Of a DNA stretch of 64,000 bases, positions 1 through 64,000 are shown one piece after another; the stretch's first letter is position 1, and every line of letters begins with the position of its first letter. The position numbers and the translations under genes were made by a program. This DNA is from Oscillospiraceae bacterium (lineage in GTDB: Bacteria; Bacillota; Clostridia; Oscillospirales; Ruminococcaceae): positions 1-64,000 of the forward strand of contig JAJQGJ010000012.1 in the NCBI GenBank assembly GCA_021200565.1. The letters run 5' to 3'. The notes under the pieces are model-generated. The model did no database searches and was not told the origin of the DNA. It was given only the letters and a program-made list of their open reading frames with translations.

Positions 1-47
1 AATCCCACATATCCAGTTCCGGCAACAGCAATTTTGCAATTACTCAT
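1..47 (-). CDS. UDP-glucose 6-dehydrogenase paralogue, 5' end only
   Basis: Only the first 15 codons lie in the window; the gene runs off the left edge. They read [15 protein letters not shown], the N-terminal beta strand and GxGxxG dinucleotide-binding loop of the UDP-glucose/GDP-mannose dehydrogenase family. A GAGGAG ribosome-binding site sits about 7 nt before the ATG. The segment is nearly the same as the start of the truncated ugd at 597-1298, so two copies lie in tandem, separated by the repeat array. The enzyme makes UDP-glucuronate for exopolysaccharide. The product call is family knowledge applied to 15 residues; whether this copy is full length cannot be seen. Confidence 0.7.
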   Translation of the reverse strand, partial: MSNCKIAVAGTGYVG

Positions 48-129
48 AACTATCTCCTCAAATAAGTATTGTGCTGATTTCCTCACAGCAGTAATATCTA
101 TATAAACTGTGTTAATCACAGTCCTATCT

Positions 130-600
130 ATCTCATCCGCATTATGAAACTCTCAACTGGGTGTACCCTACGATAGAAGTTTCATATTTGCCCTTTCGTA
201 CATATCTTCCGAGGTGTTTACCCAACACCAGAAGTTTTAATTCTACATATCTTCTGACAGGTCTACACTACGGCAAAAGTTTTCAACTTTTCGTCTCCAA
301 CACCGATGAAAAACATATGACAGGTCTACCCAACAGAAAAAGTTTTAAATTCAATACTGTTCACATCTTCGGATAGGCTTACCCAACAGAAAAAGTTTCA
401 GCCAATTTCTTGTGCATTTATTACAAAATCATCTCTATCAATTCAATCCTACTTCGTAATACTCCAACAAATCATTGATTAGTCTCAACACCCATGTCTA
501 CCCTACGTTTCGTTTTCCATAGCCTATGAAACATTCGTTACCATAGGTCTACCCTACAAAACGTCTACCATAGAAGTTTTACTTTTCCGGGGCTTTTCAG
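130..600. repeat. degenerate repeat array next to truncated ugd
   Basis: This 550-base stretch without a gene holds at least seven plus-strand copies of a motif close to GTYTACCCWACRNNAGAAGTTTTAA, at about 161, 216, 261, 324, 377, 495 and 547-580. Spacing is irregular, 45-60 bases in the first five, with a gap at about 400-490. Several copies are preceded by a CATATCTTC-like segment. An eighth copy lies in the opposite orientation at about 645-670, inside the 3' end of the truncated ugd. Unit length and sequence vary too much for a CRISPR array. The role is unknown; recombination sites, a decayed mobile array or amplified gene-end fragments are possible. Confidence 0.6.
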
Positions 601-1298
601 GCTGCCAAAAAACTGTGTTTTCCACTGGCGCTGACGCTGAGATTTAAAACTTTTTTTGTTGGGTAAACATTGGCAAAAAGTTTGACCGCCTCAGCTTCCG
701 TAAAGCCCATGATGAGAGTGTCGATGTTTTCCTTGATTGCTCCCTCTTGGAGTAACCTAGCAAAAGTGTTTGCGGCTTCTACCAGTCTTGCGTCGTTTAC
801 ATCAGTGCCGACGATAATTCTCGAGGGATAAAGATTGTCGTAAAGAGCCTTGGATTCTCTCAGGAACTCAGGGCTGAAAATGATGTTATCGCAGTGGAAC
901 TTTTCTCTGATGCTTACCGTGTAGCCGACAGGAATCGTCGATTTGATAACCATGATGGCATTGGGATTGTTTTCAATGACAAGTTTGATTACGTCCTCAA
1001 CTGCGCTTGTGTCAAAAAAGTTCTTCTTGCTGTCGTAGTTAGTCGGGGCAGCTATGATGACGAAATCGGCATCTTTGTAGGCGGATGCGCCATCTAATGT
1101 TGCAGTCAGGTCAAGGTCTTTTTCTGCCAAATATTTCTCTATGTACTCGTCCTGAATCGGGGATTTCCGCTGATTGATTAGGTCTACTTTTTCTGGGATG
1201 ATGTCCACGGCTGTGACCTTATTGTGCTGTGCCAGCAGGACTGCTAGGCTCAGACCCACGTAGCCTGTACCAGCAACCGCTATATTATAGTTATTCAT
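597..1298 (-). pseudogene. ugd: truncated UDP-glucose 6-dehydrogenase
   Basis: The 233-residue product matches the NAD-binding half of UDP-glucose dehydrogenase: GAGTGYVG loop at 8-15, KSTIPVG near 119-125, SPEFLRE with the catalytic Glu near 144, and EAVKLFAN at 203-210. After Asn210 the family sequence stops. The remaining 23 residues come from a repeat unit (codons GTTTACCCAACA...) plus unrelated DNA. The substrate-binding C-terminal half, including the catalytic Cys near 260, is missing; the usual length is about 390. It cannot be an active dehydrogenase. The start ATG has AAGGAG about 11 nt upstream and overlaps the stop of an 11-codon mini-ORF. It lies downstream of the sugar transferase. 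Confidence 0.8.
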
Positions 1299-1330
1299 TT
1301 AACATTTGCTCCTTTTCGAACGTTTTTCAT
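1295..1330 (-). CDS. possible 11-codon leader ORF coupled to ugd
   Basis: The [14 protein letters not shown] has GAGGG three nucleotides before its ATG, and its TGA stop overlaps the ATG of the truncated ugd (ATGA arrangement). It could couple translation to ugd, or it may be chance. I see nothing else in 1331-1480 apart from the 3' end of the transferase transcript. Confidence 0.25.
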
Positions 1331-1480
1331 TTGTCCCTCATTAGTTAAGTTATATTTCAGTTTGTTTTCTCCTGCTGTGAGGGAGCATTGTCTTCAGTGA
1401 AGCGAGCACTCAGGCGTGCCTCGGCGGAGATCCGTGTATTCTTCAGACATCCTAGTTTGACGGCGTTACTTATACAACGC

Positions 1481-1513
1481 AAAATCGGCGTAAGGAACTG
1501 GTCTTTTTACGCC
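1481..1513 (-). terminator. hairpin after sugar transferase gene
   Basis: On the minus strand GGCGTAA pairs with TTACGCC about 13 nt later, followed by GATTTTG. It lies just past the stop of the sugar transferase and is a weak intrinsic terminator candidate. Confidence 0.4.
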
Positions 1514-1522
1514 GTGTGTCTT

Positions 1523-2356
1523 CTATTCTCCTTCTTTATTGAAGATGACCGCAAAGGTCCTGAAGATGAGCTTCCAATCTTCTGTGAAGCTGTACTCACG
1601 CACATACTTCGCATCAAGCTTCATCCACTCTTCAAAGCTGACTTCATTCCTTGAATGATGAGTCTGCCAGTAGCAGGTAAGACCAGGGCGCACAAGAAGC
1701 CGCTGACGTTCGAAATCGCCATACTGCTCAACCTCTCTCGGGAGCGCAGGACGGGGTCCGACGATGCTCATGTCGCCTCTCAGAATATTCACCAGCTGAG
1801 GGAGCTCGTCAATACTTGTCTTCCTTATAAAGCTTCCAACCGGAGTGATTCTCGGGTCTTTCTTGATTTTGAAAACAGGACCGTCCATCTCGTTCTGATC
1901 CATGAGTTCATTCAGCTTACTCTCAGCGTTAGGAATCATCGAACGGAACTTCCAGAGCTTGAACGTCTCGCCGTTCTTTCCGACTCTCTCCTGCTTGAAT
2001 ATTGGGCTTGCGCCGGGGCTTGTTACCCAGACGATAAACGCCACAACAAGCATAGGAATGCAGAGGACAATCAGTGCCAGAAGTGAGAGGACAACATCCT
2101 CCGTTCTCTTTACAACACGATAAATCCTCTTTGAGGATTCGACCTCTTCCCGGGTGATAAGCTCGCACTTACCCGCCTCAAGAGAAATCTCCTCTCCGAA
2201 GCTCGTTACTTCAATTTCATATGTATCATCATGCGCACCGTCATTTTCACTCACGGGCACACAGGTCTCTCCCTCAAATTCTACTGGGGAAGCAGTTGTC
2301 AATACATCAGCTTGCATTGTTTTTACCAGCCCTTCCACAAGCTTTTTCAAATACAA
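1523..2356 (-). CDS. undecaprenyl-phosphate sugar-1-phosphate transferase (bacterial sugar transferase family)
   Basis: The C-terminal 190 residues are a typical bacterial sugar transferase (PF02397): a membrane helix near 90-110, then KQERVGKNGETFKLWKFRSM, DELPQLVNILRGDMSIVGPRP and the RPGLTCYWQ segment. Such enzymes load the first sugar phosphate on undecaprenyl phosphate at the inner membrane to start exopolysaccharide repeat synthesis. The first 75 residues are acidic and unrecognised. Two starts are possible: TTG at 2356, with no ribosome-binding site, or ATG at 2317, with GGAAGG about 12 nt upstream. A consensus promoter lies at 2454-2482. The neighbouring ugd copies support an exopolysaccharide role. 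Confidence 0.85.
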   Translation of the reverse strand: MYLKKLVEGLVKTMQADVLTTASPVEFEGETCVPVSENDGAHDDTYEIEVTSFGEEISLEAGKCELITREEVESSKRIYRVVKRTEDVVLSLLALIVLCIPMLVVAFIVWVTSPGASPIFKQERVGKNGETFKLWKFRSMIPNAESKLNELMDQNEMDGPVFKIKKDPRITPVGSFIRKTSIDELPQLVNILRGDMSIVGPRPALPREVEQYGDFERQRLLVRPGLTCYWQTHHSRNEVSFEEWMKLDAKYVREYSFTEDWKLIFRTFAVIFNKEGE

Positions 2357-2405
2357 TGTTGAAAATACAATATTCCAATTTTCTCAAATCTCGCTTTACC
2401 AACAA
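2307..2405 (-). CDS. possible 32-aa leader ORF overlapping sugar transferase start
   Basis: A perfect AGGAGG lies 6 nt before a TTG that opens a 32-codon ORF (LLVKRDLRKLEYC...) in another frame. It ends at TGA 2307-2309, a few bases past the transferase ATG at 2317. The strongest ribosome-binding site on this mRNA thus serves this ORF and not the transferase, which suggests translational coupling or a leader peptide. The product resembles nothing I know. Confidence 0.3.
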   Translation of the reverse strand: MLVKRDLRKLEYCIFNIVFEKACGRAGKNNAS

Positions 2406-2453
2406 AGTGAACCTCCTATCGGGCTCACCCACCAACCACATTTTTATGCCTCT

Positions 2454-2482
2454 ATTATAACAGAGATTATATCGGTTGTCAA
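2454..2482 (-). promoter_or_regulatory. promoter of sugar transferase
   Basis: TTGACA and TATAAT are separated by 17 nt on the minus strand, a perfect vegetative promoter; transcription would start near 2447. Confidence 0.8.
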
Positions 2483-2552
2483 CACCGCACTTTATTCTTT
2501 TCAAACGGTTTGGAGAATCTGCACAAACCGATCTTTTAGGCACTAACCAAAA

Positions 2553-2669
2553 TTATTGATTTGACGACGCATGTGGGGAATGTCCACTTGCTCCCATAAA
2601 GAACAGCAGTGTAAGCGTTGCAAACGCTCCTCCAACCATCATTCCTAAAACAAAACACAGCATCTTCAT
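2553..2669 (-). CDS. 38-aa single-span membrane peptide (DUF3789-like)
   Basis: The ORF starts MKMLCFVLGMMVGGAFATL and continues with a hydrophobic segment ending in LLFFMGAS, then a short polar tail ending ASSNQ. GAGG lies 5 nt before the ATG. Layout (one N-terminal glycine-containing helix, short hydrophilic tail, about 40 residues) resembles the small DUF3789 proteins of clostridial genomes and their phages, whose function is unknown to me. It follows the radical-SAM gene on the same strand, separated by an inverted repeat at 2686-2720, and could share its transcript. Coding status is inferred from the start signal and composition only. Confidence 0.5.
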   Translation of the reverse strand: MKMLCFVLGMMVGGAFATLTLLFFMGASGHSPHASSNQ

Positions 2670-2685
2670 AAGACCTCACATATAA

Positions 2686-2720
2686 TAATAGCATAGTCTG
2701 AACTATGCTACTATTATATT
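2686..2720. terminator. AT-rich inverted repeat between radical-SAM gene and small ORF
   Basis: ATAATAGCATAGT and ACTATGCTACTATTAT form a long near-perfect stem around a 4-nt loop. There is no clear T-run, so it may be a weak bidirectional terminator or a processing site. Confidence 0.4.
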
Positions 2721-2760
2721 CAAGAAGAGCGTCAATACTCGCTTACTATCAAAAATAATA

Positions 2761-3858
2761 CTATCTGGACTTCAACAGCTCCACAACCTTGTCTCGTCTT
2801 TCAAAAAGCACACAGCCGCCGGCATGGTCTTCGATGAGAACGTCACCGTCTCTCAGCTCTGTAAACAGCTTTGAGTGAAGAGCTTCCCTGACGGACGTGT
2901 CTTTGACGCTTATATCCGAATATGGTGAGAACGGACAGGGTTCAGCTCCTCCGTGGGAATTAATGTGGAAGAATCCTCTTCCTGCTGCCAGGCAGCCGCC
3001 TGTCGCCTTTTCGTCTCCCGGGAACGAGACAAAAATCATTTCCTGATACTTCTTGCGAAGCTCGGTCATCTTGTTTCTCAGGAACTCTCTTTCGGAATCT
3101 CCGGGAGCGAGTTCTGTACTGTCGTCGGTCACCGGAACAAATTCCACATAAATGACCGCTTTACAGCCCCGCTCCTGAAGCTCCGTCAAAAACTCTTCCG
3201 AAACTACTTCGTTAATATTTGAGGTTGTGACCGTCACCGATGCGCCAAAAATCAGGTTGTTCGACTGTATCTTATCCATAGCCTTGATCAGTAGCTGATA
3301 GATGCCATTTCCTCTGCGCTCATCGGTCTTCAGCTCATCGCCCTCGATGCTGAGAATCGGGACGAGATTTCTTGCACTATCGAAAAGTCTGATGTATTTG
3401 TCGCTCATAAGAGTTCCGTTGGTGAAAACCGGAAACAGGATTTCCGGGTAATCTGCTGCCTTTTCGAGCACGTCCCGACGCATCATCGGCTCGCCACCGG
3501 CAAGGAGTATGAATCCAATACCCAAATCTCTTGATTCTTCAAAGATTCTTCCCCACTCGTCAGCTGTGAGCTGGTCATATGCAGCTTCGTCATTGCAGGC
3601 ATGGTTCTCTCTGGCATAGCAGCCGGCACAATGAAGATTACAACTGCTGGTGATGCTGGCAATGAGAAATGGAGGAATGTGCTCGCCCTGCGCTTCAAGC
3701 TCTGCGCGTCTTTTCGTTGCCTTGCGGCTCGAAAGGGCAAACTTCGCCATAAAAGCACTCTCTTTCGGATCTTTCAGAGTTGCCCTGATAGCTCCCTTGA
3801 CAAGATTTTCAACGCCTCCTGCCATATATTCCGACAGATTAAACTCTTTTTCAGCCAT
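2761..3858 (-). CDS. radical SAM protein with extra C-terminal cysteines
   Basis: The 365-residue protein has the CNLHCAGC cluster motif (CxxxCxxC) near residue 72, then FILLAGGEPMMRRD, which fits the SAM-binding GGEP motif. Extra cysteines near the C terminus (GGCLAAGRG, EPCPFSPYSD, GGCVLFE) suggest an auxiliary Fe-S cluster as in SPASM-like proteins. The substrate is unknown. The gene begins 2 nt after the flavodoxin stop, so the flavodoxin is the likely electron donor for reductive SAM cleavage, an inference from operon structure. Family call is secure, function is not. Confidence 0.8.
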   Translation of the reverse strand: MAEKEFNLSEYMAGGVENLVKGAIRATLKDPKESAFMAKFALSSRKATKRRAELEAQGEHIPPFLIASITSSCNLHCAGCYARENHACNDEAAYDQLTADEWGRIFEESRDLGIGFILLAGGEPMMRRDVLEKAADYPEILFPVFTNGTLMSDKYIRLFDSARNLVPILSIEGDELKTDERRGNGIYQLLIKAMDKIQSNNLIFGASVTVTTSNINEVVSEEFLTELQERGCKAVIYVEFVPVTDDSTELAPGDSEREFLRNKMTELRKKYQEMIFVSFPGDEKATGGCLAAGRGFFHINSHGGAEPCPFSPYSDISVKDTSVREALHSKLFTELRDGDVLIEDHAGGCVLFERRDKVVELLKSR

Positions 3859-3860
3859 AA

Positions 3861-4286
3861 TTACTCTCCCTTAATGATTTTAGCAGCAAATTTCTTTGCG
3901 GATTCCAGGTCTTCATCGTTCGGGTGTCCCTTGTGAAGTGCAGTGAATTCACCTCTGCAATAGAAATTTTTCTCTTCAACCTTGATACCCTTGCTCAAAA
4001 GTCTCTGCTTGATCTGAGGGAATGCCCGCTCAGCAAGTGCTGATGTTGAGAAGACAACCACCTTGCCGATTCTGTCTTTATCCAGCTTGTCTATAAACTC
4101 CTTGACTTCGGAGCTGATTCCGCCCCAATACACAGAGGCTCCCAAAAACAGCACATCTACATTTGCGTCAACAGGTGTAGATATTGGCATTGCTGTGCAG
4201 CCTACAGAATCAGCTATCGCTTCCGCCACTTTCTTTGTGTGTCCTGATTTTGAAAAATACCGCACTGCTACTTTCAAATCACTCAT
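3861..4286 (-). CDS. flavodoxin-family protein
   Basis: About 141 residues. The N terminus VAVRYFSKSGHTKKVAEAIA is the FMN-phosphate loop of flavodoxins (S/T-x-S/T-G-x-T), followed by VLFLGASVYWGG and VVVFSTSALAERAF, as in small flavodoxin/NAD(P)H oxidoreductase proteins. I take the ATG at 4286 because GGAGG lies 7 nt upstream; the longer frame has no start signal. It is first in an operon with the radical-SAM gene and divergent from hxlR, with overlapping promoters, so redox-responsive control is likely. It probably carries electrons to the radical-SAM enzyme. Confidence 0.8.
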   Translation of the reverse strand: MSDLKVAVRYFSKSGHTKKVAEAIADSVGCTAMPISTPVDANVDVLFLGASVYWGGISSEVKEFIDKLDKDRIGKVVVFSTSALAERAFPQIKQRLLSKGIKVEEKNFYCRGEFTALHKGHPNDEDLESAKKFAAKIIKGE

Positions 4287-4308
4287 ATGAATACCTCCGA
4301 TTTTCAAA

Positions 4309-4338
4309 TTTACTCTTAAAAAAGTCTTTACTCTTAAA
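4309..4338. promoter_or_regulatory. 12-bp direct repeats, candidate HxlR operator
   Basis: TTTACTCTTAAA occurs exactly twice, at 4309-4320 and 4327-4338, 18 bp apart. The second copy contains the -35 box of hxlR. HxlR-family regulators are known to bind repeated sites upstream of divergent targets; assignment here is inference. Confidence 0.5.
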
Positions 4339-4355
4339 TAGAAACCTGCTATAAT
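4327..4355 (+). promoter_or_regulatory. promoter of hxlR
   Basis: TTTACT, 17-nt spacer, TATAAT. The -10 lies beside the -10 of the divergent flavodoxin promoter. Confidence 0.7.
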
Positions 4356-4358
4356 GTT

Positions 4359-4386
4359 ATTATAGCACACAATGGTTTTATGTCAA
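4359..4386 (-). promoter_or_regulatory. promoter of flavodoxin-radical SAM operon
   Basis: TTGACA, 16-nt spacer, TATAAT on the minus strand, back to back with the hxlR promoter so the two must compete. Confidence 0.75.
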
Positions 4387-4440
4387 CTACGCAGTTTTTG
4401 TGGATTAAGTAAGAATAAAATTACCTCAGGAGGAATCTAT

Positions 4441-4788
4441 ATGGCACATGAACACGTTTGCCCTTGCACAGTTGGGTGTCCCTTGCAGAAGACGATGAGT
4501 GCAATCGGCGGAAGATGGAAGATGCCGATTATATGCTCTCTTTCAAATGACGGTGCGACGAGATATAACGACCTCAAGCGCAAGATGAATGGAATATCGA
4601 ACACCATGCTTGCTAAGTCTCTGAAAGAGCTTGAAGACGATGGACTCGTAAAGAGAACCGAATATATGGAAGTGCCAATCAGAGTTGAGTATGAGATAAC
4701 CGATTCCGTGCAGTCTCTTATTCCGATTCTGTCTGAACTTGCCGTCTGGGGAAGCAAACTTCCCGATACTGAAAAGAGCGACCCTTGA
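4441..4788 (+). CDS. HxlR-family winged-helix regulator
   Basis: The 115-residue protein has the HxlR core: IGGRWKMPIICSLSNDG, the RYNDLKRKMNGISNTMLAKSLKELEDDGLV recognition region and a wing (VPIRVEYEITD). I start it at 4441, 8 nt after AGGAGG. The N terminus is rich in cysteine (HVCPCTVGCPL); family members such as HypR and YodB use an N-terminal Cys to sense oxidants or electrophiles, so a thiol switch is plausible. It is divergent from the flavodoxin operon and likely represses it. Its stop codon lies inside the terminator hairpin. Confidence 0.88.
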   Translation: MAHEHVCPCTVGCPLQKTMSAIGGRWKMPIICSLSNDGATRYNDLKRKMNGISNTMLAKSLKELEDDGLVKRTEYMEVPIRVEYEITDSVQSLIPILSELAVWGSKLPDTEKSDP

Positions 4789-5466
4789 GTCGCTCTGCTT
4801 TTTATTTGTTCTCTTCCGGCAGATTTTCTCAACAACCGGGATGAAAACTCCGCCGACGACATTTCCCAAAGAAACAACCAGCAGCCGGAGAATTGACTGC
4901 CCGAAATCTTCAAATATCACTCCCGAAATGCACCAATAATACATGTCGGCGATGCTGTGCTCGGTTCCACTGAGTATGAAGACGGAAACTCCCAAGAACA
5001 GCGAGAGATACTTGCCGAGATCATGTGGGCAGTTTGCAAATCCGTTCACAGCGACGAAGATGCAGACGTTGCAGATTATTCCCAAAACAAAGAGCGACAG
5101 AAGCGGCGAATCCATCTTCGAAAGAACCATCTCCAGGGCTGTCAGATTGATTCCCGACTCCGAGCCACAAAGCCCGGTGAGCTTCTCGAGTCCCGCCATC
5201 AGCATGCAGCCGCAAAGGTTTCCAAGCCAGACGACTGCGAGAAACAGGAGGTATTTCGGTTTGTTGTCGAATATGTAGCAGGCTTTGCCAGTGAAGAGGT
5301 TGTAGCCACGGGTGCAGATTATGAAGAGCCCGATTGCGAATAGCATCGCACCGACAACATTTCCGCCGGTGAAGGCATCCTTGAGCCTCAGATATACCGT
5401 TCCTCCCAAACCGATTGAGAAGCCGGCGAGTATTGCCAGTAAGAAATCACGCAAGTATTTTTTCAT
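4543..5466 (-). CDS. formate/nitrite transporter family protein with antisense-overlapping tail
   Basis: Residues 1-222 match the FNT channel fold (PF01226): six hydrophobic segments, with FSIGLGGTVYL, ICTRGYNLFTGK, WLGNLCGC, NGFANCPHD and the closing LGNVVGGVFIP. FNT pentamers carry formate, nitrite or HS-. The normal end is near residue 225. The remaining 80 codons run through a terminator and 246 bases antisense to hxlR. This tail has no recognisable fold and probably results from loss of an earlier stop. The start at 5466 has a weak GGCGGTG site; the promoter is at 5502-5530. The ligand cannot be told from sequence. Confidence 0.8.
   Translation of the reverse strand: MKKYLRDFLLAILAGFSIGLGGTVYLRLKDAFTGGNVVGAMLFAIGLFIICTRGYNLFTGKACYIFDNKPKYLLFLAVVWLGNLCGCMLMAGLEKLTGLCGSESGINLTALEMVLSKMDSPLLSLFVLGIICNVCIFVAVNGFANCPHDLGKYLSLFLGVSVFILSGTEHSIADMYYWCISGVIFEDFGQSILRLLVVSLGNVVGGVFIPVVEKICRKRTNKKQSDSRVALFSIGKFASPDGKFRQNRNKRLHGIGYLILNSDWHFHIFGSLYESIVFKLFQRLSKHGVRYSIHLALEVVISRRTVI
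4775..4806 (+). terminator. terminator of hxlR
   Basis: AGAGCGAC and GTCGCTCT form an 8-bp stem around 6 nt, followed by GCTTTTTATTT. The hxlR stop codon lies in the loop. The reverse strand also ends in TTTT. Confidence 0.8.
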
Positions 5467-5501
5467 GTTTTAGTTACACCGCCTGTCAAAGGTTTTTTAA
5501 T

Positions 5502-5530
5502 ATTATAGCACAGGCACCGGCATAAATCAA
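5502..5530 (-). promoter_or_regulatory. promoter of FNT transporter gene
   Basis: TTGATT, 17 nt, TATAAT on the minus strand, about 35 nt before the start codon. Confidence 0.6.
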
Positions 5531-5605
5531 GGAACGCATATTATAACATCATTGCCCAAGCTGACCTTGAAGATGTTGATGTTGAAATCGGATAAGTAGA
5601 ACCAA

Positions 5606-5635
5606 GCCCCACCCAAGTTAAAACTCAGGTGGGGT
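5606..5635 (-). terminator. terminator hairpin after ECF sigma gene
   Basis: GCCCCACC pairs with GGTGGGGT around a 14-nt loop directly beyond the sigma-factor stop. There is no strong T-run. Confidence 0.45.
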
Positions 5636-5641
5636 TCATTG

Positions 5642-6943
5642 TCACAAAATATAGCTCGTCACGCAATCATACCAATGAACAAACTTGTTGCCCTTGACAG
5701 TGATTGTCTCATTTTGTGGTAGGAGCTCGCTCCAGGGCTTCTTGTATCTTCCGATTGCCCAGTTGTCGGCGTTAAAGCGGCGCCAGAGGATGGTTCTGCC
5801 GTTTTGGTCGAGGTACTGCTCGCTTGCGACGCCGTCCTGATAGTTCTCGATGTCCATCACGCAGACTGTATCATAGCTCTTACCACCGATGGTGACGGTG
5901 TAGCTCCCGACGACGTCAAGGACATTCTTTGAGCCGGTGCAGGTGATTTCGCTGCCGTTCCGGGTTATGATTCCTTTTGGCGTAAGGTTCACCTCGTTGC
6001 CGCAGTTGTCCTCGCCGAAGCCCCAGTTATCTAAGAAATCGTCGCCGTCAAGGAATGTATAGAGCTTCCTGACTCCGTCTTCGACATGACTTTCAGCTAA
6101 GATTCTCGAATGGGTGTCGGTGAGCTGGGCTACAAATATGCGGTGAACGGGGTTGTCGCCGGTGGCATTTGCCTCCATCGGATCAGCTTCAGTGGCGTGA
6201 ATCTCCACTCCCTCGATGCCGTGAACACTAGCCTTTCCGGCGACCTCCATCATGACCTCCTCAGTCTTTTTCTTTTCTGGGAAGTCATACATCGCCCAGC
6301 TGAGCTTTTCCCCAAGTCTCGGGACGACGAACCAACCCATCATCTCTTCCCACTTAACTGGGAACGGCTTGAGCGGAGACCTTTCGATTCTGTAATCCGG
6401 GATGGATTCCGGCATGACGTTCAGTGTGTTGTTCATAATAACCTCTTCTTTCCTGACGTGAAGCCGTTCGGGAAATTTTTTCTGTAAACGGCTTTTTGCA
6501 TAATGGAGACGACTTTTGACTGTGCCGACAGGGATTCCGAGAATTCTCGAAATGTCCGACTGTGGAAGCTGCTTCAGATAATAGAGCCGGAGGATTTCGC
6601 TGTCACGGTCACATAGCTCGCTGAGAGCCTCTGAAACGTCGCTTTTAAGCGAGATTCCATGGATTCCGACAGAAAGCATTTCTTCGGGGACGCTTTCAAT
6701 ATCCACAAGATCAAGTTCTTTTGCCATCTCACGATACCTGTCACGGCACTTGTTTCGGGCGATACCGATGATCCAGGCTTTGAAATTGTCGTGGTTCTCA
6801 AGTTTCCGGAAGCCTAAGTACGCCGCAAGATAAACCTCCTGCAAAACGTCATCAGCTCCAGCATCCGCCGGGATTTTAAACCTGACATAACGCTCGACGG
6901 CTGTTTTATTCTCCTTAAGAAGCTTCTCAAATTCAGTTGCCAA
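5642..6943 (-). CDS. ECF RNA polymerase sigma factor with long unrecognised C-terminal domain
   Basis: About the first 165 residues are an ECF sigma factor: sigma-2 region with ADDVLQEVYLAAYLGFRKL and FKAWIIGIARNKCRDRYRE, and sigma-4 region with LRLYYLKQLPQSDISRILG and PVGTVKSRLHYAKSRLQKKF. The other 265 residues (from MNNTLNVMPESIPDYRI) match no domain I recognise and look globular and soluble. ECF factors are usually 160-200 residues. I start it at the TTG at 6943, 8 nt after GGGAGGTGAGG; the upstream ATG has no site. AGAGG lies 5 nt before the in-frame internal ATG opening the second domain. An ECF-type promoter precedes the gene. Confidence 0.8.
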   Translation of the reverse strand: MATEFEKLLKENKTAVERYVRFKIPADAGADDVLQEVYLAAYLGFRKLENHDNFKAWIIGIARNKCRDRYREMAKELDLVDIESVPEEMLSVGIHGISLKSDVSEALSELCDRDSEILRLYYLKQLPQSDISRILGIPVGTVKSRLHYAKSRLQKKFPERLHVRKEEVIMNNTLNVMPESIPDYRIERSPLKPFPVKWEEMMGWFVVPRLGEKLSWAMYDFPEKKKTEEVMMEVAGKASVHGIEGVEIHATEADPMEANATGDNPVHRIFVAQLTDTHSRILAESHVEDGVRKLYTFLDGDDFLDNWGFGEDNCGNEVNLTPKGIITRNGSEITCTGSKNVLDVVGSYTVTIGGKSYDTVCVMDIENYQDGVASEQYLDQNGRTILWRRFNADNWAIGRYKKPWSELLPQNETITVKGNKFVHWYDCVTSYIL

Positions 6944-6985
6944 AAGCCTCACCTCCCTGATGATTATTAAAACCGGTTTCACTTA

Positions 6986-7015
6986 TATAGTCGCCAGAAA
7001 TGCGAAAAAGGTTCA
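6986..7015 (-). promoter_or_regulatory. ECF-type promoter of the sigma-factor gene
   Basis: TGAACC followed by a T-run, a 16-nt spacer, then CGACTATA, on the minus strand. This fits ECF promoters (TGAACC/TGAAAC with CGTC-like -10) rather than the vegetative pattern, suggesting autoregulation. Confidence 0.6.
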
Positions 7016-7030
7016 ACACCTTTCAGAAAA

Positions 7031-7083
7031 AGCAAAAAATAAAAGCGGCTCCATAGAACCGCAAGGTTCTGCCGAAGCCGCTT
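7031..7083 (-). terminator. terminator of tRNA-His
   Basis: AAGCGGCT...AGCCGCTT with an inner AGAACC/GGTTCT stem, followed on the minus strand by TTATTTTTTGC. Confidence 0.8.
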
Positions 7084-7088
7084 GATTC

Positions 7089-7166
7089 TGGGGTGGATAA
7101 TCGGACTCGAACCGATGGTCTTCAGAACCACAATCTGACGCGTTAACCAACTACGCTATACCCACC
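7089..7166 (-). tRNA. tRNA-His (GUG)
   Basis: A full cloverleaf on the minus strand: acceptor GTGGGTA/TATCCAC, the extra 5' G (-1) opposite C73 that marks tRNA-His, anticodon stem TCAGA/TCTGA with loop TTGTGGT (anticodon GTG), T-loop GGTTCGAGTCC and encoded CCA. Confidence 0.95.
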
Positions 7167-7183
7167 AGATGCACAACACTGAG

Positions 7184-7212
7184 ATTATAGCATAACTTGC
7201 GGGAAAATGCAA
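7184..7212 (-). promoter_or_regulatory. promoter of tRNA-His
   Basis: TTGCAT, 17 nt, TATAAT, ending about 18 nt before the tRNA. Confidence 0.7.
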
Positions 7213-7269
7213 TAGGTTTTTGAAAAAGATTTTGATTCTATTTTTTGCCCCCGTCAGCCCATGATGGTC

Positions 7270-7671
7270 CTATATCAGCTCTGCATACCGTGTCCCATCG
7301 GCGTCCCATTCGTCGCCTCCGGCGGAATAGTTGCCGACCGCCTTGACGCCGTCTGCCAGAAGCAGGAACTCATACATCGAGACAATCTTTCCCTGCGCAC
7401 CGGTGACTCCACAGAAATGCTTGTCGCACACCACAATCTGATCCTCCCTGAACGGGCTGACATAATCGCCGACGACATCGCCGTCTTCATGATAGGTGTA
7501 GCCGGTGACGTTTTCAAGCCTGCACCAGGTATGAACCCTGTACTTGCCCGCCTCTTCAAGAATTGCAGCCGTCTCCTCTTCAGTGTACTCGACATCAGTC
7601 ATCTCCGGCAGCGCCTCCTGAAGCTTTTTGCCCTTGAACCGCTCTACCTCATCGATTGTTTTGAATTTCAT
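7270..7671 (-). CDS. hypothetical protein, 133 aa
   Basis: I do not recognise this protein. It begins MKFKTIDEVERFKGKKLQEA, is acidic (many Glu and Asp), has no signal peptide or membrane segment, and carries two cysteines (HTWCRLENV, VVCDKHFCGV). AAAGGAC lies about 8 nt before the ATG. It follows the hsdS gene on the same strand with a 23-nt gap, so it may be co-transcribed with the restriction-modification genes. No motif links it to DNA modification or anti-restriction. Codon pattern and start signal support a real gene; function is unknown. Confidence 0.65.
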   Translation of the reverse strand: MKFKTIDEVERFKGKKLQEALPEMTDVEYTEEETAAILEEAGKYRVHTWCRLENVTGYTYHEDGDVVGDYVSPFREDQIVVCDKHFCGVTGAQGKIVSMYEFLLLADGVKAVGNYSAGGDEWDADGTRYAELI

Positions 7672-7694
7672 ATTATCTGTCCTTTCTGTTAGGG

Positions 7695-8783
7695 TTATTG
7701 TGTCAACATTGTTACAATCTCCCTTGTTGCCTCAATTTCCCGATTATTCTGTGCAATAGCGTCTTTTACAAAGAGCTTTTTGACAGCGGAAACGAAAACT
7801 TCCATATAAGCTAAATCAATTTCGCCGTCTTTGACCGGAAGCTCCACTATCTGCTCTTTAAGTACGCCGACATTAAACTGTGTGATTCCCCACGCAAACT
7901 CGGAAAAAGTTCTTTTCATCGAAGCTAAGAAGAAATGGGCATTCTTCTCGCTAAAGCCGTCAAACTTTGGGCTCAGGATTTTAATCTTGTCCCCAGTGAA
8001 ATAAGGCACCTTCTGATAGTACATTGTCGCTGTATCCTGTCCGAATGAAATTGTATTACCATCATTCAGAAATTTGTCGCTTTCATTAAGAAAGCCTTTC
8101 TGACCGTTATTTGTCCCCAGTCGTACTATGTACGGGTGCTGTCCATGTTCGAGTACAGTAACCTTATTGGCATCAAATCTTTTAACCGGAGTTTTTACGT
8201 CAAATAAGTCTCCCAGCCTATATCCTTGCCATTCCAGATACTTATACTTTTCAAGAGCCCTCTCTTCTTCCTCTGTCAGCAAAGTGTCCTCAAATCCGGT
8301 AACAGTCAAATAAGCCAGTATTTCCGCTTCCTGCCTCCCCTCCATCTCCACAACAAACCGCCTCTCCATCTCAGCAATAAAGCTCTCCATAAAATCAAAG
8401 TCAATTCCGCCGTTCTTGGTAGGAAGTAAGAACCTAACTGATTCTGCAATTTTCCAATGCCTTGAATATCCTCTGTTTTCTATGCACTTTTTCCAAGCAG
8501 AAGTGATATACATTATCTGAGACTTTGTTAATTGCACTTTTGACTTTAAGATCTTGACATTATCGGCAACACAAAAATCCATATCTGCTATGCAGAAATT
8601 TCTCGTGTGATCACAAAATATCAAATACAAAGGCGTTTTTTCACTTACTCGGTAATCTGGTTCTTGCTCGGTATATCCCATAATGCCATTGTTATCTGAT
8701 TCAGCAGAAAAAATCGGTGTTTTGCCGTAAGCAGAAATATCTGAACGTGATAGCTTTCTCTTAACAGCAACAGTGCTGAACAA
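7695..8783 (-). CDS. restriction-modification specificity subunit (HsdS/BcgIB-like), start codon in doubt
   Basis: The product has two target-recognition halves, each ending in a helical spacer: the first ends near DFDFMESFIAEMERRFVVEM, the second opens with YLEWQGYRLGDLFDV and ends EIDLAYMEVFVSAVKKLF, as in type I HsdS and BcgIB proteins that read a split DNA site. The frame is open upstream to about 8861 and encodes SLNEKLKTVEWGEYTYDGLF, the expected N terminus, but it has no ATG, GTG or TTG there. The only standard start, TTG at 8783, lies inside this conserved block. An ATG directly after the hsdM stop is out of frame (stop after 7 codons). A small indel at the start is likely. Confidence 0.8.
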   Translation of the reverse strand: MFSTVAVKRKLSRSDISAYGKTPIFSAESDNNGIMGYTEQEPDYRVSEKTPLYLIFCDHTRNFCIADMDFCVADNVKILKSKVQLTKSQIMYITSAWKKCIENRGYSRHWKIAESVRFLLPTKNGGIDFDFMESFIAEMERRFVVEMEGRQEAEILAYLTVTGFEDTLLTEEEERALEKYKYLEWQGYRLGDLFDVKTPVKRFDANKVTVLEHGQHPYIVRLGTNNGQKGFLNESDKFLNDGNTISFGQDTATMYYQKVPYFTGDKIKILSPKFDGFSEKNAHFFLASMKRTFSEFAWGITQFNVGVLKEQIVELPVKDGEIDLAYMEVFVSAVKKLFVKDAIAQNNREIEATREIVTMLTQ

Positions 8784-8842
8784 GCCATCATAAGTATACT
8801 CGCCCCACTCAACAGTTTTTAGTTTTTCATTGAGTGAGGCAT

Positions 8843-10888
8843 CTATTTTCCCAGGCGGTTGTCCTCATGGTTCTGATGCTGGAGTAAAGTGGAGACTTCC
8901 CAGGCGAGATAGTCACCTACGGTCTTCTTGAAGTCGTCTAAGGTTGGTCTGGTGTCTATCGGCGCAGACTGATTCCAGTCGGCACCATTTTCCGGGTCTA
9001 TTGCGCCTTCATAGTAATCCTGCTCGGTGAAATAGTGAAGCTTCTTTTTGCCGAAATAAACCAGGTCAACAACCTCCTGATAGCGTTCCTTGGCGTGGTC
9101 GGTGTCACGAAGATTGATAGCTGCTTTCTTGCGGTTGGTGCGGGTGTAGCCGTCGTTTGAAAAGTCGATGAACCTCACTACAGAATCCTTGTGATGAGCC
9201 TCACCTACTCTGAAAACATAAATCCTAGTCTGCGCACTTGACTTGCCGATGAAAAGATCACCCGGCATCTTGATGCTGGCAAGAAGAGTATTGTGTTTCA
9301 AAATCCGGCGATTGTAATCAACTGCTTCTCCAGAACCTGCTGAGCTTAGTATGATGATGGCGGCGTAGCCTTTGCTCATCATTGACAAGGCTCTTTCAAC
9401 AAATACCATCCCTTTTCCACTTGCCGAATATGGAGGATTCAGGACGAATGCATCTGCCGGGAATTTATGATCGGTTTCTCCGAAGCCGTAATTGCCGTTG
9501 AAGTCTTTCAAAGAGTCTTCATTCAGGATGTTTGAGCTTCCGTCGCCCATCAGAATCATGTTAAGAACAGCAAGCATGTAGATGCTTGGAAGAATTTCAA
9601 CGCCGAGAAGCTGAGTAGCTTTTATCTTTGCTGATTTCTTTATGAATTCATCCGGAGATTTTATCTTCCTTTTTGCGTCACTCAGCATTTCATTCATGGC
9701 GGCTACAAGCAAGCCCGCAGAACCTGCAGTAAAATCCCATACATACGAATCCATGTTTACACGTGCAAGTCTGACAAGCAATGTGGCAACATACGACGGC
9801 GTTAAAACAACGTCGTTGAGCTTGTCCTGCGTAAATCCAAGCCAACTGTACATCTCGTTGAAAAGCTTACCAGTAAAGTCGGTTGTAAGCCCGATTTTAT
9901 AGTAAATGCCGAGGTCATCGACAATCTTCACAAATACACGCTTTAGCTGACTTTCGCCGTTTTCCGGTTTGTTGATTCTGTCGGTGGTCAATGTATTTTC
10001 TAACGTCCTGACTATGAGCTCTTGTTTTTCCTTGGGTATATGCTTCTTTTTCAGGAAAGCCGTAATCTTTCTGACAATTATGTCGCCATCCCTGTTTCCA
10101 TCTTCAGTGGAGGATTTGAGATCGCTTTTCTCCAGTGGCGCAACCTCCCCGGGAATACCGATGGTGGCAATAATTGAAGCGGCTACAAGATAGACTCTGT
10201 CTTCCTCACGAAGCCCTTTTTCCGTCTGGAAAATCTCATTATTGAGCTTGACAAGGCTTGCATTGATCTCCTGATCTCGTTTTTCCTTCAGCTTATCGAG
10301 CTCTTCCTGAGTGAGCTTCATGCTCTTGAGCTTCTCTATGAAGGCATCAAAGTTTGATTTCTTTAGAAATGAAAGGTCAGTATAGTCATCCACCTTTTGT
10401 CCGACGCCGAGATTTGATTTTGAGACATAGTAAACGCCGATGGAATGAACCAGCTTGCCGTTGTCGTCAAGATAGCCGGTAACTCCTATCGCTATGATGT
10501 CAGAATAGTTCGTGTGATGCAAAATAGCATTGGCATAATGAACAGCACCATTGACAGCATAAGATTTAATATTCGAGAAATGAGGTTCATTCTTTGCGGT
10601 TTTATTTTCGACGTGACCGTCGGCGTCCAGCTTCACAAGTTTGTCCTTATGACCCTTATACTCAATAAGAATTGGATAATAATCAGAATTCTTATCACGC
10701 AAAAGAAGCTTGGCGTCAGGTCTGTTGCCGCCAGCACCACCACTTTTGGAAAAGTAGTCCTCAAGAGCCTTGTCTATTTCGTCGTTTCCGATGGGCTCTT
10801 GCTCTAATTTATAGTCCAAGCCGTACTCTTTCAGCCATCCATTGCATAGCTCCGCAATGCGAACCTCTTCCGAGCGTTTAGTTTTCAT
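8843..10888 (-). CDS. BcgI-like restriction/methyltransferase fusion subunit (type IIB)
   Basis: This 681-residue protein joins a nuclease-like N terminus to an N6-adenine DNA methyltransferase. RPDAK at 56-60 and IEYK at 75-78 form a PD-(D/E)xK site. After a helical region, DFTAGSAGLL at 385-394 is the SAM-binding motif I and NPPY at 484-487 is catalytic motif IV. BcgIA (about 640 aa) has the same order and works with a separate specificity subunit to cut DNA on both sides of its site. Here the specificity gene follows directly and no hsdR is present, so I favour a BcgI-like type IIB system over type I. The motif I variant (DFTAGSAG) is unusual. Confidence 0.8.
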   Translation of the reverse strand: MKTKRSEEVRIAELCNGWLKEYGLDYKLEQEPIGNDEIDKALEDYFSKSGGAGGNRPDAKLLLRDKNSDYYPILIEYKGHKDKLVKLDADGHVENKTAKNEPHFSNIKSYAVNGAVHYANAILHHTNYSDIIAIGVTGYLDDNGKLVHSIGVYYVSKSNLGVGQKVDDYTDLSFLKKSNFDAFIEKLKSMKLTQEELDKLKEKRDQEINASLVKLNNEIFQTEKGLREEDRVYLVAASIIATIGIPGEVAPLEKSDLKSSTEDGNRDGDIIVRKITAFLKKKHIPKEKQELIVRTLENTLTTDRINKPENGESQLKRVFVKIVDDLGIYYKIGLTTDFTGKLFNEMYSWLGFTQDKLNDVVLTPSYVATLLVRLARVNMDSYVWDFTAGSAGLLVAAMNEMLSDAKRKIKSPDEFIKKSAKIKATQLLGVEILPSIYMLAVLNMILMGDGSSNILNEDSLKDFNGNYGFGETDHKFPADAFVLNPPYSASGKGMVFVERALSMMSKGYAAIIILSSAGSGEAVDYNRRILKHNTLLASIKMPGDLFIGKSSAQTRIYVFRVGEAHHKDSVVRFIDFSNDGYTRTNRKKAAINLRDTDHAKERYQEVVDLVYFGKKKLHYFTEQDYYEGAIDPENGADWNQSAPIDTRPTLDDFKKTVGDYLAWEVSTLLQHQNHEDNRLGK

Positions 10889-11048
10889 GATCCTGTCTCC
10901 TGTCCATTCGAATCGGATTTTAAAGATACTATAATACTATCACATATGACAAAATATTTCAAGGAAAAGATGAAATATAAAATACGAACCCCTCTCCAAT
11001 CGGGAATGGGTTCGGATTATTGTTGATTTGATTGCATCAAGTGAAGAA

Positions 11049-11110
11049 GCACCCTTTCGGGTGCATTAATGAATGTGAAGAAGCCCAGAACAAAGTTCTG
11101 GGCTTCTTTA
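11049..11110 (-). terminator. tandem hairpins downstream of tRNA-Leu(UAA)
   Basis: A strong stem AAGAAGCCCAGAAC/GTTCTGGGCTTCTT (11078-11109) is followed by a second, GCACCC/GGGTGC (11049-11064). A further GAACCC/GGGTTC hairpin lies near 10986-11014. I see no gene in 10889-11140. Confidence 0.6.
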
Positions 11111-11111
11111 G

Positions 11112-11140
11112 CAGAAAGCAAATCTTTGATTTGCTTTCTG
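11112..11140 (-). terminator. hairpin immediately 3' of tRNA-Leu(UAA)
   Basis: CAGAAAGCAAATC and GATTTGCTTTCTG form a 13-bp stem with a 3-nt loop starting at the CCA end of the tRNA; probably a terminator or processing stem. Confidence 0.55.
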
Positions 11141-11226
11141 TGGTGCCGCTGACCGGACTTGAACCGGTACGCTTTAGGGGCGAGGGATTTTAAGTCCCTT
11201 GTGTCTGCCGATTCCACCACAGCGGC
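11141..11226 (-). tRNA. tRNA-Leu (UAA)
   Basis: A class II tRNA of 86 nt on the minus strand: acceptor GCCGCTG/CAGCGGC, anticodon stem AGGGA/TCCCT with loop CTTAAAA (anticodon TAA), a long variable arm, T-loop GGTTCAAGTCC and encoded CCA. Confidence 0.95.
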
Positions 11227-11239
11227 TTTACCGTTAATT

Positions 11240-11268
11240 ATATTATCACAAACCGGGCGCTTTGTCAA
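11240..11268 (-). promoter_or_regulatory. promoter of tRNA-Leu(UAA)
   Basis: TTGACA, 17 nt, TAATAT on the minus strand. Confidence 0.75.
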
Positions 11269-11280
11269 TCGTTTTCAGAG

Positions 11281-11313
11281 AAAAAAGGGACTTTCCCGAA
11301 GAAAAGTCCCTTA
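11281..11313 (-). terminator. terminator of eno
   Basis: AGGGACTTT pairs with AAAGTCCCT around an 8-nt loop and is followed by TTTTTT on the minus strand. Confidence 0.9.
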
Positions 11314-11341
11314 TAGTTCATAAAACCTGATTAATCCGAAA

Positions 11342-12726
<1,385 letters not shown>

Positions 12727-12757
12727 CCTCAAATTGCTGAAAAGTCTGTGAAATGGT

Positions 12758-12790
12758 GAAAAAAGCCGGCACCCATTAGGATGCCGGCAT
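12758..12790 (-). terminator. terminator of the 177-aa secreted protein gene
   Basis: GCCGGCA and TGCCGGC form the stem, followed on the minus strand by TTTTTT. Confidence 0.85.
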
Positions 12791-12816
12791 GGTCTAGTAC
12801 TTGCTCGAAAACTTCA

Positions 12817-13350
12817 TTAATTTTTTGTGCATGAAGTTACAACACTCGTAGATTTTACATTCCATGTTGCGTTAGTCTTCCATGACGGATCATACGAATA
12901 CATGAATGCAGTCCTGGCTTTGACAATCCAGCTTGAACTACGGCAATACGAGAAAACAGTGTCAACACTATACGGAGTAACCGTAATTATGTATGTTGCA
13001 TTTTTCTGTAGCGTCATAGAAAATGTTTTTGAATATCTCCATGAGTCATAGCCCGTACTAGTAGCACCGTTATCCTTAATGCATATGTATGAAACGGTAT
13101 ATGCACCGTATGTGCTGACAGTACTAGTACAATAGGCATTGTTTGTGTACTTTATCGTACCCTTTGACTGCGTGAAAGTTATCTTGCCGTTGCTTTTCCA
13201 CGAACTTCCTGTTACAACGGTAAACGTAGTTTTACTTGCACTACTGCCGGAAACGTTCACGCACACATTTTTTGCAAACACCGACGATGTCATCGTGACA
13301 CACAGCACGACTACCAAAAGTAACGAAACAAGCCTTTTGAGTTTTTTCAT
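12817..13350 (-). CDS. secreted protein of unknown function, 177 aa
   Basis: A signal peptide is clear: MKKLKRL, a hydrophobic stretch to about residue 22, and a likely cleavage after SSVFA. The mature part is small, rich in Ser, Thr and aromatic residues, and has several cysteines (NVCVNV, NAYCTST, SYICIKD, FSYCRSS, VTSCTKN) that could form disulfides. Its regular strand-like pattern suggests a beta-sandwich, but I recognise no family. AGGAGG lies 7 nt before the ATG. The gene follows a structured leader RNA with a terminator (13392-13492) that also occurs upstream of the surface-protein gene at 20725-21291, so both are probably controlled by the same signal. Confidence 0.75.
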   Translation of the reverse strand: MKKLKRLVSLLLVVVLCVTMTSSVFAKNVCVNVSGSSASKTTFTVVTGSSWKSNGKITFTQSKGTIKYTNNAYCTSTVSTYGAYTVSYICIKDNGATSTGYDSWRYSKTFSMTLQKNATYIITVTPYSVDTVFSYCRSSSWIVKARTAFMYSYDPSWKTNATWNVKSTSVVTSCTKN

Positions 13351-13391
13351 GATATTTCCTCCTAAAATTTATTTGTACGGAGGAAGACAAT

Positions 13392-13492
13392 AAAAAATCC
13401 CCCATACACTATTCTGTGTCGGAGGTTAATGGGTAAGTTCAGTTACCCCCCGCTGGATTTTTCACCCAGTTAAGACAACCGCTCAAATCGTC
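13392..13492 (-). promoter_or_regulatory. structured leader RNA, copy A (riboswitch-like)
   Basis: In RNA order: hairpin P1 (GACGA/UUGUC, 13474-13492), P2 (CUGG/CCAG with loop starting GUGAAAAA, 13453-13469), the run CGGGGGGU, P3 (GGGUAA/UUACCC, 13431-13448), then a terminator stem CCUCCGACAC/GUGUAUGGGGG ending in UUUUUU. ACCUCCG of the terminator can instead pair with CGGGGGGU, giving an antiterminator. Copy B at 21347-21458 keeps the same order with compensatory changes in P1 and P2. It matches no riboswitch class I can recall. The 357-base gap 13351-13707 otherwise holds only promoters. Confidence 0.7.
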
Positions 13493-13506
13493 CTATTTAC
13501 ATCATT

Positions 13507-13535
13507 ATTATAACACTACATTTCCACATTGTCAA
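13507..13535 (-). promoter_or_regulatory. promoter of leader RNA A and secreted-protein gene
   Basis: TTGACA, 17 nt, TATAAT; the predicted start is about 8 nt before hairpin P1. Confidence 0.8.
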
Positions 13536-13635
13536 CAGCTTTTGAAGATATTTTTCATATTTTTTGTATGCTGTACAGACTTTTATATGATGAAAATAAA
13601 GCTTGTACCTGAAAGTGCTTATAAAGGGTTCTCTC

Positions 13636-13664
13636 TTGACATAATAGCGCAAATCGGTTATAAT
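13636..13664 (+). promoter_or_regulatory. promoter of toxin-antitoxin operon
   Basis: TTGACA, 17 nt, TATAAT, about 38 nt before the antitoxin ATG. Confidence 0.8.
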
Positions 13665-13707
13665 ATAGTCAGAATCTTGATGCTAAACATTATGGGAGGC
13701 GAAAAAA

Positions 13708-13971
13708 ATGATTACTCGTTCGTCTGCGGAAATCCGCCAGAACTATGATGAAATCGCAGATATTTGCAAGAAGACTTCTGCGCCGGTTGTCCTCACCAAT
13801 AATGGAGAAGAGGAATTAGTCGTCATGGATTATAATTCCTACCGCCGTAAAAAAATGCAGGAGCTTCGCCGGGAGCTCGAGGAAGTCGAGGAAGCGAGAA
13901 AGCGTGGAAGCAAGGACTACACCATCGAGGAAGTAGATGCTATGCTTAAAAAAGTGATAGAAGAGGCTTAA
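13708..13971 (+). CDS. Phd/YefM-family antitoxin
   Basis: The 87-residue protein has the Phd/YefM fold: SSAEIRQNYDEIADICKKT, APVVLTNNGEEELVVMDYNSY, then a charged helical tail that in this family wraps the toxin. Such proteins bind their own promoter through the N-terminal half and neutralise a RelE/ParE toxin through the C-terminal half. GGGAGG lies 7 nt before the ATG. The toxin gene begins one base after its stop. The operon has its own promoter and terminator and is an ordinary type II module. Confidence 0.88.
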   Translation: MITRSSAEIRQNYDEIADICKKTSAPVVLTNNGEEELVVMDYNSYRRKKMQELRRELEEVEEARKRGSKDYTIEEVDAMLKKVIEEA

Positions 13972-13972
13972 G

Positions 13973-14290
13973 ATGGCGGAACAGAAGACGTACACTGTAA
14001 ATATTACGGAAAAAGCAGAAAGCATGTTGGAAGGACATATCCGCTTCATCGCAAAAGTCAATAAGGAAGCGGCGCACGCAAAAAGAAAAGACATTATGAA
14101 TGCAATTCGCTCTTTAAAGCAGATGTCACAACGGTTTCCATATATTAATGATGGTTCTGTCGAGTATGACAAGTATCACAAGATGTTTGTTCCCAAATGG
14201 TATATTGTTATTTATCAGATTTTGGATGATACCGTTTACATAGAATACATCATCGACTGCCGTCAGGACTACGGCTGGTTATTGCAATAA
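13973..14290 (+). CDS. RelE/ParE-superfamily toxin
   Basis: The 105-residue protein has the RelE/ParE layout: VNITEKAESMLEGHIRFIAKV in the first helix-forming part, a central helix with LKQMSQRFPYI, and strands KMFVPKWYIVIYQILDDTVYIEYIIDCRQDY. Tyr and Arg residues in the C-terminal strand could serve mRNA cleavage in RelE-like members, but target (ribosome or gyrase) cannot be decided. It follows the antitoxin directly and ends before a strong terminator. Confidence 0.85.
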   Translation: MAEQKTYTVNITEKAESMLEGHIRFIAKVNKEAAHAKRKDIMNAIRSLKQMSQRFPYINDGSVEYDKYHKMFVPKWYIVIYQILDDTVYIEYIIDCRQDYGWLLQ

Positions 14291-14296
14291 ATATTG

Positions 14297-14328
14297 AGCT
14301 CCCCACCAAAGGTTGGCGGGGAGTTTTT
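14297..14328 (+). terminator. terminator of toxin-antitoxin operon
   Basis: CTCCCCACC pairs with GGCGGGGAG and is followed by TTTTTGTT. Confidence 0.85.
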
Positions 14329-14329
14329 G

Positions 14330-15178
14330 TTATTCATAGATTCCACCCTTAACATTCATCATATAAAGCCTTGCCCCATCTTCCTCTTTGGTGTTATAAT
14401 CAAGCCCTAGGTCCTGGGCGACAATACGTGCAAGGTCGGAGAAGAGCTTGCAGGTGTTGATTGTGCTTGTCCAGATTCTTGCTGGGTCGGCGGTGGTGTA
14501 GGTTTTCAGGTACTTCCCATAGATGCTATCGGGGAGGTAATTTTTAAAATACTTCCCCATTTTGCCGGTTGAAACGGAGAAGTCGGAGATGGTGCCGATG
14601 TACCAGCTGACTATATTGTTGAGCTGTGGGCGAAGAGTCTCCTCAAACATCGACTTGGCATATGGAATCTCTCCCCTTCTTAAGCCTTTTGCAACGTTCC
14701 CTAGGCACCACCAGAATTCGTTGCAGCATGCAGAGAACTCAGCCTGAGTGGGTCTGTGAACCATATAGCACTCGTTGTCGAGGTTGTCGGAAAGGTGCCC
14801 TTCCCTGTCGAAAAGAACCTTCATCGGTTCATTGCCCCAGTCGGGCATAGTCGTTGTGAAGGTGAGGTCGATGCGCACTCCATCCTCAAAAATAGTGAGA
14901 TATGTGAAGTGCTCGGTGTTCCCAAAAGACAAATCGGGATTGTCGTTGATGTCGGGCAGCTGCATGATGAGGGCTTTGCCGAAGGTCTTCTCAATGTAAC
15001 AGGGATTATTGAAGTATGGCTCGAGGTCGCTAACAAGAAATGCGACATCGTAGTCCTGGTAGACGTCTTTGGGTCTTGAAATATCCGCCCTCGAACCACT
15101 CAGGACAGCTGCACGGACATTTTCATCCTTCTCCGCCGTGTCGGTAATGAGCCTTAACATTTCCTCAGTTGTACGCAT
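14330..15178 (-). CDS. aminoglycoside 6-adenylyltransferase-like nucleotidyltransferase
   Basis: The 282-residue protein matches the AadE/ANT(6) family (PF04439): MRTTEEMLRLITDTAEKDENV, the nucleotidyltransferase site GSRADISRPKDVYQDYDVAFLV, RIDLTF with the third acidic residue, and NEFWWCLGNVAKGLRRGE in the helical domain. ANT(6) enzymes adenylylate streptomycin; chromosomal relatives in gut Clostridia are common and often of untested activity. ATG 15178 is chosen because AGGAGGG lies 7 nt upstream. It has its own promoter and no mobile element beside it. Confidence 0.85.
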   Translation of the reverse strand: MRTTEEMLRLITDTAEKDENVRAAVLSGSRADISRPKDVYQDYDVAFLVSDLEPYFNNPCYIEKTFGKALIMQLPDINDNPDLSFGNTEHFTYLTIFEDGVRIDLTFTTTMPDWGNEPMKVLFDREGHLSDNLDNECYMVHRPTQAEFSACCNEFWWCLGNVAKGLRRGEIPYAKSMFEETLRPQLNNIVSWYIGTISDFSVSTGKMGKYFKNYLPDSIYGKYLKTYTTADPARIWTSTINTCKLFSDLARIVAQDLGLDYNTKEEDGARLYMMNVKGGIYE

Positions 15179-15208
15179 AATTAGCCCTCCTTGTGCTTTG
15201 TTAAAATA

Positions 15209-15237
15209 ATTATAGCACAAAGAGGGAGGAATTTCAA
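15209..15237 (-). promoter_or_regulatory. promoter of ANT(6)-like gene
   Basis: TTGAAA, 17 nt, TATAAT on the minus strand. Confidence 0.65.
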
Positions 15238-15272
15238 TGCGTAATGCAAAATAAGTCATATGGTTCAGCAAC

Positions 15273-16340
15273 TTATAACGAAGAAAAGTACTTGAAAGCT
15301 TGCAGCCACTGGTCTAATTCCGTGGTCAGTTCGGATAGCTTATTTGCGGCATTCCGGATACGGAGTTCATCCGACATCCCATACAGCTGTCGTTCGCACA
15401 TTTCAAGTACAGCTTCCGTGTCAGTACTCTCATATTCCAGCAGTGCAGTCTGAAACCCCGGGCTCTCATATACTGCCTTATTGTCGATTCTGTCTAAATC
15501 TATGCTTTTAATCGCCGTGTAGATTGCCCTTGCCTGATAGATATTTGCTTCCAGCTCCCGACGCATCTTCTCCATCTGCTCCCTATGTTTTTGCTCCTCT
15601 TCTTTCTTCTTTTTCTCCTCCTGCCATCTTGCCCTCTGCTCCATTACCTGTAGGCATTCCGCAGTGCTCAGATAACCCAGTTTGTGTGTCGTTGTCGTAA
15701 CTGTATTATTCTGCGTTTTTTGAGTTTGCCATTCCTGATAAGCCACTGCAAGGTAATTTCCAAACCCGAGAAGAATTGCCATGACATCTGCACGCTTCTT
15801 GCTCATATCCGAATCGCTCCACCCAAGGCTGTGATTGTCCATGAAATAACACGTACATACAAAGCAGAGAGTCGCAATCAGCTGCTCCGGATCGGAATGA
15901 TTCAGTCCACTGACCATAACATAGCGTTCACTGCCTTTGTGCCTGTAATAACCTCTGATTTCTTCTTTTTTCTCTTCCGCAATAGGTTCTATCCGCAGAG
16001 ATATAGGATACAGCTCCAGATACTTTTCAATCTCCAGCAGAATCAGGCTAAGCTTTTCCTTTGTGGTTTCGGGATTGCACATATCTTCTGGCTTGAACAA
16101 GACTGTGCACTTGAAATCAGAAAGCATGAACTTATTCAGCCCTTTTTGTTCCATGCGTTCCAGCATTCCCTCGACCAGCACCGTAATTGTCAAATCCTCA
16201 TTTTGCTTTGGATTCTCCCTGAACTCAGAATTCGTCCGTGACTGGCTGCCCCGTGCACTTTTGCTGTGCGTAGCATTTTTCTTCCAGCCCCAAGACCCCG
16301 TTCCGTCCTTTTTATCTTTTTTTGAAAAGATGTTTTTCAC
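15273..16340 (-). CDS. hypothetical protein, 355 aa, with coiled coil
   Basis: I do not recognise this protein. The first 45 residues are basic and polar and look disordered. A globular part follows (about 50-215) with ATLCFVCTCYFMDNHSLGW, in which a Cys pair and a His stand out, and LLGFGNYLAVAYQEW. Residues about 228-275 are strongly charged (EEKKKKEEEQKHREQMEKM) and likely coiled coil, followed by a helical tail. No signal peptide is present. A plausible promoter is at 16445-16473. The gene stands alone between the ANT(6)-like and htrA genes. Confidence 0.65.
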   Translation of the reverse strand: MKNIFSKKDKKDGTGSWGWKKNATHSKSARGSQSRTNSEFRENPKQNEDLTITVLVEGMLERMEQKGLNKFMLSDFKCTVLFKPEDMCNPETTKEKLSLILLEIEKYLELYPISLRIEPIAEEKKEEIRGYYRHKGSERYVMVSGLNHSDPEQLIATLCFVCTCYFMDNHSLGWSDSDMSKKRADVMAILLGFGNYLAVAYQEWQTQKTQNNTVTTTTHKLGYLSTAECLQVMEQRARWQEEKKKKEEEQKHREQMEKMRRELEANIYQARAIYTAIKSIDLDRIDNKAVYESPGFQTALLEYESTDTEAVLEMCERQLYGMSDELRIRNAANKLSELTTELDQWLQAFKYFSSL

Positions 16341-16444
16341 TCTGTCACTCCCTCTTTTAAAGCAACTTAAGCAAAATCCTTACGAGAAGAGCTCTTCACT
16401 ATGTTTTGGGCATAATTTGCCCTGCTCAATTTGATGTTGATATA

Positions 16445-16473
16445 AGTATATCATAAAAGAAGCAGAAAAACAA
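16445..16473 (-). promoter_or_regulatory. possible promoter of the 355-aa protein gene
   Basis: TTGTTT, 17 nt, TATACT on the minus strand. Confidence 0.4.
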
Positions 16474-16538
16474 TGCGTAATTCAAAAGTCGTTTTAAACT
16501 TCTGAATTACGCATTACGAATTACTAATTACGCATTAG
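16471..16538. repeat. ATTACGCATTACGAATTA-type interspersed repeat with hairpin
   Basis: AATGCGTAATTCA and TGAATTACGCATT form an inverted repeat around about 18 nt, followed by further GAATTAC copies. The same motif recurs near 58738-58768, with a fragment at 15235-15250. It may end the htrA transcript. Confidence 0.6.
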
Positions 16539-16539
16539 A

Positions 16540-18135
16540 TTAAACTCTTCCGCCGGAGCTGGAGCCGGAGTCGCTGCCGCTGCTTCCGCTGCCGAAGTTG
16601 AAGCCGAAGTTTCCGAACATGTCGCCCCAGGGCGATGTGCTGTCCGACTGGCTGTCAGAGCCGGAATTGGAGCCCGAATCAGAATCGGAATCGGTGTCAG
16701 AATCAGCGCTTGAATCGGTGGTAGTTGAATCAGGGAGTGCAGATTGAGTGGTCGAACCGACGGTCACTACTATCACTCTTGTTTCGCCGTCTCTGTAGAC
16801 CTCCAAAACGAGCTCTGCACCGACTTCAAGGGAACCAACATAGTTTGAAAGCGAGCTTGCGCCGGTTACTTCTGTGTCGTCAGCCTTGGTGATTATGTCG
16901 CCAACCTCGAGACCTGCTTCATCAGCGGGTGCACCCTCGGTTACGCTGTAGACAACTGCGCCGGAGGTGATGCCGGTGCTGTAGTAGACACTGGTGGTTA
17001 CGTCGGTGACGGTTACGCCGATGTAGCTCTTTTCATAGGTGCCGGTTTCGATGATGCTGTAGACTATCTCCTTGACGGTATTTATAGGAATTGCGAAGCC
17101 GATGTTGTCGATAGACGCTTCTGAGGATGAGCTGCTGCTCGAATACTTCGCATTGGTGATGCCGACGACCTCGCCATACATGTTGAAGAGTGCGCCGCCC
17201 GAGTTGCCGGAGTTGATTGCGCAGTCAGTCTGGATGAGATCCATGGTTGAGCCGCTGGAAAGTGTTACAGAGCGGTTGAGAGCACTAACAACGCCAGCTG
17301 TGAGGGTAAATGTGAGTTCACCAAGAGGATTGCCGATTGCGACTACTGAATCGCCGACATTGAGAGCGTCGGAGTCGCCAAGGGTTACGGTGCTGAGGTC
17401 TTCTGCGTCAATCTTGAGAACTGCAATATCGTTGGATTCGTCATAGCCGACCAAAGTTGCTGAATAGCTCTCGCCGTTATAGAGGCTGACGGTTATCGAA
17501 TCGGAATCCTCAATAACATGGTAGTTGGTGAGGATATAGCCATCCGAGCTGATTATGAAGCCGGAGCCGGATGCAGCAGAGGTTGTGGTATAGCCCCAGT
17601 AGTTGGTGGTTATCGAGGTGGTGATACCGACGGTTGCGTTTACGTTCTGAGCGTAAACCTCAGCTGCGGTCATCTCTTCGCCCGACTCAACCTCATTCAG
17701 TACAACCTCGTTTGTGTGGCTGCTGGTGTTGATGACGGTTCCGGAGGTAGTGCTGCTGACCGAGTTCGAAGAGGTCGAAACAACTCCGCTGTCGGTTGAG
17801 ATAAGCATAGTCGCTGCCGAGCCGATTCCTCCGCCTAAGATTGCGCATACTAATGCAAGAGCAATCATTGCGCCCCAGGGAGTTCTATTAGACTTCTCCT
17901 TCTTCTGCTTCTTTTGCTTAGTCTTGGTGGGCTGCTCATAGACGACATATTCTGTCTTGGGCTGGGAAGTGGTCTGCGAACTCTGCCACTGGAAGTTGTA
18001 GTCGCCCTGATAGGCAGTCTGCTGAGGCTGCTGAGCCGTGGTTTCAGCCTGAGCGGCTTCGTTCTGCGAAACAGTCTCGTTCTGCGAAACGGTTTCCTCT
18101 GTTACTTCGTTAATATTTTCATTGTAGTTATCCAT
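16540..18135 (-). CDS. HtrA/DegP-like membrane-anchored serine protease (copy 1)
   Basis: The 531-residue protein has a long polar Gln-rich N terminus, one membrane helix near 88-110, an extracytoplasmic S1C protease and a PDZ domain. The triad is visible: His in TNYHVIED, Asp in SNDIAVLKID, Ser in CAINSGNSGGALF. The PDZ follows (GAVVYSVTEGAPADEAGLEVGD). The last 65 residues are a Ser/Asp repeat tail ending in a Gly/Ser-rich stretch. Such proteases degrade misfolded exported proteins. AAAGGAG precedes the ATG. A second copy lies at 42499-44031. Confidence 0.93.
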   Translation of the reverse strand: MDNYNENINEVTEETVSQNETVSQNEAAQAETTAQQPQQTAYQGDYNFQWQSSQTTSQPKTEYVVYEQPTKTKQKKQKKEKSNRTPWGAMIALALVCAILGGGIGSAATMLISTDSGVVSTSSNSVSSTTSGTVINTSSHTNEVVLNEVESGEEMTAAEVYAQNVNATVGITTSITTNYWGYTTTSAASGSGFIISSDGYILTNYHVIEDSDSITVSLYNGESYSATLVGYDESNDIAVLKIDAEDLSTVTLGDSDALNVGDSVVAIGNPLGELTFTLTAGVVSALNRSVTLSSGSTMDLIQTDCAINSGNSGGALFNMYGEVVGITNAKYSSSSSSSEASIDNIGFAIPINTVKEIVYSIIETGTYEKSYIGVTVTDVTTSVYYSTGITSGAVVYSVTEGAPADEAGLEVGDIITKADDTEVTGASSLSNYVGSLEVGAELVLEVYRDGETRVIVVTVGSTTQSALPDSTTTDSSADSDTDSDSDSGSNSGSDSQSDSTSPWGDMFGNFGFNFGSGSSGSDSGSSSGGRV

Positions 18136-18169
18136 GATGATTTTTCTCCTTTACTTATGTTGTGAGCAT

Positions 18170-18197
18170 ATTGTAATGCCGGAATATTAAAAGTAAA
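18170..18197 (-). promoter_or_regulatory. promoter of htrA copy 1
   Basis: TTTACT, 16 nt, TACAAT on the minus strand. Confidence 0.55.
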
Positions 18198-18255
18198 GGT
18201 GCATTTCATTAACGATTGATAAACACTATTTGAAGAGATGGTGATAATTTGGAGA

Positions 18256-18371
18256 ACCCCTCCACCACTGCCTACGGCGGCGGTCCCTCCTCCCCTTGAC
18301 AGGGAGCTTAGATTCGCGCGATTATGGCTCCCCTGAAAGGGGAGCTGTCGCCGCAGGCGACTGAGGGGTTT
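18256..18371. repeat. CTCCCC/GGGGAG interspersed repeat (family B)
   Basis: An imperfect palindromic unit with GGCTCCCCTGAAAGGGGAGCTGTCG and GCGACTGAGGGGTTT, plus ACCCCTCCACCACCGCC at the other end. Related units lie at 26970-27017, 38973-39134 and 40588-40641, all directly at gene ends. Confidence 0.65.
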
Positions 18372-19711
18372 CAGATGGTCAATACACTTCCCTCGGTCTC
18401 AAGTAGTATCAGAATATCCTCTTCCTCGCCCGTTTCTGTGTTCACGTAGACTAAGACAGTTTTTCCGTCGGTGGACTGGCATTTGTATTCGTAGCAGAGC
18501 TTTTCTTCAACGCTGTCGGATGGAATTATTGCTATGCCGGAGCTTACGACACTCAGCATCGGCGAAAGGTTCGACTGGCATTCAGTTTCCGAAAGCGTCG
18601 GCTCGCTCAGGGTTCTTTCAATGTGGTTCATCAGGAATCCCCTTGCATCATAGCCGATTATCTCGCCGTCATCAAGGGCGACTGCCACTTTTATAAGATC
18701 AGTGTAGCAGACAACTCCATCCTGAGAATATGCGAAATTCACCGTGCAGACGCCGTTATAGGTTTCATAGTAAGTTTCTGACATGTCCTCGATTCCGAGA
18801 TTTTCGAGGTAGGTTTTTGCAGATTCCACCGCCTCTTCGGCACTCATGTTGCTCGTTCTGACATTCTGGCGCCTGAGCATATAACACACATAGCCGCCAT
18901 TTTTGGTCACCGAGCAGCTGATGCCGTTTGCAGTGAATCTATAGGACGGCATTGTGCCCTCCTCAGCATATTCGGCAGTTTTAAGCTGATAGGATTCGAG
19001 ACCGCAGTAGCTTGCGGCTATTTCCCTCGCTTCATCTTCCGAAATTTCCTCTGCATTCTCTAACATCTCTGAACTCTTTTCTAAAATATGGTCGGAAAAG
19101 GGTCCATCATAGATAAGCTTAGGGGTGTTCTCGAAGCCGTCCTCAACCGCCAGCAGGCTGTCAGTAAGGAACGATTCGCCGCCATCCTCGAGGTCAGAGA
19201 AAAGCTCAGAAATTGTTCTGTCGTTTGAAAGAAGCTTCGACTTGAGGCTCCAGAGCTCATCGCTGAAAGCTTCAGCATTGTCGCAGAGGGTGCTCATCGT
19301 CTGGTAGTCCTCATAGGACGGGCTGGTTCCGTCGGCAGCTGCCTCGGAAAGAGAAGTGGCGTAGTTCCCTATCTGCGAGAGAAACTTCTCGGTCTTTTCA
19401 AGGTTCGAGGTCGCAACCGGAAGCTTCGTCAGTGCATTCTTGGCGGTTGTCGCCTCGCTCATGAGCTCGCTTGAAAGCTTCTGCATCATCTGGGGCGACG
19501 AGGCATAAAGCCCTTTTGTCAGTGTCGCCGAAATCCTGTCGGCACTCTGTGCCAGCTCCTCAACTGCCTCCTGATAGCCATATTCTATCGACTTCTCAGC
19601 CCGTGAAAGCCTGCACATATACATAATATCCGCCGCCGCAAGAACGCAGGTTATTGCCGTTGCAAAAGAAATTATCCGCACCAACGTGCGGCGTGAAATA
19701 ATGGTTTTCAA
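18371..19711 (-). CDS. ypeB: germination protein YpeB
   Basis: The protein has an N-terminal membrane helix (about 14-34), a long helical region with the YpeB pattern (GYQEAVEELAQSADRISATLTKGLYASSP), and PepSY-like repeats at the C terminus (EISEDEAREIAASYCGL, MSAEEAVESAKTYLENLG). In endospore formers YpeB sits in the inner spore membrane and is needed for the cortex-lytic enzyme SleB. No sleB is next to it here. I prefer the TTG at 19711, 9 nt after GAAAGG, because the ATG three codons earlier overlaps that site. The gene implies a spore-forming lineage. Confidence 0.85.
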   Translation of the reverse strand: MKTIISRRTLVRIISFATAITCVLAAADIMYMCRLSRAEKSIEYGYQEAVEELAQSADRISATLTKGLYASSPQMMQKLSSELMSEATTAKNALTKLPVATSNLEKTEKFLSQIGNYATSLSEAAADGTSPSYEDYQTMSTLCDNAEAFSDELWSLKSKLLSNDRTISELFSDLEDGGESFLTDSLLAVEDGFENTPKLIYDGPFSDHILEKSSEMLENAEEISEDEAREIAASYCGLESYQLKTAEYAEEGTMPSYRFTANGISCSVTKNGGYVCYMLRRQNVRTSNMSAEEAVESAKTYLENLGIEDMSETYYETYNGVCTVNFAYSQDGVVCYTDLIKVAVALDDGEIIGYDARGFLMNHIERTLSEPTLSETECQSNLSPMLSVVSSGIAIIPSDSVEEKLCYEYKCQSTDGKTVLVYVNTETGEEEDILILLETEGSVLTI

Positions 19712-19780
19712 AGTGATCATCCTTTCTTGCTTTTTCTTAGCTTTTCACAATCTGGGATGAATAAACTTGGAAAAATTTGT

Positions 19781-19870
19781 GTAGGGGCTGGATATACAGT
19801 TAGCGTTGCTAACTGCCCACCCGTTTTTGGTCGAAGCGTAGTTTTCGGGCGGATAATATCCGCCCCTACA
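19781..19870. repeat. GGGCGGATAATATCCGCCC interspersed repeat (family A)
   Basis: Starts GTAGGGGCTGGATATACAG, has an inner GTTAGC/GCTAAC stem, and ends in the palindrome GGGCGGATAATATCCGCCC plus CTACA. Other units: 21605-21630, 22657-22727, 37258-37326, 56290-56379. The 318-base gap 19712-20029 holds only this repeat and the downstream end of the surface gene. Confidence 0.75.
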
Positions 19871-20029
19871 TGAAATCCCACATAGAAAAATCCCCGCCGA
19901 AAGGCAGGGATTCTTTCTCTTCTGCAAGCGGATGCCGTGGTGGGCATTTCTTGATCTTTTGGATGGAAAGACTCTTGACGGGTTAGCGTCTCAAACAGAA
20001 GCTGATATTTGAAGAAAACGAACTATCAA

Positions 20030-20743
20030 TTATCTTCTCTTGGAAGAAACAACTGCGAAGCCTGCGATTGCCATCGGAACGAGGGCAAGAGCTACACCGG
20101 TGGTCGGGTTGGTCTCTTCAGCAGCAGGAGTCTCATCCTCAACAGTGAGGTCCTCGCCATCTTCCTCAGTCTCGGTCTCGCCTTCCTCAGCGGGTTCGTC
20201 AACACCTACATCCTCGCTGACTATTGTTCCAGCAGGAACATAGACAGATACGTTTGTGATGGTGTAGGAACCGGAGGTGTTGGAGATGAGTACATAAGAA
20301 TCGAGGTCAGCCATTCCAGCAGCTTCAAGAGCAGCATAGACTGTTGCGCCGTCATAGATAGCAGTGGTTCCGTCATCGGAAGTGAATGCTACCAAGCCTT
20401 CCTCATCCTCAGTGGTGGTACCAACTGTAGCGAGGTCAACATGGTTGCTGTCGTCCTTACCGATCATGAACTTCTCATAAGCCTCACCAGAGACATAGGA
20501 GATAGTGCTCTCAGAATCTCTTGTGATAACGAGCATTGCGCCCTCGGTGCTCAAAGCAGTAGCGAACGAAGAATCACCAAGCGAAACCTTATTCCAGTTG
20601 CCAGCAGCAGCGTTTACATCACTCGAGAAAGCAGCGTCATACTCAACGCCATCAATAGTAGCAGTACCAGCCTCTTCATCAGTGCCGATATACATCTTGC
20701 AAACTGTGCAGTAACCGTTAGAGTTTACAGTGTGCGGTACCAA
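20030..20743 (-). pseudogene. C-terminal part of a frameshifted NPxTG surface protein
   Basis: This frame opens with HTVNSNGYCTVCKMYIG, a Cys pair common in secreted Bacillota proteins, continues with an acidic Thr/Glu-rich stretch (about 175-210) and ends with the sorting signal NPTTG, a hydrophobic helix and SKRR. It has no signal peptide and no ribosome-binding site, and its first codons overlap the end of the upstream frame, which has a signal peptide but no anchor. The two together form one wall-anchored protein of about 420 residues interrupted by a frameshift near 20725-20745. The sorting signal is nearly the same as in the protein at 36464-37246. Confidence 0.7.
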
Positions 20744-21291
20744 GCGAGGTAGGTTCTTGAACCCAGCTCAACATCAGTCCTGGTGATGAGAACTCCGTGG
20801 TAATCTTCGTTGACGTAAATGACACCGTTGGTGCGGGAGGTGGATTCGCCGGAAGCCTGAGCAGTATAAACTCGAATTTCGGTAACATCCAAAGTACTGC
20901 CACCCTGAATCCAAAGACCACGTACATTCGTGAAATTGCTAACTGCTGCCAAGAATTCAGCAGATGTAATGGTTATAGTTACGCTTGTACCGCCACTAAC
21001 AGATGTGGTAGTTGCGTTACAAGAAGATGACCAGCTATAATCTGTATAGCTAATTCCAACTTGAATCCAGTCATAATCGACGGCGTCAGAACTTGCATCA
21101 ATCTCAATATAGCCACCATTCTGTGCTGCTTCACAAAGCTCAGTAACGTAGCTCGTCAAATATGTGCCCTGGTTCTGATATGAAATAGTCTGACTTGCAA
21201 CGAGATCATACTCCGTCGCAAATACACCTATCGGCAACAGTGACACAACCATCAGTACGCTGATTACAACGCACAAAAGTTTTTTTGCCAT
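20725..21291 (-). pseudogene. N-terminal part of the frameshifted surface protein
   Basis: The frame begins MAKKLLCVVISVLMVVSLLP with a clear signal peptide (cleavage after GVFA). The mature part is Ser/Thr-rich with a beta-sandwich-like pattern (YIEIDASSDAVDYDWIQVGI, RGLWIQGGSTLDVTEIRVYT), like a discoidin or carbohydrate-binding domain. It ends at ELGSRTYLAWYRTL and the partner frame takes over. ATG 21291 is chosen because AGGAGG lies 9 nt upstream. It is downstream of leader RNA copy B. If the frameshift is real, the protein is secreted but not anchored. Confidence 0.7.
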
Positions 21292-21346
21292 AAAAAATTT
21301 CCTCCTCAAAATGTCTTTTAGACCGTCTTAGGAGGAATAAATATAG

Positions 21347-21458
21347 AAAAGCCCTCCAAAGCACGTGTCGTGTTCGGAGGTTTGAAATTGGGCACCCAAA
21401 AACCAGTACCCCCCGCCGAGTTCTCACCCGGTTAGAAACGCAGAATTATTTACGCTTC
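21347..21458 (-). promoter_or_regulatory. structured leader RNA, copy B (riboswitch-like)
   Basis: Same order as copy A: P1 (GAAGCG/CGUUUC, 21435-21458), P2 (CCGG/UCGG with loop GUGAGAAC, 21416-21431), the run CGGGGGGU (21408-21415), P3 (GGGUAC/GUGCCC, 21390-21411) and a terminator CCUCCGAACACG/CGUGCUUUGGAGG followed by GCUUUUC. P1 and P2 stems differ from copy A but stay paired, while the loop GUGARAA and the G-run are kept. The 440-base gap 21292-21731 holds this leader, a family A repeat and the fba promoter. Confidence 0.7.
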
Positions 21459-21471
21459 TAAATACGTTTAT

Positions 21472-21500
21472 ATAGTAGCATTTTTTGACCCGAATTGCAA
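21472..21500 (-). promoter_or_regulatory. promoter of leader RNA B
   Basis: TTGCAA, 17 nt, TACTAT; predicted start a few bases before hairpin P1, as in copy A. Confidence 0.6.
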
Positions 21501-21604
21501 GAGGAAATTGCCTCTCTTTTTCGATTTGTGGAAAGTGCACAAATTTTGAAGTGGATTTTGTGCAGGTTGTACAGAGGTGTTGCACCGGACATAACCCGGA
21601 GACA

Positions 21605-21630
21605 GCGGGCGGATAATATCCGCCCCTACA
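21605..21630. repeat. family A interspersed repeat, short unit
   Basis: Single palindrome GGGCGGATAATATCCGCCC followed by CTACA. Confidence 0.7.
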
Positions 21631-21640
21631 AAAATTGATA

Positions 21641-21669
21641 TTGCAAACCGCCGAGAAATGGTGTATAAT
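21641..21669 (+). promoter_or_regulatory. promoter of fba
   Basis: TTGCAA, 17 nt, TATAAT, about 60 nt before the ATG. Confidence 0.75.
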
Positions 21670-21731
21670 GGTTCTCGTAAGTTCTGTGCAAGGCAAAATT
21701 TGCCCTGCTATTATAAACGGAGGTAATAATA

Positions 21732-22595
21732 ATGCTCGTATCTGCAAAGGACATGCTGAACAAGGCTCGTGACGGTCATTATGGCGTCGGACAGTTCAAC
21801 ATCAACAATCTTGAATGGACAAAGGCTGTACTTCAGACCGCTGAGGAGCTCAAGGCTCCTGTTATCCTCGGTGTTTCCGAGGGTGCCGGAAAGTATATGT
21901 GCGGCTACACCACAATCGTCGGAATGGTCAAGGGTATGATCAACGAATTGGGAATCACTGTTCCTGTCGCTCTTCACCTCGATCACGGCACTTTTGAGGG
22001 AGCAAAGAAGTGCATCAACGCTGGCTTCAGCTCTATCATGTTCGACGGCTCTCATTATCCTATCGAAGAAAACATCAAGCTCACCACTGCTCTTGTAAAC
22101 ACCTGCGACATCCTGGGAATTTCCCTCGAGGCTGAGGTTGGAGCTATCGGCGGTGAGGAAGACGGAGTTGTAGCTATGGGCGAGTGCGCTGATCCTGCTG
22201 AGTGCAAGCAGATTGCAGACCTCGGCGTTACCATGCTCGCTGCCGGCATCGGCAACATCCACGGCAAGTATCCTGAGAACTGGCCCGGTCTTTCCTTCCC
22301 GACTCTTGAAGCTATCAAGGCTGCTGTCGGCGACATGCCCCTCGTTCTCCACGGCGGCACCGGAATCCCTGCTGAGCAGGTCAAGAAGGCTATCTCCCTC
22401 GGCGTTGCAAAGATCAACGTCAACACTGAGTGCCAGATCGCATTCACTGCCAAGGTCCGTGAATACATCGAAGAAGGCAAGGATCTCACCGGCAAGGGCT
22501 TCGACCCGAGAAAGGTCTTGGCTCCCGGCGTTGAGGCTATCAAGGACACTGTCAGAGAAAAGATGGACATGTTCGGATGCATTGGAAAGGCGTAA
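21732..22595 (+). CDS. fba: class II fructose-1,6-bisphosphate aldolase
   Basis: The 287-residue protein matches zinc-dependent class II aldolase: GVGQFNINNLEW, HLDHGTFEG with zinc-binding His, SSIMFDGSHYPIEENI, EAEVGAIGGEEDG, GIGNIHGKYP, VLHGGTGIP and KINVNTECQ. It cleaves fructose-1,6-bisphosphate to two trioses in the cytoplasm. GGAGG lies 9 nt before the ATG. It is a single gene with a consensus promoter and its own terminator, and with enolase is the second glycolytic enzyme in the window. Confidence 0.96.
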   Translation: MLVSAKDMLNKARDGHYGVGQFNINNLEWTKAVLQTAEELKAPVILGVSEGAGKYMCGYTTIVGMVKGMINELGITVPVALHLDHGTFEGAKKCINAGFSSIMFDGSHYPIEENIKLTTALVNTCDILGISLEAEVGAIGGEEDGVVAMGECADPAECKQIADLGVTMLAAGIGNIHGKYPENWPGLSFPTLEAIKAAVGDMPLVLHGGTGIPAEQVKKAISLGVAKINVNTECQIAFTAKVREYIEEGKDLTGKGFDPRKVLAPGVEAIKDTVREKMDMFGCIGKA

Positions 22596-22620
22596 TAAAC
22601 TGCTTTTCAGGCAAAATTTT

Positions 22621-22655
22621 ACCGGCTCGGTACTTGGTACTGAGCCGGTTTATTT
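22621..22655 (+). terminator. terminator of fba
   Basis: ACCGGCTCGGTAC and GTACTGAGCCGGT form a 13-bp stem with a 3-nt loop, followed by TTATTTTG. Confidence 0.85.
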
Positions 22656-22656
22656 T

Positions 22657-22727
22657 GTAGGGGCGGATATTATCCACCCGCATATGTCGCCATGCTGTGG
22701 TTCGGGCGGATGATATCCGCCCCTACA
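22657..22727. repeat. family A interspersed repeat, double unit
   Basis: Two GGGCGGAT(A/G)ATATCCGCCC-like palindromes in inverted arrangement, between fba and the SGNH array. Confidence 0.7.
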
Positions 22728-22729
22728 GA

Positions 22730-24001
22730 TTATTCGGTATCCGCCAGAATTTCTTTCAAAAATTCATACGCAGTTTCGCCCATCTTCTGGTATCCTGCAT
22801 CATTCGGATGGAGGTAGTCATTCCAGATGGAAACGTAGCCGTCGAGTAGCTTTGAGGTGTTGTCGGGATCCTGAAGAGCTAAATCAAAGTCGATATAGCC
22901 GTCAAACTTCGATTTGCTCGAACGGATATACTCATTCAGGGCTACCCTTGTCTCGTCGTGGAGCTCGCTATAGTAGGAGCTGCCCTCGATAGGAGTCAGG
23001 GTTCCGGCATAGATGAGAATGTCGTTCTCGTGGCAGAGCTCGATAAGCTCTTCATAGGCGTCTATGATGCTCTCGGAAAGGTCCTCCGACTCATAGCCGA
23101 TGTCGTTGATGCCGATAAGAAGGATGCAGTATCTCTCACCTGTCGTGTCAGCCAGAACGTCGATAACGTCACGCTGGAAGCGGTCAACCAGAGCATCGCC
23201 CAAGCCGCCGAAAACTGCGTTGCCGCCGATTCCCTTGTTGACGACTGCAACATTTCCGACGCTGTCGTCAGCTGCAAGGAGTTCCATGAGTGTGTCGGGA
23301 TAACGGCAATAGCCATTCTGGGTGGAGCTTGCGCCGTCTGTGATCGAGTCTCCGATGCAGACTACTGTCTTTGTTCCGGCTTCCGCCCAGGTCTCAACGC
23401 TTTCGATATAGTAGGTCGAGGTCATGACGGATGCGCCTGTGAGGGTTTCATCCGAAACATGATCGCCTTCGACAATCCATGTCGAGCAGCGTGCTGCTGT
23501 GTGACAGGTGATGGTTCCTCCGACATAGTTGCCGAACTTGATTGTAATTGCGAGGCAGTCGAGAGCATCGAAGCTGAAATCGACTTCATCAGAAACTATC
23601 TTCTCCCCGCCGGAAAGGTCGACGCTTTCAGAACCGCCGTTGAAGGTGATGACAGTGTCGGTTGTGGTGTCGATTGTGGATGAAGAAGAGTCGACAAGGT
23701 GAGCGATGTGGACAGATTCGATATTGAGCGGAATGTCACCGTACTCATTCGAAAGGGTGATTCTTATCTTGTCGCCGCCGATGGACACTCTGACCTGCTG
23801 GCGAGCTGTGTTCTGCTTAAGAGACGGGCTTGTCGGCGTTTCGTCGACGCTCGCTGTCAGCATGGCTGTTCCCCAAGTCGTGAACCAGCCGTCCGCTTCA
23901 ACGATGTCTGCGCCAACCTCACTTCCGCAGCCGGTTGCTCCGATAAGAAGCATGGCAGCCAAGACAAGGCTCAGAAGCCTTTTTGTGATTGATTTTAGCA
24001 T
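22730..24001 (-). CDS. SGNH/GDSL hydrolase lipoprotein 1 (XynE-like)
   Basis: A lipoprotein signal with lipobox GATGC puts the acyl-Cys at residue 25. Residues about 38-200 form the beta-rich domain typical of XynE-like SGNH hydrolases (TARQQVRVSIGGDKIRITLSNEYG). The catalytic domain has all four blocks: GDSITDG (Ser219), GIGGN, GIND and DYLHPND (Asp395, His398). Relatives remove acetyl groups from plant polysaccharides; the substrate here is inferred. ATG 24001 is used, with AGGAG upstream. It is the last of four paralogues in a row on this strand. Confidence 0.9.
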   Translation of the reverse strand: MLKSITKRLLSLVLAAMLLIGATGCGSEVGADIVEADGWFTTWGTAMLTASVDETPTSPSLKQNTARQQVRVSIGGDKIRITLSNEYGDIPLNIESVHIAHLVDSSSSTIDTTTDTVITFNGGSESVDLSGGEKIVSDEVDFSFDALDCLAITIKFGNYVGGTITCHTAARCSTWIVEGDHVSDETLTGASVMTSTYYIESVETWAEAGTKTVVCIGDSITDGASSTQNGYCRYPDTLMELLAADDSVGNVAVVNKGIGGNAVFGGLGDALVDRFQRDVIDVLADTTGERYCILLIGINDIGYESEDLSESIIDAYEELIELCHENDILIYAGTLTPIEGSSYYSELHDETRVALNEYIRSSKSKFDGYIDFDLALQDPDNTSKLLDGYVSIWNDYLHPNDAGYQKMGETAYEFLKEILADTE

Positions 24002-24013
24002 AGAAAGCACTCC

Positions 24014-25594
24014 TTATGAAATAAAGTTCTTAAGATAGTTGTAGATTGTGGTTCCGACATATCTGTAGCCGGTTGCATTGAAGTGGAGGTAGTCATTCCA
24101 GGTGGAAACGTACTTCGAAGCCATCTTCGAGGAATCTGAGTCTGACGCCACAGCGGACGCAAGGTCGATATATCCGTCAAATTCAGAGCTTGAGGATGTT
24201 ATGTACTTATTGACCGTCTGGCGGATCTGCTCATGAAGCTCAGAGTAGTAGCTGCTACCGTTGAACGGGGTTATCGTGCAGCCGATGACCTTGATTCCCG
24301 CCTCGTGGCACTCATCGATGAGCTTTTCATAGCCGTCAATTATTTTCTGTGAGATGTCAGTCGTAGCATAGCCTATGTCGTTTACACCCATGAAGACTAT
24401 GCAGTACTTGACTCCGGAAATCTCAACAATATCCCTTGTGACTCTTCCCAAGCCGGTTGAGTTGTCATATGTGCCAAGGAACGGAGTTCCTCCGACGCCC
24501 ATATTTATGACCGAATAGCCGCTGAGCTTTGAATCTGACTGCAGAAGCTCCGCCATTTTATCAGTGTATCTTGCGAAGGAGTTTGTGTCGATGCTTGCAC
24601 CGTCTGTGAGAGAATCTCCAAGGCAGACTATTGCGCCGCCGGTTGAGTCAGCCATAACGTCAAGTCCTGCAAGGAAATACCACATGGTGAATTCCGACGC
24701 CGAGGACCAGCTGTTGTCCGAAACATGGCTTCCGGATATAATCCAGTTGGTGCAACGTGACGCACGGTGAAGGGTTATCTTCGACGGCATTGCGCTGACC
24801 TTCATAGTGACTGCTATATCGTCAAGAGCATCGAAAGAGAAGCTTATAGTGTCGGTGGTTATTGTCTGTCCGGCAGGAACGGTTATTTTCGAGCTGCCGT
24901 TATAGGTGACGGTGACGCAGGTCGAGGTGTCAATCTTGTAGCTTGAGGAGCTTGAGAGCATAGCGAGCTCCATGCTATCTATTATCAGAGGAGTTGAGCC
25001 ATACTGATTAGAAATGGTGAGCCTCAGCTCATCGCCGCCAAGAGAAGGTCTTATCTGCTGGCGGATGGTTACTGTTCTTCCGCTTGTCGCCTCAGACGGG
25101 ATGGTGTCGCTGTCATAAGCCGTCTGCATTGCAGTTCCCCATGAGGCTATCCATATTTCGGTGGAGCTTGTGCTCGCCACTGCTTCTGCCGTCGTCGCAG
25201 CTGTTGTCGTTACTGTGGTTGCGACGGTGGTCGTTGCGGCGGTAGTAGTGGTTGCTGCTGTGGTTGTGGTGGCAGCTGTAGTCGTCGTTGCGGCAGTTGT
25301 TGTCGTCGCAGCAGTCGTTGTGGTTGCCTCGGTTGTGGTAGTAGCCTCTGTAGTTGTGGCTTCGGTTGTTGTGGTGGTGGCTTCGGTGGTCGCTTCCGTT
25401 GTGGTGGTGACAGCCTCGGTGGTTGTCTCCTCAGTTGTTGTGGTGACTTCTTCTGTGGTTGTTATCGCTTCGGTGACTTCCGGGTCGGTTGATGCGACTG
25501 TCACCTCTTCCTTTGAACCGCTTCCGCAGCCGGTGAACACTGTCAGAGCCATTATCAGTGCAACTATCAGGGCGAAGCTTCTCATTTTTTTCAT
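24014..25594 (-). CDS. SGNH/GDSL hydrolase lipoprotein 2 with Thr-rich linker
   Basis: The lipobox FTGC lies at residues 20-23. A linker of about 120 residues made of Thr, Ala, Glu and Val repeats follows (about 30-140), then the beta-rich domain and the SGNH domain with GDSLTDG, GVGGT, GVNDIG and DYLHFN. The second block has Thr where the family usually has Asn, and DYLH is followed by FN rather than PN; both also occur in paralogue 3. The linker would hold the enzyme away from the membrane and may be glycosylated (inference). It starts in a 4-bp ATGA overlap with paralogue 3, so translation is coupled. Confidence 0.9.
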   Translation of the reverse strand: MKKMRSFALIVALIMALTVFTGCGSGSKEEVTVASTDPEVTEAITTTEEVTTTTEETTTEAVTTTTEATTEATTTTTEATTTEATTTTEATTTTAATTTTAATTTTAATTTTAATTTTAATTTVATTVTTTAATTAEAVASTSSTEIWIASWGTAMQTAYDSDTIPSEATSGRTVTIRQQIRPSLGGDELRLTISNQYGSTPLIIDSMELAMLSSSSSYKIDTSTCVTVTYNGSSKITVPAGQTITTDTISFSFDALDDIAVTMKVSAMPSKITLHRASRCTNWIISGSHVSDNSWSSASEFTMWYFLAGLDVMADSTGGAIVCLGDSLTDGASIDTNSFARYTDKMAELLQSDSKLSGYSVINMGVGGTPFLGTYDNSTGLGRVTRDIVEISGVKYCIVFMGVNDIGYATTDISQKIIDGYEKLIDECHEAGIKVIGCTITPFNGSSYYSELHEQIRQTVNKYITSSSSEFDGYIDLASAVASDSDSSKMASKYVSTWNDYLHFNATGYRYVGTTIYNYLKNFIS

Positions 25595-26880
25595 AGAACA
25601 TTCTCCTTCAGATAGTTGTAGATGGTGGTTCCAAGAAGACCATAGCCAGTTGCATTGAAGTGGAGATAGTCATTCCAGGTGGAGACATAGGTTGAGTCCA
25701 TCTTTGAGGAATCGCTTTCCGATGCAACTGCCGATGCTAAATCAACATATCCGTCGAATGCGGAATCATCCGACATGATATAATCGTTGACAGTAAGGCG
25801 AATCTGCTCGTGCAGCTCAGAATAGTAGCTGTTGCCGTTGAAAGGCGTGATGGTGCAACCGATTACGGTTATTCCCGCTTCGTGACATTTTTCGACAAGC
25901 GTTTCATAGCCTGAGATTATTTCCTCGGAAATGTCGGTTGTTGCACCGCCAATGTCGTTGACGCCCATCAGAACCACGCAGTACTTGACTCCGGAAATGT
26001 TTATTATGTCTCTGTCAACTCTTCCCAAGCCGGTTGAGTTGTCGTAGGTTCCTAAAAACGGTGTTCCGCCGACACCCATATTGATGACCGAGTAAGAGCT
26101 CAGCTCATCGTCAGCCTGCAAAAGCTCCATAAGTGTGTCAGTGTATCTGGTGAACGAGTTCTCGGTGATGCTGGCGCCATCAGTGAGTGAGTCGCCGAGG
26201 CAGACTATTGCTGCGCTTTCTGAATCAGCCACTACATCCATCACCGACAGGAAGTACCACATCGAGTATGTAGAAGCCTCCGACCAGTCGTTATCGCTTA
26301 CATGCGAGCCTGTGATGATCCAGTTGGTGCACCTTGATGCTCTGTGAAGCGTGATTGTCGAGGGCATTGAGCTTATTTCCATCGAAACTGCGATGTCGTC
26401 GAGTGCAGAATAGGAGAAGCTCACCGTGTCGGTTGTTATCGTCTCCCCTGCAGGAACGGTTATAGTTGTGCTGCCCTCATAGGTGACGGCGACTATGCTG
26501 TCGGTGTCAATTTCGTAGCTCGACGGGGAGTTGAGCATTGCTATCTCCATGCTGTCGATGACCAGGTCAGTGCTACCATACTGATTGGAAAGCGTAAACC
26601 GAAGCTCGCTTCCTGACACTGACGGTCTTATCTGCTGGCGGATGGTGATTGCCTCGCCGCTTGTTGCTTCTGCAGGAACCGAGTCGGAAGACCAGACGGT
26701 CTGCATCGAAGTTCCCCAGGCAGCAAGCCAGGATGAAGTGTCGGTTGTCTCTTCAGCTACTTCTTCAATCATATCTTCCTCTTCCTCCGTTGCATCGGTG
26801 TCGCTTGCAGTGCTCCCGCAGGCTGTAAGCATAGTGAATGCCAGCACAAGAGCTATTAAGCGACGCAATTTCTTAATCAT
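25591..26880 (-). CDS. SGNH/GDSL hydrolase lipoprotein 3
   Basis: The lipobox LTAC lies near residue 21, followed by a short acidic linker (DATEEEEDMIEE) instead of the long Thr-rich one of paralogue 2. The rest is very close to paralogue 2 (for example GVGGTPFLGTYDNSTGLGR and GCTITPFNG), indicating a recent tandem duplication. Catalytic blocks GDSLTDG, GVGGT, GVNDIG and DYLHFN are present. ATG 26880 is chosen; AAAGGA lies about 12 nt upstream. It is the first gene of a three-gene operon with promoter at 26929-26957. Confidence 0.9.
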   Translation of the reverse strand: MIKKLRRLIALVLAFTMLTACGSTASDTDATEEEEDMIEEVAEETTDTSSWLAAWGTSMQTVWSSDSVPAEATSGEAITIRQQIRPSVSGSELRFTLSNQYGSTDLVIDSMEIAMLNSPSSYEIDTDSIVAVTYEGSTTITVPAGETITTDTVSFSYSALDDIAVSMEISSMPSTITLHRASRCTNWIITGSHVSDNDWSEASTYSMWYFLSVMDVVADSESAAIVCLGDSLTDGASITENSFTRYTDTLMELLQADDELSSYSVINMGVGGTPFLGTYDNSTGLGRVDRDIINISGVKYCVVLMGVNDIGGATTDISEEIISGYETLVEKCHEAGITVIGCTITPFNGNSYYSELHEQIRLTVNDYIMSDDSAFDGYVDLASAVASESDSSKMDSTYVSTWNDYLHFNATGYGLLGTTIYNYLKENVL

Positions 26881-26928
26881 AATATAAATCGTTCCTTTCG
26901 GTTTGAAGCTTTGCTTCATGTAAAGATA

Positions 26929-26957
26929 ATTGTATCACATTGTGAGAAAAAAGTAAA
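26929..26957 (-). promoter_or_regulatory. promoter of the three-gene SGNH operon
   Basis: TTTACT, 17 nt, TACAAT on the minus strand. Confidence 0.65.
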
Positions 26958-26969
26958 CAGTTTTTTCAC

Positions 26970-27017
26970 CCCTCAGTCATGCTTAGCATGCCAGCTCCCC
27001 TTGGCAGGGAAGCCAAA
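26970..27017. repeat. family B interspersed repeat
   Basis: CACCCCTCAGTCATGCTTAGCATGCCAGCTCCCCTTGG-type half unit, split here: ACCCCTCAGTC and GCTCCCCTTGGCAGGGA. Confidence 0.55.
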
Positions 27018-27058
27018 AGCAAAACCGCCACACAGTTTAGCTATGTGACGGCTTTGCT
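27018..27058 (-). terminator. terminator of SGNH lipoprotein 4
   Basis: AGCAAA-CCG-CACA and TGTG-CGG-TTTGCT form a long imperfect stem, followed on the minus strand by TTTTGG. Confidence 0.65.
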
Positions 27059-27086
27059 CTTCAAATATCAGCCTCTGTAAGGCAAA

Positions 27087-28334
27087 TCAGGTTGTCGACC
27101 AGAAATTCAGCAGACTTTCATAGGCTTCCTCTGCCATTCGCTTATAGCCTGCATCTCCAGGATGAAGGTAGTCGGCGGTGGAGCCGTTATACTCGTCAGC
27201 CATCTGGGCTGAATCCTCCTCGCTGGCGATAGCTCCTCCAAAATCTATCACTCCGTCAAAGCCGGAGTCCTCAGACATTATGAACTCGTTGACGGCTGTT
27301 CTTATCTTCTCGTGAAGCTCGGAATAGTAGAAGTTGCCCTTGACAGGCGTCAGCGTTCCGGCATAAACCTTCAAGCCCGCTGCGTGGCACTGGGAAATTA
27401 TCTCTTTATAGCATTCTATCATTTCCTCGGAAATATCCGACTGTGCGGTTCCGACATCGTTGATTCCTATCAGAAGTATGACATACCTAACTCCCGAAAC
27501 GCTCAGAACGTCCCTTTCGAGCCTGTTCACAGCCGAATCGGAGTTGTCGCCGGTTATCATGTTGCCGGAGATTCCCATATTGACAACGGAAATATTCTGG
27601 GTTTCGGAATTGGAATTAAGCATCACTGCGAGCTGGTCGCACCAGGACTGGTACTGGTTATATGTCGAGCATGCGCCGTCGGTGATGGAGTCTCCGAGGC
27701 AGACTATTGCTTTCGTTCCAGCCTCGCTCCAGACGTCGAGCCTTGTTATATAGTACCAGCTGCTCATTACCTTGACCGCTGAGAAGCTCTCATCCGAGAC
27801 GCAGTTGCCCTCGGTTACCCACGACGAATAGTTCGAGAGCTTATGGCAGGTTACGGTTCCGCCGGTGTAGTCTCCAAGGTGGATTGAGACTGCAATGTCC
27901 TCCAAAGCTTCTGCATCGAAGCTTACGGCGTCGCAGGTGACTGTCTCACCAGCCTCAAGAGTTACGCTTTCGGAACCGTTGAACGTGAGCACAGTGTCGG
28001 TGGAGGTGTCGATAGCATCGCTGCCCGTTGATTTCAGCTTGGCGATGTGCACGCTTTCAAAGACAACCGGAATCGTGCCGTATTCATTCGAAAGAGTTAT
28101 AGTAATAGTGTCGCCGGAGATGCTCGGGCGGATGACCTCACGGACGGTGTTATTCTTGAGCCCTGGGTTTGATGGAAGGGTGTCGACATCCGAAGCCTCG
28201 GGAGCCGCAGCCCAGGCTGTCACCCAGCCGTCCTCGTCGGGAAGAACAACCTCAGTCTCTCCGCAGGCGGAAAACGCAGCCAAAATTATTGTAAAACAGA
28301 CTATAACCGACAAAATTCTTCTGATATTAGACAC
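27087..28334 (-). CDS. SGNH/GDSL hydrolase lipoprotein 4
   Basis: The lipobox FSAC is near residue 24. The beta-rich domain (LKNNTVREVIRPSISGDTITI) and SGNH blocks GDSITDG, GISGN, GINDVG and DYLHPGD follow; this copy keeps Asn in block III like paralogue 1. Among the four it is closest to paralogue 1. The GTG start has GGAGGAC 6-8 nt upstream. It has its own promoter and terminator, so it is expressed apart from the other three. The likely role is extracytoplasmic deacetylation of plant polysaccharide. Confidence 0.9.
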   Translation of the reverse strand: MSNIRRILSVIVCFTIILAAFSACGETEVVLPDEDGWVTAWAAAPEASDVDTLPSNPGLKNNTVREVIRPSISGDTITITLSNEYGTIPVVFESVHIAKLKSTGSDAIDTSTDTVLTFNGSESVTLEAGETVTCDAVSFDAEALEDIAVSIHLGDYTGGTVTCHKLSNYSSWVTEGNCVSDESFSAVKVMSSWYYITRLDVWSEAGTKAIVCLGDSITDGACSTYNQYQSWCDQLAVMLNSNSETQNISVVNMGISGNMITGDNSDSAVNRLERDVLSVSGVRYVILLIGINDVGTAQSDISEEMIECYKEIISQCHAAGLKVYAGTLTPVKGNFYYSELHEKIRTAVNEFIMSEDSGFDGVIDFGGAIASEEDSAQMADEYNGSTADYLHPGDAGYKRMAEEAYESLLNFWSTT

Positions 28335-28366
28335 AAAAAGTCCTCCCTCGGAGAGATATTACAGAG

Positions 28367-28395
28367 ATTATAGCATTATTTTCACCGGTTGTAAA
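28367..28395 (-). promoter_or_regulatory. promoter of SGNH lipoprotein 4
   Basis: TTTACA, 17 nt, TATAAT on the minus strand. Confidence 0.75.
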
Positions 28396-28455
28396 GTGCC
28401 ATATTGTGAAAAAGTCCGGTCAGGAGAAGATAAAAAATTTTTTTGAAATTTGGTA

Positions 28456-28484
28456 TTGACAAGTCGGAAAGTCGGTGCTATAAT
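28456..28484 (+). promoter_or_regulatory. promoter of tRNA-Leu(GAG)
   Basis: TTGACA, 17 nt, TATAAT. About 115 nt of 5' precursor with several small palindromes separate it from the tRNA. Confidence 0.75.
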
Positions 28485-28605
28485 ATAGAAGCTGTCCACG
28501 AGATAGAAGCTTCGCTTCCATCTCAGCGAGCAAACATGCTTCGCATTTTTCTCGCGGGTTCAAACGAACTCCCGTAAAAATCCTCAGTGGCAGCTTAACA
28601 TATAT

Positions 28606-28689
28606 GCGGCAGTGCTGGAATAGGCAGACAGGCACGTTTGAGGTGCGTGTGTCATAGACGTGTGGGTTCAAGTCCCACTTGCCGCACCA
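28606..28689 (+). tRNA. tRNA-Leu (GAG)
   Basis: Class II tRNA of 84 nt: acceptor GCGGCAG/TTGCCGC, anticodon stem CACGT/GCGTG with loop TTGAGGT (anticodon GAG), long variable arm, T-loop GGTTCAAGTCC and encoded CCA. Confidence 0.93.
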
Positions 28690-28695
28690 GTGATG

Positions 28696-28727
28696 AAATC
28701 CCTGAGCAAAAGCTCGGGGATTTTTCT
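28696..28727 (+). terminator. terminator of tRNA-Leu(GAG)
   Basis: AAATCCCTGAGC and GCTCGGGGATTT form a 12-bp stem with a short loop, followed by TTTCTT. Confidence 0.85.
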
Positions 28728-28755
28728 TGCTATTCACAACAATTTATGATACACT
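28727..28755 (+). promoter_or_regulatory. possible promoter of GH5 gene
   Basis: TTGCTA, 17 nt, TACACT, about 15 nt before the GH5 ribosome-binding site; it overlaps the end of the tRNA terminator. Confidence 0.4.
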
Positions 28756-28776
28756 GTATCTATGGAGGTATTGAAT

Positions 28777-30249
28777 ATGAAACTGAAACGATTTATTTCT
28801 GCGATGCTGGTTGTCACCATGGCTCTGAGTCTCTGTGGATGCGGGAATGGGGCTACTGAGGAGGTAGTCACAAGCGATCCTGTAGTCACTACTCTTCCGG
28901 AGGTTACAACCACAGTGGAAACCACTACAGAAGAAGTGACCACCACAACTGAGGCGACCACTGAGGCTACGACCACAACCGTGGCGACGACCACAGAAGC
29001 CACCACAACCACGACTGAAGCCACAACCACTGTGGCTACAACCACCACCAAGGCAACTACCACAACAGCGGCTACTACAACTACTGCGGCTACAACGACT
29101 ACTGCCGCAACTACTACAACAGCTGCTACCACCACAGCCGCCGCCACTACGGCTGCAACCACTGTGGCAACTGCTGCTACAACTTCTATCCAAAGCTCAG
29201 CAAAGGCTCACGTTGACGACATCATCGAGATTGGTGCCGAAGAGCTGATCGCGGCTATGGGCATCGGATGGAACCTTGGCAATGCACTTGACACGACAAA
29301 CAAGAGTGAGACCTACTGGGGCAACCCGAAAACCACAGAAGATATGATAGACGCCATCAGCAATTTAGGCTTCAACACCATAAGAATCCCTGTTTCATGG
29401 AGCTACCACTGCGACGATGATTACAACATCGATGAATCATGGCTCGAGAGGGTTCAGGAGATTGTCGACTGGGCTCTTGAGAACGACATGTATGTCATCA
29501 TCAATTCGCACCATGACAACGATACCTATTATCCATCGGAAGAGAACCATGATCAGGCTGTTGAGTACATAACAAAGATATGGACTCAGGTTGCAGAGTA
29601 CTTCAAGGACTATGACGAGCACCTTATCTTTGAAGTTATGAACGAACCGAGACTTTCCGGAACCAATTATGAATGGTGGTACTCAAGCTCTAATTCCGAA
29701 TGCAAGGCAGCTATGCAGACCATCATGGACTGCAATCAGGCGTTTGTTGACGTTGTCCGTGCTTCGGGCGGAAACAATTCAACAAGATACCTCATGGCTT
29801 CTACATATTGCGGAGGCGCATCCTCTGCCCTTAACTCCGACTTCAAGATGCCGACTGACAAAGCCGGAAAGACATTGCTTTCTGTCCACGCCTATACGCC
29901 TTATAATCTCTGCCAGAATTCAGATATGAGCTACACCACTTTCGACAGCACAATGAAGAGCGAAATCTTCAGCCTCATGCAGCAGCTCTACAACAAGTAC
30001 GTCAAGAAAGGCACCTATGTCTGCATAACCGAATTCGGCTGCATCAACAAGGACAACCCTGACGACAGATACAACTGGGCGAAGTACTTCGTCTCGACTG
30101 CCAAGGACTTCGGCATCTCCTGCGTTGTCTGGGACAACAACTATTGCGACGTCGGTGAAGAAACCTTCGGCATCTTCAACCGCAAGACCTTAAAGGTCTA
30201 TGACGATGCCCTTCAGTATTACAAGGGACTTATAGCCGGCATAAAGTAA
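28777..30249 (+). CDS. GH5 endoglucanase lipoprotein with Thr-rich linker
   Basis: A lipoprotein signal (lipobox LCGC, near residue 20-22) is followed by a linker of about 110 residues of Thr with Ala, Glu and Val (about 30-135), then a GH5 domain. Key blocks: GIGWNLGNALD, NTIRIPVSW, the acid/base Glu in FEVMNEPR (Glu290) and the nucleophile Glu in CITEFGC (Glu419), with HAYTPY between. The WNLGN start suggests subfamily GH5_4-like endo-glucanases. There is no dockerin or carbohydrate-binding domain, so the enzyme is tethered to the membrane rather than to a cellulosome. ATG 28777 is used, GGAGG 8 nt upstream. Confidence 0.92.
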   Translation: MKLKRFISAMLVVTMALSLCGCGNGATEEVVTSDPVVTTLPEVTTTVETTTEEVTTTTEATTEATTTTVATTTEATTTTTEATTTVATTTTKATTTTAATTTTAATTTTAATTTTAATTTAAATTAATTVATAATTSIQSSAKAHVDDIIEIGAEELIAAMGIGWNLGNALDTTNKSETYWGNPKTTEDMIDAISNLGFNTIRIPVSWSYHCDDDYNIDESWLERVQEIVDWALENDMYVIINSHHDNDTYYPSEENHDQAVEYITKIWTQVAEYFKDYDEHLIFEVMNEPRLSGTNYEWWYSSSNSECKAAMQTIMDCNQAFVDVVRASGGNNSTRYLMASTYCGGASSALNSDFKMPTDKAGKTLLSVHAYTPYNLCQNSDMSYTTFDSTMKSEIFSLMQQLYNKYVKKGTYVCITEFGCINKDNPDDRYNWAKYFVSTAKDFGISCVVWDNNYCDVGEETFGIFNRKTLKVYDDALQYYKGLIAGIK

Positions 30250-30266
30250 ACCGCTAAGAATAAATC

Positions 30267-30301
30267 AAACCCATCCAGAGCAAATCCGGATGGGTTTTCT
30301 T
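30267..30301 (+). terminator. terminator of GH5 gene
   Basis: AAACCCATCC and GGATGGGTTTT form the stem, with T-run TTTTCTT. Confidence 0.85.
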
Positions 30302-30310
30302 ATGCCTTGC

Positions 30311-31957
30311 TTATTCTTCAACTGTATCCAGTGCAAACCAACCAAAAAGCTCATCGTCAAGCTCCGAGAGAATCTCGTAGTACTCCTCTTCAGAATCTAT
30401 GGCACCGACGTCGATCAGGTTCTGCTTTTCAGAGGCATACTCACCTTCGGTCAGGTTGCCGGAAAGATAATCGTACTCGACGCTACTTACATAACACTTT
30501 TGCGCATCGTCAAGATAGACTTCATCATAGTAGGCGATCAAAGTGGTATAGCTGTCATAATCTATGACATAAAAATAGTCATCAATCACAATGTAGTAAG
30601 AATCTCGGCGTGTGAACGATACCGAGATAAGCTCACCGGTGTTCAGCTCGACTGTGTATTCCTGAGTCCATCCGCCAAGCAGCACATTCTCATCAACAGT
30701 CGGTGTTGAATCCATATCTGCGTTCTCAAGACATGCGACAAATGCAGCGGTGTCTTCATCATCCATGATAATCTGGTCTGTGACACCGCCCCAGCCATAG
30801 TGGTGGATGAAAACGATGCATCCGCTATAATCTGCGTCGATAAGAGGATTCACCGGCGAGTTGAGCTTATATGTCTCGATGTGATCACTAGTGAGGTCTA
30901 TCTTGATAATGTCATCAGAATTGCCCGAGTCAATCTCCAGCTCTGGCACGGCAGTCATGCAGAATGCGACGCTGATGCCGATTACTGCAAGGGCGACTGC
31001 CGAGAGGATGCCGAGAGCTATCTTTTCTCCTTTTGTCGTCTTTCTTTTCCCGTCTTCCGTGATGAGCTCAAGCCTTTCGGCAAGGCTCTTTGCGCCCTTG
31101 CTCAAATCTGTGCAGAGGATGCTTTCCCGCTTCTGGGAGGCGAACTTGAGAAGAAGTCCACCATAGGCTTTTCTGCCGGTGTGATCGAGGTCTGATGACA
31201 GAATCTCGTCGACTGTGAGTTCGCTGAGCTCGGAGAGCTTGTTTGCGTAAATGTAAAATGCCGGGTTGAACCAGTTGAGGCACTTGAGCATCTCGGCAAC
31301 GAACTTTTTCTGGATGTCGTGGCGTTTATGGTGGGTGAGCTCGTGCCTGATGGCAAGATCAAGCTCCGATTCGTTCATCGGCTTCTCAGGGAGAATAATT
31401 CTCGCCCGGAAGAAGCCCATTAAGAACGGAGAAGTCGCCACCGGGCTTGTGAACACTGGTACTCCAGCTTCAATATCGTACTTTGTGAGGCTCTTTTTGA
31501 GATTGTGGGTGAATCTCAGATAGGATACTATCTTGTGCATAGCCACAACTGCAACTCCTGCAAGCCAGATCCAAGTGATTACAGTCAGAATAGTCTCAAA
31601 GTCTGGCGCAGAGCTGACTGCGACGCTGACAGTGGTGCCCTGAACAGCCGAAGTAGTCGTTTCAGTCACTGGTGTCACCTTTGCTACGAAGTTGTCTGTG
31701 ACTGTAGTGCCGGTTGAAGGTGACGTGACCGTTTCCGTAATGGTCTCCTCCACCTTACCGAAAATGTCCTGTGCGAGCGACAAAGCCGTAGCGACAACGA
31801 GAATCAACGGCTGAAACGCAAGCATAAGTGTTGCTGCAAGAGTCCTCTTCTTCGGCAAAAGCTTTGTGCCGAGCCTATGGTCGGATGCGCATAGAATCAG
31901 CATTATAAGCCCTGTGAACAGGGAGGATATGAGGACAAGTGCGAATACATCTTTCAT
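30311..31957 (-). CDS. BlaR1/MecR1-like M56 metallopeptidase sensor
   Basis: N-terminal membrane helices (about 1-25, 38-60, 130-150) flank the M56 peptidase, whose zinc motif is RHELTHHKRHD (HExxH). A further helix lies near residue 310-330. The extracytoplasmic C-terminal part (about 335-548) is not a penicillin-binding sensor: it lacks SxxK and KTG motifs and is acidic with many Tyr and Asp, so it probably senses something other than beta-lactams or acts in a different context. A Thr/Val-rich stretch lies between helices 2 and 3. It follows the BlaI gene by 6 nt, in one operon. Confidence 0.85.
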   Translation of the reverse strand: MKDVFALVLISSLFTGLIMLILCASDHRLGTKLLPKKRTLAATLMLAFQPLILVVATALSLAQDIFGKVEETITETVTSPSTGTTVTDNFVAKVTPVTETTTSAVQGTTVSVAVSSAPDFETILTVITWIWLAGVAVVAMHKIVSYLRFTHNLKKSLTKYDIEAGVPVFTSPVATSPFLMGFFRARIILPEKPMNESELDLAIRHELTHHKRHDIQKKFVAEMLKCLNWFNPAFYIYANKLSELSELTVDEILSSDLDHTGRKAYGGLLLKFASQKRESILCTDLSKGAKSLAERLELITEDGKRKTTKGEKIALGILSAVALAVIGISVAFCMTAVPELEIDSGNSDDIIKIDLTSDHIETYKLNSPVNPLIDADYSGCIVFIHHYGWGGVTDQIIMDDEDTAAFVACLENADMDSTPTVDENVLLGGWTQEYTVELNTGELISVSFTRRDSYYIVIDDYFYVIDYDSYTTLIAYYDEVYLDDAQKCYVSSVEYDYLSGNLTEGEYASEKQNLIDVGAIDSEEEYYEILSELDDELFGWFALDTVEE

Positions 31958-31963
31958 ATTATA

Positions 31964-32347
31964 TCACCTCTCATTGAACCACCGCCTGAGCTCCTCAAGC
32001 TCTTCCTCGCTCACTGCTCCGCCGTCAACGAGAGCAGCAATGAAGCGTTTTGCAGAGCCGCCATAATTCTTCTCAACAAACTCGCTCGCCTCCTGACTCT
32101 CGAATTCAGACTTCGAAATCAGGGTTGAGTAGATATTGGCGTTGCCACGCTTATGGGATTCGAGATAGCCCTTTGAGACGAGTCTTGTAAGAAATGTGTT
32201 GAGTGTCTGGGGCTTCCAGCCCTTTGAGTCCTCAAACTCAGAAAGAAGCATTGAAGCCGTCACCTCGTCCCCTGTCTCCCACATTACCTGCATTATTTCT
32301 CTTTCGGCTTCGGAAAGCCCATGGGTGATTCTGTCAAAAGTTTTCAT
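31964..32347 (-). CDS. BlaI/MecI/CopY-family repressor
   Basis: The 127-residue winged-helix protein has the family pattern: LSEAEREIMQVMWETGDEVTAS, WKPQTLNTFLTRLVSKGYLESHKRG and the C-terminal dimerisation region, with FVEKNYGGSAKRFIAALV where BlaI is cut by its BlaR1 partner. It starts at ATG 32347 with GAGG upstream. Two TACTACA-N3-TGTAGTA operators overlap its promoter, so it represses its own operon; the signal is relayed by the M56 protein encoded next. Confidence 0.92.
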   Translation of the reverse strand: MKTFDRITHGLSEAEREIMQVMWETGDEVTASMLLSEFEDSKGWKPQTLNTFLTRLVSKGYLESHKRGNANIYSTLISKSEFESQEASEFVEKNYGGSAKRFIAALVDGGAVSEEELEELRRWFNER

Positions 32348-32368
32348 AGAGTGCACCTCAAAGAATAT

Positions 32369-32385
32369 TACTACAGCTTGTAGTA
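32369..32385. promoter_or_regulatory. BlaI-type operator 1
   Basis: TACTACAGCTTGTAGTA, an inverted repeat with the TACA/TGTA core of BlaI/MecI sites; it lies at the transcription start. Confidence 0.8.
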
Positions 32386-32390
32386 TTTAT

Positions 32391-32419
32391 AGTATACTAC
32401 ACTTTGTAGTAGTTGTCAA
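32391..32419 (-). promoter_or_regulatory. promoter of blaI-blaR1-like operon
   Basis: TTGACA, 17 nt, TATACT on the minus strand; operator 2 occupies the spacer. Confidence 0.8.
32395..32411. promoter_or_regulatory. BlaI-type operator 2
   Basis: TACTACACTTTGTAGTA, 26 bp centre to centre from operator 1, within the promoter spacer. Confidence 0.8.
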
Positions 32420-32440
32420 GAGGAACTTTCTGAGATTTAC

Positions 32441-32474
32441 AAAAAATAATTCCCCACTCTTGCGAATGGGGAAT
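32441..32474 (-). terminator. terminator of ABC exporter operon
   Basis: ATTCCCCA and TGGGGAAT form the stem, followed by TATTTTTTG on the minus strand. Confidence 0.8.
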
Positions 32475-32492
32475 GTTCTGGCTTTAAAACCT

Positions 32493-34400
32493 TTATTCCA
32501 GCTCAAAAGCACCAGTATAAAGCTGATAATACTGTCCCTTGGCGGCGATGAGTTCGTCGTGGGAGCCACGCTCGATGATTCTGCCATGGTCGAGAACTAT
32601 AATTACATCCGAATTCTTGACCGTAGAGAGGCGGTGAGCAATAACAAAGACGGTTCTGCCGATCATGAGGGCATCCATGCCTTTCTGGACGATCTGCTCG
32701 GTACGGGTGTCGATGGAGCTGGTTGCTTCGTCTAAGATCATAACCGGCGGGTCGGCAACTGCGACTCTGGCAATCGAGAGAAGCTGCCTCTGACCCTGCG
32801 AGAGGTTCGAGCCGTTCTCGGTGAGCATGGTGTTGTAGCCGTCGGGAAGACGCTCGATAAAGTCGCTCGCACCGGCAAGCTCAGCCGCTGCCACGCACTC
32901 TTCGTCGCTGGCATCAAGCCTTCCGTAGCGGATATTGTCCATGACCGTTCCGGTGAAGAGGTTTGTGTCCTGCAAAACCATGCCGAGGGAATGACGGAGG
33001 TCTGCCTTCGAAATCTTATTGATATTGATGTCGTCATAGCGGATCTTGCCATCGGCGATGTCATAGAAGCGGTTTAAAAGATTCGTGATGGTCGTCTTGC
33101 CCGCTCCGGTTGCTCCTACAAACGCAACTTTTTGTCCCGGCTTTGCATAAAGTGAAATGTTGTGAAGAACCGGCTTGCCCTCTTCATACTCGAAGTCGAC
33201 GTCATAAAGCCGGACATCGCCTTTGAGAGGCGTATAGGTGACTGAGCCGTCTGCAGCGTGCGGATGCTTCCAAGCCCAGAGACCTGTTCTCTCCTCGCAC
33301 TCGGTATAACTGCCGTCGGCATTCTCCTTGGCGTTGACCAAGGTTACATAGCCGTCGTCAACCTCCGGCTCCTCGTCCATGAGATCTAAGATTCTCTGAG
33401 TGCCAGCCATACCCATGATGACGGAATTGAGCTGGTTCGAAACCTGGCTGATGTTTCCGGTGAACTGCTTGGTCATGTTGAGGAACGGAACTACTATACT
33501 GATGGATATTGCAGCACCACTTATACTTGGGTTCGGGATTTTGTAGAGCAGAAATACTCCGCCTGCAAATGCTACCAGAGCATAGAGAATGTTGCCTATG
33601 TTGTTGAGGATCGGTCCCAATGTGTTTGCATACTTGTTTGCTCTTGCAGAGTCCTCATAGAGGGCGTTGTTGAGCTTGTCGAAGTCAGCCTGGGCTTCCT
33701 CCTCGTGGCAGAAGACCTTGACGACCTTCTGACCGTTCATGAGCTCTTCGGCATAGCCCTCGACCTTACCGAGAGCCTGCTGCTGACGGACAAAGTATTT
33801 CGAAGAGCCGCCGCCAATCTTCTTGGTGATAATCATCATGATAATTACGCCGCATACAATGACCAGAGTCATCGGGATGCTGTAGTAGAGCATGATGAAT
33901 GCCAAAGTGATTACACTTACACCCGACATTAGCATCTGGGGGATACTCTGGGAAATCATCTGACGGAGTGTATCAATATCGTTGGTGTAGTGGCTCATGA
34001 TGTCGCCGTGATCGTTTCTATCAAAATACTTGATAGGAAGCTTCTGCATATTGGCAAACATCTTTTCACGGAGCTTTGCCAATGTTCCCTGTGTGATGAC
34101 AGCCATCATCTGGGTGTAGGCTACATCGGCTATTATCGAAAGAATGTAGAAGGTTGCCAGAACTGCGACGAGCGACAGGATACTGCGGCTGACGTCGCTC
34201 CATGTCATATTTGCACTGTCTTCGATGAGTGCTATAACCTTCTGCATGAAGACTGACGGGAGACTTCTGACTATGGCGTTGAACACTAGAAGCACCAGCA
34301 TGCAGGGAAGCATGACAGGATAGAAGCTCAGAAGAAGCTTGAAAAGACGTGTTAAAACGCTCTTTCTCTTGACTTGAACCTTGGAATAATCTCTAGCCAT
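32493..34400 (-). CDS. ABC exporter, permease-ATPase half (canonical site)
   Basis: The 635-residue half-transporter has six membrane helices in the first 330 residues and a C-terminal ATPase with Walker A GATGAGKTT, signature LSQGQRQLL and Walker B ILDEATSSID with the catalytic Glu intact. An insert of about 45 residues between the permease and ATPase (around residues 345-390, with many charged residues) is seen in several clostridial members. It overlaps the partner gene by 8 bp; the two form a heterodimer of the multidrug/lipid exporter type. The substrate is unknown. Confidence 0.92.
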   Translation of the reverse strand: MARDYSKVQVKRKSVLTRLFKLLLSFYPVMLPCMLVLLVFNAIVRSLPSVFMQKVIALIEDSANMTWSDVSRSILSLVAVLATFYILSIIADVAYTQMMAVITQGTLAKLREKMFANMQKLPIKYFDRNDHGDIMSHYTNDIDTLRQMISQSIPQMLMSGVSVITLAFIMLYYSIPMTLVIVCGVIIMMIITKKIGGGSSKYFVRQQQALGKVEGYAEELMNGQKVVKVFCHEEEAQADFDKLNNALYEDSARANKYANTLGPILNNIGNILYALVAFAGGVFLLYKIPNPSISGAAISISIVVPFLNMTKQFTGNISQVSNQLNSVIMGMAGTQRILDLMDEEPEVDDGYVTLVNAKENADGSYTECEERTGLWAWKHPHAADGSVTYTPLKGDVRLYDVDFEYEEGKPVLHNISLYAKPGQKVAFVGATGAGKTTITNLLNRFYDIADGKIRYDDININKISKADLRHSLGMVLQDTNLFTGTVMDNIRYGRLDASDEECVAAAELAGASDFIERLPDGYNTMLTENGSNLSQGQRQLLSIARVAVADPPVMILDEATSSIDTRTEQIVQKGMDALMIGRTVFVIAHRLSTVKNSDVIIVLDHGRIIERGSHDELIAAKGQYYQLYTGAFELE

Positions 34401-36153
34401 CTATACTCGCCATCCTTTCATCTGAGCTTGCCTTGTTCTGGGAGACATAGATTTCACGGTAAATGTCGCTTGACTTGAGAAGCTCGTCGTGTGAGCCGAT
34501 TGCAATGATCTTGCCGGAATCCATTACGATTATTCTGTCAGCGTCTTCAACGGAAGCCGTTCTCTGTGCGATGATAATCTTTGTGGTCTCGGGGATATAC
34601 TGCTTCATAGCATACCTGATTTTTGCATCGGTCTTGGTGTCGACGGCACTTGTGGAGTCGTCGAGGATGAGAATCTTCGGCTTCTTGAGAAGTGCACGGG
34701 CGATGCAGAGTCTCTGCTTCTGACCGCCGGAGACGTTGGTACCTCCCTGCTCAATATGGGTGTCGTACTTATCGGGGAAGGTTTCGACGAATTCGTCAGC
34801 GCATGCAAGCTTGCAAGCCTCGATTATCTCTTCGTCTGTAGCTTCCTTATTGCCCCAACGGAGGTTCTCTTTGATAGTGCCTGAGAAGAGAAGATTCTTC
34901 TGGAGTACAACTGCGACATTGTTTCTGAGAACTTCAAGGTCATAATCCCGGACATCCACTCCGCCTACCTTGACAGAACCCTCGCTTACGTCGTATAATC
35001 TTGATATAAGCTGAATGAGCGACGATTTCGAAGAACCGGTTCCGCCGATTATGCCTATTGTCTCACCGGACTTAATATGAAGGTCGATGTCCGAAAGTGC
35101 ATACTTCTTAGCCGACTGAGCATACTTGAAGCTGACGTTGTCGAAATCGATTGAGCCGTCCTTGACCTCGGTGATAGCATTATCAGGGCTTGTCAAGGTC
35201 GATTCCTCGGCAAGAACCTCACACGCACGCTTCATCGACTCATTCGCCATCGTTATCATTACGAAGACCATTGAAACCATCATTAAGGAATTCAGCATCA
35301 TGAAGCTATATGTGAGAAGTGACGAAAGCTGTCCGATGTTGAGATTGAGCCCTGCAGAGGTTATAATAGTATAGGAGCCGAAAGAAAGAACGAAGACCTG
35401 TACTACATAGAGGCAGAACTGCATGAGAGGGCTGTTGAGTGCCACGATTCTCTCAGCTATTGTGAAGTCCTTCTGGACATCACGGGCAGCAGCATTGAAC
35501 TTATCCTGTTCAAAGTCTTCACGGACAAAGGATTTTACTACTCTTATGCCCTTGATGTTCTCCTGAATGGAGCTGTTTAAGTTATCGTACTTTCTGAATA
35601 CGCTCTTAAAGCGGGGATTTGCTCTCGATGAAACGAGATAGAGTCCTACTCCAAGGATAGGCACCACGACAACGAATATCCAAGCCATATTTCCGCCCAT
35701 GATAAACGCCATTATAAAAGCGAACACAAGCATAAGCGGGCATCTGATAGCCGTACGGATAATCATCATGAATGCCTGCTGGATGTTTGTAACGTCGGTT
35801 GTAAGCCTCGTTACGAGAGAAGAGGTTGAGAAGTGATCGATATTCTCGAATGAATAACCCTGAATCTTGGCAAAAAGATCGTGCCTTAAGTTCTTTGCAA
35901 AGCCACATGACGCCTCGGCACAGGTGTAGCCCGCCAACGCTCCGAACATGAGCGACAAAAGCGCCATGATGATCAGGATGATTCCATTCGAAATCAGCTC
36001 CGGCATTTCAGCACCAGCGCTTATTGCGTTGACAAGGTTGGCGATTCTGAACGGTATGTAGCATTCGAGAAGTACTTCGCAGCTTACGAGTATCGGAGTA
36101 AGAATCGTCTGCTTCTTGAACTCACGTATACACTTGGCAAATGTTTTTAACAT
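34393..36153 (-). CDS. ABC exporter, permease-ATPase half (degenerate site)
   Basis: The 586-residue partner has six membrane helices, Walker A GGTGSSKSS, signature VSGGQKQRL and Walker B ILILDDSTSAVD. The residue after the Walker B Asp is Asp instead of Glu, the usual mark of the non-catalytic site in heterodimeric ABC exporters. It is the first gene of the operon. The nearest strong ribosome-binding site (AAAGGAG) lies 15 nt before the ATG, an unusually long spacing. The promoter is at 36249-36277, with a hairpin in the leader. Confidence 0.92.
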   Translation of the reverse strand: MLKTFAKCIREFKKQTILTPILVSCEVLLECYIPFRIANLVNAISAGAEMPELISNGIILIIMALLSLMFGALAGYTCAEASCGFAKNLRHDLFAKIQGYSFENIDHFSTSSLVTRLTTDVTNIQQAFMMIIRTAIRCPLMLVFAFIMAFIMGGNMAWIFVVVVPILGVGLYLVSSRANPRFKSVFRKYDNLNSSIQENIKGIRVVKSFVREDFEQDKFNAAARDVQKDFTIAERIVALNSPLMQFCLYVVQVFVLSFGSYTIITSAGLNLNIGQLSSLLTYSFMMLNSLMMVSMVFVMITMANESMKRACEVLAEESTLTSPDNAITEVKDGSIDFDNVSFKYAQSAKKYALSDIDLHIKSGETIGIIGGTGSSKSSLIQLISRLYDVSEGSVKVGGVDVRDYDLEVLRNNVAVVLQKNLLFSGTIKENLRWGNKEATDEEIIEACKLACADEFVETFPDKYDTHIEQGGTNVSGGQKQRLCIARALLKKPKILILDDSTSAVDTKTDAKIRYAMKQYIPETTKIIIAQRTASVEDADRIIVMDSGKIIAIGSHDELLKSSDIYREIYVSQNKASSDERMASIDG

Positions 36154-36248
36154 ACTGTTACTGATTTTCTCCTTTCAAAAATTCAACACGGTCTATTGCA
36201 ATAAGCCGTGTCGCGGATAAATTACTGTTTCATTTTCAGTACCATGTT

Positions 36249-36277
36249 ATTATAGCACATCGCCACGAATATTTCAA
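36249..36277 (-). promoter_or_regulatory. promoter of ABC exporter operon
   Basis: TTGAAA, 17 nt, TATAAT on the minus strand. A CACGG/CCGTG hairpin follows in the leader near 36185-36215. Confidence 0.7.
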
Positions 36278-36463
36278 CATCATATTACACGAAAATAAAG
36301 AACATTTCGGGCTGGCAATTTGTGAATGATATGTTGGTGACTTTCCACAAAATATTTTTTTGACCGGATGCAATAATTCCCACGCCAAAAGTGTATTGCT
36401 TTATGAAGAGACACTTAAGTCTCTCTGAAAAAGAATAAAATCAAGATCTTGGAGGATCACAAA

Positions 36464-37246
36464 ATGAAAAGAAATCACAATTTATCTAAAACCCTCTTCG
36501 CAGTCGCCCTCTGCGCTGTGATGACCACTTCCGGCTTTGCTATCACTGTTGTAGACGAAAACGGAGACAGAGTATACTCAACTGATGTTGAAGGCATTGC
36601 AAACGACACTTTTGTAGACCTTATCGAATCATGGTCGGATGCCGACGGAAACACCGTTTATCCCGACTACTATGCCGGAGCTTACTTTGACGGCTCGGAG
36701 CTTATCGTTCTCGTCACCGAACTTACGGATGAAGTAAAAGCTGAGCTTTCTTCGATTATCGACCTTGAAGGGATAACCATCAAGGAGGCTACCTACAGCT
36801 TTAACGAGCTCTTAGCGGCTAACGATGAAATCGTTTCCAAGATGGATCCGAACTCTGACGACCCGTTTATTGCGGCTATCTACGGCGTTGGAATCGACCA
36901 GGAGCAGAATGTTGTCTATGTCGACCTGAACACCGAAAATCCCGAGGTTGCGGCTATTGCTGAGGATGCGGAGCTCCTCAAGGCTACCGTCAAGGAAAAG
37001 CTCACCGACTTTGAGGGCGTTTATGTCGACGCCACCTATGGCGGAATCATGGCGCTTACTGAGGATACCACCGAGGCTCAGGATGCAGTCGAGACTGAGA
37101 CTCCCGACACCGATGCAAATGCCGGAATTATGCTGATTGATGATGACATGGATGATGTTTCAAATCCTGCTACAGGTGTTGCTCTGGCGCTCGTCCCTGC
37201 GGCTGTTGCTGCTGCGATGGCGGTTGTCTGGAAGAAGAGAAGATAA
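36464..37246 (+). CDS. NPxTG-type wall-anchored protein of unknown function
   Basis: The 260-residue protein has a signal peptide (MKRNHNLSKTLFAVALCAVMTT, cleavage near GFA), a mature domain that I do not recognise, acidic and without cysteine, an acidic Thr/Glu linker, and a sorting signal NPATG, hydrophobic helix and KKRR. The signal is nearly the same as at the end of the frameshifted surface protein (NPTTG, VALALVP shared). ATG 36464 has GGAGG 9 nt upstream. No sortase gene lies in the window. The 310-base gap before it holds the ABC promoter and a GAGAC/GTCTC hairpin near 36408-36425. Confidence 0.8.
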   Translation: MKRNHNLSKTLFAVALCAVMTTSGFAITVVDENGDRVYSTDVEGIANDTFVDLIESWSDADGNTVYPDYYAGAYFDGSELIVLVTELTDEVKAELSSIIDLEGITIKEATYSFNELLAANDEIVSKMDPNSDDPFIAAIYGVGIDQEQNVVYVDLNTENPEVAAIAEDAELLKATVKEKLTDFEGVYVDATYGGIMALTEDTTEAQDAVETETPDTDANAGIMLIDDDMDDVSNPATGVALALVPAAVAAAMAVVWKKRR

Positions 37247-37257
37247 TTTTCAAATCT

Positions 37258-37326
37258 GTAGGGGCGGATAATATCCGCCCGAAAATCCTCGGTAATCGGT
37301 AGCGGGCGGATAATATCCGCCCCTAC
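37258..37326. repeat. family A interspersed repeat, double unit
   Basis: Two GGGCGGATAATATCCGCCC palindromes flanked by TAGGGG and CCCCTA, 30 bp apart, between the surface protein and the solute-binding protein. Confidence 0.75.
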
Positions 37327-37391
37327 ATTTGTCTGCACCTGCAAGGTTACTGAGAGATTCTGATAGTGCAATAATTTCATATAAAAATCCA

Positions 37392-37420
37392 TTGCATTTT
37401 GTGCAAAATTCGTGTATAAT
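37392..37420 (+). promoter_or_regulatory. promoter of solute-binding protein 1
   Basis: TTGCAT, 17 nt, TATAAT; leader of about 80 nt. Confidence 0.75.
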
Positions 37421-37504
37421 GATTTCATCACTTTTTGTCATGTCGCAGGAATCTGTGACAGGTACGACGGCGTACACACTACCGCCGAGAAAGGAACATT
37501 TAGC

Positions 37505-38968
37505 ATGAAGAAAAGAATTTTGGCACTCAGCCTGGCTGTAATCATGATTCTGGCTCTGGTCGGCTGCGGAAGCACCAAAAGAGAAATTGTCTATCTGACG
37601 CTTTCCACCGAAGATGCAACGGCTATCCTTGCCGCTGCCGGAATCACTCTGCCGGATGTTGAGGAAACCTCTGCCGCAGGAACAGAAATCCAATGGTTCT
37701 CATGGTATGACGACTTCCACAACTACTCTGAGGATGAAATCATCAACACCGGTTACTTCACTTTCACCGAAAAGTATGGTTGCACAATCGAATGGATTGA
37801 GACTACATATGAAGACTATTCCGACGACCTTGCGAACCTCGTTCTGTCATCGAACTCACCCGACTTTGCCCTCGCCGGAACTTCTAACACTGCAACATTC
37901 CCCTACAGCTGCATGAAAGGAATGTATCAGCCGGTTGACGACTATGTCGATTATTCTGAGCCCCTCTGGTCGGGCATGGCAGATGCAGCTGAGTACTTTG
38001 CTCTTGGCGATCAGCACTTTGCATTTGTTACCGACGTAGCCTTCAAGTCTATCGTTCCCTACAACCGCAGAGTCATCGAAGAATACGGCTATGACGATCC
38101 CGCCGAGCTCTACTGGAATGATGAGTGGACATGGGAAGTATTCTATGAAATGTGCATCGACTTCTCTGATCCTGACGATGACAGATATGCTCTCGACGGC
38201 TGGTACTATGTAAACAGTATCGTTGAAGAGTCGACCGGACGCACCATCATCCAGAAGGATGAGGACGGTCACTTCTACACTAATCTTGATGATCCGCTTA
38301 TCGAGATTGCTGAGAACATGATTTATGACCTCGTAAAGAACGACTGCGTCTACCATGAGGGTAACGATTACTGGGCAGGAAGAAACGACTTTGTCTATGG
38401 CTCAGGCGTCAAGGAAGGCTTGTGCCTCTTCTGGATCTGCGACGTTCCGACAGGACTCAAGCTCACCGTTGAAGAGATGAACCAGATCTGGGGCGACATC
38501 GAAGCCGGTGAAATCATGTTTGTTCCGCTTCCTCGTTATGAAGACGGCGACGGCATCTATTACCTCAACTCGCTTCCTACCGGCTACATGCTTATAACCG
38601 GTTCATCCAATCCCGAGGGCGTTGCACTCTTGGCATCCTGTGAGAGATTCAAGACCATCGACCCGACTGTTGTCAACATCGACAAGAAGCAGCTCAAGGA
38701 AACATATCTCTGGACCGACGAGATGCTCGAAATGTATGATGAGTGCTATGACCTGGCAGTTGCAAACGTCGTCATGTACTACACCGGCGACCTCGGAACC
38801 AGCCTTGACTCAGCATACAACTCATTCGACTGGGGCATCAACCGTAACGGCGGCAGCTACACCTGGGCACAGCTCAAGGAAACCTACGGCGACAGACTCG
38901 ACTACTATGTAGATGAGCTGAACGTAATGATTGATGACTATCTCGCTACAGGAGAGCTTATCGAATAA
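37505..38968 (+). CDS. extracellular solute-binding lipoprotein 1
   Basis: The 487-residue protein starts MKKRILALSLAVIMILALVGC, a lipoprotein signal with lipobox LVGC. The mature part has the family 1 (sugar-type) solute-binding pattern, with many surface Tyr/Trp and Asp (EIQWFSWYDDFHNYSEDEI, YGYDDPAELYWNDEWTWEVFYEM, PTGYMLITGSSNPEGVALLA). It would bind a sugar or oligosaccharide for an ABC importer, but no permease or ATPase gene is next to it. The closest relative in the window is the 484-residue protein at 47635-49089. The start has AAAGGA 9 nt upstream. Confidence 0.87.
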   Translation: MKKRILALSLAVIMILALVGCGSTKREIVYLTLSTEDATAILAAAGITLPDVEETSAAGTEIQWFSWYDDFHNYSEDEIINTGYFTFTEKYGCTIEWIETTYEDYSDDLANLVLSSNSPDFALAGTSNTATFPYSCMKGMYQPVDDYVDYSEPLWSGMADAAEYFALGDQHFAFVTDVAFKSIVPYNRRVIEEYGYDDPAELYWNDEWTWEVFYEMCIDFSDPDDDRYALDGWYYVNSIVEESTGRTIIQKDEDGHFYTNLDDPLIEIAENMIYDLVKNDCVYHEGNDYWAGRNDFVYGSGVKEGLCLFWICDVPTGLKLTVEEMNQIWGDIEAGEIMFVPLPRYEDGDGIYYLNSLPTGYMLITGSSNPEGVALLASCERFKTIDPTVVNIDKKQLKETYLWTDEMLEMYDECYDLAVANVVMYYTGDLGTSLDSAYNSFDWGINRNGGSYTWAQLKETYGDRLDYYVDELNVMIDDYLATGELIE

Positions 38969-38972
38969 TACA

Positions 38973-39134
38973 ACACCCCTCCACCACCGCCTTCGGCGGC
39001 GGTCCGAGGTTTGCGAAGCAAAACTGTCTCCCCATTTTAGGGGAGGCTTTTTTTGCCCTTATGAAAGTTTGTACGAATACAAAAAGGCTCCCCTGAAAGG
39101 GGGAGCTGTCGAGCGAAGCGAGACTGAGAGGTTT
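38973..39134. repeat. family B interspersed repeat, long unit
   Basis: ACCCCTCCACCACCGCC and GGCGGCGG, then GGCTCCCCTGAAAGGGGGAGC and GAGACTGAGAGGTTT. It fills the gap between solute-binding protein 1 and the nucleotidyltransferase. Confidence 0.6.
39026..39055 (+). terminator. terminator of solute-binding protein 1
   Basis: CTCCCC/GGGGAG stem followed by GCTTTTTTT. Confidence 0.75.
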
Positions 39135-40015
39135 TATAGATTCTCCGGATAATCTCCGTTTGCATGAAGCTTTCTGAGCTTCTCCTCAACATCTGCCTTA
39201 TCCTCTTTGTAGGTGATGCCGAACCACTTGTCGTGGGAGGGTCTGGCTTCTACGGTCATGGTTTTCTCACTCAAAAAGTCGTTGACCATGACGGGAAGGA
39301 GGCATTCTGCCTTGATCTGGTCGGGTGTCAGCGCCTTAAGGAAGTCCTCGAAATACTTCTCCATCATCGGGAGAGTTTCATTATGGAAGCCCCAGAAGTT
39401 CATTGAAACCTCTGCGTCAGGGTCAACCTCACCGGACTCAGAAACCATCTTGTCGCCCTCGGGCTTGATGCCGCTTGTTTCGTCAACCTTGACGAGCTTG
39501 CCGTCATCAACACTGCAAACGCCTCTTGTGACTGTGCCATTGAGACTTACGGTGTTCTTGAGGATATAAGTAACCATTGCGGCTTCGCTTCCGTCTTTAA
39601 GACCAGCAAGGAGCTTATACATGATGTCGAAGCACTCTTTGCCATAATAGTCATCGGCGTTTATGGTTGCAAACGGCTCGGTGAGAGCATCCTTTGCTGC
39701 CAGAACTGCGTGAACCGTGCCGAAAGGCTTTACACGCTCAGCCGGAATCTTATAGAAGCCCGGAACAGTTGAGTAGTCCTGAACGCAATATTCAAGCTCT
39801 ACCCTATCCTTGAACTTCTCTCCAACGGTTGAGCGAACCTTTTCGACCATCTCTTCCTTGAGAACGAACACAACCTTCTCGAATCCAGCCGCAATAGCGT
39901 CATGGATGGAATATTCCATCAGAATTTCGCCGTGAGGTCCGACGTTTGAAATTTGCTTGTCTCCGCCAAAACGGGAGCCAAGACCAGCTGCTAATACCAA
40001 AAGTGTAGCTTTCAT
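39134..40015 (-). CDS. sugar-phosphate nucleotidyltransferase family protein
   Basis: The 293-residue cytoplasmic protein has the nucleotidyltransferase A fold: LVLAAGLGSRFGGDKQ (NTP-binding G-x-G-T/S-R), PHGEILMEYSIHDAI, an acidic metal site in INADDYYG, and a C-terminal domain. Spacing differs from glucose-1-phosphate thymidylyl- and uridylyltransferases, so the sugar and nucleotide cannot be named. It may supply activated sugar for cell-surface glycans. GCAGG lies about 8 nt before the ATG. The next gene upstream encodes GtrA, a glycan-related membrane protein. Confidence 0.8.
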   Translation of the reverse strand: MKATLLVLAAGLGSRFGGDKQISNVGPHGEILMEYSIHDAIAAGFEKVVFVLKEEMVEKVRSTVGEKFKDRVELEYCVQDYSTVPGFYKIPAERVKPFGTVHAVLAAKDALTEPFATINADDYYGKECFDIMYKLLAGLKDGSEAAMVTYILKNTVSLNGTVTRGVCSVDDGKLVKVDETSGIKPEGDKMVSESGEVDPDAEVSMNFWGFHNETLPMMEKYFEDFLKALTPDQIKAECLLPVMVNDFLSEKTMTVEARPSHDKWFGITYKEDKADVEEKLRKLHANGDYPENL

Positions 40016-40121
40016 ATCTGTTACCTGCCTTATTATTTGTTTTATTCGGGTCTGAAACCCTGCCTAAGAACATTTTATACCAAAATCGTCAAAATGTCAA
40101 CTGAAATTCTGTTGAAAATAT

Positions 40122-40565
40122 CTACTTTTCTTCCGGAAGATCGGTTTTCTTTTTGCGGAAAATGAGAAGCTTCTGCACAGCGAAGTTTATGACGAACATG
40201 ATGACCTCCGCTATCGGCTTTGCAAGCCACGTCGGGAAGAGGAAAATTCTGACCATCACTTCCAGCAATACAAAAGTCTTCACAGTAAAGCTGACAGCTG
40301 CCAGTGCGTAATATCCGCCCATCTCAGCCCAGACGCTTTTTTCGGAGCGGAATACCCATCTGCGGTTGATATGAAAGTTCACCTGCGACGAAACGCAGAA
40401 CGCCGCCACAGCAGCAATCTCCATAGCCAGGCTGAAATCCCCGAGCAGCCATTCAACGATTAGCAGTATTGTGTAATCGATGACGAACGCTACCACGGAT
40501 GAGATTCCGTAGCGGATGGGCTGCAAAGATAGAGCTTTTTTAATCAGAGCCTTTATTTTAATCAA
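40122..40565 (-). CDS. GtrA-family membrane protein
   Basis: About 147 residues with four hydrophobic helices, opening with QPIRYGISSVVAFVIDYTILL and containing FHINRRWVF, both typical of GtrA (PF04138). GtrA proteins are thought to flip undecaprenyl-linked sugars for surface glycan modification. I prefer TTG 40565, 8 nt after AAAGG; the GTG three codons earlier abuts that site. It lies between proS and the nucleotidyltransferase on the same strand. Confidence 0.85.
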   Translation of the reverse strand: MIKIKALIKKALSLQPIRYGISSVVAFVIDYTILLIVEWLLGDFSLAMEIAAVAAFCVSSQVNFHINRRWVFRSEKSVWAEMGGYYALAAVSFTVKTFVLLEVMVRIFLFPTWLAKPIAEVIMFVINFAVQKLLIFRKKKTDLPEEK

Positions 40566-40587
40566 AATGCTCACCTTTCTGGAGCCG

Positions 40588-40641
40588 CTTATGGCTTCCC
40601 TGTTAAGGAGAGCTGTCAGCGCAGTTGACTGAGAGGTTCTC
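40588..40641. repeat. family B interspersed repeat
   Basis: GGCTTCCCTGTTAAGGAGAGCTGTC and GACTGAGAGGTT-type unit, split: GCTTCCCTGTTAAGG, then AGTTGACTGAGAGGTT; between gtrA and proS. Confidence 0.5.
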
Positions 40642-40644
40642 CCC

Positions 40645-42087
40645 TTAATACGCCTTTCCCCACATTACCATGCACTTCGCAGGCTTGCCGCAGCAGACGC
40701 ACTTGTCATCCAAATGCTCCTGCTCGAACGGGATGCAGCGTGAGCCGACGCCGGTCAGCTCTTTTACCTTGTCCTCACAGGCTTCGTCGCCGCACCACAT
40801 TGCCTTGACGAATCCGTCGCCATTCTTCTCAAGGGTTTCGTTGATTTCCTCGATCGAGGTGCAGGAGTAGGTCTTTGCCTCACGGTTTGCAAGTGCATTC
40901 TCTAACATGCCGTCGTGAACTTCTGTAAGTGCGTTCTTGATTCCCTCAACCAGATTGTCAAGAGCGATGAACTCCTTCTTGCGGTTGTGTCTCAGAACCG
41001 CCACACATTGGTTCTCTTCGATGTCTCTGGGACCGATTTCAATTCTTACAGGAACGCCACGCATCTCATACTCGGCATACTTCCAGCCGGGAGAGTTCTC
41101 GCTGTCGTCGAGCTTGACTCTGATGCCTGCGGCACTAAGAGTGTCATAGAGCTCGTGAGCCTTGTCGAGTACGCCCTCCTTGTGCTGTGCAACAGGCACG
41201 ATTACGACCTGGACAGGTGCGACTGCCGGAGGAAGAACCAAGCCGTTGTCATCGCCGTGTGTCATTATGATTGCGCCGATAAGTCTGGTTGTGACTCCCC
41301 AGGATGTCTGGTAAGGAATCTTGACCGAGTTGTTTTTGTCTGTATAGGTGATGCCGAAAGCCTTGGCGAAGCCGTCTCCGAAGTAGTGGGAGGTGCCAGC
41401 CTGCAGAGCCTTGCCATCGTGCATGAGAGCTTCGATTGCATATGTCGAAACTGCGCCAGCGAACTTGTCGCTTTCGGTCTTCTTGCCCTTGACAACCGGC
41501 ATTGCGAGTTCACATTCGCAGAATTCTGCATAGGTTTCGAGCATCTTCTCTGTGAATGCTTCCGCTTCCTCGGCTGTTTCGTGGATGGTGTGACCCTCCT
41601 GCCAGAGGAATTCACGGGAACGAAGGAACGGTCTTGTGGTCTTTTCCCATCTGACAACAGAAACCCACTGGTTATAGAGCTTCGGGAGATCACGATAGGA
41701 ATGGATTATATTTGCATAGTGCTCACAGAAGAGGGTTTCGGAGGTTGGTCTGACGCAAAGTCTTTCCTCAAGCTTGTCGTTACCGCCATGGGTGACCCAT
41801 GCAACCTCGGGAGCAAAGCCCTCAACATGGTCTTTTTCTTTATTTAGTAAGCTCTCGGGAATGAACATCGGCATATAGACGTTCTCGACTCCAAGCGCTT
41901 TGAATCTTCCATCCAGAAGCTTCTGCATATTTTCCCAGATAGCATAGCCATAAGGGCGGATTACCATGCAGCCCTTGACGCTTGAATATTCAATAAGCTC
42001 CGCTTTCTTAACTATGTCCGTATACCACTGCGCAAAATCCTCGTTCATAGAGGTGATCTGGGATACGGCTTTCTTGTCATTTGCCAT
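40645..42087 (-). CDS. proS: prolyl-tRNA synthetase, type 3
   Basis: The 480-residue class II synthetase charges tRNA-Pro. Motif 2 and neighbours are seen in [46 protein letters not shown] and [16 protein letters not shown]; the anticodon-binding domain ([16 protein letters not shown]) and the zinc-binding C terminus ([27 protein letters not shown]) follow. This is the archaeal/eukaryote-like short form without the editing insert, common in Clostridia. ATG 42087 is preceded by AAGGAG. There is no T-box in its leader. Confidence 0.96.
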
Positions 42088-42127
42088 TAGTATATCTCCT
42101 TCCGAAATTTCGGTTATAAGCACAACT

Positions 42128-42156
42128 ATGATAGCACATAAATTGAAGTTTGGCAA
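42128..42156 (-). promoter_or_regulatory. promoter of proS
   Basis: TTGCCA, 17 nt, TATCAT on the minus strand. Confidence 0.6.
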
Positions 42157-42174
42157 GTATTATTTTTCCCATAA

Positions 42175-42356
42175 AAAGGGGGTGCCTACGAGTCGAAACG
42201 ACCCGTAGGCAAAGAAAGGGAAAAATATGAAAAAGCTTTCGCGATACTGGCATTTTAAATGTACATTGTACATTGATTTAAAGGGGGCGCTCACGGGTCG
42301 AGACGGTTTCCCGACCCGTAAGCAAAGAAAGGGAAAAATATGAAAAAGCTTTCGCG
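42175..42356 (+). repeat. tandem duplication with hairpin, ribosome-binding site and small-ORF start
   Basis: Two units in direct order share an identical 35-bp block (42209-42243 and 42322-42356, offset 113 bp) that contains AAAGGG, ATG and the codons MKKLSR. Each block is preceded by AAAGGGGG and a hairpin (42184-42210: GCCTACG/CGTAGGC; 42289-42323: ACGGGTCG/CGACCCGT). The 411-base gap 42088-42498 otherwise holds the proS promoter and a GC-rich stretch with no further gene. Confidence 0.7.
42227..42343 (+). CDS. small ORF of the duplicated element, unit 1 (38 aa)
   Basis: MKKLSRYWHFKCTLYIDLKG and a basic tail rich in Arg, Lys and Gly. AAAGGG lies 6 nt before the ATG. Its TGA overlaps the ATG of the second small ORF (ATGA), so translation may be coupled. 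No known family. Confidence 0.4.
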   Translation: MKKLSRYWHFKCTLYIDLKGALTGRDGFPTRKQRKGKI

Positions 42357-42420
42357 TAACTGTTTGTCGGGGATATTTCCAAGGATCAATCCTGTGGGAG
42401 CCTCCCCTCCAGGCTCGTGA
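42340..42420 (+). CDS. small ORF of the duplicated element, unit 2 (26 aa)
   Basis: MKKLSRNCLSGIFPRINPVG followed by ASPPGS. It has the same start block as unit 1 but a different tail, and the same AAAGGG spacing. No known family; a leader peptide or small secreted or membrane-active peptide is possible. Confidence 0.4.
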   Translation: MKKLSRNCLSGIFPRINPVGASPPGS

Positions 42421-42498
42421 TACCTAATATGTCAATCAAACGTCAACACAACGCTACAGTTGTCTTCCTGCGTTATGCCACGCCGTATCACAATAGAA

Positions 42499-44031
42499 TC
42501 AGGAGGTTATCTCCATTAGCTCAACCTCTAAGTCGATATAGGTTCCGTTTCTATAGATATTGAGGGTTATGGTGTCTCCAACAGAGTAGTTATTCTTGAT
42601 ATTTGTGAGCTCATCCATCGTTGTGATGCTCTCATCGTTCACGCCGACGATTATGTCGTAAGGCTGAACTCCTGCCAAGTCTGCGCCGGAATCAGGTTCA
42701 ACGTAGCGAACCATGACGCCCTGCGGGATTCCATAGTAGAATGCAACGTAGACTGTTATATCCTCACCGGTGATGCCGATTGAAGGTCTTCCTGTGACGT
42801 AGCCATACTGAATGAGATCGTTTATAATCGGCATTGCGTCATCTATCGGAATTGCAAAGCCAAGTCCTTCGCCATAAGAAGAGGAAACCTTTGCGGAGAT
42901 CACTCCAATAACCTGACCATAGGCATTCACCATAGGTCCTCCCGAGTTGCCGCTGTTGACGGAAGCATCGGTCTGAATAAGGGTCATTTCGGTTCCGTTG
43001 ATGTTGAGAGTGCGGTTGAGTCCCGAAACGATTCCAACTGACATCGAGCCATAGAGGTCATAGCCAAGAGGATTTCCTATGACTATTGCCACCTCGCCGA
43101 CCTTGAGGTCGCCAGATGTTCCGAGCTCGACTGCCGTCAAGCCATCGGCGTCAATCTTGAGGACTGCGATGTCCGACTGTGAATCCTCGCCGATGAGGGT
43201 TGCCTCATACTGGTTCATGTCTGCATCGACGATTGCGATGCTTGTTGCGTCCTCAACGACGTGAGCACATGTGAGAATGTAGCCATCCTCAGTCATGATG
43301 ATTCCCGTTCCGGTGGCGCTTCCGCTGTCGGTTGTGGAGGAGACTCCTACAACTGACGGGGAGACCTTTTCGTATATTTCAGTGAGGGTGTAGTCGCCCT
43401 CAGCGGTGAGAAGCTGATTGAGAGTCGGATATTCCTTGGTGGAGGCTACGGCTTCGCTGCCGTCATCAGTGGCAACTGTGTCGACAGAATCCTCGTCTTC
43501 GCCTTCATCCAGGGTTACTTCATCCTCCTGCTCAGAAATGCCAGGAGTCGTTGTGACGGAATTGTCGCTCTGCTTGCTGTCGTCATCCCGGATTGTCCCG
43601 AAGGCGGTGTCGCTCAGTGCAATGAATGCAGAGATTGATGTTACCGATACTACAAACACTGCCAGTATTCCGACGATGATTCCTATTGCAATCTTTCCGC
43701 CGTTGCCCTTTTTCTTGGGAGTGGGAGCGTTGTAGACATACTCGCTTCTGTTTCCGGTCTGACTCTGACTATAGCTGCCGTAGCTGTAGCTGCTGCTATA
43801 GCTGTTAGCGCCTCCTGAATAGGAGTATGGATTCTGAGTGTAGCTGTTACTGCTTTTCGGCGCAGCTTCCTGCACGAAAGAGCCGGCGCCGGAATTCTCT
43901 TCAGGCTGAGCTTCCTCGGTCACAGCTTCAACCGTTTCTGCCTGCTCGGACGGCTTATCATCAGTCACGGCATCTTCAGCCTGAACATTTTCATCTATTC
44001 TATTTTCATTATCATTGAAGTTATCGTTCAT
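42499..44031 (-). CDS. HtrA/DegP-like membrane-anchored serine protease (copy 2)
   Basis: The 510-residue protein has a polar N terminus, a membrane helix near 112-136, an S1C protease with His in ILTCAHVVEDA, Asp in SDIAVLKIDAD and Ser in ASVNSGNSGGPMV, then a PDZ domain ending at ELMEITS. Unlike copy 1 it has no Ser/Asp tail, and its N terminus and linkers are different, so the two are old paralogues rather than a fresh duplication. GGAGG lies 7 nt before the ATG. It faces the MBOAT-like gene across a shared intergenic region. Confidence 0.93.
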   Translation of the reverse strand: MNDNFNDNENRIDENVQAEDAVTDDKPSEQAETVEAVTEEAQPEENSGAGSFVQEAAPKSSNSYTQNPYSYSGGANSYSSSYSYGSYSQSQTGNRSEYVYNAPTPKKKGNGGKIAIGIIVGILAVFVVSVTSISAFIALSDTAFGTIRDDDSKQSDNSVTTTPGISEQEDEVTLDEGEDEDSVDTVATDDGSEAVASTKEYPTLNQLLTAEGDYTLTEIYEKVSPSVVGVSSTTDSGSATGTGIIMTEDGYILTCAHVVEDATSIAIVDADMNQYEATLIGEDSQSDIAVLKIDADGLTAVELGTSGDLKVGEVAIVIGNPLGYDLYGSMSVGIVSGLNRTLNINGTEMTLIQTDASVNSGNSGGPMVNAYGQVIGVISAKVSSSYGEGLGFAIPIDDAMPIINDLIQYGYVTGRPSIGITGEDITVYVAFYYGIPQGVMVRYVEPDSGADLAGVQPYDIIVGVNDESITTMDELTNIKNNYSVGDTITLNIYRNGTYIDLEVELMEITS

Positions 44032-44146
44032 AGTATGTCCTCCATTCCCGTTCCCCTATGCTATTAATTATAAGCCTGAATGTGTAAAACACATGACGGA
44101 ATACAGAATATTTTAGGATTTGAAACGGGGAAGTTCGTGAGAAAGC

Positions 44147-44175
44147 TTGATATGTCTGTGTTTTTGTGGTACAAT
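44147..44175 (+). promoter_or_regulatory. promoter of MBOAT-like gene operon
   Basis: TTGATA, 17 nt, TACAAT. Confidence 0.65.
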
Positions 44176-44207
44176 TAGGATACCGTCTACCGAAGGGAGA
44201 TCTTAGT

Positions 44208-45503
44208 TTGTCGTACACCGACCTTATATTTGTTTTCTGCTTTCTACCTATATATATGATACTGTCACTGCTGTGCAGTGAGACCAGAAATAAAAATCTC
44301 ATTTCGCTAATTATGTCTGTGATATTCATAGCATGGGCAAGACCGCTATATTATGCGCTGATTTTAGCCGTAATATTCCTTATCTACCTTTCGGCGAGGC
44401 TCTGCGAGAATGGAAGGATGCCGTGGCTCAGAATTCTTGCGGGTGCTGTTACGGTCATAGCTTCGCTCTTCCCTGTTATAAGCTTAGGCTCACTTGGGAC
44501 AATAAGCGGAACCGTTTCGGCAATAGGGTTTATTCTCTTCGACATCCGCTCGATTCTCTATCTCAGAGATTCCAGGGAGGACGGAGCCGAAAAGAACTTT
44601 ATCGACCTCGCTGTATATCTCATATCATTTGAAATGATGGCAATCTCGCCGATCTTGAGCTATTCGGAGCTTAAGGATGCGATTAAAGAGCGCAAGACTG
44701 GGCTTGCGATGCTGTCAAGTGGACTAGAAAGATTCATCTGCGGGCTTGCGGCTGTCACAATTCTTGGCTTCTCGCTTGAAAGGCTGAGAAGCGCTGCACT
44801 GTTCAGCGGTTCACTTCCGACACTTAACCTTATCCTAGGAGTCATATTCACGGCGGTTGAGATATATGTCGTGGCTTTAGGCTATCTTTCGATGTCAGAG
44901 GGACTTATGCTGATGAGCGGCTATAGAATCGAGCTCCACAGCGGCTGCTTTATGCCGAAAAGCCTTATGATTGACCATGTCTCAGCTGTAAGTCCCACCT
45001 GCAGAACGGCTTCCGAGAAGCTCACAGTCAATCCGCTGTGGCAGATTCTTTTGTCTGTCGGGCTTTGTCTGGTTGCGGGAATCTCGCTTGGATTCGGTGC
45101 GGGAGGAGTTGCACTTGTCTTCATAGCAGGCGTTGCTGTCCTCCTGCAGAAATTCTTTGAGACGAAAAAGTCGGTCTCGGCTGGAATATTCACATTTATG
45201 GTATCGATACTTGCCGTCATCCTGTGTGCGTTCTCAGGCTTCGGAAGCTGGATAGATTCCCTCTTCAGCGGAAGCTACTATTATCTCATAAGCTACAACC
45301 TCTGGGACGAGCTTTCGAGAGGATGGATTTATCTTCTGATTGCGATATTCTATATTTCGCCGCTGAGACCGTTGGCGGGAATTCTCAAGCGAAAGATTAT
45401 GACCGAAAACGAATCGAGCTATGGCACTGTAAGAGTTGTGAGCACGGTTCTTGTTACGCTACTTCTTGTTGTCTCTACCATTTCAATGGTAACGGCTGTC
45501 TGA
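44208..45503 (+). CDS. degenerate MBOAT/AlgI-like membrane protein
   Basis: The 431-residue protein has about ten membrane helices and the overall course of AlgI-type O-acyltransferases: SYTDLIFVFCFLPIYMILS and RNKNLISLIMSVIFIAWARPLY at the N terminus, then ISPILSYSELKD, RFICGLAAVTILG and LGYLSMSEGLMLMSGY. The catalytic His block (WHG) and the DFWRRWH block are both missing, so it is probably not an active acyltransferase. I start it at TTG 44208, 8 nt after GGGAG. The SH3b-domain gene follows 15 nt after its stop. Confidence 0.65.
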   Translation: MSYTDLIFVFCFLPIYMILSLLCSETRNKNLISLIMSVIFIAWARPLYYALILAVIFLIYLSARLCENGRMPWLRILAGAVTVIASLFPVISLGSLGTISGTVSAIGFILFDIRSILYLRDSREDGAEKNFIDLAVYLISFEMMAISPILSYSELKDAIKERKTGLAMLSSGLERFICGLAAVTILGFSLERLRSAALFSGSLPTLNLILGVIFTAVEIYVVALGYLSMSEGLMLMSGYRIELHSGCFMPKSLMIDHVSAVSPTCRTASEKLTVNPLWQILLSVGLCLVAGISLGFGAGGVALVFIAGVAVLLQKFFETKKSVSAGIFTFMVSILAVILCAFSGFGSWIDSLFSGSYYYLISYNLWDELSRGWIYLLIAIFYISPLRPLAGILKRKIMTENESSYGTVRVVSTVLVTLLLVVSTISMVTAV

Positions 45504-45518
45504 TAAGGGGGATCAAAA

Positions 45519-46643
45519 ATGGCTAAAAAGAAAAAGAAGAACGTCTCCATTCAGCCGGAAGAGATTAAGGCTCCCGAAGCTAATGCTCCCGAGTTCGAGA
45601 TAGGTCAGAAGGGTGACGAATTCGACATAAGCTACTCCCGTGCTGTCAGAAACGCAAACGCCGACACCGACGAGCTTCTCAGCGACCTCAGCCAGGAGCA
45701 GGGCGCAGACAGATATAACTTCTTAGGATTTGCGATTCCTGTTTTGGTGCTACTGTTCTTTGCTATAAGCTTCATTCTTATTAACCGCTCCGATTTCTCG
45801 GAGGTGCACACAGTCAAGCTTTCGACTTCCACCGTCATGGACGGAAGCTATCTTAGCAGCCTCACCGAGGCATACAACACAACGCTGCCTTTCGGCGACG
45901 GGCTTTCGGAGATGGGCGAGCTCCTCGGGCTTGCTCCAAAAACCGATGACGAGGAAGAAGAGGAAGAGCCTGTGGAGGAAGAACCAGCTGTCGAGGTGGA
46001 AGAGCCGGTTGTAACAGAGCCGGCGGTCACTACTGTAGTAACAACTACTGAAATCATCACTACTGCGACAACGGAAGTCACCGAGGAAGAGATTCCCGAT
46101 ACATACGTGATGTACGCTTCCGGAACTCTCAACATAAGGCTTGAACCGTCGAGCGAGGCTATGATTTTAGGCTATTTCAGCATCAATAATGAGGTTAACG
46201 TCATCGAAATCCGTGAAGACGGCTGGGCGGAGATATACTACAGTGGAATCAGGGCTTATGTCGATGCGGATTACCTGAGCGAGGATAAGGTTGTTGTCAC
46301 AACCACTACCGAAGCGACAACGGAGGTCACCACAACTGAAGCTACCACCGAAGCGACTACCACCGTTCCCGAGGAAACCACCGAAGAAACCACTACCACT
46401 ACCGAAGAGACCACTTCGGCGACCACCACTACAAGATACACCGGCTACACCGGAACTTATAACTACACCACTCCGGCTACTACAACCACTCCTGTAACGA
46501 CCACCGAGGCTCCGACAACCGCTTCGACAACATCTGCCGAAACGACTACTCCCGCTACTACGACAGAAGCTCCGGTGACTACGCCTGAAATTACGACGAC
46601 AACTCAGGCTGTCGAGATTCCCGAAACCGGGGCGCAGGAATGA
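45519..46643 (+). CDS. membrane-anchored SH3b-domain protein with Thr-rich linkers
   Basis: The 374-residue protein has a charged cytoplasmic N terminus (KKKKKNVSIQPEE), one membrane helix near 69-88, an acidic stretch, a bacterial SH3 domain (about 195-260: VMYASGTLNIRLEPSSEAMILGYF, GWAEIYYSGIRAYVDADYL) and a Thr-rich C-terminal region of about 105 residues. SH3b domains usually bind cell-wall peptides. It ends IPETGAQE, which recalls LPxTG but lacks the hydrophobic tail, so it is not a sortase substrate. AGGGGG precedes the ATG, and its last codons overlap the radical-SAM gene by 4 bp. Confidence 0.8.
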   Translation: MAKKKKKNVSIQPEEIKAPEANAPEFEIGQKGDEFDISYSRAVRNANADTDELLSDLSQEQGADRYNFLGFAIPVLVLLFFAISFILINRSDFSEVHTVKLSTSTVMDGSYLSSLTEAYNTTLPFGDGLSEMGELLGLAPKTDDEEEEEEPVEEEPAVEVEEPVVTEPAVTTVVTTTEIITTATTEVTEEEIPDTYVMYASGTLNIRLEPSSEAMILGYFSINNEVNVIEIREDGWAEIYYSGIRAYVDADYLSEDKVVVTTTTEATTEVTTTEATTEATTTVPEETTEETTTTTEETTSATTTTRYTGYTGTYNYTTPATTTTPVTTTEAPTTASTTSAETTTPATTTEAPVTTPEITTTTQAVEIPETGAQE

Positions 46644-47566
46644 ACCCCTACGGAAGAAAGCGGTATCTGTCTCTCGACTCGGTTTTAAAGAGTGAATTCG
46701 GCGGGAAGACAGTCAAGATTCCGCTGAATGTCGGGCTTACATGCCCTAACAGGGACGGAAAAGCAGGATTTGGAGGCTGCAGCTACTGCTCAGCTGCACT
46801 TTCCGGCGAATTTGCCGGAAATCCGGAGAAAAGCATCGCTGAGCAGTTCGGGAAGACAAAAGAGCTGTATCTCAGGAAATGGGGCGAGACGAAATACATC
46901 GCCTATCTTCAAGCCGGTAGCAACACCTATGCGGATGTCGAAACCCTCCGGAGAATTTACCTATCCTGCCTCGAGCTTCCCGTTGTCGGACTGTCGATTG
47001 CAACAAGAGCTGATTGCCTCGGGGAAGATGTCCTCGATTTGCTCTCGGAAATAAACCAGAAAACATATCTGACGGTTGAACTGGGGCTTCAGAGTTCCAA
47101 TGACGATACGGCTAAGCTCATAAACCGTGGGCACACATATTCTGAGTTTCTTCAGGGCTACAATGCGCTTAAGAAACGAAATATCCGGGTTTCGGTGCAT
47201 ATTATAAACGGTCTTGTCGGCGAAACTAGAGAAAACATGCTGGAAACCGCACGTGATGTTGCAGATCTTCAGCCGTATGAGATAAAAATTCACCTTATGC
47301 ACGTTATCCGTGGCACACTTGATGAAAAGAGATACCTTTCGGGAGAGCTCATGACTCTTTCAAAAGAGGAATATGTCGGCATCGTCTGTGACCAGCTTGA
47401 GCTTATTCCGCCGGGAACGGCTATCGGAAGGCTCACCGGAGACGGCGACAGAACAACTCTTGTGGCGCCTCTGTGGAGCATGGACAAAAGAAGCGTCTTA
47501 GGTGCGATTGACCACGAGCTAAAGCTGAGGGATTCGTGGCAAGGAAAGCATTACAAAGTGAATTAG
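46640..47566 (+). CDS. radical SAM protein, YhcC/TIGR01212 family
   Basis: The 308-residue protein matches YhcC-type radical-SAM proteins: YLSLDSVLKSEFGGKTVKI, the Cys motif TCPNRDGKAGFGGCSYCS, YLQAGSNTYAD, GLSIATRADCL, TVELGLQSSND and HLMHVIRGT. The family is widespread in bacteria and its substrate is not known to me. Translation is coupled to the SH3b gene by the ATGA overlap, although a functional link is not evident. Confidence 0.9.
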   Translation: MNPYGRKRYLSLDSVLKSEFGGKTVKIPLNVGLTCPNRDGKAGFGGCSYCSAALSGEFAGNPEKSIAEQFGKTKELYLRKWGETKYIAYLQAGSNTYADVETLRRIYLSCLELPVVGLSIATRADCLGEDVLDLLSEINQKTYLTVELGLQSSNDDTAKLINRGHTYSEFLQGYNALKKRNIRVSVHIINGLVGETRENMLETARDVADLQPYEIKIHLMHVIRGTLDEKRYLSGELMTLSKEEYVGIVCDQLELIPPGTAIGRLTGDGDRTTLVAPLWSMDKRSVLGAIDHELKLRDSWQGKHYKVN

Positions 47567-47586
47567 AACGCATATCGCATATGCAC

Positions 47587-47622
47587 AAAAAGCCGCCCCA
47601 TCGCAGGAGCGGCTTTCTTATT
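47587..47622. terminator. bidirectional terminator between radical-SAM gene and solute-binding protein 2
   Basis: AAAAAGCCGC and GCGGCTTTCTT form the stem; T-runs exist on both strands and the two genes converge here. Confidence 0.8.
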
Positions 47623-47634
47623 TACTTCAGAGGC

Positions 47635-49089
47635 TTAGTCTTCGTAATCGTTCATTGAGTACGGGTCGTATGCTGCGACCTGCTCATTCAGCTGATTTAC
47701 GTAGTACTCGATCTGTTCTGAGTAGGATTCCTTCATCTGTGCCCATGTGGAGGCGTCAGAGGAGGTTGCGAATCTCTCGAGAGAATCAACTACTGAGTAG
47801 AGCTTGTCGCCGTAGCCTTCGCCATAGGTAACTATAACGCTGGTAGCGGTTGCGAGAGCATAGCACTCATCATACATTTCGAGCATTTCTTCTGTCCAGA
47901 GGTAGGTTTCTTCGAGCTGGAGTCTGTCGATGTCGACAACAGTCGGGTCAAGAACCTTGAATCTCATGCAGGCAGAGAGGAGTGCAACGCCTTCAGGGTT
48001 GGTAGAGCCCTGGATGATGCAGTAGCCGGTAGGAATGGACTCGGTGTAGTAGTTGCCGTCGCCATCGTCGTCACGAGGAAGCGGAACGAACATGAGCTCG
48101 CCGTCCTCCATGTCGCCCCATACAGAGCTGATGGTGTCAACAGTGCCGGTGAACATCCATGTGCCGCCGAGATAGAAGAGGCAGAGACCTTCGTTCATGC
48201 CGCCGCCTTCGACGCTGTTTCTTATGGTCCAACCGTTATCCCATACAGGATACAAGCAGTTGTTCTTTGAAAGGTCATAGAGAAGGTTAGCAGCACGCTC
48301 GATAGCTGCGGAGTCGACATTCGACTCAAACTGCTGAGTCTCGGTGTTGTAGTTTACGATGGTTTCGCCGCAGGAATGCATGAGTGCCAGACCATAGTAC
48401 CAGCCGTCGAGAGCATATCTGTTCTCAGACTCATCGGTGAAGTCGATGCACATCTCATAGAATACATCCCATGTCCACTCATTGTTCCAGTAGAGCTCGG
48501 CAGGATCGTCATAGCCATACTCTTCAATAACTCTTCTGTTGTAAGCGCAGACATTGTTGAAGGTATTGTCATAAACGATAACATAAGGTCTATCCTTGAT
48601 GGAATAGTAGGTGTAGGCATAATCCTTCTCGCCTGCCCAGAGAGCGTCATCATAGTCTATGTAGTCGTCAACAGGAACGAACATACCCTTGATACACTTG
48701 GACGGGAAAATATCATCATGTCCGGGATAGAAGTCGGGCGATGTGGAAGCGAGGATCAGGGTTGCAAGCTCGTCAAATCTTGTGTCCCATGTGCACTCAA
48801 CCCACTCTACCGAGCAACCGTACTTTTCCTGGAAGGTCCAGTAGCCGGAATTGATAATTTCGTCATCGCTGTAGTTCTGCATATCGTCATACCAGGCGAA
48901 CCACTTGACGGTGGTTCCGGCTGCCGCTGTTTCCTCAACATCGGGAAGCATGATTCCTGCTGCCGCAAGAATTGCTTCGGCATCCTGGGTGGCGAAGGTG
49001 AGCTGAACTACTTCTCTCGAGGAGCTGCCGCAGCCAACCAAGGCTACGATCATGATTCCTGCGAGGAGCAATGCAATAATTTTCTTCAT
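47635..49089 (-). CDS. extracellular solute-binding lipoprotein 2
   Basis: The 484-residue paralogue of the protein at 37505-38968, sharing lipobox LVGC, LPDVEETAAAGTTVKWFAWYDD, EEYGYDDPAELYWNNEWTWDVFYEM and PTGYCIIQGSTNPEGVALLS. It lacks transport partner genes, like copy 1. Differences cluster in the central part that normally lines the binding cleft, so ligands may differ. AGGTG precedes the ATG; the promoter is at 49242-49270. Confidence 0.87.
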   Translation of the reverse strand: MKKIIALLLAGIMIVALVGCGSSSREVVQLTFATQDAEAILAAAGIMLPDVEETAAAGTTVKWFAWYDDMQNYSDDEIINSGYWTFQEKYGCSVEWVECTWDTRFDELATLILASTSPDFYPGHDDIFPSKCIKGMFVPVDDYIDYDDALWAGEKDYAYTYYSIKDRPYVIVYDNTFNNVCAYNRRVIEEYGYDDPAELYWNNEWTWDVFYEMCIDFTDESENRYALDGWYYGLALMHSCGETIVNYNTETQQFESNVDSAAIERAANLLYDLSKNNCLYPVWDNGWTIRNSVEGGGMNEGLCLFYLGGTWMFTGTVDTISSVWGDMEDGELMFVPLPRDDDGDGNYYTESIPTGYCIIQGSTNPEGVALLSACMRFKVLDPTVVDIDRLQLEETYLWTEEMLEMYDECYALATATSVIVTYGEGYGDKLYSVVDSLERFATSSDASTWAQMKESYSEQIEYYVNQLNEQVAAYDPYSMNDYED

Positions 49090-49241
49090 AAAGCACCTCC
49101 GATAAATTTTGCATTAGAGATTTCTCTAAAACTGCGTCCGAAATGCAAAAATGAAACTCTTGCTGATTTCATGTAACCATTTTCAACGGTTATTAAAGTG
49201 TTATCCCCGATATTGAAAAATGAGCATTTCGAGATAGAATG

Positions 49242-49270
49242 ATTATACACCTTTTCACATTAGATTTCAA
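49242..49270 (-). promoter_or_regulatory. promoter of solute-binding protein 2
   Basis: TTGAAA, 17 nt, TATAAT on the minus strand. The 309-base gap 49090-49398 holds this promoter, a long leader and the trp terminator. Confidence 0.7.
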
Positions 49271-49320
49271 TCGTCATTTTGTACAAGAAACGCTGATGAA
49301 AGTTGTGCAAGGTGCATAAT

Positions 49321-49362
49321 AAACCGGTCAGGCATAACTAAGCACACCCGACCGGATTTTGT
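49321..49362 (-). terminator. terminator of trp operon
   Basis: ATCCGGTC and GACCGGTTT form the stem around about 22 nt on the minus strand, followed by ATTAT. Confidence 0.6.
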
Positions 49363-49398
49363 TTTCATAAAGAGAAGTTTCGAGATGATGTTAATATT

Positions 49399-50166
49399 TT
49401 AGCAGGTTCCCGCTTTCATACCCGAGACATACTTCTTGAGCTCCTCGCTCGCATTTTCCCCGTTCTTTGCAATAATCTTAACGATTGCACTTCCGACTAT
49501 TGCGCCGTCGGCGTAGGTGGTGTATTCACGGACCTGGTCGGGGGTGCTGATGCCGAAGCCGATGAAGACGGGGATGTCGGTGGCGGCTTTGGCTTTTTCT
49601 ACTATCGAGCGAACGTCTGTCGTTATCTTCTCACGGACGCCGGTTACGCCCATGGAGGAGACGATGTAGAGGAAGCCTTTCGCTTCGGAGGCTATCTTCG
49701 TGATTCGCTCATCGCTTGTGGGAGCTATCATCGAGATAATGTCGATGTGATGAGCTTCCGCTTCCTCTGAGAACTCCGCTTTCTCTTCAAACGGGACATC
49801 AGGAACGATTACACCGTCGATCCCGACTTCCTCGCACTTCGAGAAGAATCTGTCCTTGCCATAGGTATAGACGGGATTTGCGTACGTGAGAAGAACCAGA
49901 GGCACCTGGGTCTTCCTTCTTACCTTTTCGACACAGTCGAAGATGCCGTCTGTGGTGGTGCCGACTGAGAGCGCCCGGATATTCGCTTCCTGAATCACAA
50001 CTCCCTCGGCTATCGGGTCGGAGAACGGAACGCCTATTTCGATGAGGTCGGCTCCCGCTTCAGCCATGTCGAGGATATAATCATAGGTTTTATCTAAATT
50101 CGGGTCGCCTCCTGTGAGAAAACCGACAAAGCACTTTTTGCCCTTGAGGCTCGAAATTCTACTCAT
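49399..50166 (-). CDS. trpA: tryptophan synthase alpha chain
   Basis: The 255-residue TIM barrel cleaves indole-glycerol phosphate to indole, which passes to TrpB. Seen: [18 protein letters not shown], the catalytic Glu in [24 protein letters not shown] with catalytic Asp, [25 protein letters not shown] and [18 protein letters not shown] 50166 is chosen because GAGGAG is 9 nt upstream; it overlaps the end of trpB by 8 bp. It is the last gene of the trp operon. Confidence 0.96.
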
Positions 50167-51358
50167 ATATATCAACTCCTCTGTAGCGTGCGATTGCCGC
50201 AACGTCCTTGTCGCCTCTGCCGGAAAGGCAGATTATGATGCTGTCGTCAGGGCTGAAATCACGGGCTATCTTCATAGCATGTGCGACTGCGTGAGAGCTC
50301 TCTATTGCTGGGATGATGCCCTCGGTTCTTGAGAGATACTCGAAAGCGTCAACCGCTTCGTCATCGGTTATCGGGACATATTCGGCTCTGCCGGTGTCCT
50401 TCAGGTTTGCATGCTCGGGACCAATTCCGGGATAGTCAAGACCGGCTGAAATGGAATAGACCTCATCTATCTGACCGTATTCGTTCTGGCAGAAGTAGGA
50501 TTTCATGCCGTGGAAAATGCCTAATTCGCCTTTTGCCATGGTTGCGGCGTGCTTGCCTGAGTCAATTCCCTTTCCTGCAGCTTCGCAGCCGATAAGGCGA
50601 ACTCCCTCATCCGGAATGAAGTGATAGAACATTCCCATGGCGTTGCTTCCGCCGCCGACGCAGGCAAGAACCGCTGCCGGGAGCTTGCCTTCTTTCTCTA
50701 ATATCTGAGCCCTCGCTTCACGGCTGATGACGCTCTGAAAATCTCTGACTATTGTCGGGAACGGGTGCGGTCCCATGACGCTTCCAAGGACATAGTGGGT
50801 ATCGCTGACTCTGTTCGTCCACTCTCTCATAGTCTCGTTAACTGCATCTTTAAGCACTCTGGTGCCGCTCTCGACTGGATGAACCTTTGCGCCCAGGAGC
50901 TTCATCCGATATACATTAAGAGCCTGCCGCTCGCAGTCGATGGCTCCCATATAGACCTCGCATTCCATGTCCATAAGTGCGGCAACTGTAGCGGTTGCAA
51001 CTCCGTGCTGACCGGCTCCGGTTTCGGCGATGACTCTGGTTTTGCCCATCTTCTTTGCAAGAAGAACCTGTCCTAAGACGTTATTAATCTTATGCGCTCC
51101 GGTGTGGTTGAGGTCTTCACGCTTTAAGTATATCTTGGCGCCGCCTAAATCTTTGGTCATCTTCTCGGCATAGTAGAGAAGCGACGGACGCCCAGCATAT
51201 TCACGCATGAGTCTGTCGAGCTCCTTGTTGAATTCCGGGTCGTTTTTATAGTAGTTATAGGCTTCTTCAAGCTCGTTGACGGCGTTCATCAGCGTTTCGG
51301 GGACATATTGCCCGCCGTGGATGCCGAATCTGCCTTTGCTTGTGGTATTAGTACTCAT
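50159..51358 (-). CDS. trpB: tryptophan synthase beta chain
   Basis: The 399-residue PLP enzyme joins indole and serine. Seen: [16 protein letters not shown], the PLP-binding Lys in [28 protein letters not shown], the phosphate loop in [12 protein letters not shown], and [15 protein letters not shown]. It is the short, common TrpB1 type. It overlaps trpF by 11 bp and trpA by 8 bp. Confidence 0.97.
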
Positions 51359-51968
51359 AAGCTCTCACTCTCCTGACTGTTTCTTGTATCTTGAGTTTAT
51401 CTTTTAATCCGTCCGTCTCGACTCCGCTTGAGATGTCGAGAGCGAATGCGGATTTTTCGGTTGCTATCTTAAGTGCTTCGTCTAAGTTTCCGAGATTTAT
51501 TCCTCCTGCCAAGAAGAACGGTTTCCGAACGTCTCCTAAAACGCTCCAGTCGAAGCTTTCGCCGGTGCCGCCATACTCTCCGGTTCTCTTGGTGTCAAAC
51601 AAGTAGTAGTCGGCGTCATAAGTCTTGACGTCTTCCCGAATGGCGATTCTCTGGGCTTTGATTATCGGCAAGTTGCAGACGGTTCTGAGGTTTTTGATAT
51701 AGTCGTTATCCTCGTCGCCATGAAGCTGTACGAAATCTATCACCTGTTCATCGGCGAGCCTGCGGATGAAACCCAGATCTTCGTTAACAAACACTCCGAC
51801 GGTTTTTGTTTCCGGATTCAGGATTTCACGCAGAGCTTTCGCCGTTTCGAAGTCTATCTTTCGCTTAGCGCCTGCGAAAACGAAGCCGGCGAAATCGGGC
51901 TTGAATTCATTAAGGTATTCGGCATCCTCACGCCTTTTGATGCCGCAGATTTTAAGCTTTACTGGCAT
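51348..51968 (-). CDS. trpF: phosphoribosylanthranilate isomerase
   Basis: The 206-residue TIM barrel has [14 protein letters not shown] with the catalytic Cys, [43 protein letters not shown] and [16 protein letters not shown] with ALDISSGVE. It converts phosphoribosylanthranilate to its carboxyphenylamino form. It overlaps trpC by 10 bp and trpB by 11 bp; AGAGG lies before the ATG. Confidence 0.95.
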
Positions 51969-52741
51969 CTCTGACCTCTCAGTTCACGGAGCATTGCCGC
52001 CTTGTCTGGGCTTCGCATGAATGTCTCGCCGATAAGGACTGCATTGACGTTTTCATCTTCAAGCCTCCTGACATCATCCCTCGTTTTGATTCCACTCTCG
52101 GAAATGAAGATGATGTCACTTGGCACAAGCTTGCGAAGCCGGGAAGAATTAGTGATGTCGACGGTGAAATCTTTCAGGTTCCGGTTGTTCACTCCGACAA
52201 TCCGGGCACCTGCTGAAAGTGCAGACTTAACTTCTTCCTCATCATGAGCCTCGACTATGCAGGACAGCCCAAGCTTGTCGGCGATTGAGATGTATTTCCT
52301 GAGCGTGTCGGTGTCGAGAAGTGCACAGATCAATAGAACTGCATCGGCACCGATGGTGAGAGCCTCATAAATCTGGTATTCGTCGACGGTGAAGTCTTTC
52401 CGGAGGATTGGTATGGATACTTCCTGACGGATTTCGCTGAGATACTGGTTACTCCCAAGGAAATACTCCGGCTCGGTGAGAACGCTTATGGCATCCGCTC
52501 CTGCTTTTTCGTAGTCACGTGCGATTTCGAGATAGGGAAAATCGGGAGCTATCAGACCTTTTGATGGCGAAGCTCGCTTGACTTCACATATAAACGAGAT
52601 GCCTTCTTCTCTCAGCTTTTCTTCCAGATAGAAAGGCTTTTCTTTTTTTATCGAGAGCGCCTGCTCCACTATTTCAGGGGCTTCGAGCTTTCTCTTTTCA
52701 ACCCGCCTGACTGTCGAGCGGGCAAGTTCGTCTAAAATCAT
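51959..52741 (-). CDS. trpC: indole-3-glycerol phosphate synthase
   Basis: The 260-residue enzyme has ICEVKRASPSKGLIAPDFPYLEIA, YEKAGADAISVLTEPEYFLGS, ILRKDFTVDEYQIYEA, VEAHDEEEV, VGVNNRNLKDFTVD and SESGI, the standard TrpC blocks with catalytic Glu and Lys. ATG 52741 is used: GAGGAA lies upstream and it starts 2 nt after the trpD stop. The longer frame into trpD has no start signal. Confidence 0.95.
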   Translation of the reverse strand: MILDELARSTVRRVEKRKLEAPEIVEQALSIKKEKPFYLEEKLREEGISFICEVKRASPSKGLIAPDFPYLEIARDYEKAGADAISVLTEPEYFLGSNQYLSEIRQEVSIPILRKDFTVDEYQIYEALTIGADAVLLICALLDTDTLRKYISIADKLGLSCIVEAHDEEEVKSALSAGARIVGVNNRNLKDFTVDITNSSRLRKLVPSDIIFISESGIKTRDDVRRLEDENVNAVLIGETFMRSPDKAAMLRELRGQRCQ

Positions 52742-52743
52742 CT

Positions 52744-53766
52744 TTATTCCTCGTTCGAAAGCTTGACAAGCTCTTCTAATTTCGCATAAGCCTTGCCGGA
52801 GTCGATAAGCTCTCCCGCCAGTGAAACACAATCTTTAAGAGTGCCATTAGCTCCTCCAATATATAAGCCTAAAGCACTGTTGAGTAAAACTGCATCTCTC
52901 TTTGCTCCACGCTCTTCACCTCTGAGAATTCGACGTGCGGTTTCGGCGTTTTCTTCAGGAGTGCCGCCACGGAGTGCGCCCGGCTCTGCTCTCTTAAGAC
53001 CGACCTGTTCGGGGCTCAGGAAGAAGCTGACGGCTCTGCCATTATTTATTTCACTGATGGTGGTGGTGTCACAGATGGTGGCTTCGTCGAGCCCGTCATG
53101 ACCGTGAACTACCATCGCTCTCTTGATTCCAAGCTTTATCAGAACTTCCGAAAGCGGAGTTACGAGCTTTTCGTCATATACACCCAAAACTTGAAGTTTT
53201 GCTTTTGCCGGGTTTGCAAGAGGACCTAAGACATTGAATATATTTCTGATTCCTATCTCACGTCTTACCGGAGCGGCAAATCTCATAGCCGAATGATAGG
53301 TCTGTGCGAACATGAAGCACATGCCCATCTTGTTTAAGAGATCGAGGTTCTTTTCTGGTGTCAGATTGACGTTTACTCCGAGACGTTCGAGGCAGTCAAC
53401 GCTTCCGCACTTTGAGGACATGCTGCGATTGCCATGCTTGCCTATCTTTACTCCGCCGGCACCGATTACGAACGCCGAAATTGTCGATACATTGATTGTA
53501 TAGGCTGCATCTCCGCCGGTGCCTACTATGTCGAGTACGTCCATGTCACCGGTATCCATAGGGAGGCTCTTTTCACGTAAGACCGTTGCGCAGGCGGTTA
53601 TCTCGTCTATAGTCTCGCCTTTCATTCTGAGCGCAGCCAGGAACGCACCCATCTGTGCGTTGGTGGTCTTGCCCTCCATGATGTCGCCGAAAACAGCTTT
53701 CATCTCGTCGAATGTAAGGTCTTCTCTCTCGACTACCTTAGCAATCATTTCCTGAATTCTTTCCAT
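52744..53766 (-). CDS. trpD: anthranilate phosphoribosyltransferase
   Basis: The 340-residue enzyme joins anthranilate to PRPP. Seen: the GTGGD pyrophosphate loop (VLDIVGTGGDAAYTINVST), GVKIGKHGNRSMSSKCGS, FMFAQTYHSAMRFAAPVR, RNIFNVLGPLANPAKA and VVHGHDGLDEA. It is unfused to trpG. The ATG overlaps the end of trpG closely (1-nt gap). Confidence 0.96.
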   Translation of the reverse strand: MERIQEMIAKVVEREDLTFDEMKAVFGDIMEGKTTNAQMGAFLAALRMKGETIDEITACATVLREKSLPMDTGDMDVLDIVGTGGDAAYTINVSTISAFVIGAGGVKIGKHGNRSMSSKCGSVDCLERLGVNVNLTPEKNLDLLNKMGMCFMFAQTYHSAMRFAAPVRREIGIRNIFNVLGPLANPAKAKLQVLGVYDEKLVTPLSEVLIKLGIKRAMVVHGHDGLDEATICDTTTISEINNGRAVSFFLSPEQVGLKRAEPGALRGGTPEENAETARRILRGEERGAKRDAVLLNSALGLYIGGANGTLKDCVSLAGELIDSGKAYAKLEELVKLSNEE

Positions 53767-53767
53767 G

Positions 53768-54343
53768 TCAAAGTACCTCCGTTTTAATAAAGTTTTCTAT
53801 TATTTCTTTGCCCATCGGAGTCATTATCGACTCGGGATGGAATTGAATTCCGAATGTTGGAGCGTCACGGTGCTCCACCGCCATCACCGTTCCGTCGTCC
53901 GACTCTGCTATTATTCTGAGCGTGTCGGGGATGGTGTATTTGTCAGCAGCAAGTGAATGGTATCTTGCCGCCTGAATTATCGGTGGAAGTCCACGGAAGA
54001 TTTCGCTTCCGCTCGCTATGTGAATGTCGCTCTGCTTGCCATGCATAAGAGTTGGAGCATAGGTGACAGTGGCGCCATATACCTCGCAGATTGCCTGATG
54101 CCCGAGGCATACTCCCAAAATAGGATATTTTCCGTTAAGCTTTTCTATAACCTCTTCGCAAATTCCGGCGTCATTTGGCTTTCCCGGTCCGGGAGAGATT
54201 ACGATTCTGTCGGGGTTCAGAGCTTCAATCTCAGAAACGGTGATAGCGTCGTTTCTCACAACTCTCACGTCCGGATCGAACTGACCCAATAGCTGAACGA
54301 GATTATATGTGAAGCTGTCGTAGTTGTCTATAAGTAAAACCAT
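53768..54343 (-). CDS. trpG: anthranilate synthase component II (glutamine amidotransferase)
   Basis: The 191-residue class I amidotransferase supplies ammonia to TrpE. Seen: LLIDNYDSFTYNLVQ, RIVISPGPGKPNDAG, the nucleophile Cys in GVCLGHQAI, ARYHSLA, and the His-Glu pair in IQFHPESIMTPMG. Such subunits can also serve PabB; its place in the trp operon supports TrpG. It starts 11 nt after trpE. Confidence 0.95.
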   Translation of the reverse strand: MVLLIDNYDSFTYNLVQLLGQFDPDVRVVRNDAITVSEIEALNPDRIVISPGPGKPNDAGICEEVIEKLNGKYPILGVCLGHQAICEVYGATVTYAPTLMHGKQSDIHIASGSEIFRGLPPIIQAARYHSLAADKYTIPDTLRIIAESDDGTVMAVEHRDAPTFGIQFHPESIMTPMGKEIIENFIKTEVL

Positions 54344-54354
54344 CTCACCGCCTC

Positions 54355-55818
54355 CTATCTCACTTCGGAAGTGCGCTTGATAGCTTCCGCCATTGCAGAC
54401 GCCTTATTGATGCACTCCTGATATTCGCTTTCGGGAACGCTGTCATAGACGATTCCTGCTCCCGCCTGAACATAGACCTTGCCGTTTTTCTTACTTGCCA
54501 TTCTTATAGCGATACACATGTCCATATTGCCCTTGAAGTCGATATATCCGACTGCTCCGCCGTAGACTCCTCTGTTCACGCCCTCAAGCTCGGAGATTAT
54601 CTCGCAAGCCCGGTATTTCGGAGCTCCCGAAAGGGTTCCCGCCGGGAGAACTGCTGAAAGTGCATCGAACTGGTCGAGTCCCGCTCTCAGCTTTCCACGA
54701 ACTGTCGAGGCTATGTGAATTACATGCGAATACTTGAGGATTTCTTTGTAGCCCTCGACGTGAACGGTGCCGTATTCGCTGACCTTGCCGATGTCGTTTC
54801 TTCCAAGATCGACGAGCATGTTGTGCTCGCTGAGCTCTTTCTCATCCGAAAGAAGCCCGGAAATGAGTTCGGCATCTTCAGCCTCTGTCCTGCCACGCTT
54901 TCTCGTTCCCGCAATCGGGAAGGTGGAGACAGTGCCATCGCTGATCGAGACTATCGTCTCGGGCGAAGCGCCGGCAATCTCGCAGTCGTCATATTTCATA
55001 TAGAACATGTAGGGCGAAGGATTTATAGTTCTGAGAACACGGTAGGTATTGAGAAGGCTTCCCTCAAACTCCGCTTCAAGTCTGTTTGAGATGACTGCCT
55101 GGAAGATGTCTCCCTCACGGATATACTCTTTCGTCTTGGTGACCATCCTGCAGTACTCTTCCTTCGAGAAGAGCGGCTTGAATTCGCCCTTGATTCCGGC
55201 GTATTCTTCAGAATAGGAGTGCTCTGTTTTCAGTAGTGTGCAGAGGTGGTCGAGCTCCATAACGCCACGGTTGTAATTCTCCTCGAAATTGTCGGTTTTA
55301 ATGTTGTTGATAACGATTATCTTTTGCCTGAGCCGGTCAAAGCAGATGACCTTGTCGAAGAGAAGTAAATCGAAATCATAGAAATTGCCGTCGTCACGAA
55401 GATCGAGATTCAATGTCGGCTCGGCATAGCGGATGTAGTTATAGGAAAAGTATCCGACGAAGCCGCCTGTGAACGGCGGGAGCCCCTCAACCTTCGGGCT
55501 CTTATACTGCGAGAGAATATCACGAAGAACTGAATTCGGGTCGGATGACTTCTGCTTTATCGTCACGTTCGAGATAATCTCAATGTCTTCTCCCTTGCCT
55601 CTGACTTCGAGAGCCGGATCAAAGCCTAAGTATGAATATCTTCCCCACTTGTCGCCGCCCTCTACGCTTTCAAGAAGATAATATTTTACGCTCATTTTCT
55701 TTAAGATTTTCAGTGTCTGAATGGGTGTCCGAAGGTCGGAATAAATCTCTTCAGACAGCGGTACGACGCTCATGCCCTCAGCTAATTTCCTGGCTTCTTC
55801 ATAACTTGGACTCAGCAA
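54355..55818 (-). CDS. trpE: anthranilate synthase component I
   Basis: The 487-residue chorismate-using enzyme has the N-terminal tryptophan-binding part (LLESVEGGDKWGRYSYLG, the feedback LLES motif), KEYIREGDIFQAVISNRLEA, FYMKYDDCEIAGASPETIV, TFPIAGTRKRGRTEAED, DLGRNDIGKVSEYG, HVIHIASTVRGKL and PAGTLSGAPKYRACEII. I prefer TTG 55818, 8 nt after AGGAG; the TTG three codons earlier abuts that site. It is first in trpEGDCFBA, controlled by the T-box leader and probably by feedback through LLES. Confidence 0.95.
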   Translation of the reverse strand: MLSPSYEEARKLAEGMSVVPLSEEIYSDLRTPIQTLKILKKMSVKYYLLESVEGGDKWGRYSYLGFDPALEVRGKGEDIEIISNVTIKQKSSDPNSVLRDILSQYKSPKVEGLPPFTGGFVGYFSYNYIRYAEPTLNLDLRDDGNFYDFDLLLFDKVICFDRLRQKIIVINNIKTDNFEENYNRGVMELDHLCTLLKTEHSYSEEYAGIKGEFKPLFSKEEYCRMVTKTKEYIREGDIFQAVISNRLEAEFEGSLLNTYRVLRTINPSPYMFYMKYDDCEIAGASPETIVSISDGTVSTFPIAGTRKRGRTEAEDAELISGLLSDEKELSEHNMLVDLGRNDIGKVSEYGTVHVEGYKEILKYSHVIHIASTVRGKLRAGLDQFDALSAVLPAGTLSGAPKYRACEIISELEGVNRGVYGGAVGYIDFKGNMDMCIAIRMASKKNGKVYVQAGAGIVYDSVPESEYQECINKASAMAEAIKRTSEVR

Positions 55819-55841
55819 AAAAATCAACTCCTACAAATAAA

Positions 55842-56235
55842 TATAACAAAAATCGCCCTCAGTCTTTTTAAGACCAAGGACGAGAAACTCACTATTCCCG
55901 CGGTGCCACCTTGATTCATTTCCCACTAAGAGAAATGCTCTTTTCAGAGTACAAACATACTCCTTGCGCTTCACGCACGCATAACGTCATGGAATACTCA
56001 GGCTGTCCGGAATTATATGCCCTGCGCAACGACCCGCACAGCAATCCCCGGCATCAGACCCTTTAACCATGCCCTCGGCGGTCCATTTGACAAGCTGCAA
56101 TTCTACGAGGCTCCCAGCCTTGTCGGTCTCCATGCCGGTTTCCGACTGTCCCCGCTCTCTGTTAGCGCACACGCTTCCCTTCGGGAAGCCACCTGCCGTT
56201 ATCTCCGCTTCATCGGTTTAAAGTAGTTATCTGTT
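55842..56235 (-). promoter_or_regulatory. T-box riboswitch, tryptophan-specific
   Basis: The leader has the AGAGAG element of stem I, a specifier candidate TGG followed by A at 56083-56085, the T-box AAGGTGGCACCGCGG (55896-55912) and then a terminator (CGTCCTTGGTCTT/AAGACTGAGGGCG, TTTTTG; 55842-55885). Uncharged tRNA-Trp would pair with TGG and the T-box bulge and block the terminator, so the trp operon is read when tryptophan is short. The stem I and T-box are plain; the exact specifier is my reading. Confidence 0.88.
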
Positions 56236-56238
56236 GAT

Positions 56239-56267
56239 ATTATACGCTATTCTGACTGATTTGTCAA
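56239..56267 (-). promoter_or_regulatory. promoter of trp operon
   Basis: TTGACA, 17 nt, TATAAT on the minus strand, directly before the T-box leader. Confidence 0.85.
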
Positions 56268-56289
56268 GAGGAAATTTTGAAATATTTAT

Positions 56290-56379
56290 GTAGGGGCTGG
56301 ATATACAGTTAGCTTCGCTAACTGCCCGCCCGAACCCCTCGCAGGAACCCACAGCGGGCGGATAATATCCGCCCCTACA
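56290..56379. repeat. family A interspersed repeat, long unit
   Basis: GTAGGGGCTGGATATACAG, GTTAGC/GCTAAC stem, then GGGCGGATAATATCCGCCCC and TACA; almost the same as 19781-19870. Confidence 0.75.
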
Positions 56380-56382
56380 AGA

Positions 56383-57897
56383 TTACTCTGTAATCTCAAA
56401 CTCATGCTCAGTTTCGAGCGCATTTTTCTTTTCCGCACCAGCCGCATACTTGTTGACCGTTGCACTCGACTTCTCCACCGGTTGAAGCGTTCCCGCTCCG
56501 GCTACACAGCCGCCGGGGCATGCCATTCCCTCAAGAAGATAGCCGTTGTACTTTCCGGCTTTCGCAAGCTGCAGAAGCTTGCGGCACTCCTTCAACCCTT
56601 GAGCCGACTCCGTTTTGACTTCACGCTCCGGGTCGAGTTTGTGGATAACGTCGGTTACCGCCTTGATGACCCCTCCGGAAACGGCGAAGATTCTGCCGTC
56701 GGCGGTGCCTTCATTGAGAGGAACCTCTTCATCGGGAGTGATCTCATCAAAGTTAATCTCCTTTGCCTCGAACATGCCCATCAGCTCTTCGAATGTAAGA
56801 ACAAAGTCGACATCGCTTCGGATTGTCCTTCTCGAAGCCTCAAGCTTCTTTGCGGCGCACGGTCCGATGAACGCTATGCAGGCGTTAGGGTGCTCACTCT
56901 TGACCATTCTGGCTGTCAAGACCATCGGAGTTAAAGCCATCGAGATATATCCTGCGAACTCCGGAAATAGCTTTTTCGCCATTACCGACCACGAAGGGCA
57001 GCAGGATGTTGCCATAAACGGCTGATTTTCGGGGACGTTCTCAACAAAGTCCTTCGCTTCGTCTATTGCGCACAGGTCTGCTCCGATTGCGGCCTCTGTC
57101 ACTCCGGCGAAGCCTAATTTTTTCATTGCAGCCGTCAGCTTTTCAGGAGTTGCCTTTGCGCCAAACTGACCGACAAATGCAGGAGCCACTATCGCTATTA
57201 CCTCCTTGCCGGATTTTATGGCATGGATAAGCTGGAATATCTGACCTTTGTCGACTATAGCTCCGAACGGGCAGTTGACAAGACACATTCCGCAGGAGAC
57301 GCACTTGTCATAGTCGATCTGGGCTCTCCCCTGCTCGTCTGAATGGATAGCGTCCATTCCGCACGCCGATGCGCATGGGCGCTCCATCTTGTTTATTGCT
57401 CCATAAGGGCAGACTGATGCGCACTTGCCACACTTGATACACTTAGACTGGTCAATAACCGACTTGCCATGTATGATTTCAATAGCATGCTTCGGGCAGA
57501 CCTCCTTGCAGGGGTGAGCAAGGCATCCTTGGCAACAGTCGGTGACGTGGTAGTGAGTCTCCGGGCAGGCGTTGCAGGCGAATTTTATGATGTTTACAAG
57601 CGGCGGGTCATAGTATTTTTCGGAAATCGCAGAAGCGTCGATTCCGTCGGCAACCGATTCGTGCTGATCGATGGGTCTTAGTGGCAGACCGATTGCGAGC
57701 CTGAGTCTTTCCTCAACGATAGCTCTCTCCAAAAATATTGATTCTCTATAGACCGCTTCGCTTCCCGGAACTATTTTGTAGGGAAGATCTGTTATCTTCT
57801 GGGCGTAGTCCCCGCCCTCATATGCCAGGCGTGCTACTTCCGTGAAGACCTTACGGCGTATATCTGTAACCGAGTTGTATATTCCTCTCATAGCCAT
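56383..57897 (-). CDS. [FeFe]-hydrogenase, group B-like
   Basis: The 504-residue protein has an N-terminal region of about 100 residues, a Cys-rich stretch (NACPETHYHVTDCCQGCLAHPCKEVCP), two 4Fe-4S motifs (CIKCGKCASVCP and CVSCGMCLVNCP), and the H-cluster domain with TSCCPSW, IGPCAAKK and EGMACPGGCVAGAG. These L1-L3 motifs are the variant forms of group B (monomeric, widespread in Clostridia) rather than the TSCCPGW/EVMACPGGC of group A. It would evolve H2 or sense it; fermentation of sugar supports H2 release. AGAGG lies 8 nt before the ATG. It stands alone. Confidence 0.88.
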   Translation of the reverse strand: MAMRGIYNSVTDIRRKVFTEVARLAYEGGDYAQKITDLPYKIVPGSEAVYRESIFLERAIVEERLRLAIGLPLRPIDQHESVADGIDASAISEKYYDPPLVNIIKFACNACPETHYHVTDCCQGCLAHPCKEVCPKHAIEIIHGKSVIDQSKCIKCGKCASVCPYGAINKMERPCASACGMDAIHSDEQGRAQIDYDKCVSCGMCLVNCPFGAIVDKGQIFQLIHAIKSGKEVIAIVAPAFVGQFGAKATPEKLTAAMKKLGFAGVTEAAIGADLCAIDEAKDFVENVPENQPFMATSCCPSWSVMAKKLFPEFAGYISMALTPMVLTARMVKSEHPNACIAFIGPCAAKKLEASRRTIRSDVDFVLTFEELMGMFEAKEINFDEITPDEEVPLNEGTADGRIFAVSGGVIKAVTDVIHKLDPEREVKTESAQGLKECRKLLQLAKAGKYNGYLLEGMACPGGCVAGAGTLQPVEKSSATVNKYAAGAEKKNALETEHEFEITE

Positions 57898-58005
57898 AGT
57901 GATGACCTCTTTCTTTATCTTTCTCTCGAAGAAAGTATACCATATATGAGCTCAAAGTTCAATATAAGATTTGTGCCAATTTTCGAGAAGAAAGAGCCGC
58001 TACTC

Positions 58006-58034
58006 TTGACTTGAAGCCTCGAAGAAGTTATAAT
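58006..58034 (+). promoter_or_regulatory. promoter of tmk
   Basis: TTGACT, 17 nt, TATAAT. Confidence 0.75.
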
Positions 58035-58068
58035 ATCGGGTAGAATACATTTGTGAGGATTGAGATTT

Positions 58069-58689
58069 ATGATGAAAAAGCCGCTTTTTATCGCCATTGA
58101 GGGCTTGGACGGTTCCGGAAAAGGGACGCAGATTGCTATGCTCGCCCACCGGCTTGAAGCTGAGGGTACAAAAGTATATCTTACGAGCGAGCCGACGCAG
58201 TTCACAACTGGTGGGCTCATAAGAGACGCACTTGCAGGGCTCACTCATAGAACTCCTGCCGAGCTTGCCGGGCTGTTTCTTTCCGACAGAATCGCACACT
58301 GCCAGTCGCCATCAGTCGGCATCAGGTGCATGCTTGAAGCCGGCGTTACTGTCATCACCGACAGATACTATTATTCTTCATTTGCATATCAAGGGATGGA
58401 CACGGATCTCAACTGGGTCATGAAGGCAAACCTTGATTGCCCGGATATTATAAAACCGGATGTCTGCATCTTCCTGGACGTTCCCTCCGATGTCTGCGAC
58501 TCAAGGATCGAGAGTGGCAGGGCTTCAAGGGAGATTTACGAAAAGCGTGAAACTATCGAGAGAACGAGGCAAAAGTATTTTGAAGTCTTCTCGAAGCTTC
58601 CAGACCACAATATAAAGATTGTAAACGCTGTTGGCGATCCGGATGAGATTGCAGAAAGGGTTTATGAAGCGATAAATAATGTACAATGA
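58069..58689 (+). CDS. tmk: thymidylate kinase
   Basis: The 206-residue kinase phosphorylates dTMP. Seen: P-loop in IEGLDGSGKGTQIAML, the DR(Y/x) block in VITDRYYYSSFAYQG, the LID-like RIESGRASREIYEK and IVNAVGDPDEIAERV. The family is normally about 205-215 residues. ATG 58069 has GAGG about 10 nt upstream (58072 is a second ATG). The family usually has RxP after TSEP; here it reads TSEPTQF, a slight change. It is a single gene with its own promoter. Confidence 0.92.
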   Translation: MMKKPLFIAIEGLDGSGKGTQIAMLAHRLEAEGTKVYLTSEPTQFTTGGLIRDALAGLTHRTPAELAGLFLSDRIAHCQSPSVGIRCMLEAGVTVITDRYYYSSFAYQGMDTDLNWVMKANLDCPDIIKPDVCIFLDVPSDVCDSRIESGRASREIYEKRETIERTRQKYFEVFSKLPDHNIKIVNAVGDPDEIAERVYEAINNVQ

Positions 58690-58696
58690 AATTAAA

Positions 58697-58737
58697 AAGC
58701 ACGCTGGAGCTATTTGCAACAGCGTGCTAATTTTAAT
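58697..58737 (+). terminator. terminator of tmk
   Basis: AGCACGCTG and CAGCGTGCT form a 9-bp stem, followed by AATTTTAATT. Confidence 0.7.
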
Positions 58738-58768
58738 TACGCATTACGAATTACGAATTACGAATTGA
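58738..58768. repeat. ATTACG-type interspersed repeat
   Basis: TTACGCATTACGAATTACG and a further GAATTACGAATTG; same family as 16471-16538. Confidence 0.6.
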
Positions 58769-58770
58769 TA

Positions 58771-59520
58771 TTATTCGTATTCGACTACGTTTACCCACGA
58801 GAGGAGGAATTCCCTCTCTGCTTCATTGCCCTTTACAGACTGGGAAGCGGCTACAATGGGCATCCACTTCTCGACATACTGGCGGGCGGTGTTTGACTTC
58901 TTGCAGAACATATTGAGATACTTCTTTGCAAGAGGCATGTTGCCCTTGAGGCAGAAGAGAAGATATGTCCTTGCTACGTCTGCGGAAGCGTTGCCCTGAG
59001 TAGCGTGCGACCAGTCGATGACGTGAGGAACGCCGTCTTTATCAATGATGATATTACTTGGTCTGAAGTCGCCGTGGCAAAGCTTGTCGTGGTTGGGCAT
59101 AGATGCCAAGCGCATTCTCAGCTCGTAACGGGTTGTAGCGTCGATATTGGCTTCACCCATCTTGCGGTTCATCTTGTCCTTGAGCTTGTTGAGGCTCGGG
59201 CTCTTGAGGGAGTGCATCTTAATCTGGAGATCAACGAAGAGTTCGAGATACTCATCCATCTTTTCGGGATGCTCATCCATGAGATCCTGGAGTGTTTCGC
59301 CCTCGATGAATTCAGAGACTATTGCCCACTGACCTTCATGAGTGGTGACCTCAATGATGGCAGGGATGTCAAAGCCAGTTTCCTCTACTCTTGCCTGGTT
59401 GAGAGCCTCGTTTAAGATGTCAGCCTTTGAGTAGCCGGGCTCGAACATTTTGATGCAACGGTCACCGTCACGATATATGGTTTTTGTCTTTCTTACGGAA
59501 ACAACATTATCAAGATTCAT
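58771..59520 (-). CDS. aminoglycoside-phosphotransferase-like kinase
   Basis: The 249-residue protein has the APH/choline-kinase fold: IYRDGDRCIKMFEPGY with the ATP-site Lys, VSEFIEGETLQDLM in the hinge, and the catalytic loop LCHGDFRPSNIII with VIDWSHATQGN. The substrate is unknown; many such proteins phosphorylate small metabolites or sugars rather than drugs. ATG 59520 has GAGGAG 9 nt upstream; the GTG three codons earlier lies too close. It starts 18 nt after adhE and may be read through from it. Confidence 0.85.
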   Translation of the reverse strand: MNLDNVVSVRKTKTIYRDGDRCIKMFEPGYSKADILNEALNQARVEETGFDIPAIIEVTTHEGQWAIVSEFIEGETLQDLMDEHPEKMDEYLELFVDLQIKMHSLKSPSLNKLKDKMNRKMGEANIDATTRYELRMRLASMPNHDKLCHGDFRPSNIIIDKDGVPHVIDWSHATQGNASADVARTYLLFCLKGNMPLAKKYLNMFCKKSNTARQYVEKWMPIVAASQSVKGNEAEREFLLSWVNVVEYE

Positions 59521-59538
59521 TTCTGTCACTCCTCTCTA

Positions 59539-62199
59539 TTACTTGCCCGTGCATTCGCACGTCGGCATAGCCTTCTCGGTGAAAGTGCCGCCGTAGTATG
59601 CGTCAAGATAAATCTGCTTGAGTTCACTGATGAGCGGGTATCTCGGGTTTGCACCAGTGCACTGGTCGTCGAATGCGCACTCGGTCATCTCGTCAAGAGT
59701 CTCAAGGAACTTCTTCTCATCAACGCCATACTCAGCGATTGTGTCCTTGATTCCGACACGGTGCTTGAGCTCATGAACTGCCTTGATGAGGTTCTCAAGC
59801 TTCTCCTGATCTGAATTTCCGCCGAGATTCAATGCATCCGCAACCTCAGCATATCTGTGAAGAGCGTTCGGATGATCGTACTGGCTGAAGGTTCCCATCT
59901 TCTGGGGAGCTTCGCTTGCGTTGTATCTCATGACGTCTTCGATAACGAGAGCATTCGCAACGCCGTGTGCGATGTGGTGATATGCGCCGAGCTTGTGAGC
60001 CAAAGAGTGGCTGATTCCTAAGAATGCATTTGCGAACGCCATACCTGCCATTGTTGCGGCATTTGCCATCTTCTCTCTGGCTTCCTCATCGGTCAGACCG
60101 TTGTCATAAGCACGAGGGAGATACTCAAATATTGTCTTCAGAGCTCCGATAGCGAGGCTGTCGGTGTAGTCGGTTGCCATAACTGAAGCATAGGCTTCGA
60201 GTGCATGGGTTACAGCATCGATACCAGAAGCGGCTGTCAGACCCTTCGGTGCTGTCATATGGAAGTCGATGTCTACGATTGCCATGTTGGGCATGAGCTG
60301 ATAATCGGAAAGAGGATACTTGATGCCGCTCTGCTCATCGGTGATGACTGCGAACGGTGTGACTTCTGAACCAGTACCAGCAGAAGTAGGAACTGCGATG
60401 AAGTATGCCTTTTCGCCCATCTTCGGGAAGGTGTAGACACGCTTACGGATGTCGATGAATCTCATAGCCATATCCATGAAGTCAGCATCAGGATGCTCAT
60501 AGAGAACCCACATGATCTTGCCGGCATCCATTGCGGAGCCGCCGCCGATTGCTATGATGCAGTCGGGCTGGAAGGAGGTCATAGCCGCAGCACCTGCCTT
60601 GGCACTTGCAAGTGTCGGATCGGGCTCAACATCGAAGAAGGTTGTGTGAGCGATTCCGAGCTCATCCAATTTATCGGTAATAGCCTTTGTAACACCGCTG
60701 TGATAGAGGAATGAGTCGGTTACGATGAAGCAGCGCTTCTTACCCATTACATACTTGAGTTCGTCAAGAGCAACAGGCAGGCAGCCCTTCTTTGTGTAAA
60801 CCTTCTCAGGTGCACGGAACCAAAGCATATTCTCTCTCCTCTCAGCGACTGTCTTGATGTTGATAAGGTGCTTGACGCCTACGTTTTCACTTACGCTATT
60901 GCCGCCCCATGAGCCGCAGCCAAGGGTGAGTGACGGCGAAAGCTTGAAGTTATACAGGTCTCCGATACCGCCGTGGGATGCCGGAGTGTTGACTAAGATT
61001 CTGCAGGTCTTCATCTTGGAAGCAAACTTATCAATCTTCTCACGCTCGGTGACTGCGTCAAGGTATACAGAAGAGGTGTGTCCGAAGCCGCCGTCGGCAA
61101 TCAGATGCTCAGCCTTTGCGATAGCATCGTCAAAGCTCTCAGCATGATACATAGCGAGTACCGGCGAAAGCTTTTCGTGGGCGAACTCTTCTGAGATGTC
61201 TACAGACTCGACCTCGCCTATAAGAATCTTGGTTCCCTCGGGAACGGTGATGCCGCATATCTCAGCAATCTTCGGAGCCGGCTGACCGACAATTTTAGCG
61301 TTGACAGAGCCGTTGATGATGATGGTTTGTCTGACCTTGTCCTTTTCCTCATCATTAAGGAAGTAGCAGCCTCTGTAGGCGAATTCTTTTCTGACTTCGT
61401 CATAGATGTCATCAAGGACGATGCAAGACTGCTCTGAAGCGCAGATCATGCCGTTGTCGAAGGTCTTTGAATGGATTATCGAGCTTACTGCGAGCTTGAT
61501 GTCTGCAGTGCTGTCGATGATTGCGGGGGTGTTTCCGGCACCGACGCCCAAAGCTGGCTTGCCGGAAGAATATGCCGACTTGACCATTCCGGGTCCGCCG
61601 GTTGCAAGGATGATGTCAGCCTCTTTCATCAAAAGAGATGTCATGTCAAGGGTCGGAGTGTCGACCCAGTCGATGATGCCCTCGGGAGCTCCGGCTTTTA
61701 CTGCGGCTTCAAGAATGATTCTTGCAGCTTCAGTTGTGCTCTTCTTAGCTCTCGGGTGAGGGCTGATGATGATTGCGTTTCTCGTCTTGAGGCAGATGAG
61801 GCACTTGAAGATTGCAGTCGAAGTCGGATTGGTTGTCGGGATAACTGCTGCGACAACTCCTATGGGCTCGGCTATCTTCTTTGTGCCATAAGCCTTGTCC
61901 TCCTCGATGACTCCGCAAGTTTTGGTGTTCTTGTAAGCATTGTAGATATGCTCAGCGGCGTAGTTGTTCTTGATAACCTTATCCTCAACAACGCCCATTC
62001 CGGTTTCTTCTACAGCCATCTTGGCAAGCGGAAGTCGCGCCTGGTTTGCAGCGGTAGCGGCAGCTAAGAAAATCTTGTCGACCTGCTCCTGGGTATAGGT
62101 AGCAAAAATCTCCTGAGCCTTTCTTACACGCACGATTGCAGCCTCAAGCGCTTCAACGCTCTCGATGGGAGTTCTTTCGGTTTTTGCCGATTTCGCCAT
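59539..62199 (-). CDS. adhE: bifunctional acetaldehyde-CoA/alcohol dehydrogenase
   Basis: The 886-residue protein has an N-terminal CoA-acylating aldehyde dehydrogenase ([14 protein letters not shown], with catalytic Cys in [10 protein letters not shown]) and a C-terminal iron-dependent alcohol dehydrogenase ([29 protein letters not shown], and the His residues in [21 protein letters not shown]). It turns acetyl-CoA into ethanol with two NADH; AdhE forms spirosomes in the cytoplasm. Its promoter is at 62288-62316. No clear Rex site was seen. It supports ethanol as an end product. Confidence 0.96.
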
Positions 62200-62287
62200 C
62201 AGTATACTTACCTCCTATTGTATTTTCGCAGCCGCAGGAGAGCTTTTCTCCTTAAGACTACGTAAGACTTAAATTTTTACAGCTACC

Positions 62288-62316
62288 ATTATAGCAAACC
62301 GATACCGTTAAATCAA
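62288..62316 (-). promoter_or_regulatory. promoter of adhE
   Basis: TTGATT, 17 nt, TATAAT on the minus strand; leader of about 80 nt containing a GGAG-rich hairpin at 62225-62250. Confidence 0.75.
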
Positions 62317-62388
62317 GCGGAATCGGCATTTTTCCACGGTTTCAACAGTTTTTTCAAAATTACTGACGACTTTTTGTGTTCATGGCTT

Positions 62389-63843
62389 TTATTGATACAC
62401 AAAATCTGAAAATCCGGCAGTTCCTCCTGTTTTTTCGACTGAATACATAAACAGTCCGATTCTGCAGCCGACGAAATGCCTCAGATCAAAAGTGGGATGA
62501 ACCGCTTCTCCGAAATCTGTCCATTCGCCGTTATTAAGATAGCTGAATCGCACTTCGCTATGTCCAAGTGAGAACCTGCCTCTGACTCCAAGGGTCACTG
62601 TGTCACTATCGAACGGGATTTTAGCACAAGTCTTTTCACGGGAGCGCATCACAAGATATAAGCTTCCCTGTTCTTTAGTGAGCCCGATAATGCCGTACTG
62701 ATACTGAAGCATGGTGAGTCCGGCGGTGTCGCCGTCCTGAAGACCGCTTCCGTCCAGCGTGACATGAGCTTCACACTCAGGGTATCTCGCACGCTGTGTG
62801 AGGGTGTTCCGGGCATATTCGACAGAGCTAGACAATTTCTCAGTGGTTATGGTGAATCTGCCGTCACCCGTGTGCCAGAATCCCTGCTTCGGGTTGTGGT
62901 TGAATTCCCAGGCTGGATTCAGCTTTTCGGAGGTGAAATCGTCCGAAACGAATATCGGGGAATACACATAATCCGGTCTGGTTGAAGTGTTTTCGACTTC
63001 GACTGTCGGCTTATCAAAGACCGGGAAGCCGGTTTCGTCAAAGTGCATAGGAACAAGATTCGGCATTCTGCCAGCTGCTCCACGGTCAGCAAATATCACT
63101 CCGAACCATCTGCCGTCGGGAGTAGAGACAATTCCGCCCTGGGCGACGCCATTTGTGTCGGGAAGCGCATAGTCGATGACGTCTCCGCCTGTCCACTCGC
63201 CGTCAAGGCTATCCGCCATGTATGCGGCTTCAATTCTTCGCCATTCGTCACGGGCGGCATGGATGAAGAAAGCGTAGTACTTGCCGTTTATCTTATAGAA
63301 ATGCGAGCCCTCATAGCCTAAGAAATCGCCCGGAGCGTCACGGATGACAATTTTGTCGAATCCGCCCTCAAGAGGAGCGGACAAATCCGGCTTCAGTTCA
63401 GTTATACGGATATTCCGGTTTCCATACATGATGTAGACTCTGCCGTCGTCGTCAAAGAGCACGGAGCAGTCGTGATAGAAGCCGGCTATATAGCTCTTTT
63501 GCCACGGTCCCTCCGGATTTTCGGCGGTGAAGAAGTAGGTCTTTCGGGTGTCGTTGGCTATGAATATGACATAGAATCTGCCGTCATGATACCTGAGGCA
63601 CGGCGCCCACATGCCGTTTGCATAGGCGTTTTCTTCGCCGTCAAGGTTTTCTCTCGGGGTGTCCTCAAGAGTTTCATAGACATGCGAGCAGAATTCCCAG
63701 TTTATGAGATCATATGAGCGGAGAATGACCGCACCGGGCATATAGTACATGGTGGTCGAGCACATATAGTATGTGTCGCCAACCCTGATTACATCCGGGT
63801 CGGGCATGTCGCAGCTTATAATTGGATTTGAGCCTTTTATCAT
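62389..63843 (-). CDS. family 43 glycoside hydrolase
   Basis: The 484-residue protein has the five-bladed GH43 domain: the general base Asp in CDMPDPDVIRVGDTYYM, the pKa-modulating Asp in HDCSVLFDDDG and the acid Glu in LGYEGSHFYKI. A C-terminal jelly-roll domain (about 295-484) follows, as in beta-xylosidases and arabinofuranosidases of this family. No signal peptide is visible, so it acts in the cytoplasm on imported oligosaccharides. Start ATG 63843 has GGAG about 9 nt upstream. The exact substrate is open. Confidence 0.9.
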   Translation of the reverse strand: MIKGSNPIISCDMPDPDVIRVGDTYYMCSTTMYYMPGAVILRSYDLINWEFCSHVYETLEDTPRENLDGEENAYANGMWAPCLRYHDGRFYVIFIANDTRKTYFFTAENPEGPWQKSYIAGFYHDCSVLFDDDGRVYIMYGNRNIRITELKPDLSAPLEGGFDKIVIRDAPGDFLGYEGSHFYKINGKYYAFFIHAARDEWRRIEAAYMADSLDGEWTGGDVIDYALPDTNGVAQGGIVSTPDGRWFGVIFADRGAAGRMPNLVPMHFDETGFPVFDKPTVEVENTSTRPDYVYSPIFVSDDFTSEKLNPAWEFNHNPKQGFWHTGDGRFTITTEKLSSSVEYARNTLTQRARYPECEAHVTLDGSGLQDGDTAGLTMLQYQYGIIGLTKEQGSLYLVMRSREKTCAKIPFDSDTVTLGVRGRFSLGHSEVRFSYLNNGEWTDFGEAVHPTFDLRHFVGCRIGLFMYSVEKTGGTAGFSDFVYQ

Positions 63844-63869
63844 AATATATTATTCTCCAAATAAATTTT

Positions 63870-63893
63870 GGCGCACCTCGGTTGGGGTGCGCC
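63870..63893 (-). terminator. hairpin between last gene and GH43
   Basis: GGCGCACC and GGTGCGCC form an 8-bp perfect stem. It is followed by AAAATTT rather than T's, so it may be a terminator for the edge gene or a leader hairpin for GH43. Confidence 0.45.
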
Positions 63894-63904
63894 TGATAAT
63901 TAAA

Positions 63905-64000
63905 TTAAAGGGAAATCTTTACAGCTACAGGTGTCTTGCCAGTAAGCGAAACGCTCAGGTCATCCGGCTGAGAGGTTCCGAAGTAAAGGGTTGTTTCGGC
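63905..64000 (-). CDS. 3' end of an unidentified gene
   Basis: Only the last 31 codons lie in the window (AETTLYFGTSQPDDLSVSLT and then GKTPVAVKISL, stop TAA). The alternating pattern suggests a beta-sandwich end, as in many polysaccharide-acting enzymes, but no family can be named. It is upstream of and on the same strand as GH43, so it may be part of the same carbohydrate cluster. Confidence 0.6.
   Translation of the reverse strand, partial: AETTLYFGTSQPDDLSVSLTGKTPVAVKISL

Follow-up and report, generated by a model that had tools for sequence, protein, structure and literature searches.

The leader RNA described here belongs to a large and real RNA family, which looks clade-restricted and amplified and is absent from Rfam 15, irrespective of how its switching is read. 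Covariation and predicted folding support the leader as an attenuator with a mutually exclusive terminator and antiterminator. Since the length of a G-run in the leader varies, G/C runs are rare nearby, and predicted folding depends on run length, a slippage-tuned (phase-variable) attenuator, in which the G repeat itself would be the antiterminator, is preferred to a ligand riboswitch; we give this proposal about an even chance of being correct.

Leader copies in the source window

The window, i.e., the whole stretch of DNA that was analysed, comprises 64,000 nt of an Oscillospiraceae bacterium (GCA_021200565.1, contig JAJQGJ010000012.1, positions 1 to 64,000). The first-pass annotation had described a structured leader in two copies, A and B. 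Re-reading of the sequence places both on the minus strand at the positions claimed, with the following parts.

Copy A:
13507..13535, minus strand, promoter with −35 TTGACA (13530-13535), 17 nt and −10 TATAAT (13507-13512), from the sequence
13474..13492, minus strand, P1 hairpin, from folding
13453..13469, minus strand, P2 hairpin with the subtype-specific loop GUGAAAAA, from folding and alignment
13444..13452, minus strand, antiterminator strand CGGGGGGUA with a six-G run at 13446-13451
13431..13448, minus strand, P3, whose foot GGGU:ACCC takes the 3′ half of the G-run, from folding
13399..13426, minus strand, ACCUCCG (13420-13426) and the stem of intrinsic terminator 1 (13399-13425), from folding
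13389-13398, minus strand, U-tract of terminator 1
13357..13384, minus strand, second hairpin UCCUCC...GGAGGA, burying the Shine-Dalgarno sequence
12817..13350, minus strand, gene 3′ of the leader encoding 177 aa, with a heuristically predicted signal peptide and no Pfam family

Copy B:
21469..21500, minus strand, promoter-like region (TTGCAA; TACTATATA), a weaker match than that of copy A
21434..21459, minus strand, P1, from folding
21416..21431, minus strand, P2, from folding and alignment
21407..21415, minus strand, CGGGGGGUA with six Gs
21390..21411, minus strand, P3, from folding
21353..21381, minus strand, ACCUCCG (21375-21381) and the stem of terminator 1 (21353-21380), from folding
21300..21336, minus strand, second hairpin, burying the Shine-Dalgarno sequence
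20725..21291, minus strand, gene 3′ of the leader with its ATG at 21291, encoding 188 aa, with a heuristically predicted signal peptide and no Pfam family

The folds are borne out as well, with z-scores of −2.8 (copy A) and −4.3 (copy B) against dinucleotide shuffles, and the core pattern has two matches in the window and none in 100 shuffles. The secreted protein claimed downstream of each copy agrees with the signal peptides predicted for both products. P1 was stated to begin a few nucleotides after the predicted transcription start; in copy A the TTGACA-17-TATAAT promoter ends 14 nt upstream of P1, and copy B has a weaker promoter match. Near copy A, window positions 14330-15271 encode a member of the streptomycin adenylyltransferase family (PF04439).

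Size and distribution of the family

Clear relatives emerged when 31 genomes of the genus were searched by pattern; the first covariance model was built from 9 sequences and the second from 63 aligned matches. Covariance-model searching returned 120 matches at E ≤ 0.01, spread over 12 of the 31 genomes. The single match in G247 was discarded as a family member because it is without a G-run (L033), leaving 11 genomes with true copies (G000 and G251-G260) at 3–20 per genome. The source genome holds 12 copies at E ≤ 0.01, or 13 including one weaker match. The set examined comprises 119 copies (the 120 matches minus that of G247 and the identical element G259:C21, plus G000:C13:67285 at E 0.016), which reduce to 115 distinct sequences, 114 with a G-run anchor and 106 in the P3 count. 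A looser search with the first model (E ≤ 0.1) gave single weak matches in G148, G247, G263, and G265 (L033-L036), which were judged spurious on reading.

No convincing copy was found outside the genus in samples of 148 family and 295 order genomes, searched with stricter filters by which weak copies could be lost; the sole other match in these samples, in G120, is without a G-run (L117) and was rejected. A strict pattern, applied to 247 family genomes, matched only in the source genome and in L003, which bears no resemblance to the leader. A scan of an 84,980-species genome collection, with a pattern that fits one subtype, yielded 14 stretches; each lies in a MAG record that bears the title Oscillospiraceae bacterium, Ruminococcus sp. 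or Clostridiales bacterium. Two matches in viruses were judged to be chance on reading. The family therefore looks both restricted to one clade, a group of Ruminococcus-related bacteria, and amplified within it.

Anatomy of the leader

The common layout consists of a promoter, the 5′ hairpin P1, the G-run (YGGGGGGUA), P3, ACCUCCR and, usually, a second U-tailed hairpin. ACCUCCR doubles as the 5′ arm of an intrinsic terminator, and the foot of P3 takes the last Gs of the run. A TTGACA/TATAAT-like promoter is present in 51 of the 63 matches read, with the 5′ hairpin between it and the G-run and with 26 to 56 nt separating the G-run from the predicted start; the remaining 12 belong to the copy B type, and for these the script picked an implausible promoter site further upstream. 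A few copies fetched later have no TTGACA/TATAAT-like promoter by eye.

Across the 114 anchored copies the UGYGGGGGGUA core is conserved, whereas P1 and P2 are not. G occupies position −2 in 99 copies and C or U position −1 in 113, the run itself measures 5–9 nt, and it is followed by U in 111 and then by A in 110. The foot of P3 pairs the last Gs with CCC, its upper stem is very variable, and the spacer from CCC to CCUCC is 7 to 10 nt in 98 of 106 copies. P3 is expanded to a long hairpin or several hairpins in L030, L039, L052, L074, L076 and similar copies, reaching up to 74 nt from the G-run to the end of CCC, with the foot and the spacing to CCUCC nearly constant. The loop GUGARAA, noted as conserved between copies A and B in the first-pass annotation, is not conserved outside the A/B subtype: no more than 8 of 114 copies have it before the G-run, and thus no family-wide aptamer was found. 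Elsewhere the loop reads UUU or AGAU, or P2 is not clearly recognisable.

Each segment is more stable than its shuffles, with mean z-scores over 114 copies of −2.3 for P1, −4.1 for P3, and −3.5 for the terminator. Among nine sequences, two-sided pair changes occur at 2 of 5 pairs in P2, 3 of 9 in P3, and 0 of 12 in the terminator; both sides changed in 12 cells against 4.7 in shuffles, though a partner slid by +1 also gives six such pairs (7 cells). The 3′ arm of the terminator was not detected by the script in 7 of 114 copies. In 21 of the 107 copies in which it was found, the next nine bases include at most four T, so that the first hairpin may possibly be no terminator in these 21. L159 and L170 carry ACCCCG in place of ACCUCCG, and the terminator's 3′ arm is altered to match.

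Pairing of the G-run with ACCUCC

The alternative pairing of ACCUCCG with the G-run, put forward in the first-pass annotation as an on/off switch, can be followed through two positions, one directly 5′ of the run and the other directly 3′ of CCUCC. Among the 114 anchored copies, these are C-G in 64, U-A in 29, U-G in 19, C-A in 1, and A-G in 1. The lone C-A row comes from the misanchoring of one copy (L151), in which the base is really G, and no C-A remains after correction. The resulting Y:R covariation is significant (Fisher p = 1.5e-14, 113 C/U rows) and upholds the proposed pairing in the further homologues that had been named as its test. When the tree is taken into account, joint changes at both sites are seen in 3-6 of 8 independent pairs and opposite changes in none (sign-test median p 0.125), a result that is weak taken alone, though one-sided.

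The antiterminator pairing rivals the terminator for ACCUCC and, in part, P3 for the Gs. In predicted folds of the leader before ACCUCC is made, the P3 foot is present in 111 of 114 copies; once the transcript extends eight bases past ACCUCC, the antiterminator is present in 75 of 114. Once the terminator is complete, the antiterminator is a predicted equilibrium minority (0.03 at six Gs and 0.18 at eight), and any switch would therefore have to be kinetic, operating during transcription. The two mutually exclusive helices are thus supported by Y:R covariation on the one side and by the stability of P3 and the terminator on the other, with termination itself being predicted.

Variation in the length of the G-run

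The number of Gs differs in 10 of 18 non-redundant leader pairs, each at least 86% identical and drawn from genomes of different species, and is kept in the other 8; the run is thus variable at otherwise conserved loci. In the same leaders, T/A runs of five or more differ in only 9 of 47 cases (p = 0.006 versus G-runs), these control runs being mostly shorter than the G-runs. Among the ten pairs that are at least 93% identical, the G-run differs in 4 of 10, versus 2 of 32 T/A runs. A single G is the sole difference between L162 and L086 in 221 aligned columns, and copy B has six Gs versus seven in its 97% identical relative L023 (G260). G runs may slip faster than T/A runs regardless.

Long G/C runs are otherwise scarce. 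The 64-kb window contains two of six or more, both of them element G-runs, and 233 kb of partly overlapping downstream flanks contain only three. Run lengths among the 114 copies are predominantly six (42 copies) and seven (56 copies), with eight in 11. The predicted formation of the antiterminator before the terminator is made rises across this range, being 0.38, 0.44, 0.69, and 0.90 for five, six, seven, and eight Gs, respectively.

These data bear on the weakest alternative, a fixed-set attenuator in which the RNA switch works and length variation is neutral slippage without a regulatory role: six- or seven-G runs are prone to slip and the antiterminator is a predicted minority at every G length once the terminator is made, but runs of six or more are kept in 111 of 114 copies although they are almost absent nearby, and predicted pre-terminator folding changes most across the natural lengths, which makes this reading very improbable.

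Second hairpin and downstream genes

Most copies precede genes for predicted secreted proteins. A simple heuristic applied to the 119 downstream positions predicts a signal peptide in 88 and none in 24, with no ORF found in 7. Ten secreted products were scanned, of which four have Pfam matches of surface type (BspA-type LRR, Cna_B, SpaA, and InlB-type B-repeat) and six have none.

In the 79 copies with an assignable start, the Shine-Dalgarno sequence tends to be part of another hairpin, on its 3′ side, with a U-rich tract behind it. Its mean pairing is 0.80, compared with 0.61 in 31 control genes of the window (p = 6.5e-5), and the nine bases preceding the start include at least five T in 65 of 79 copies versus 5 of 31 controls. 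This second hairpin and the variable G length are both absent from the first-pass description. A five-segment domino, in which the antiterminator would free the 3′ arm of the terminator and this arm would open the Shine-Dalgarno hairpin, was considered and rejected: forcing the antiterminator leaves the Shine-Dalgarno sequence buried in most copies, opens it by more than 0.3 in only 12 of 79, and leads to re-pairing of the arm in 24 of 79. Among the copies listed, the positive ones mostly have short terminators, and the domino is therefore not claimed for copy A or B. Some copies (L063, L067, L072, L081, L147, L159, L160, and similar ones) have a plain second terminator in place of this hairpin, and the ORFs that follow, 95 to 466 nt downstream, include Wzz, C39 ABC exporter, PP2C, FHA, YbjN, Sel1, and dynamin-like proteins.

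Proposed mechanism and alternatives

In the proposed slippage-tuned attenuator, transcription would start just before P1 and proceed through the G-run, whereupon P3 would form on the three or four Gs at its 3′ end. As soon as ACCUCCR has been transcribed, it could be paired by the 5′ Gs together with the base that precedes the run, which would keep it from terminator 1; without this antiterminator, terminator 1 would form and the gene would be off. Read-through RNA would, in most copies, meet the second U-tailed hairpin, which is predicted to hide the Shine-Dalgarno sequence. The number of Gs would set the competitive strength of the antiterminator, and since the tract changes length readily, each gene could be reset heritably and independently of the others. 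High-rate slippage within populations, an effect of length on expression, and the direction of switching are inferred. A broader extension is advanced more tentatively, namely that the leaders, as many as about 20 in a genome and each set on its own, constitute an RNA-only contingency system, in which the hypermutable G-run would be the antiterminator and no leader peptide, recombinase, ligand or protein would be required. This candidate system is found in one clade only, whose element-bearing genomes are without GGDEF c-di-GMP enzymes.

The strongest competitor is a ligand riboswitch of a new class, in which a pocket would be built from P1, the unpaired UGYGG and the A conserved behind GGGU, joined in some copies by P2, and the ligand would shift the balance between P3 and the antiterminator. 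The near-invariant core, which exceeds the needs of pairing and remains compatible with such a pocket, the stable 5′ segment before the G-run, and the competing helices are all consistent with it. However, the riboswitch label of the first-pass annotation is not supported: the sequences and loops of P1 and P2 vary, P2 is often missing or not apparent, no aptamer sequence is shared, the G-run ranges from 5 to 9, and the products are varied secreted proteins of no single pathway. The first-pass annotation could match the element to no familiar riboswitch class, and no Rfam 15 family reaches its gathering score; a scan of the window returned three tRNAs only, 20 diverse loci gave no match, and permissive scans of five copies, including A and B, gave only weak matches below gathering score. 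Control by c-di-GMP is disfavoured, since GGDEF and RF01051 are each found in 0 of 11 element-bearing genomes. GGDEF is present in 18 of 20 other genomes of the genus, an anti-correlation that may represent one ancestral clade-level event. Taken together, a ligand riboswitch appears unlikely.

A trans-acting factor, whether a protein bound to P1 or to the G-run or a small C-rich RNA that captures the run, could coordinate all copies, and their number per genome with a common core and layout is regulon-like. Against this, LoaP-type antitermination was rejected: each of the 11 element-bearing genomes has one NusG-domain match, and therefore no extra NusG-type (LoaP-like) paralogue. The ANTAR target motif consists of two hexaloop hairpins with A1 and G4 before a terminator. 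Two AxxGxx hexaloop hairpins occur in 0 of 114 copies, and one in 10, despite an ANTAR protein in each of the 11 genomes; ANTAR control is likewise disfavoured, and coordination in trans is judged slightly less probable than ligand control.

Comparison with known systems

Poly-G and poly-C contingency loci are familiar from Neisseria, Campylobacter, and Bordetella, in which the tracts act in reading frames or promoters. The leaders described here share with them a variable G/C homopolymer at surface-protein genes, whereas here the tract would be a pairing strand of RNA. In Clostridioides difficile, the leader of the surface-protein gene cwpV contains a terminator that is phase-variable through DNA inversion by a recombinase. 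A leader terminator at a surface-protein gene is common to both systems; unlike in cwpV, the variable element here is homopolymer length.

In the literature searched, no description of this element was found, nor any homopolymer or poly-G antiterminator of this kind. Guanidine-IV and other transcription-terminating riboswitches likewise possess leaders with a mutually exclusive terminator and antiterminator, in a clostridial species (PMC11611296). Unlike that class, the present family has no Rfam match, no conserved family-wide aptamer, and a variable number of Gs. The closest description in the literature searched is the pil1 leader of Streptococcus gallolyticus, in which changes in a GCAGA repeat alter the reading frame of a leader peptide and the terminator is opened by ribosomes (PMC3894217). 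As in the pil1 (and pil3) pilus attenuator, where the effect is heritable, repeat number in a leader would act on a premature intrinsic terminator before surface-protein genes. Unlike pil1, as described there, the G-run itself would pair as the antiterminator, there are 3–20 copies per genome, and no leader peptide was noticed in an unsystematic reading.

The family is supported by covariance and offers one parameter that can be tested as a dial, namely the number of Gs. If the proposal is true, slippage would give this Oscillospiraceae-type clade diversity in its secreted and surface proteins, and it would do so within the helices of regulatory RNA instead of within promoters or reading frames.
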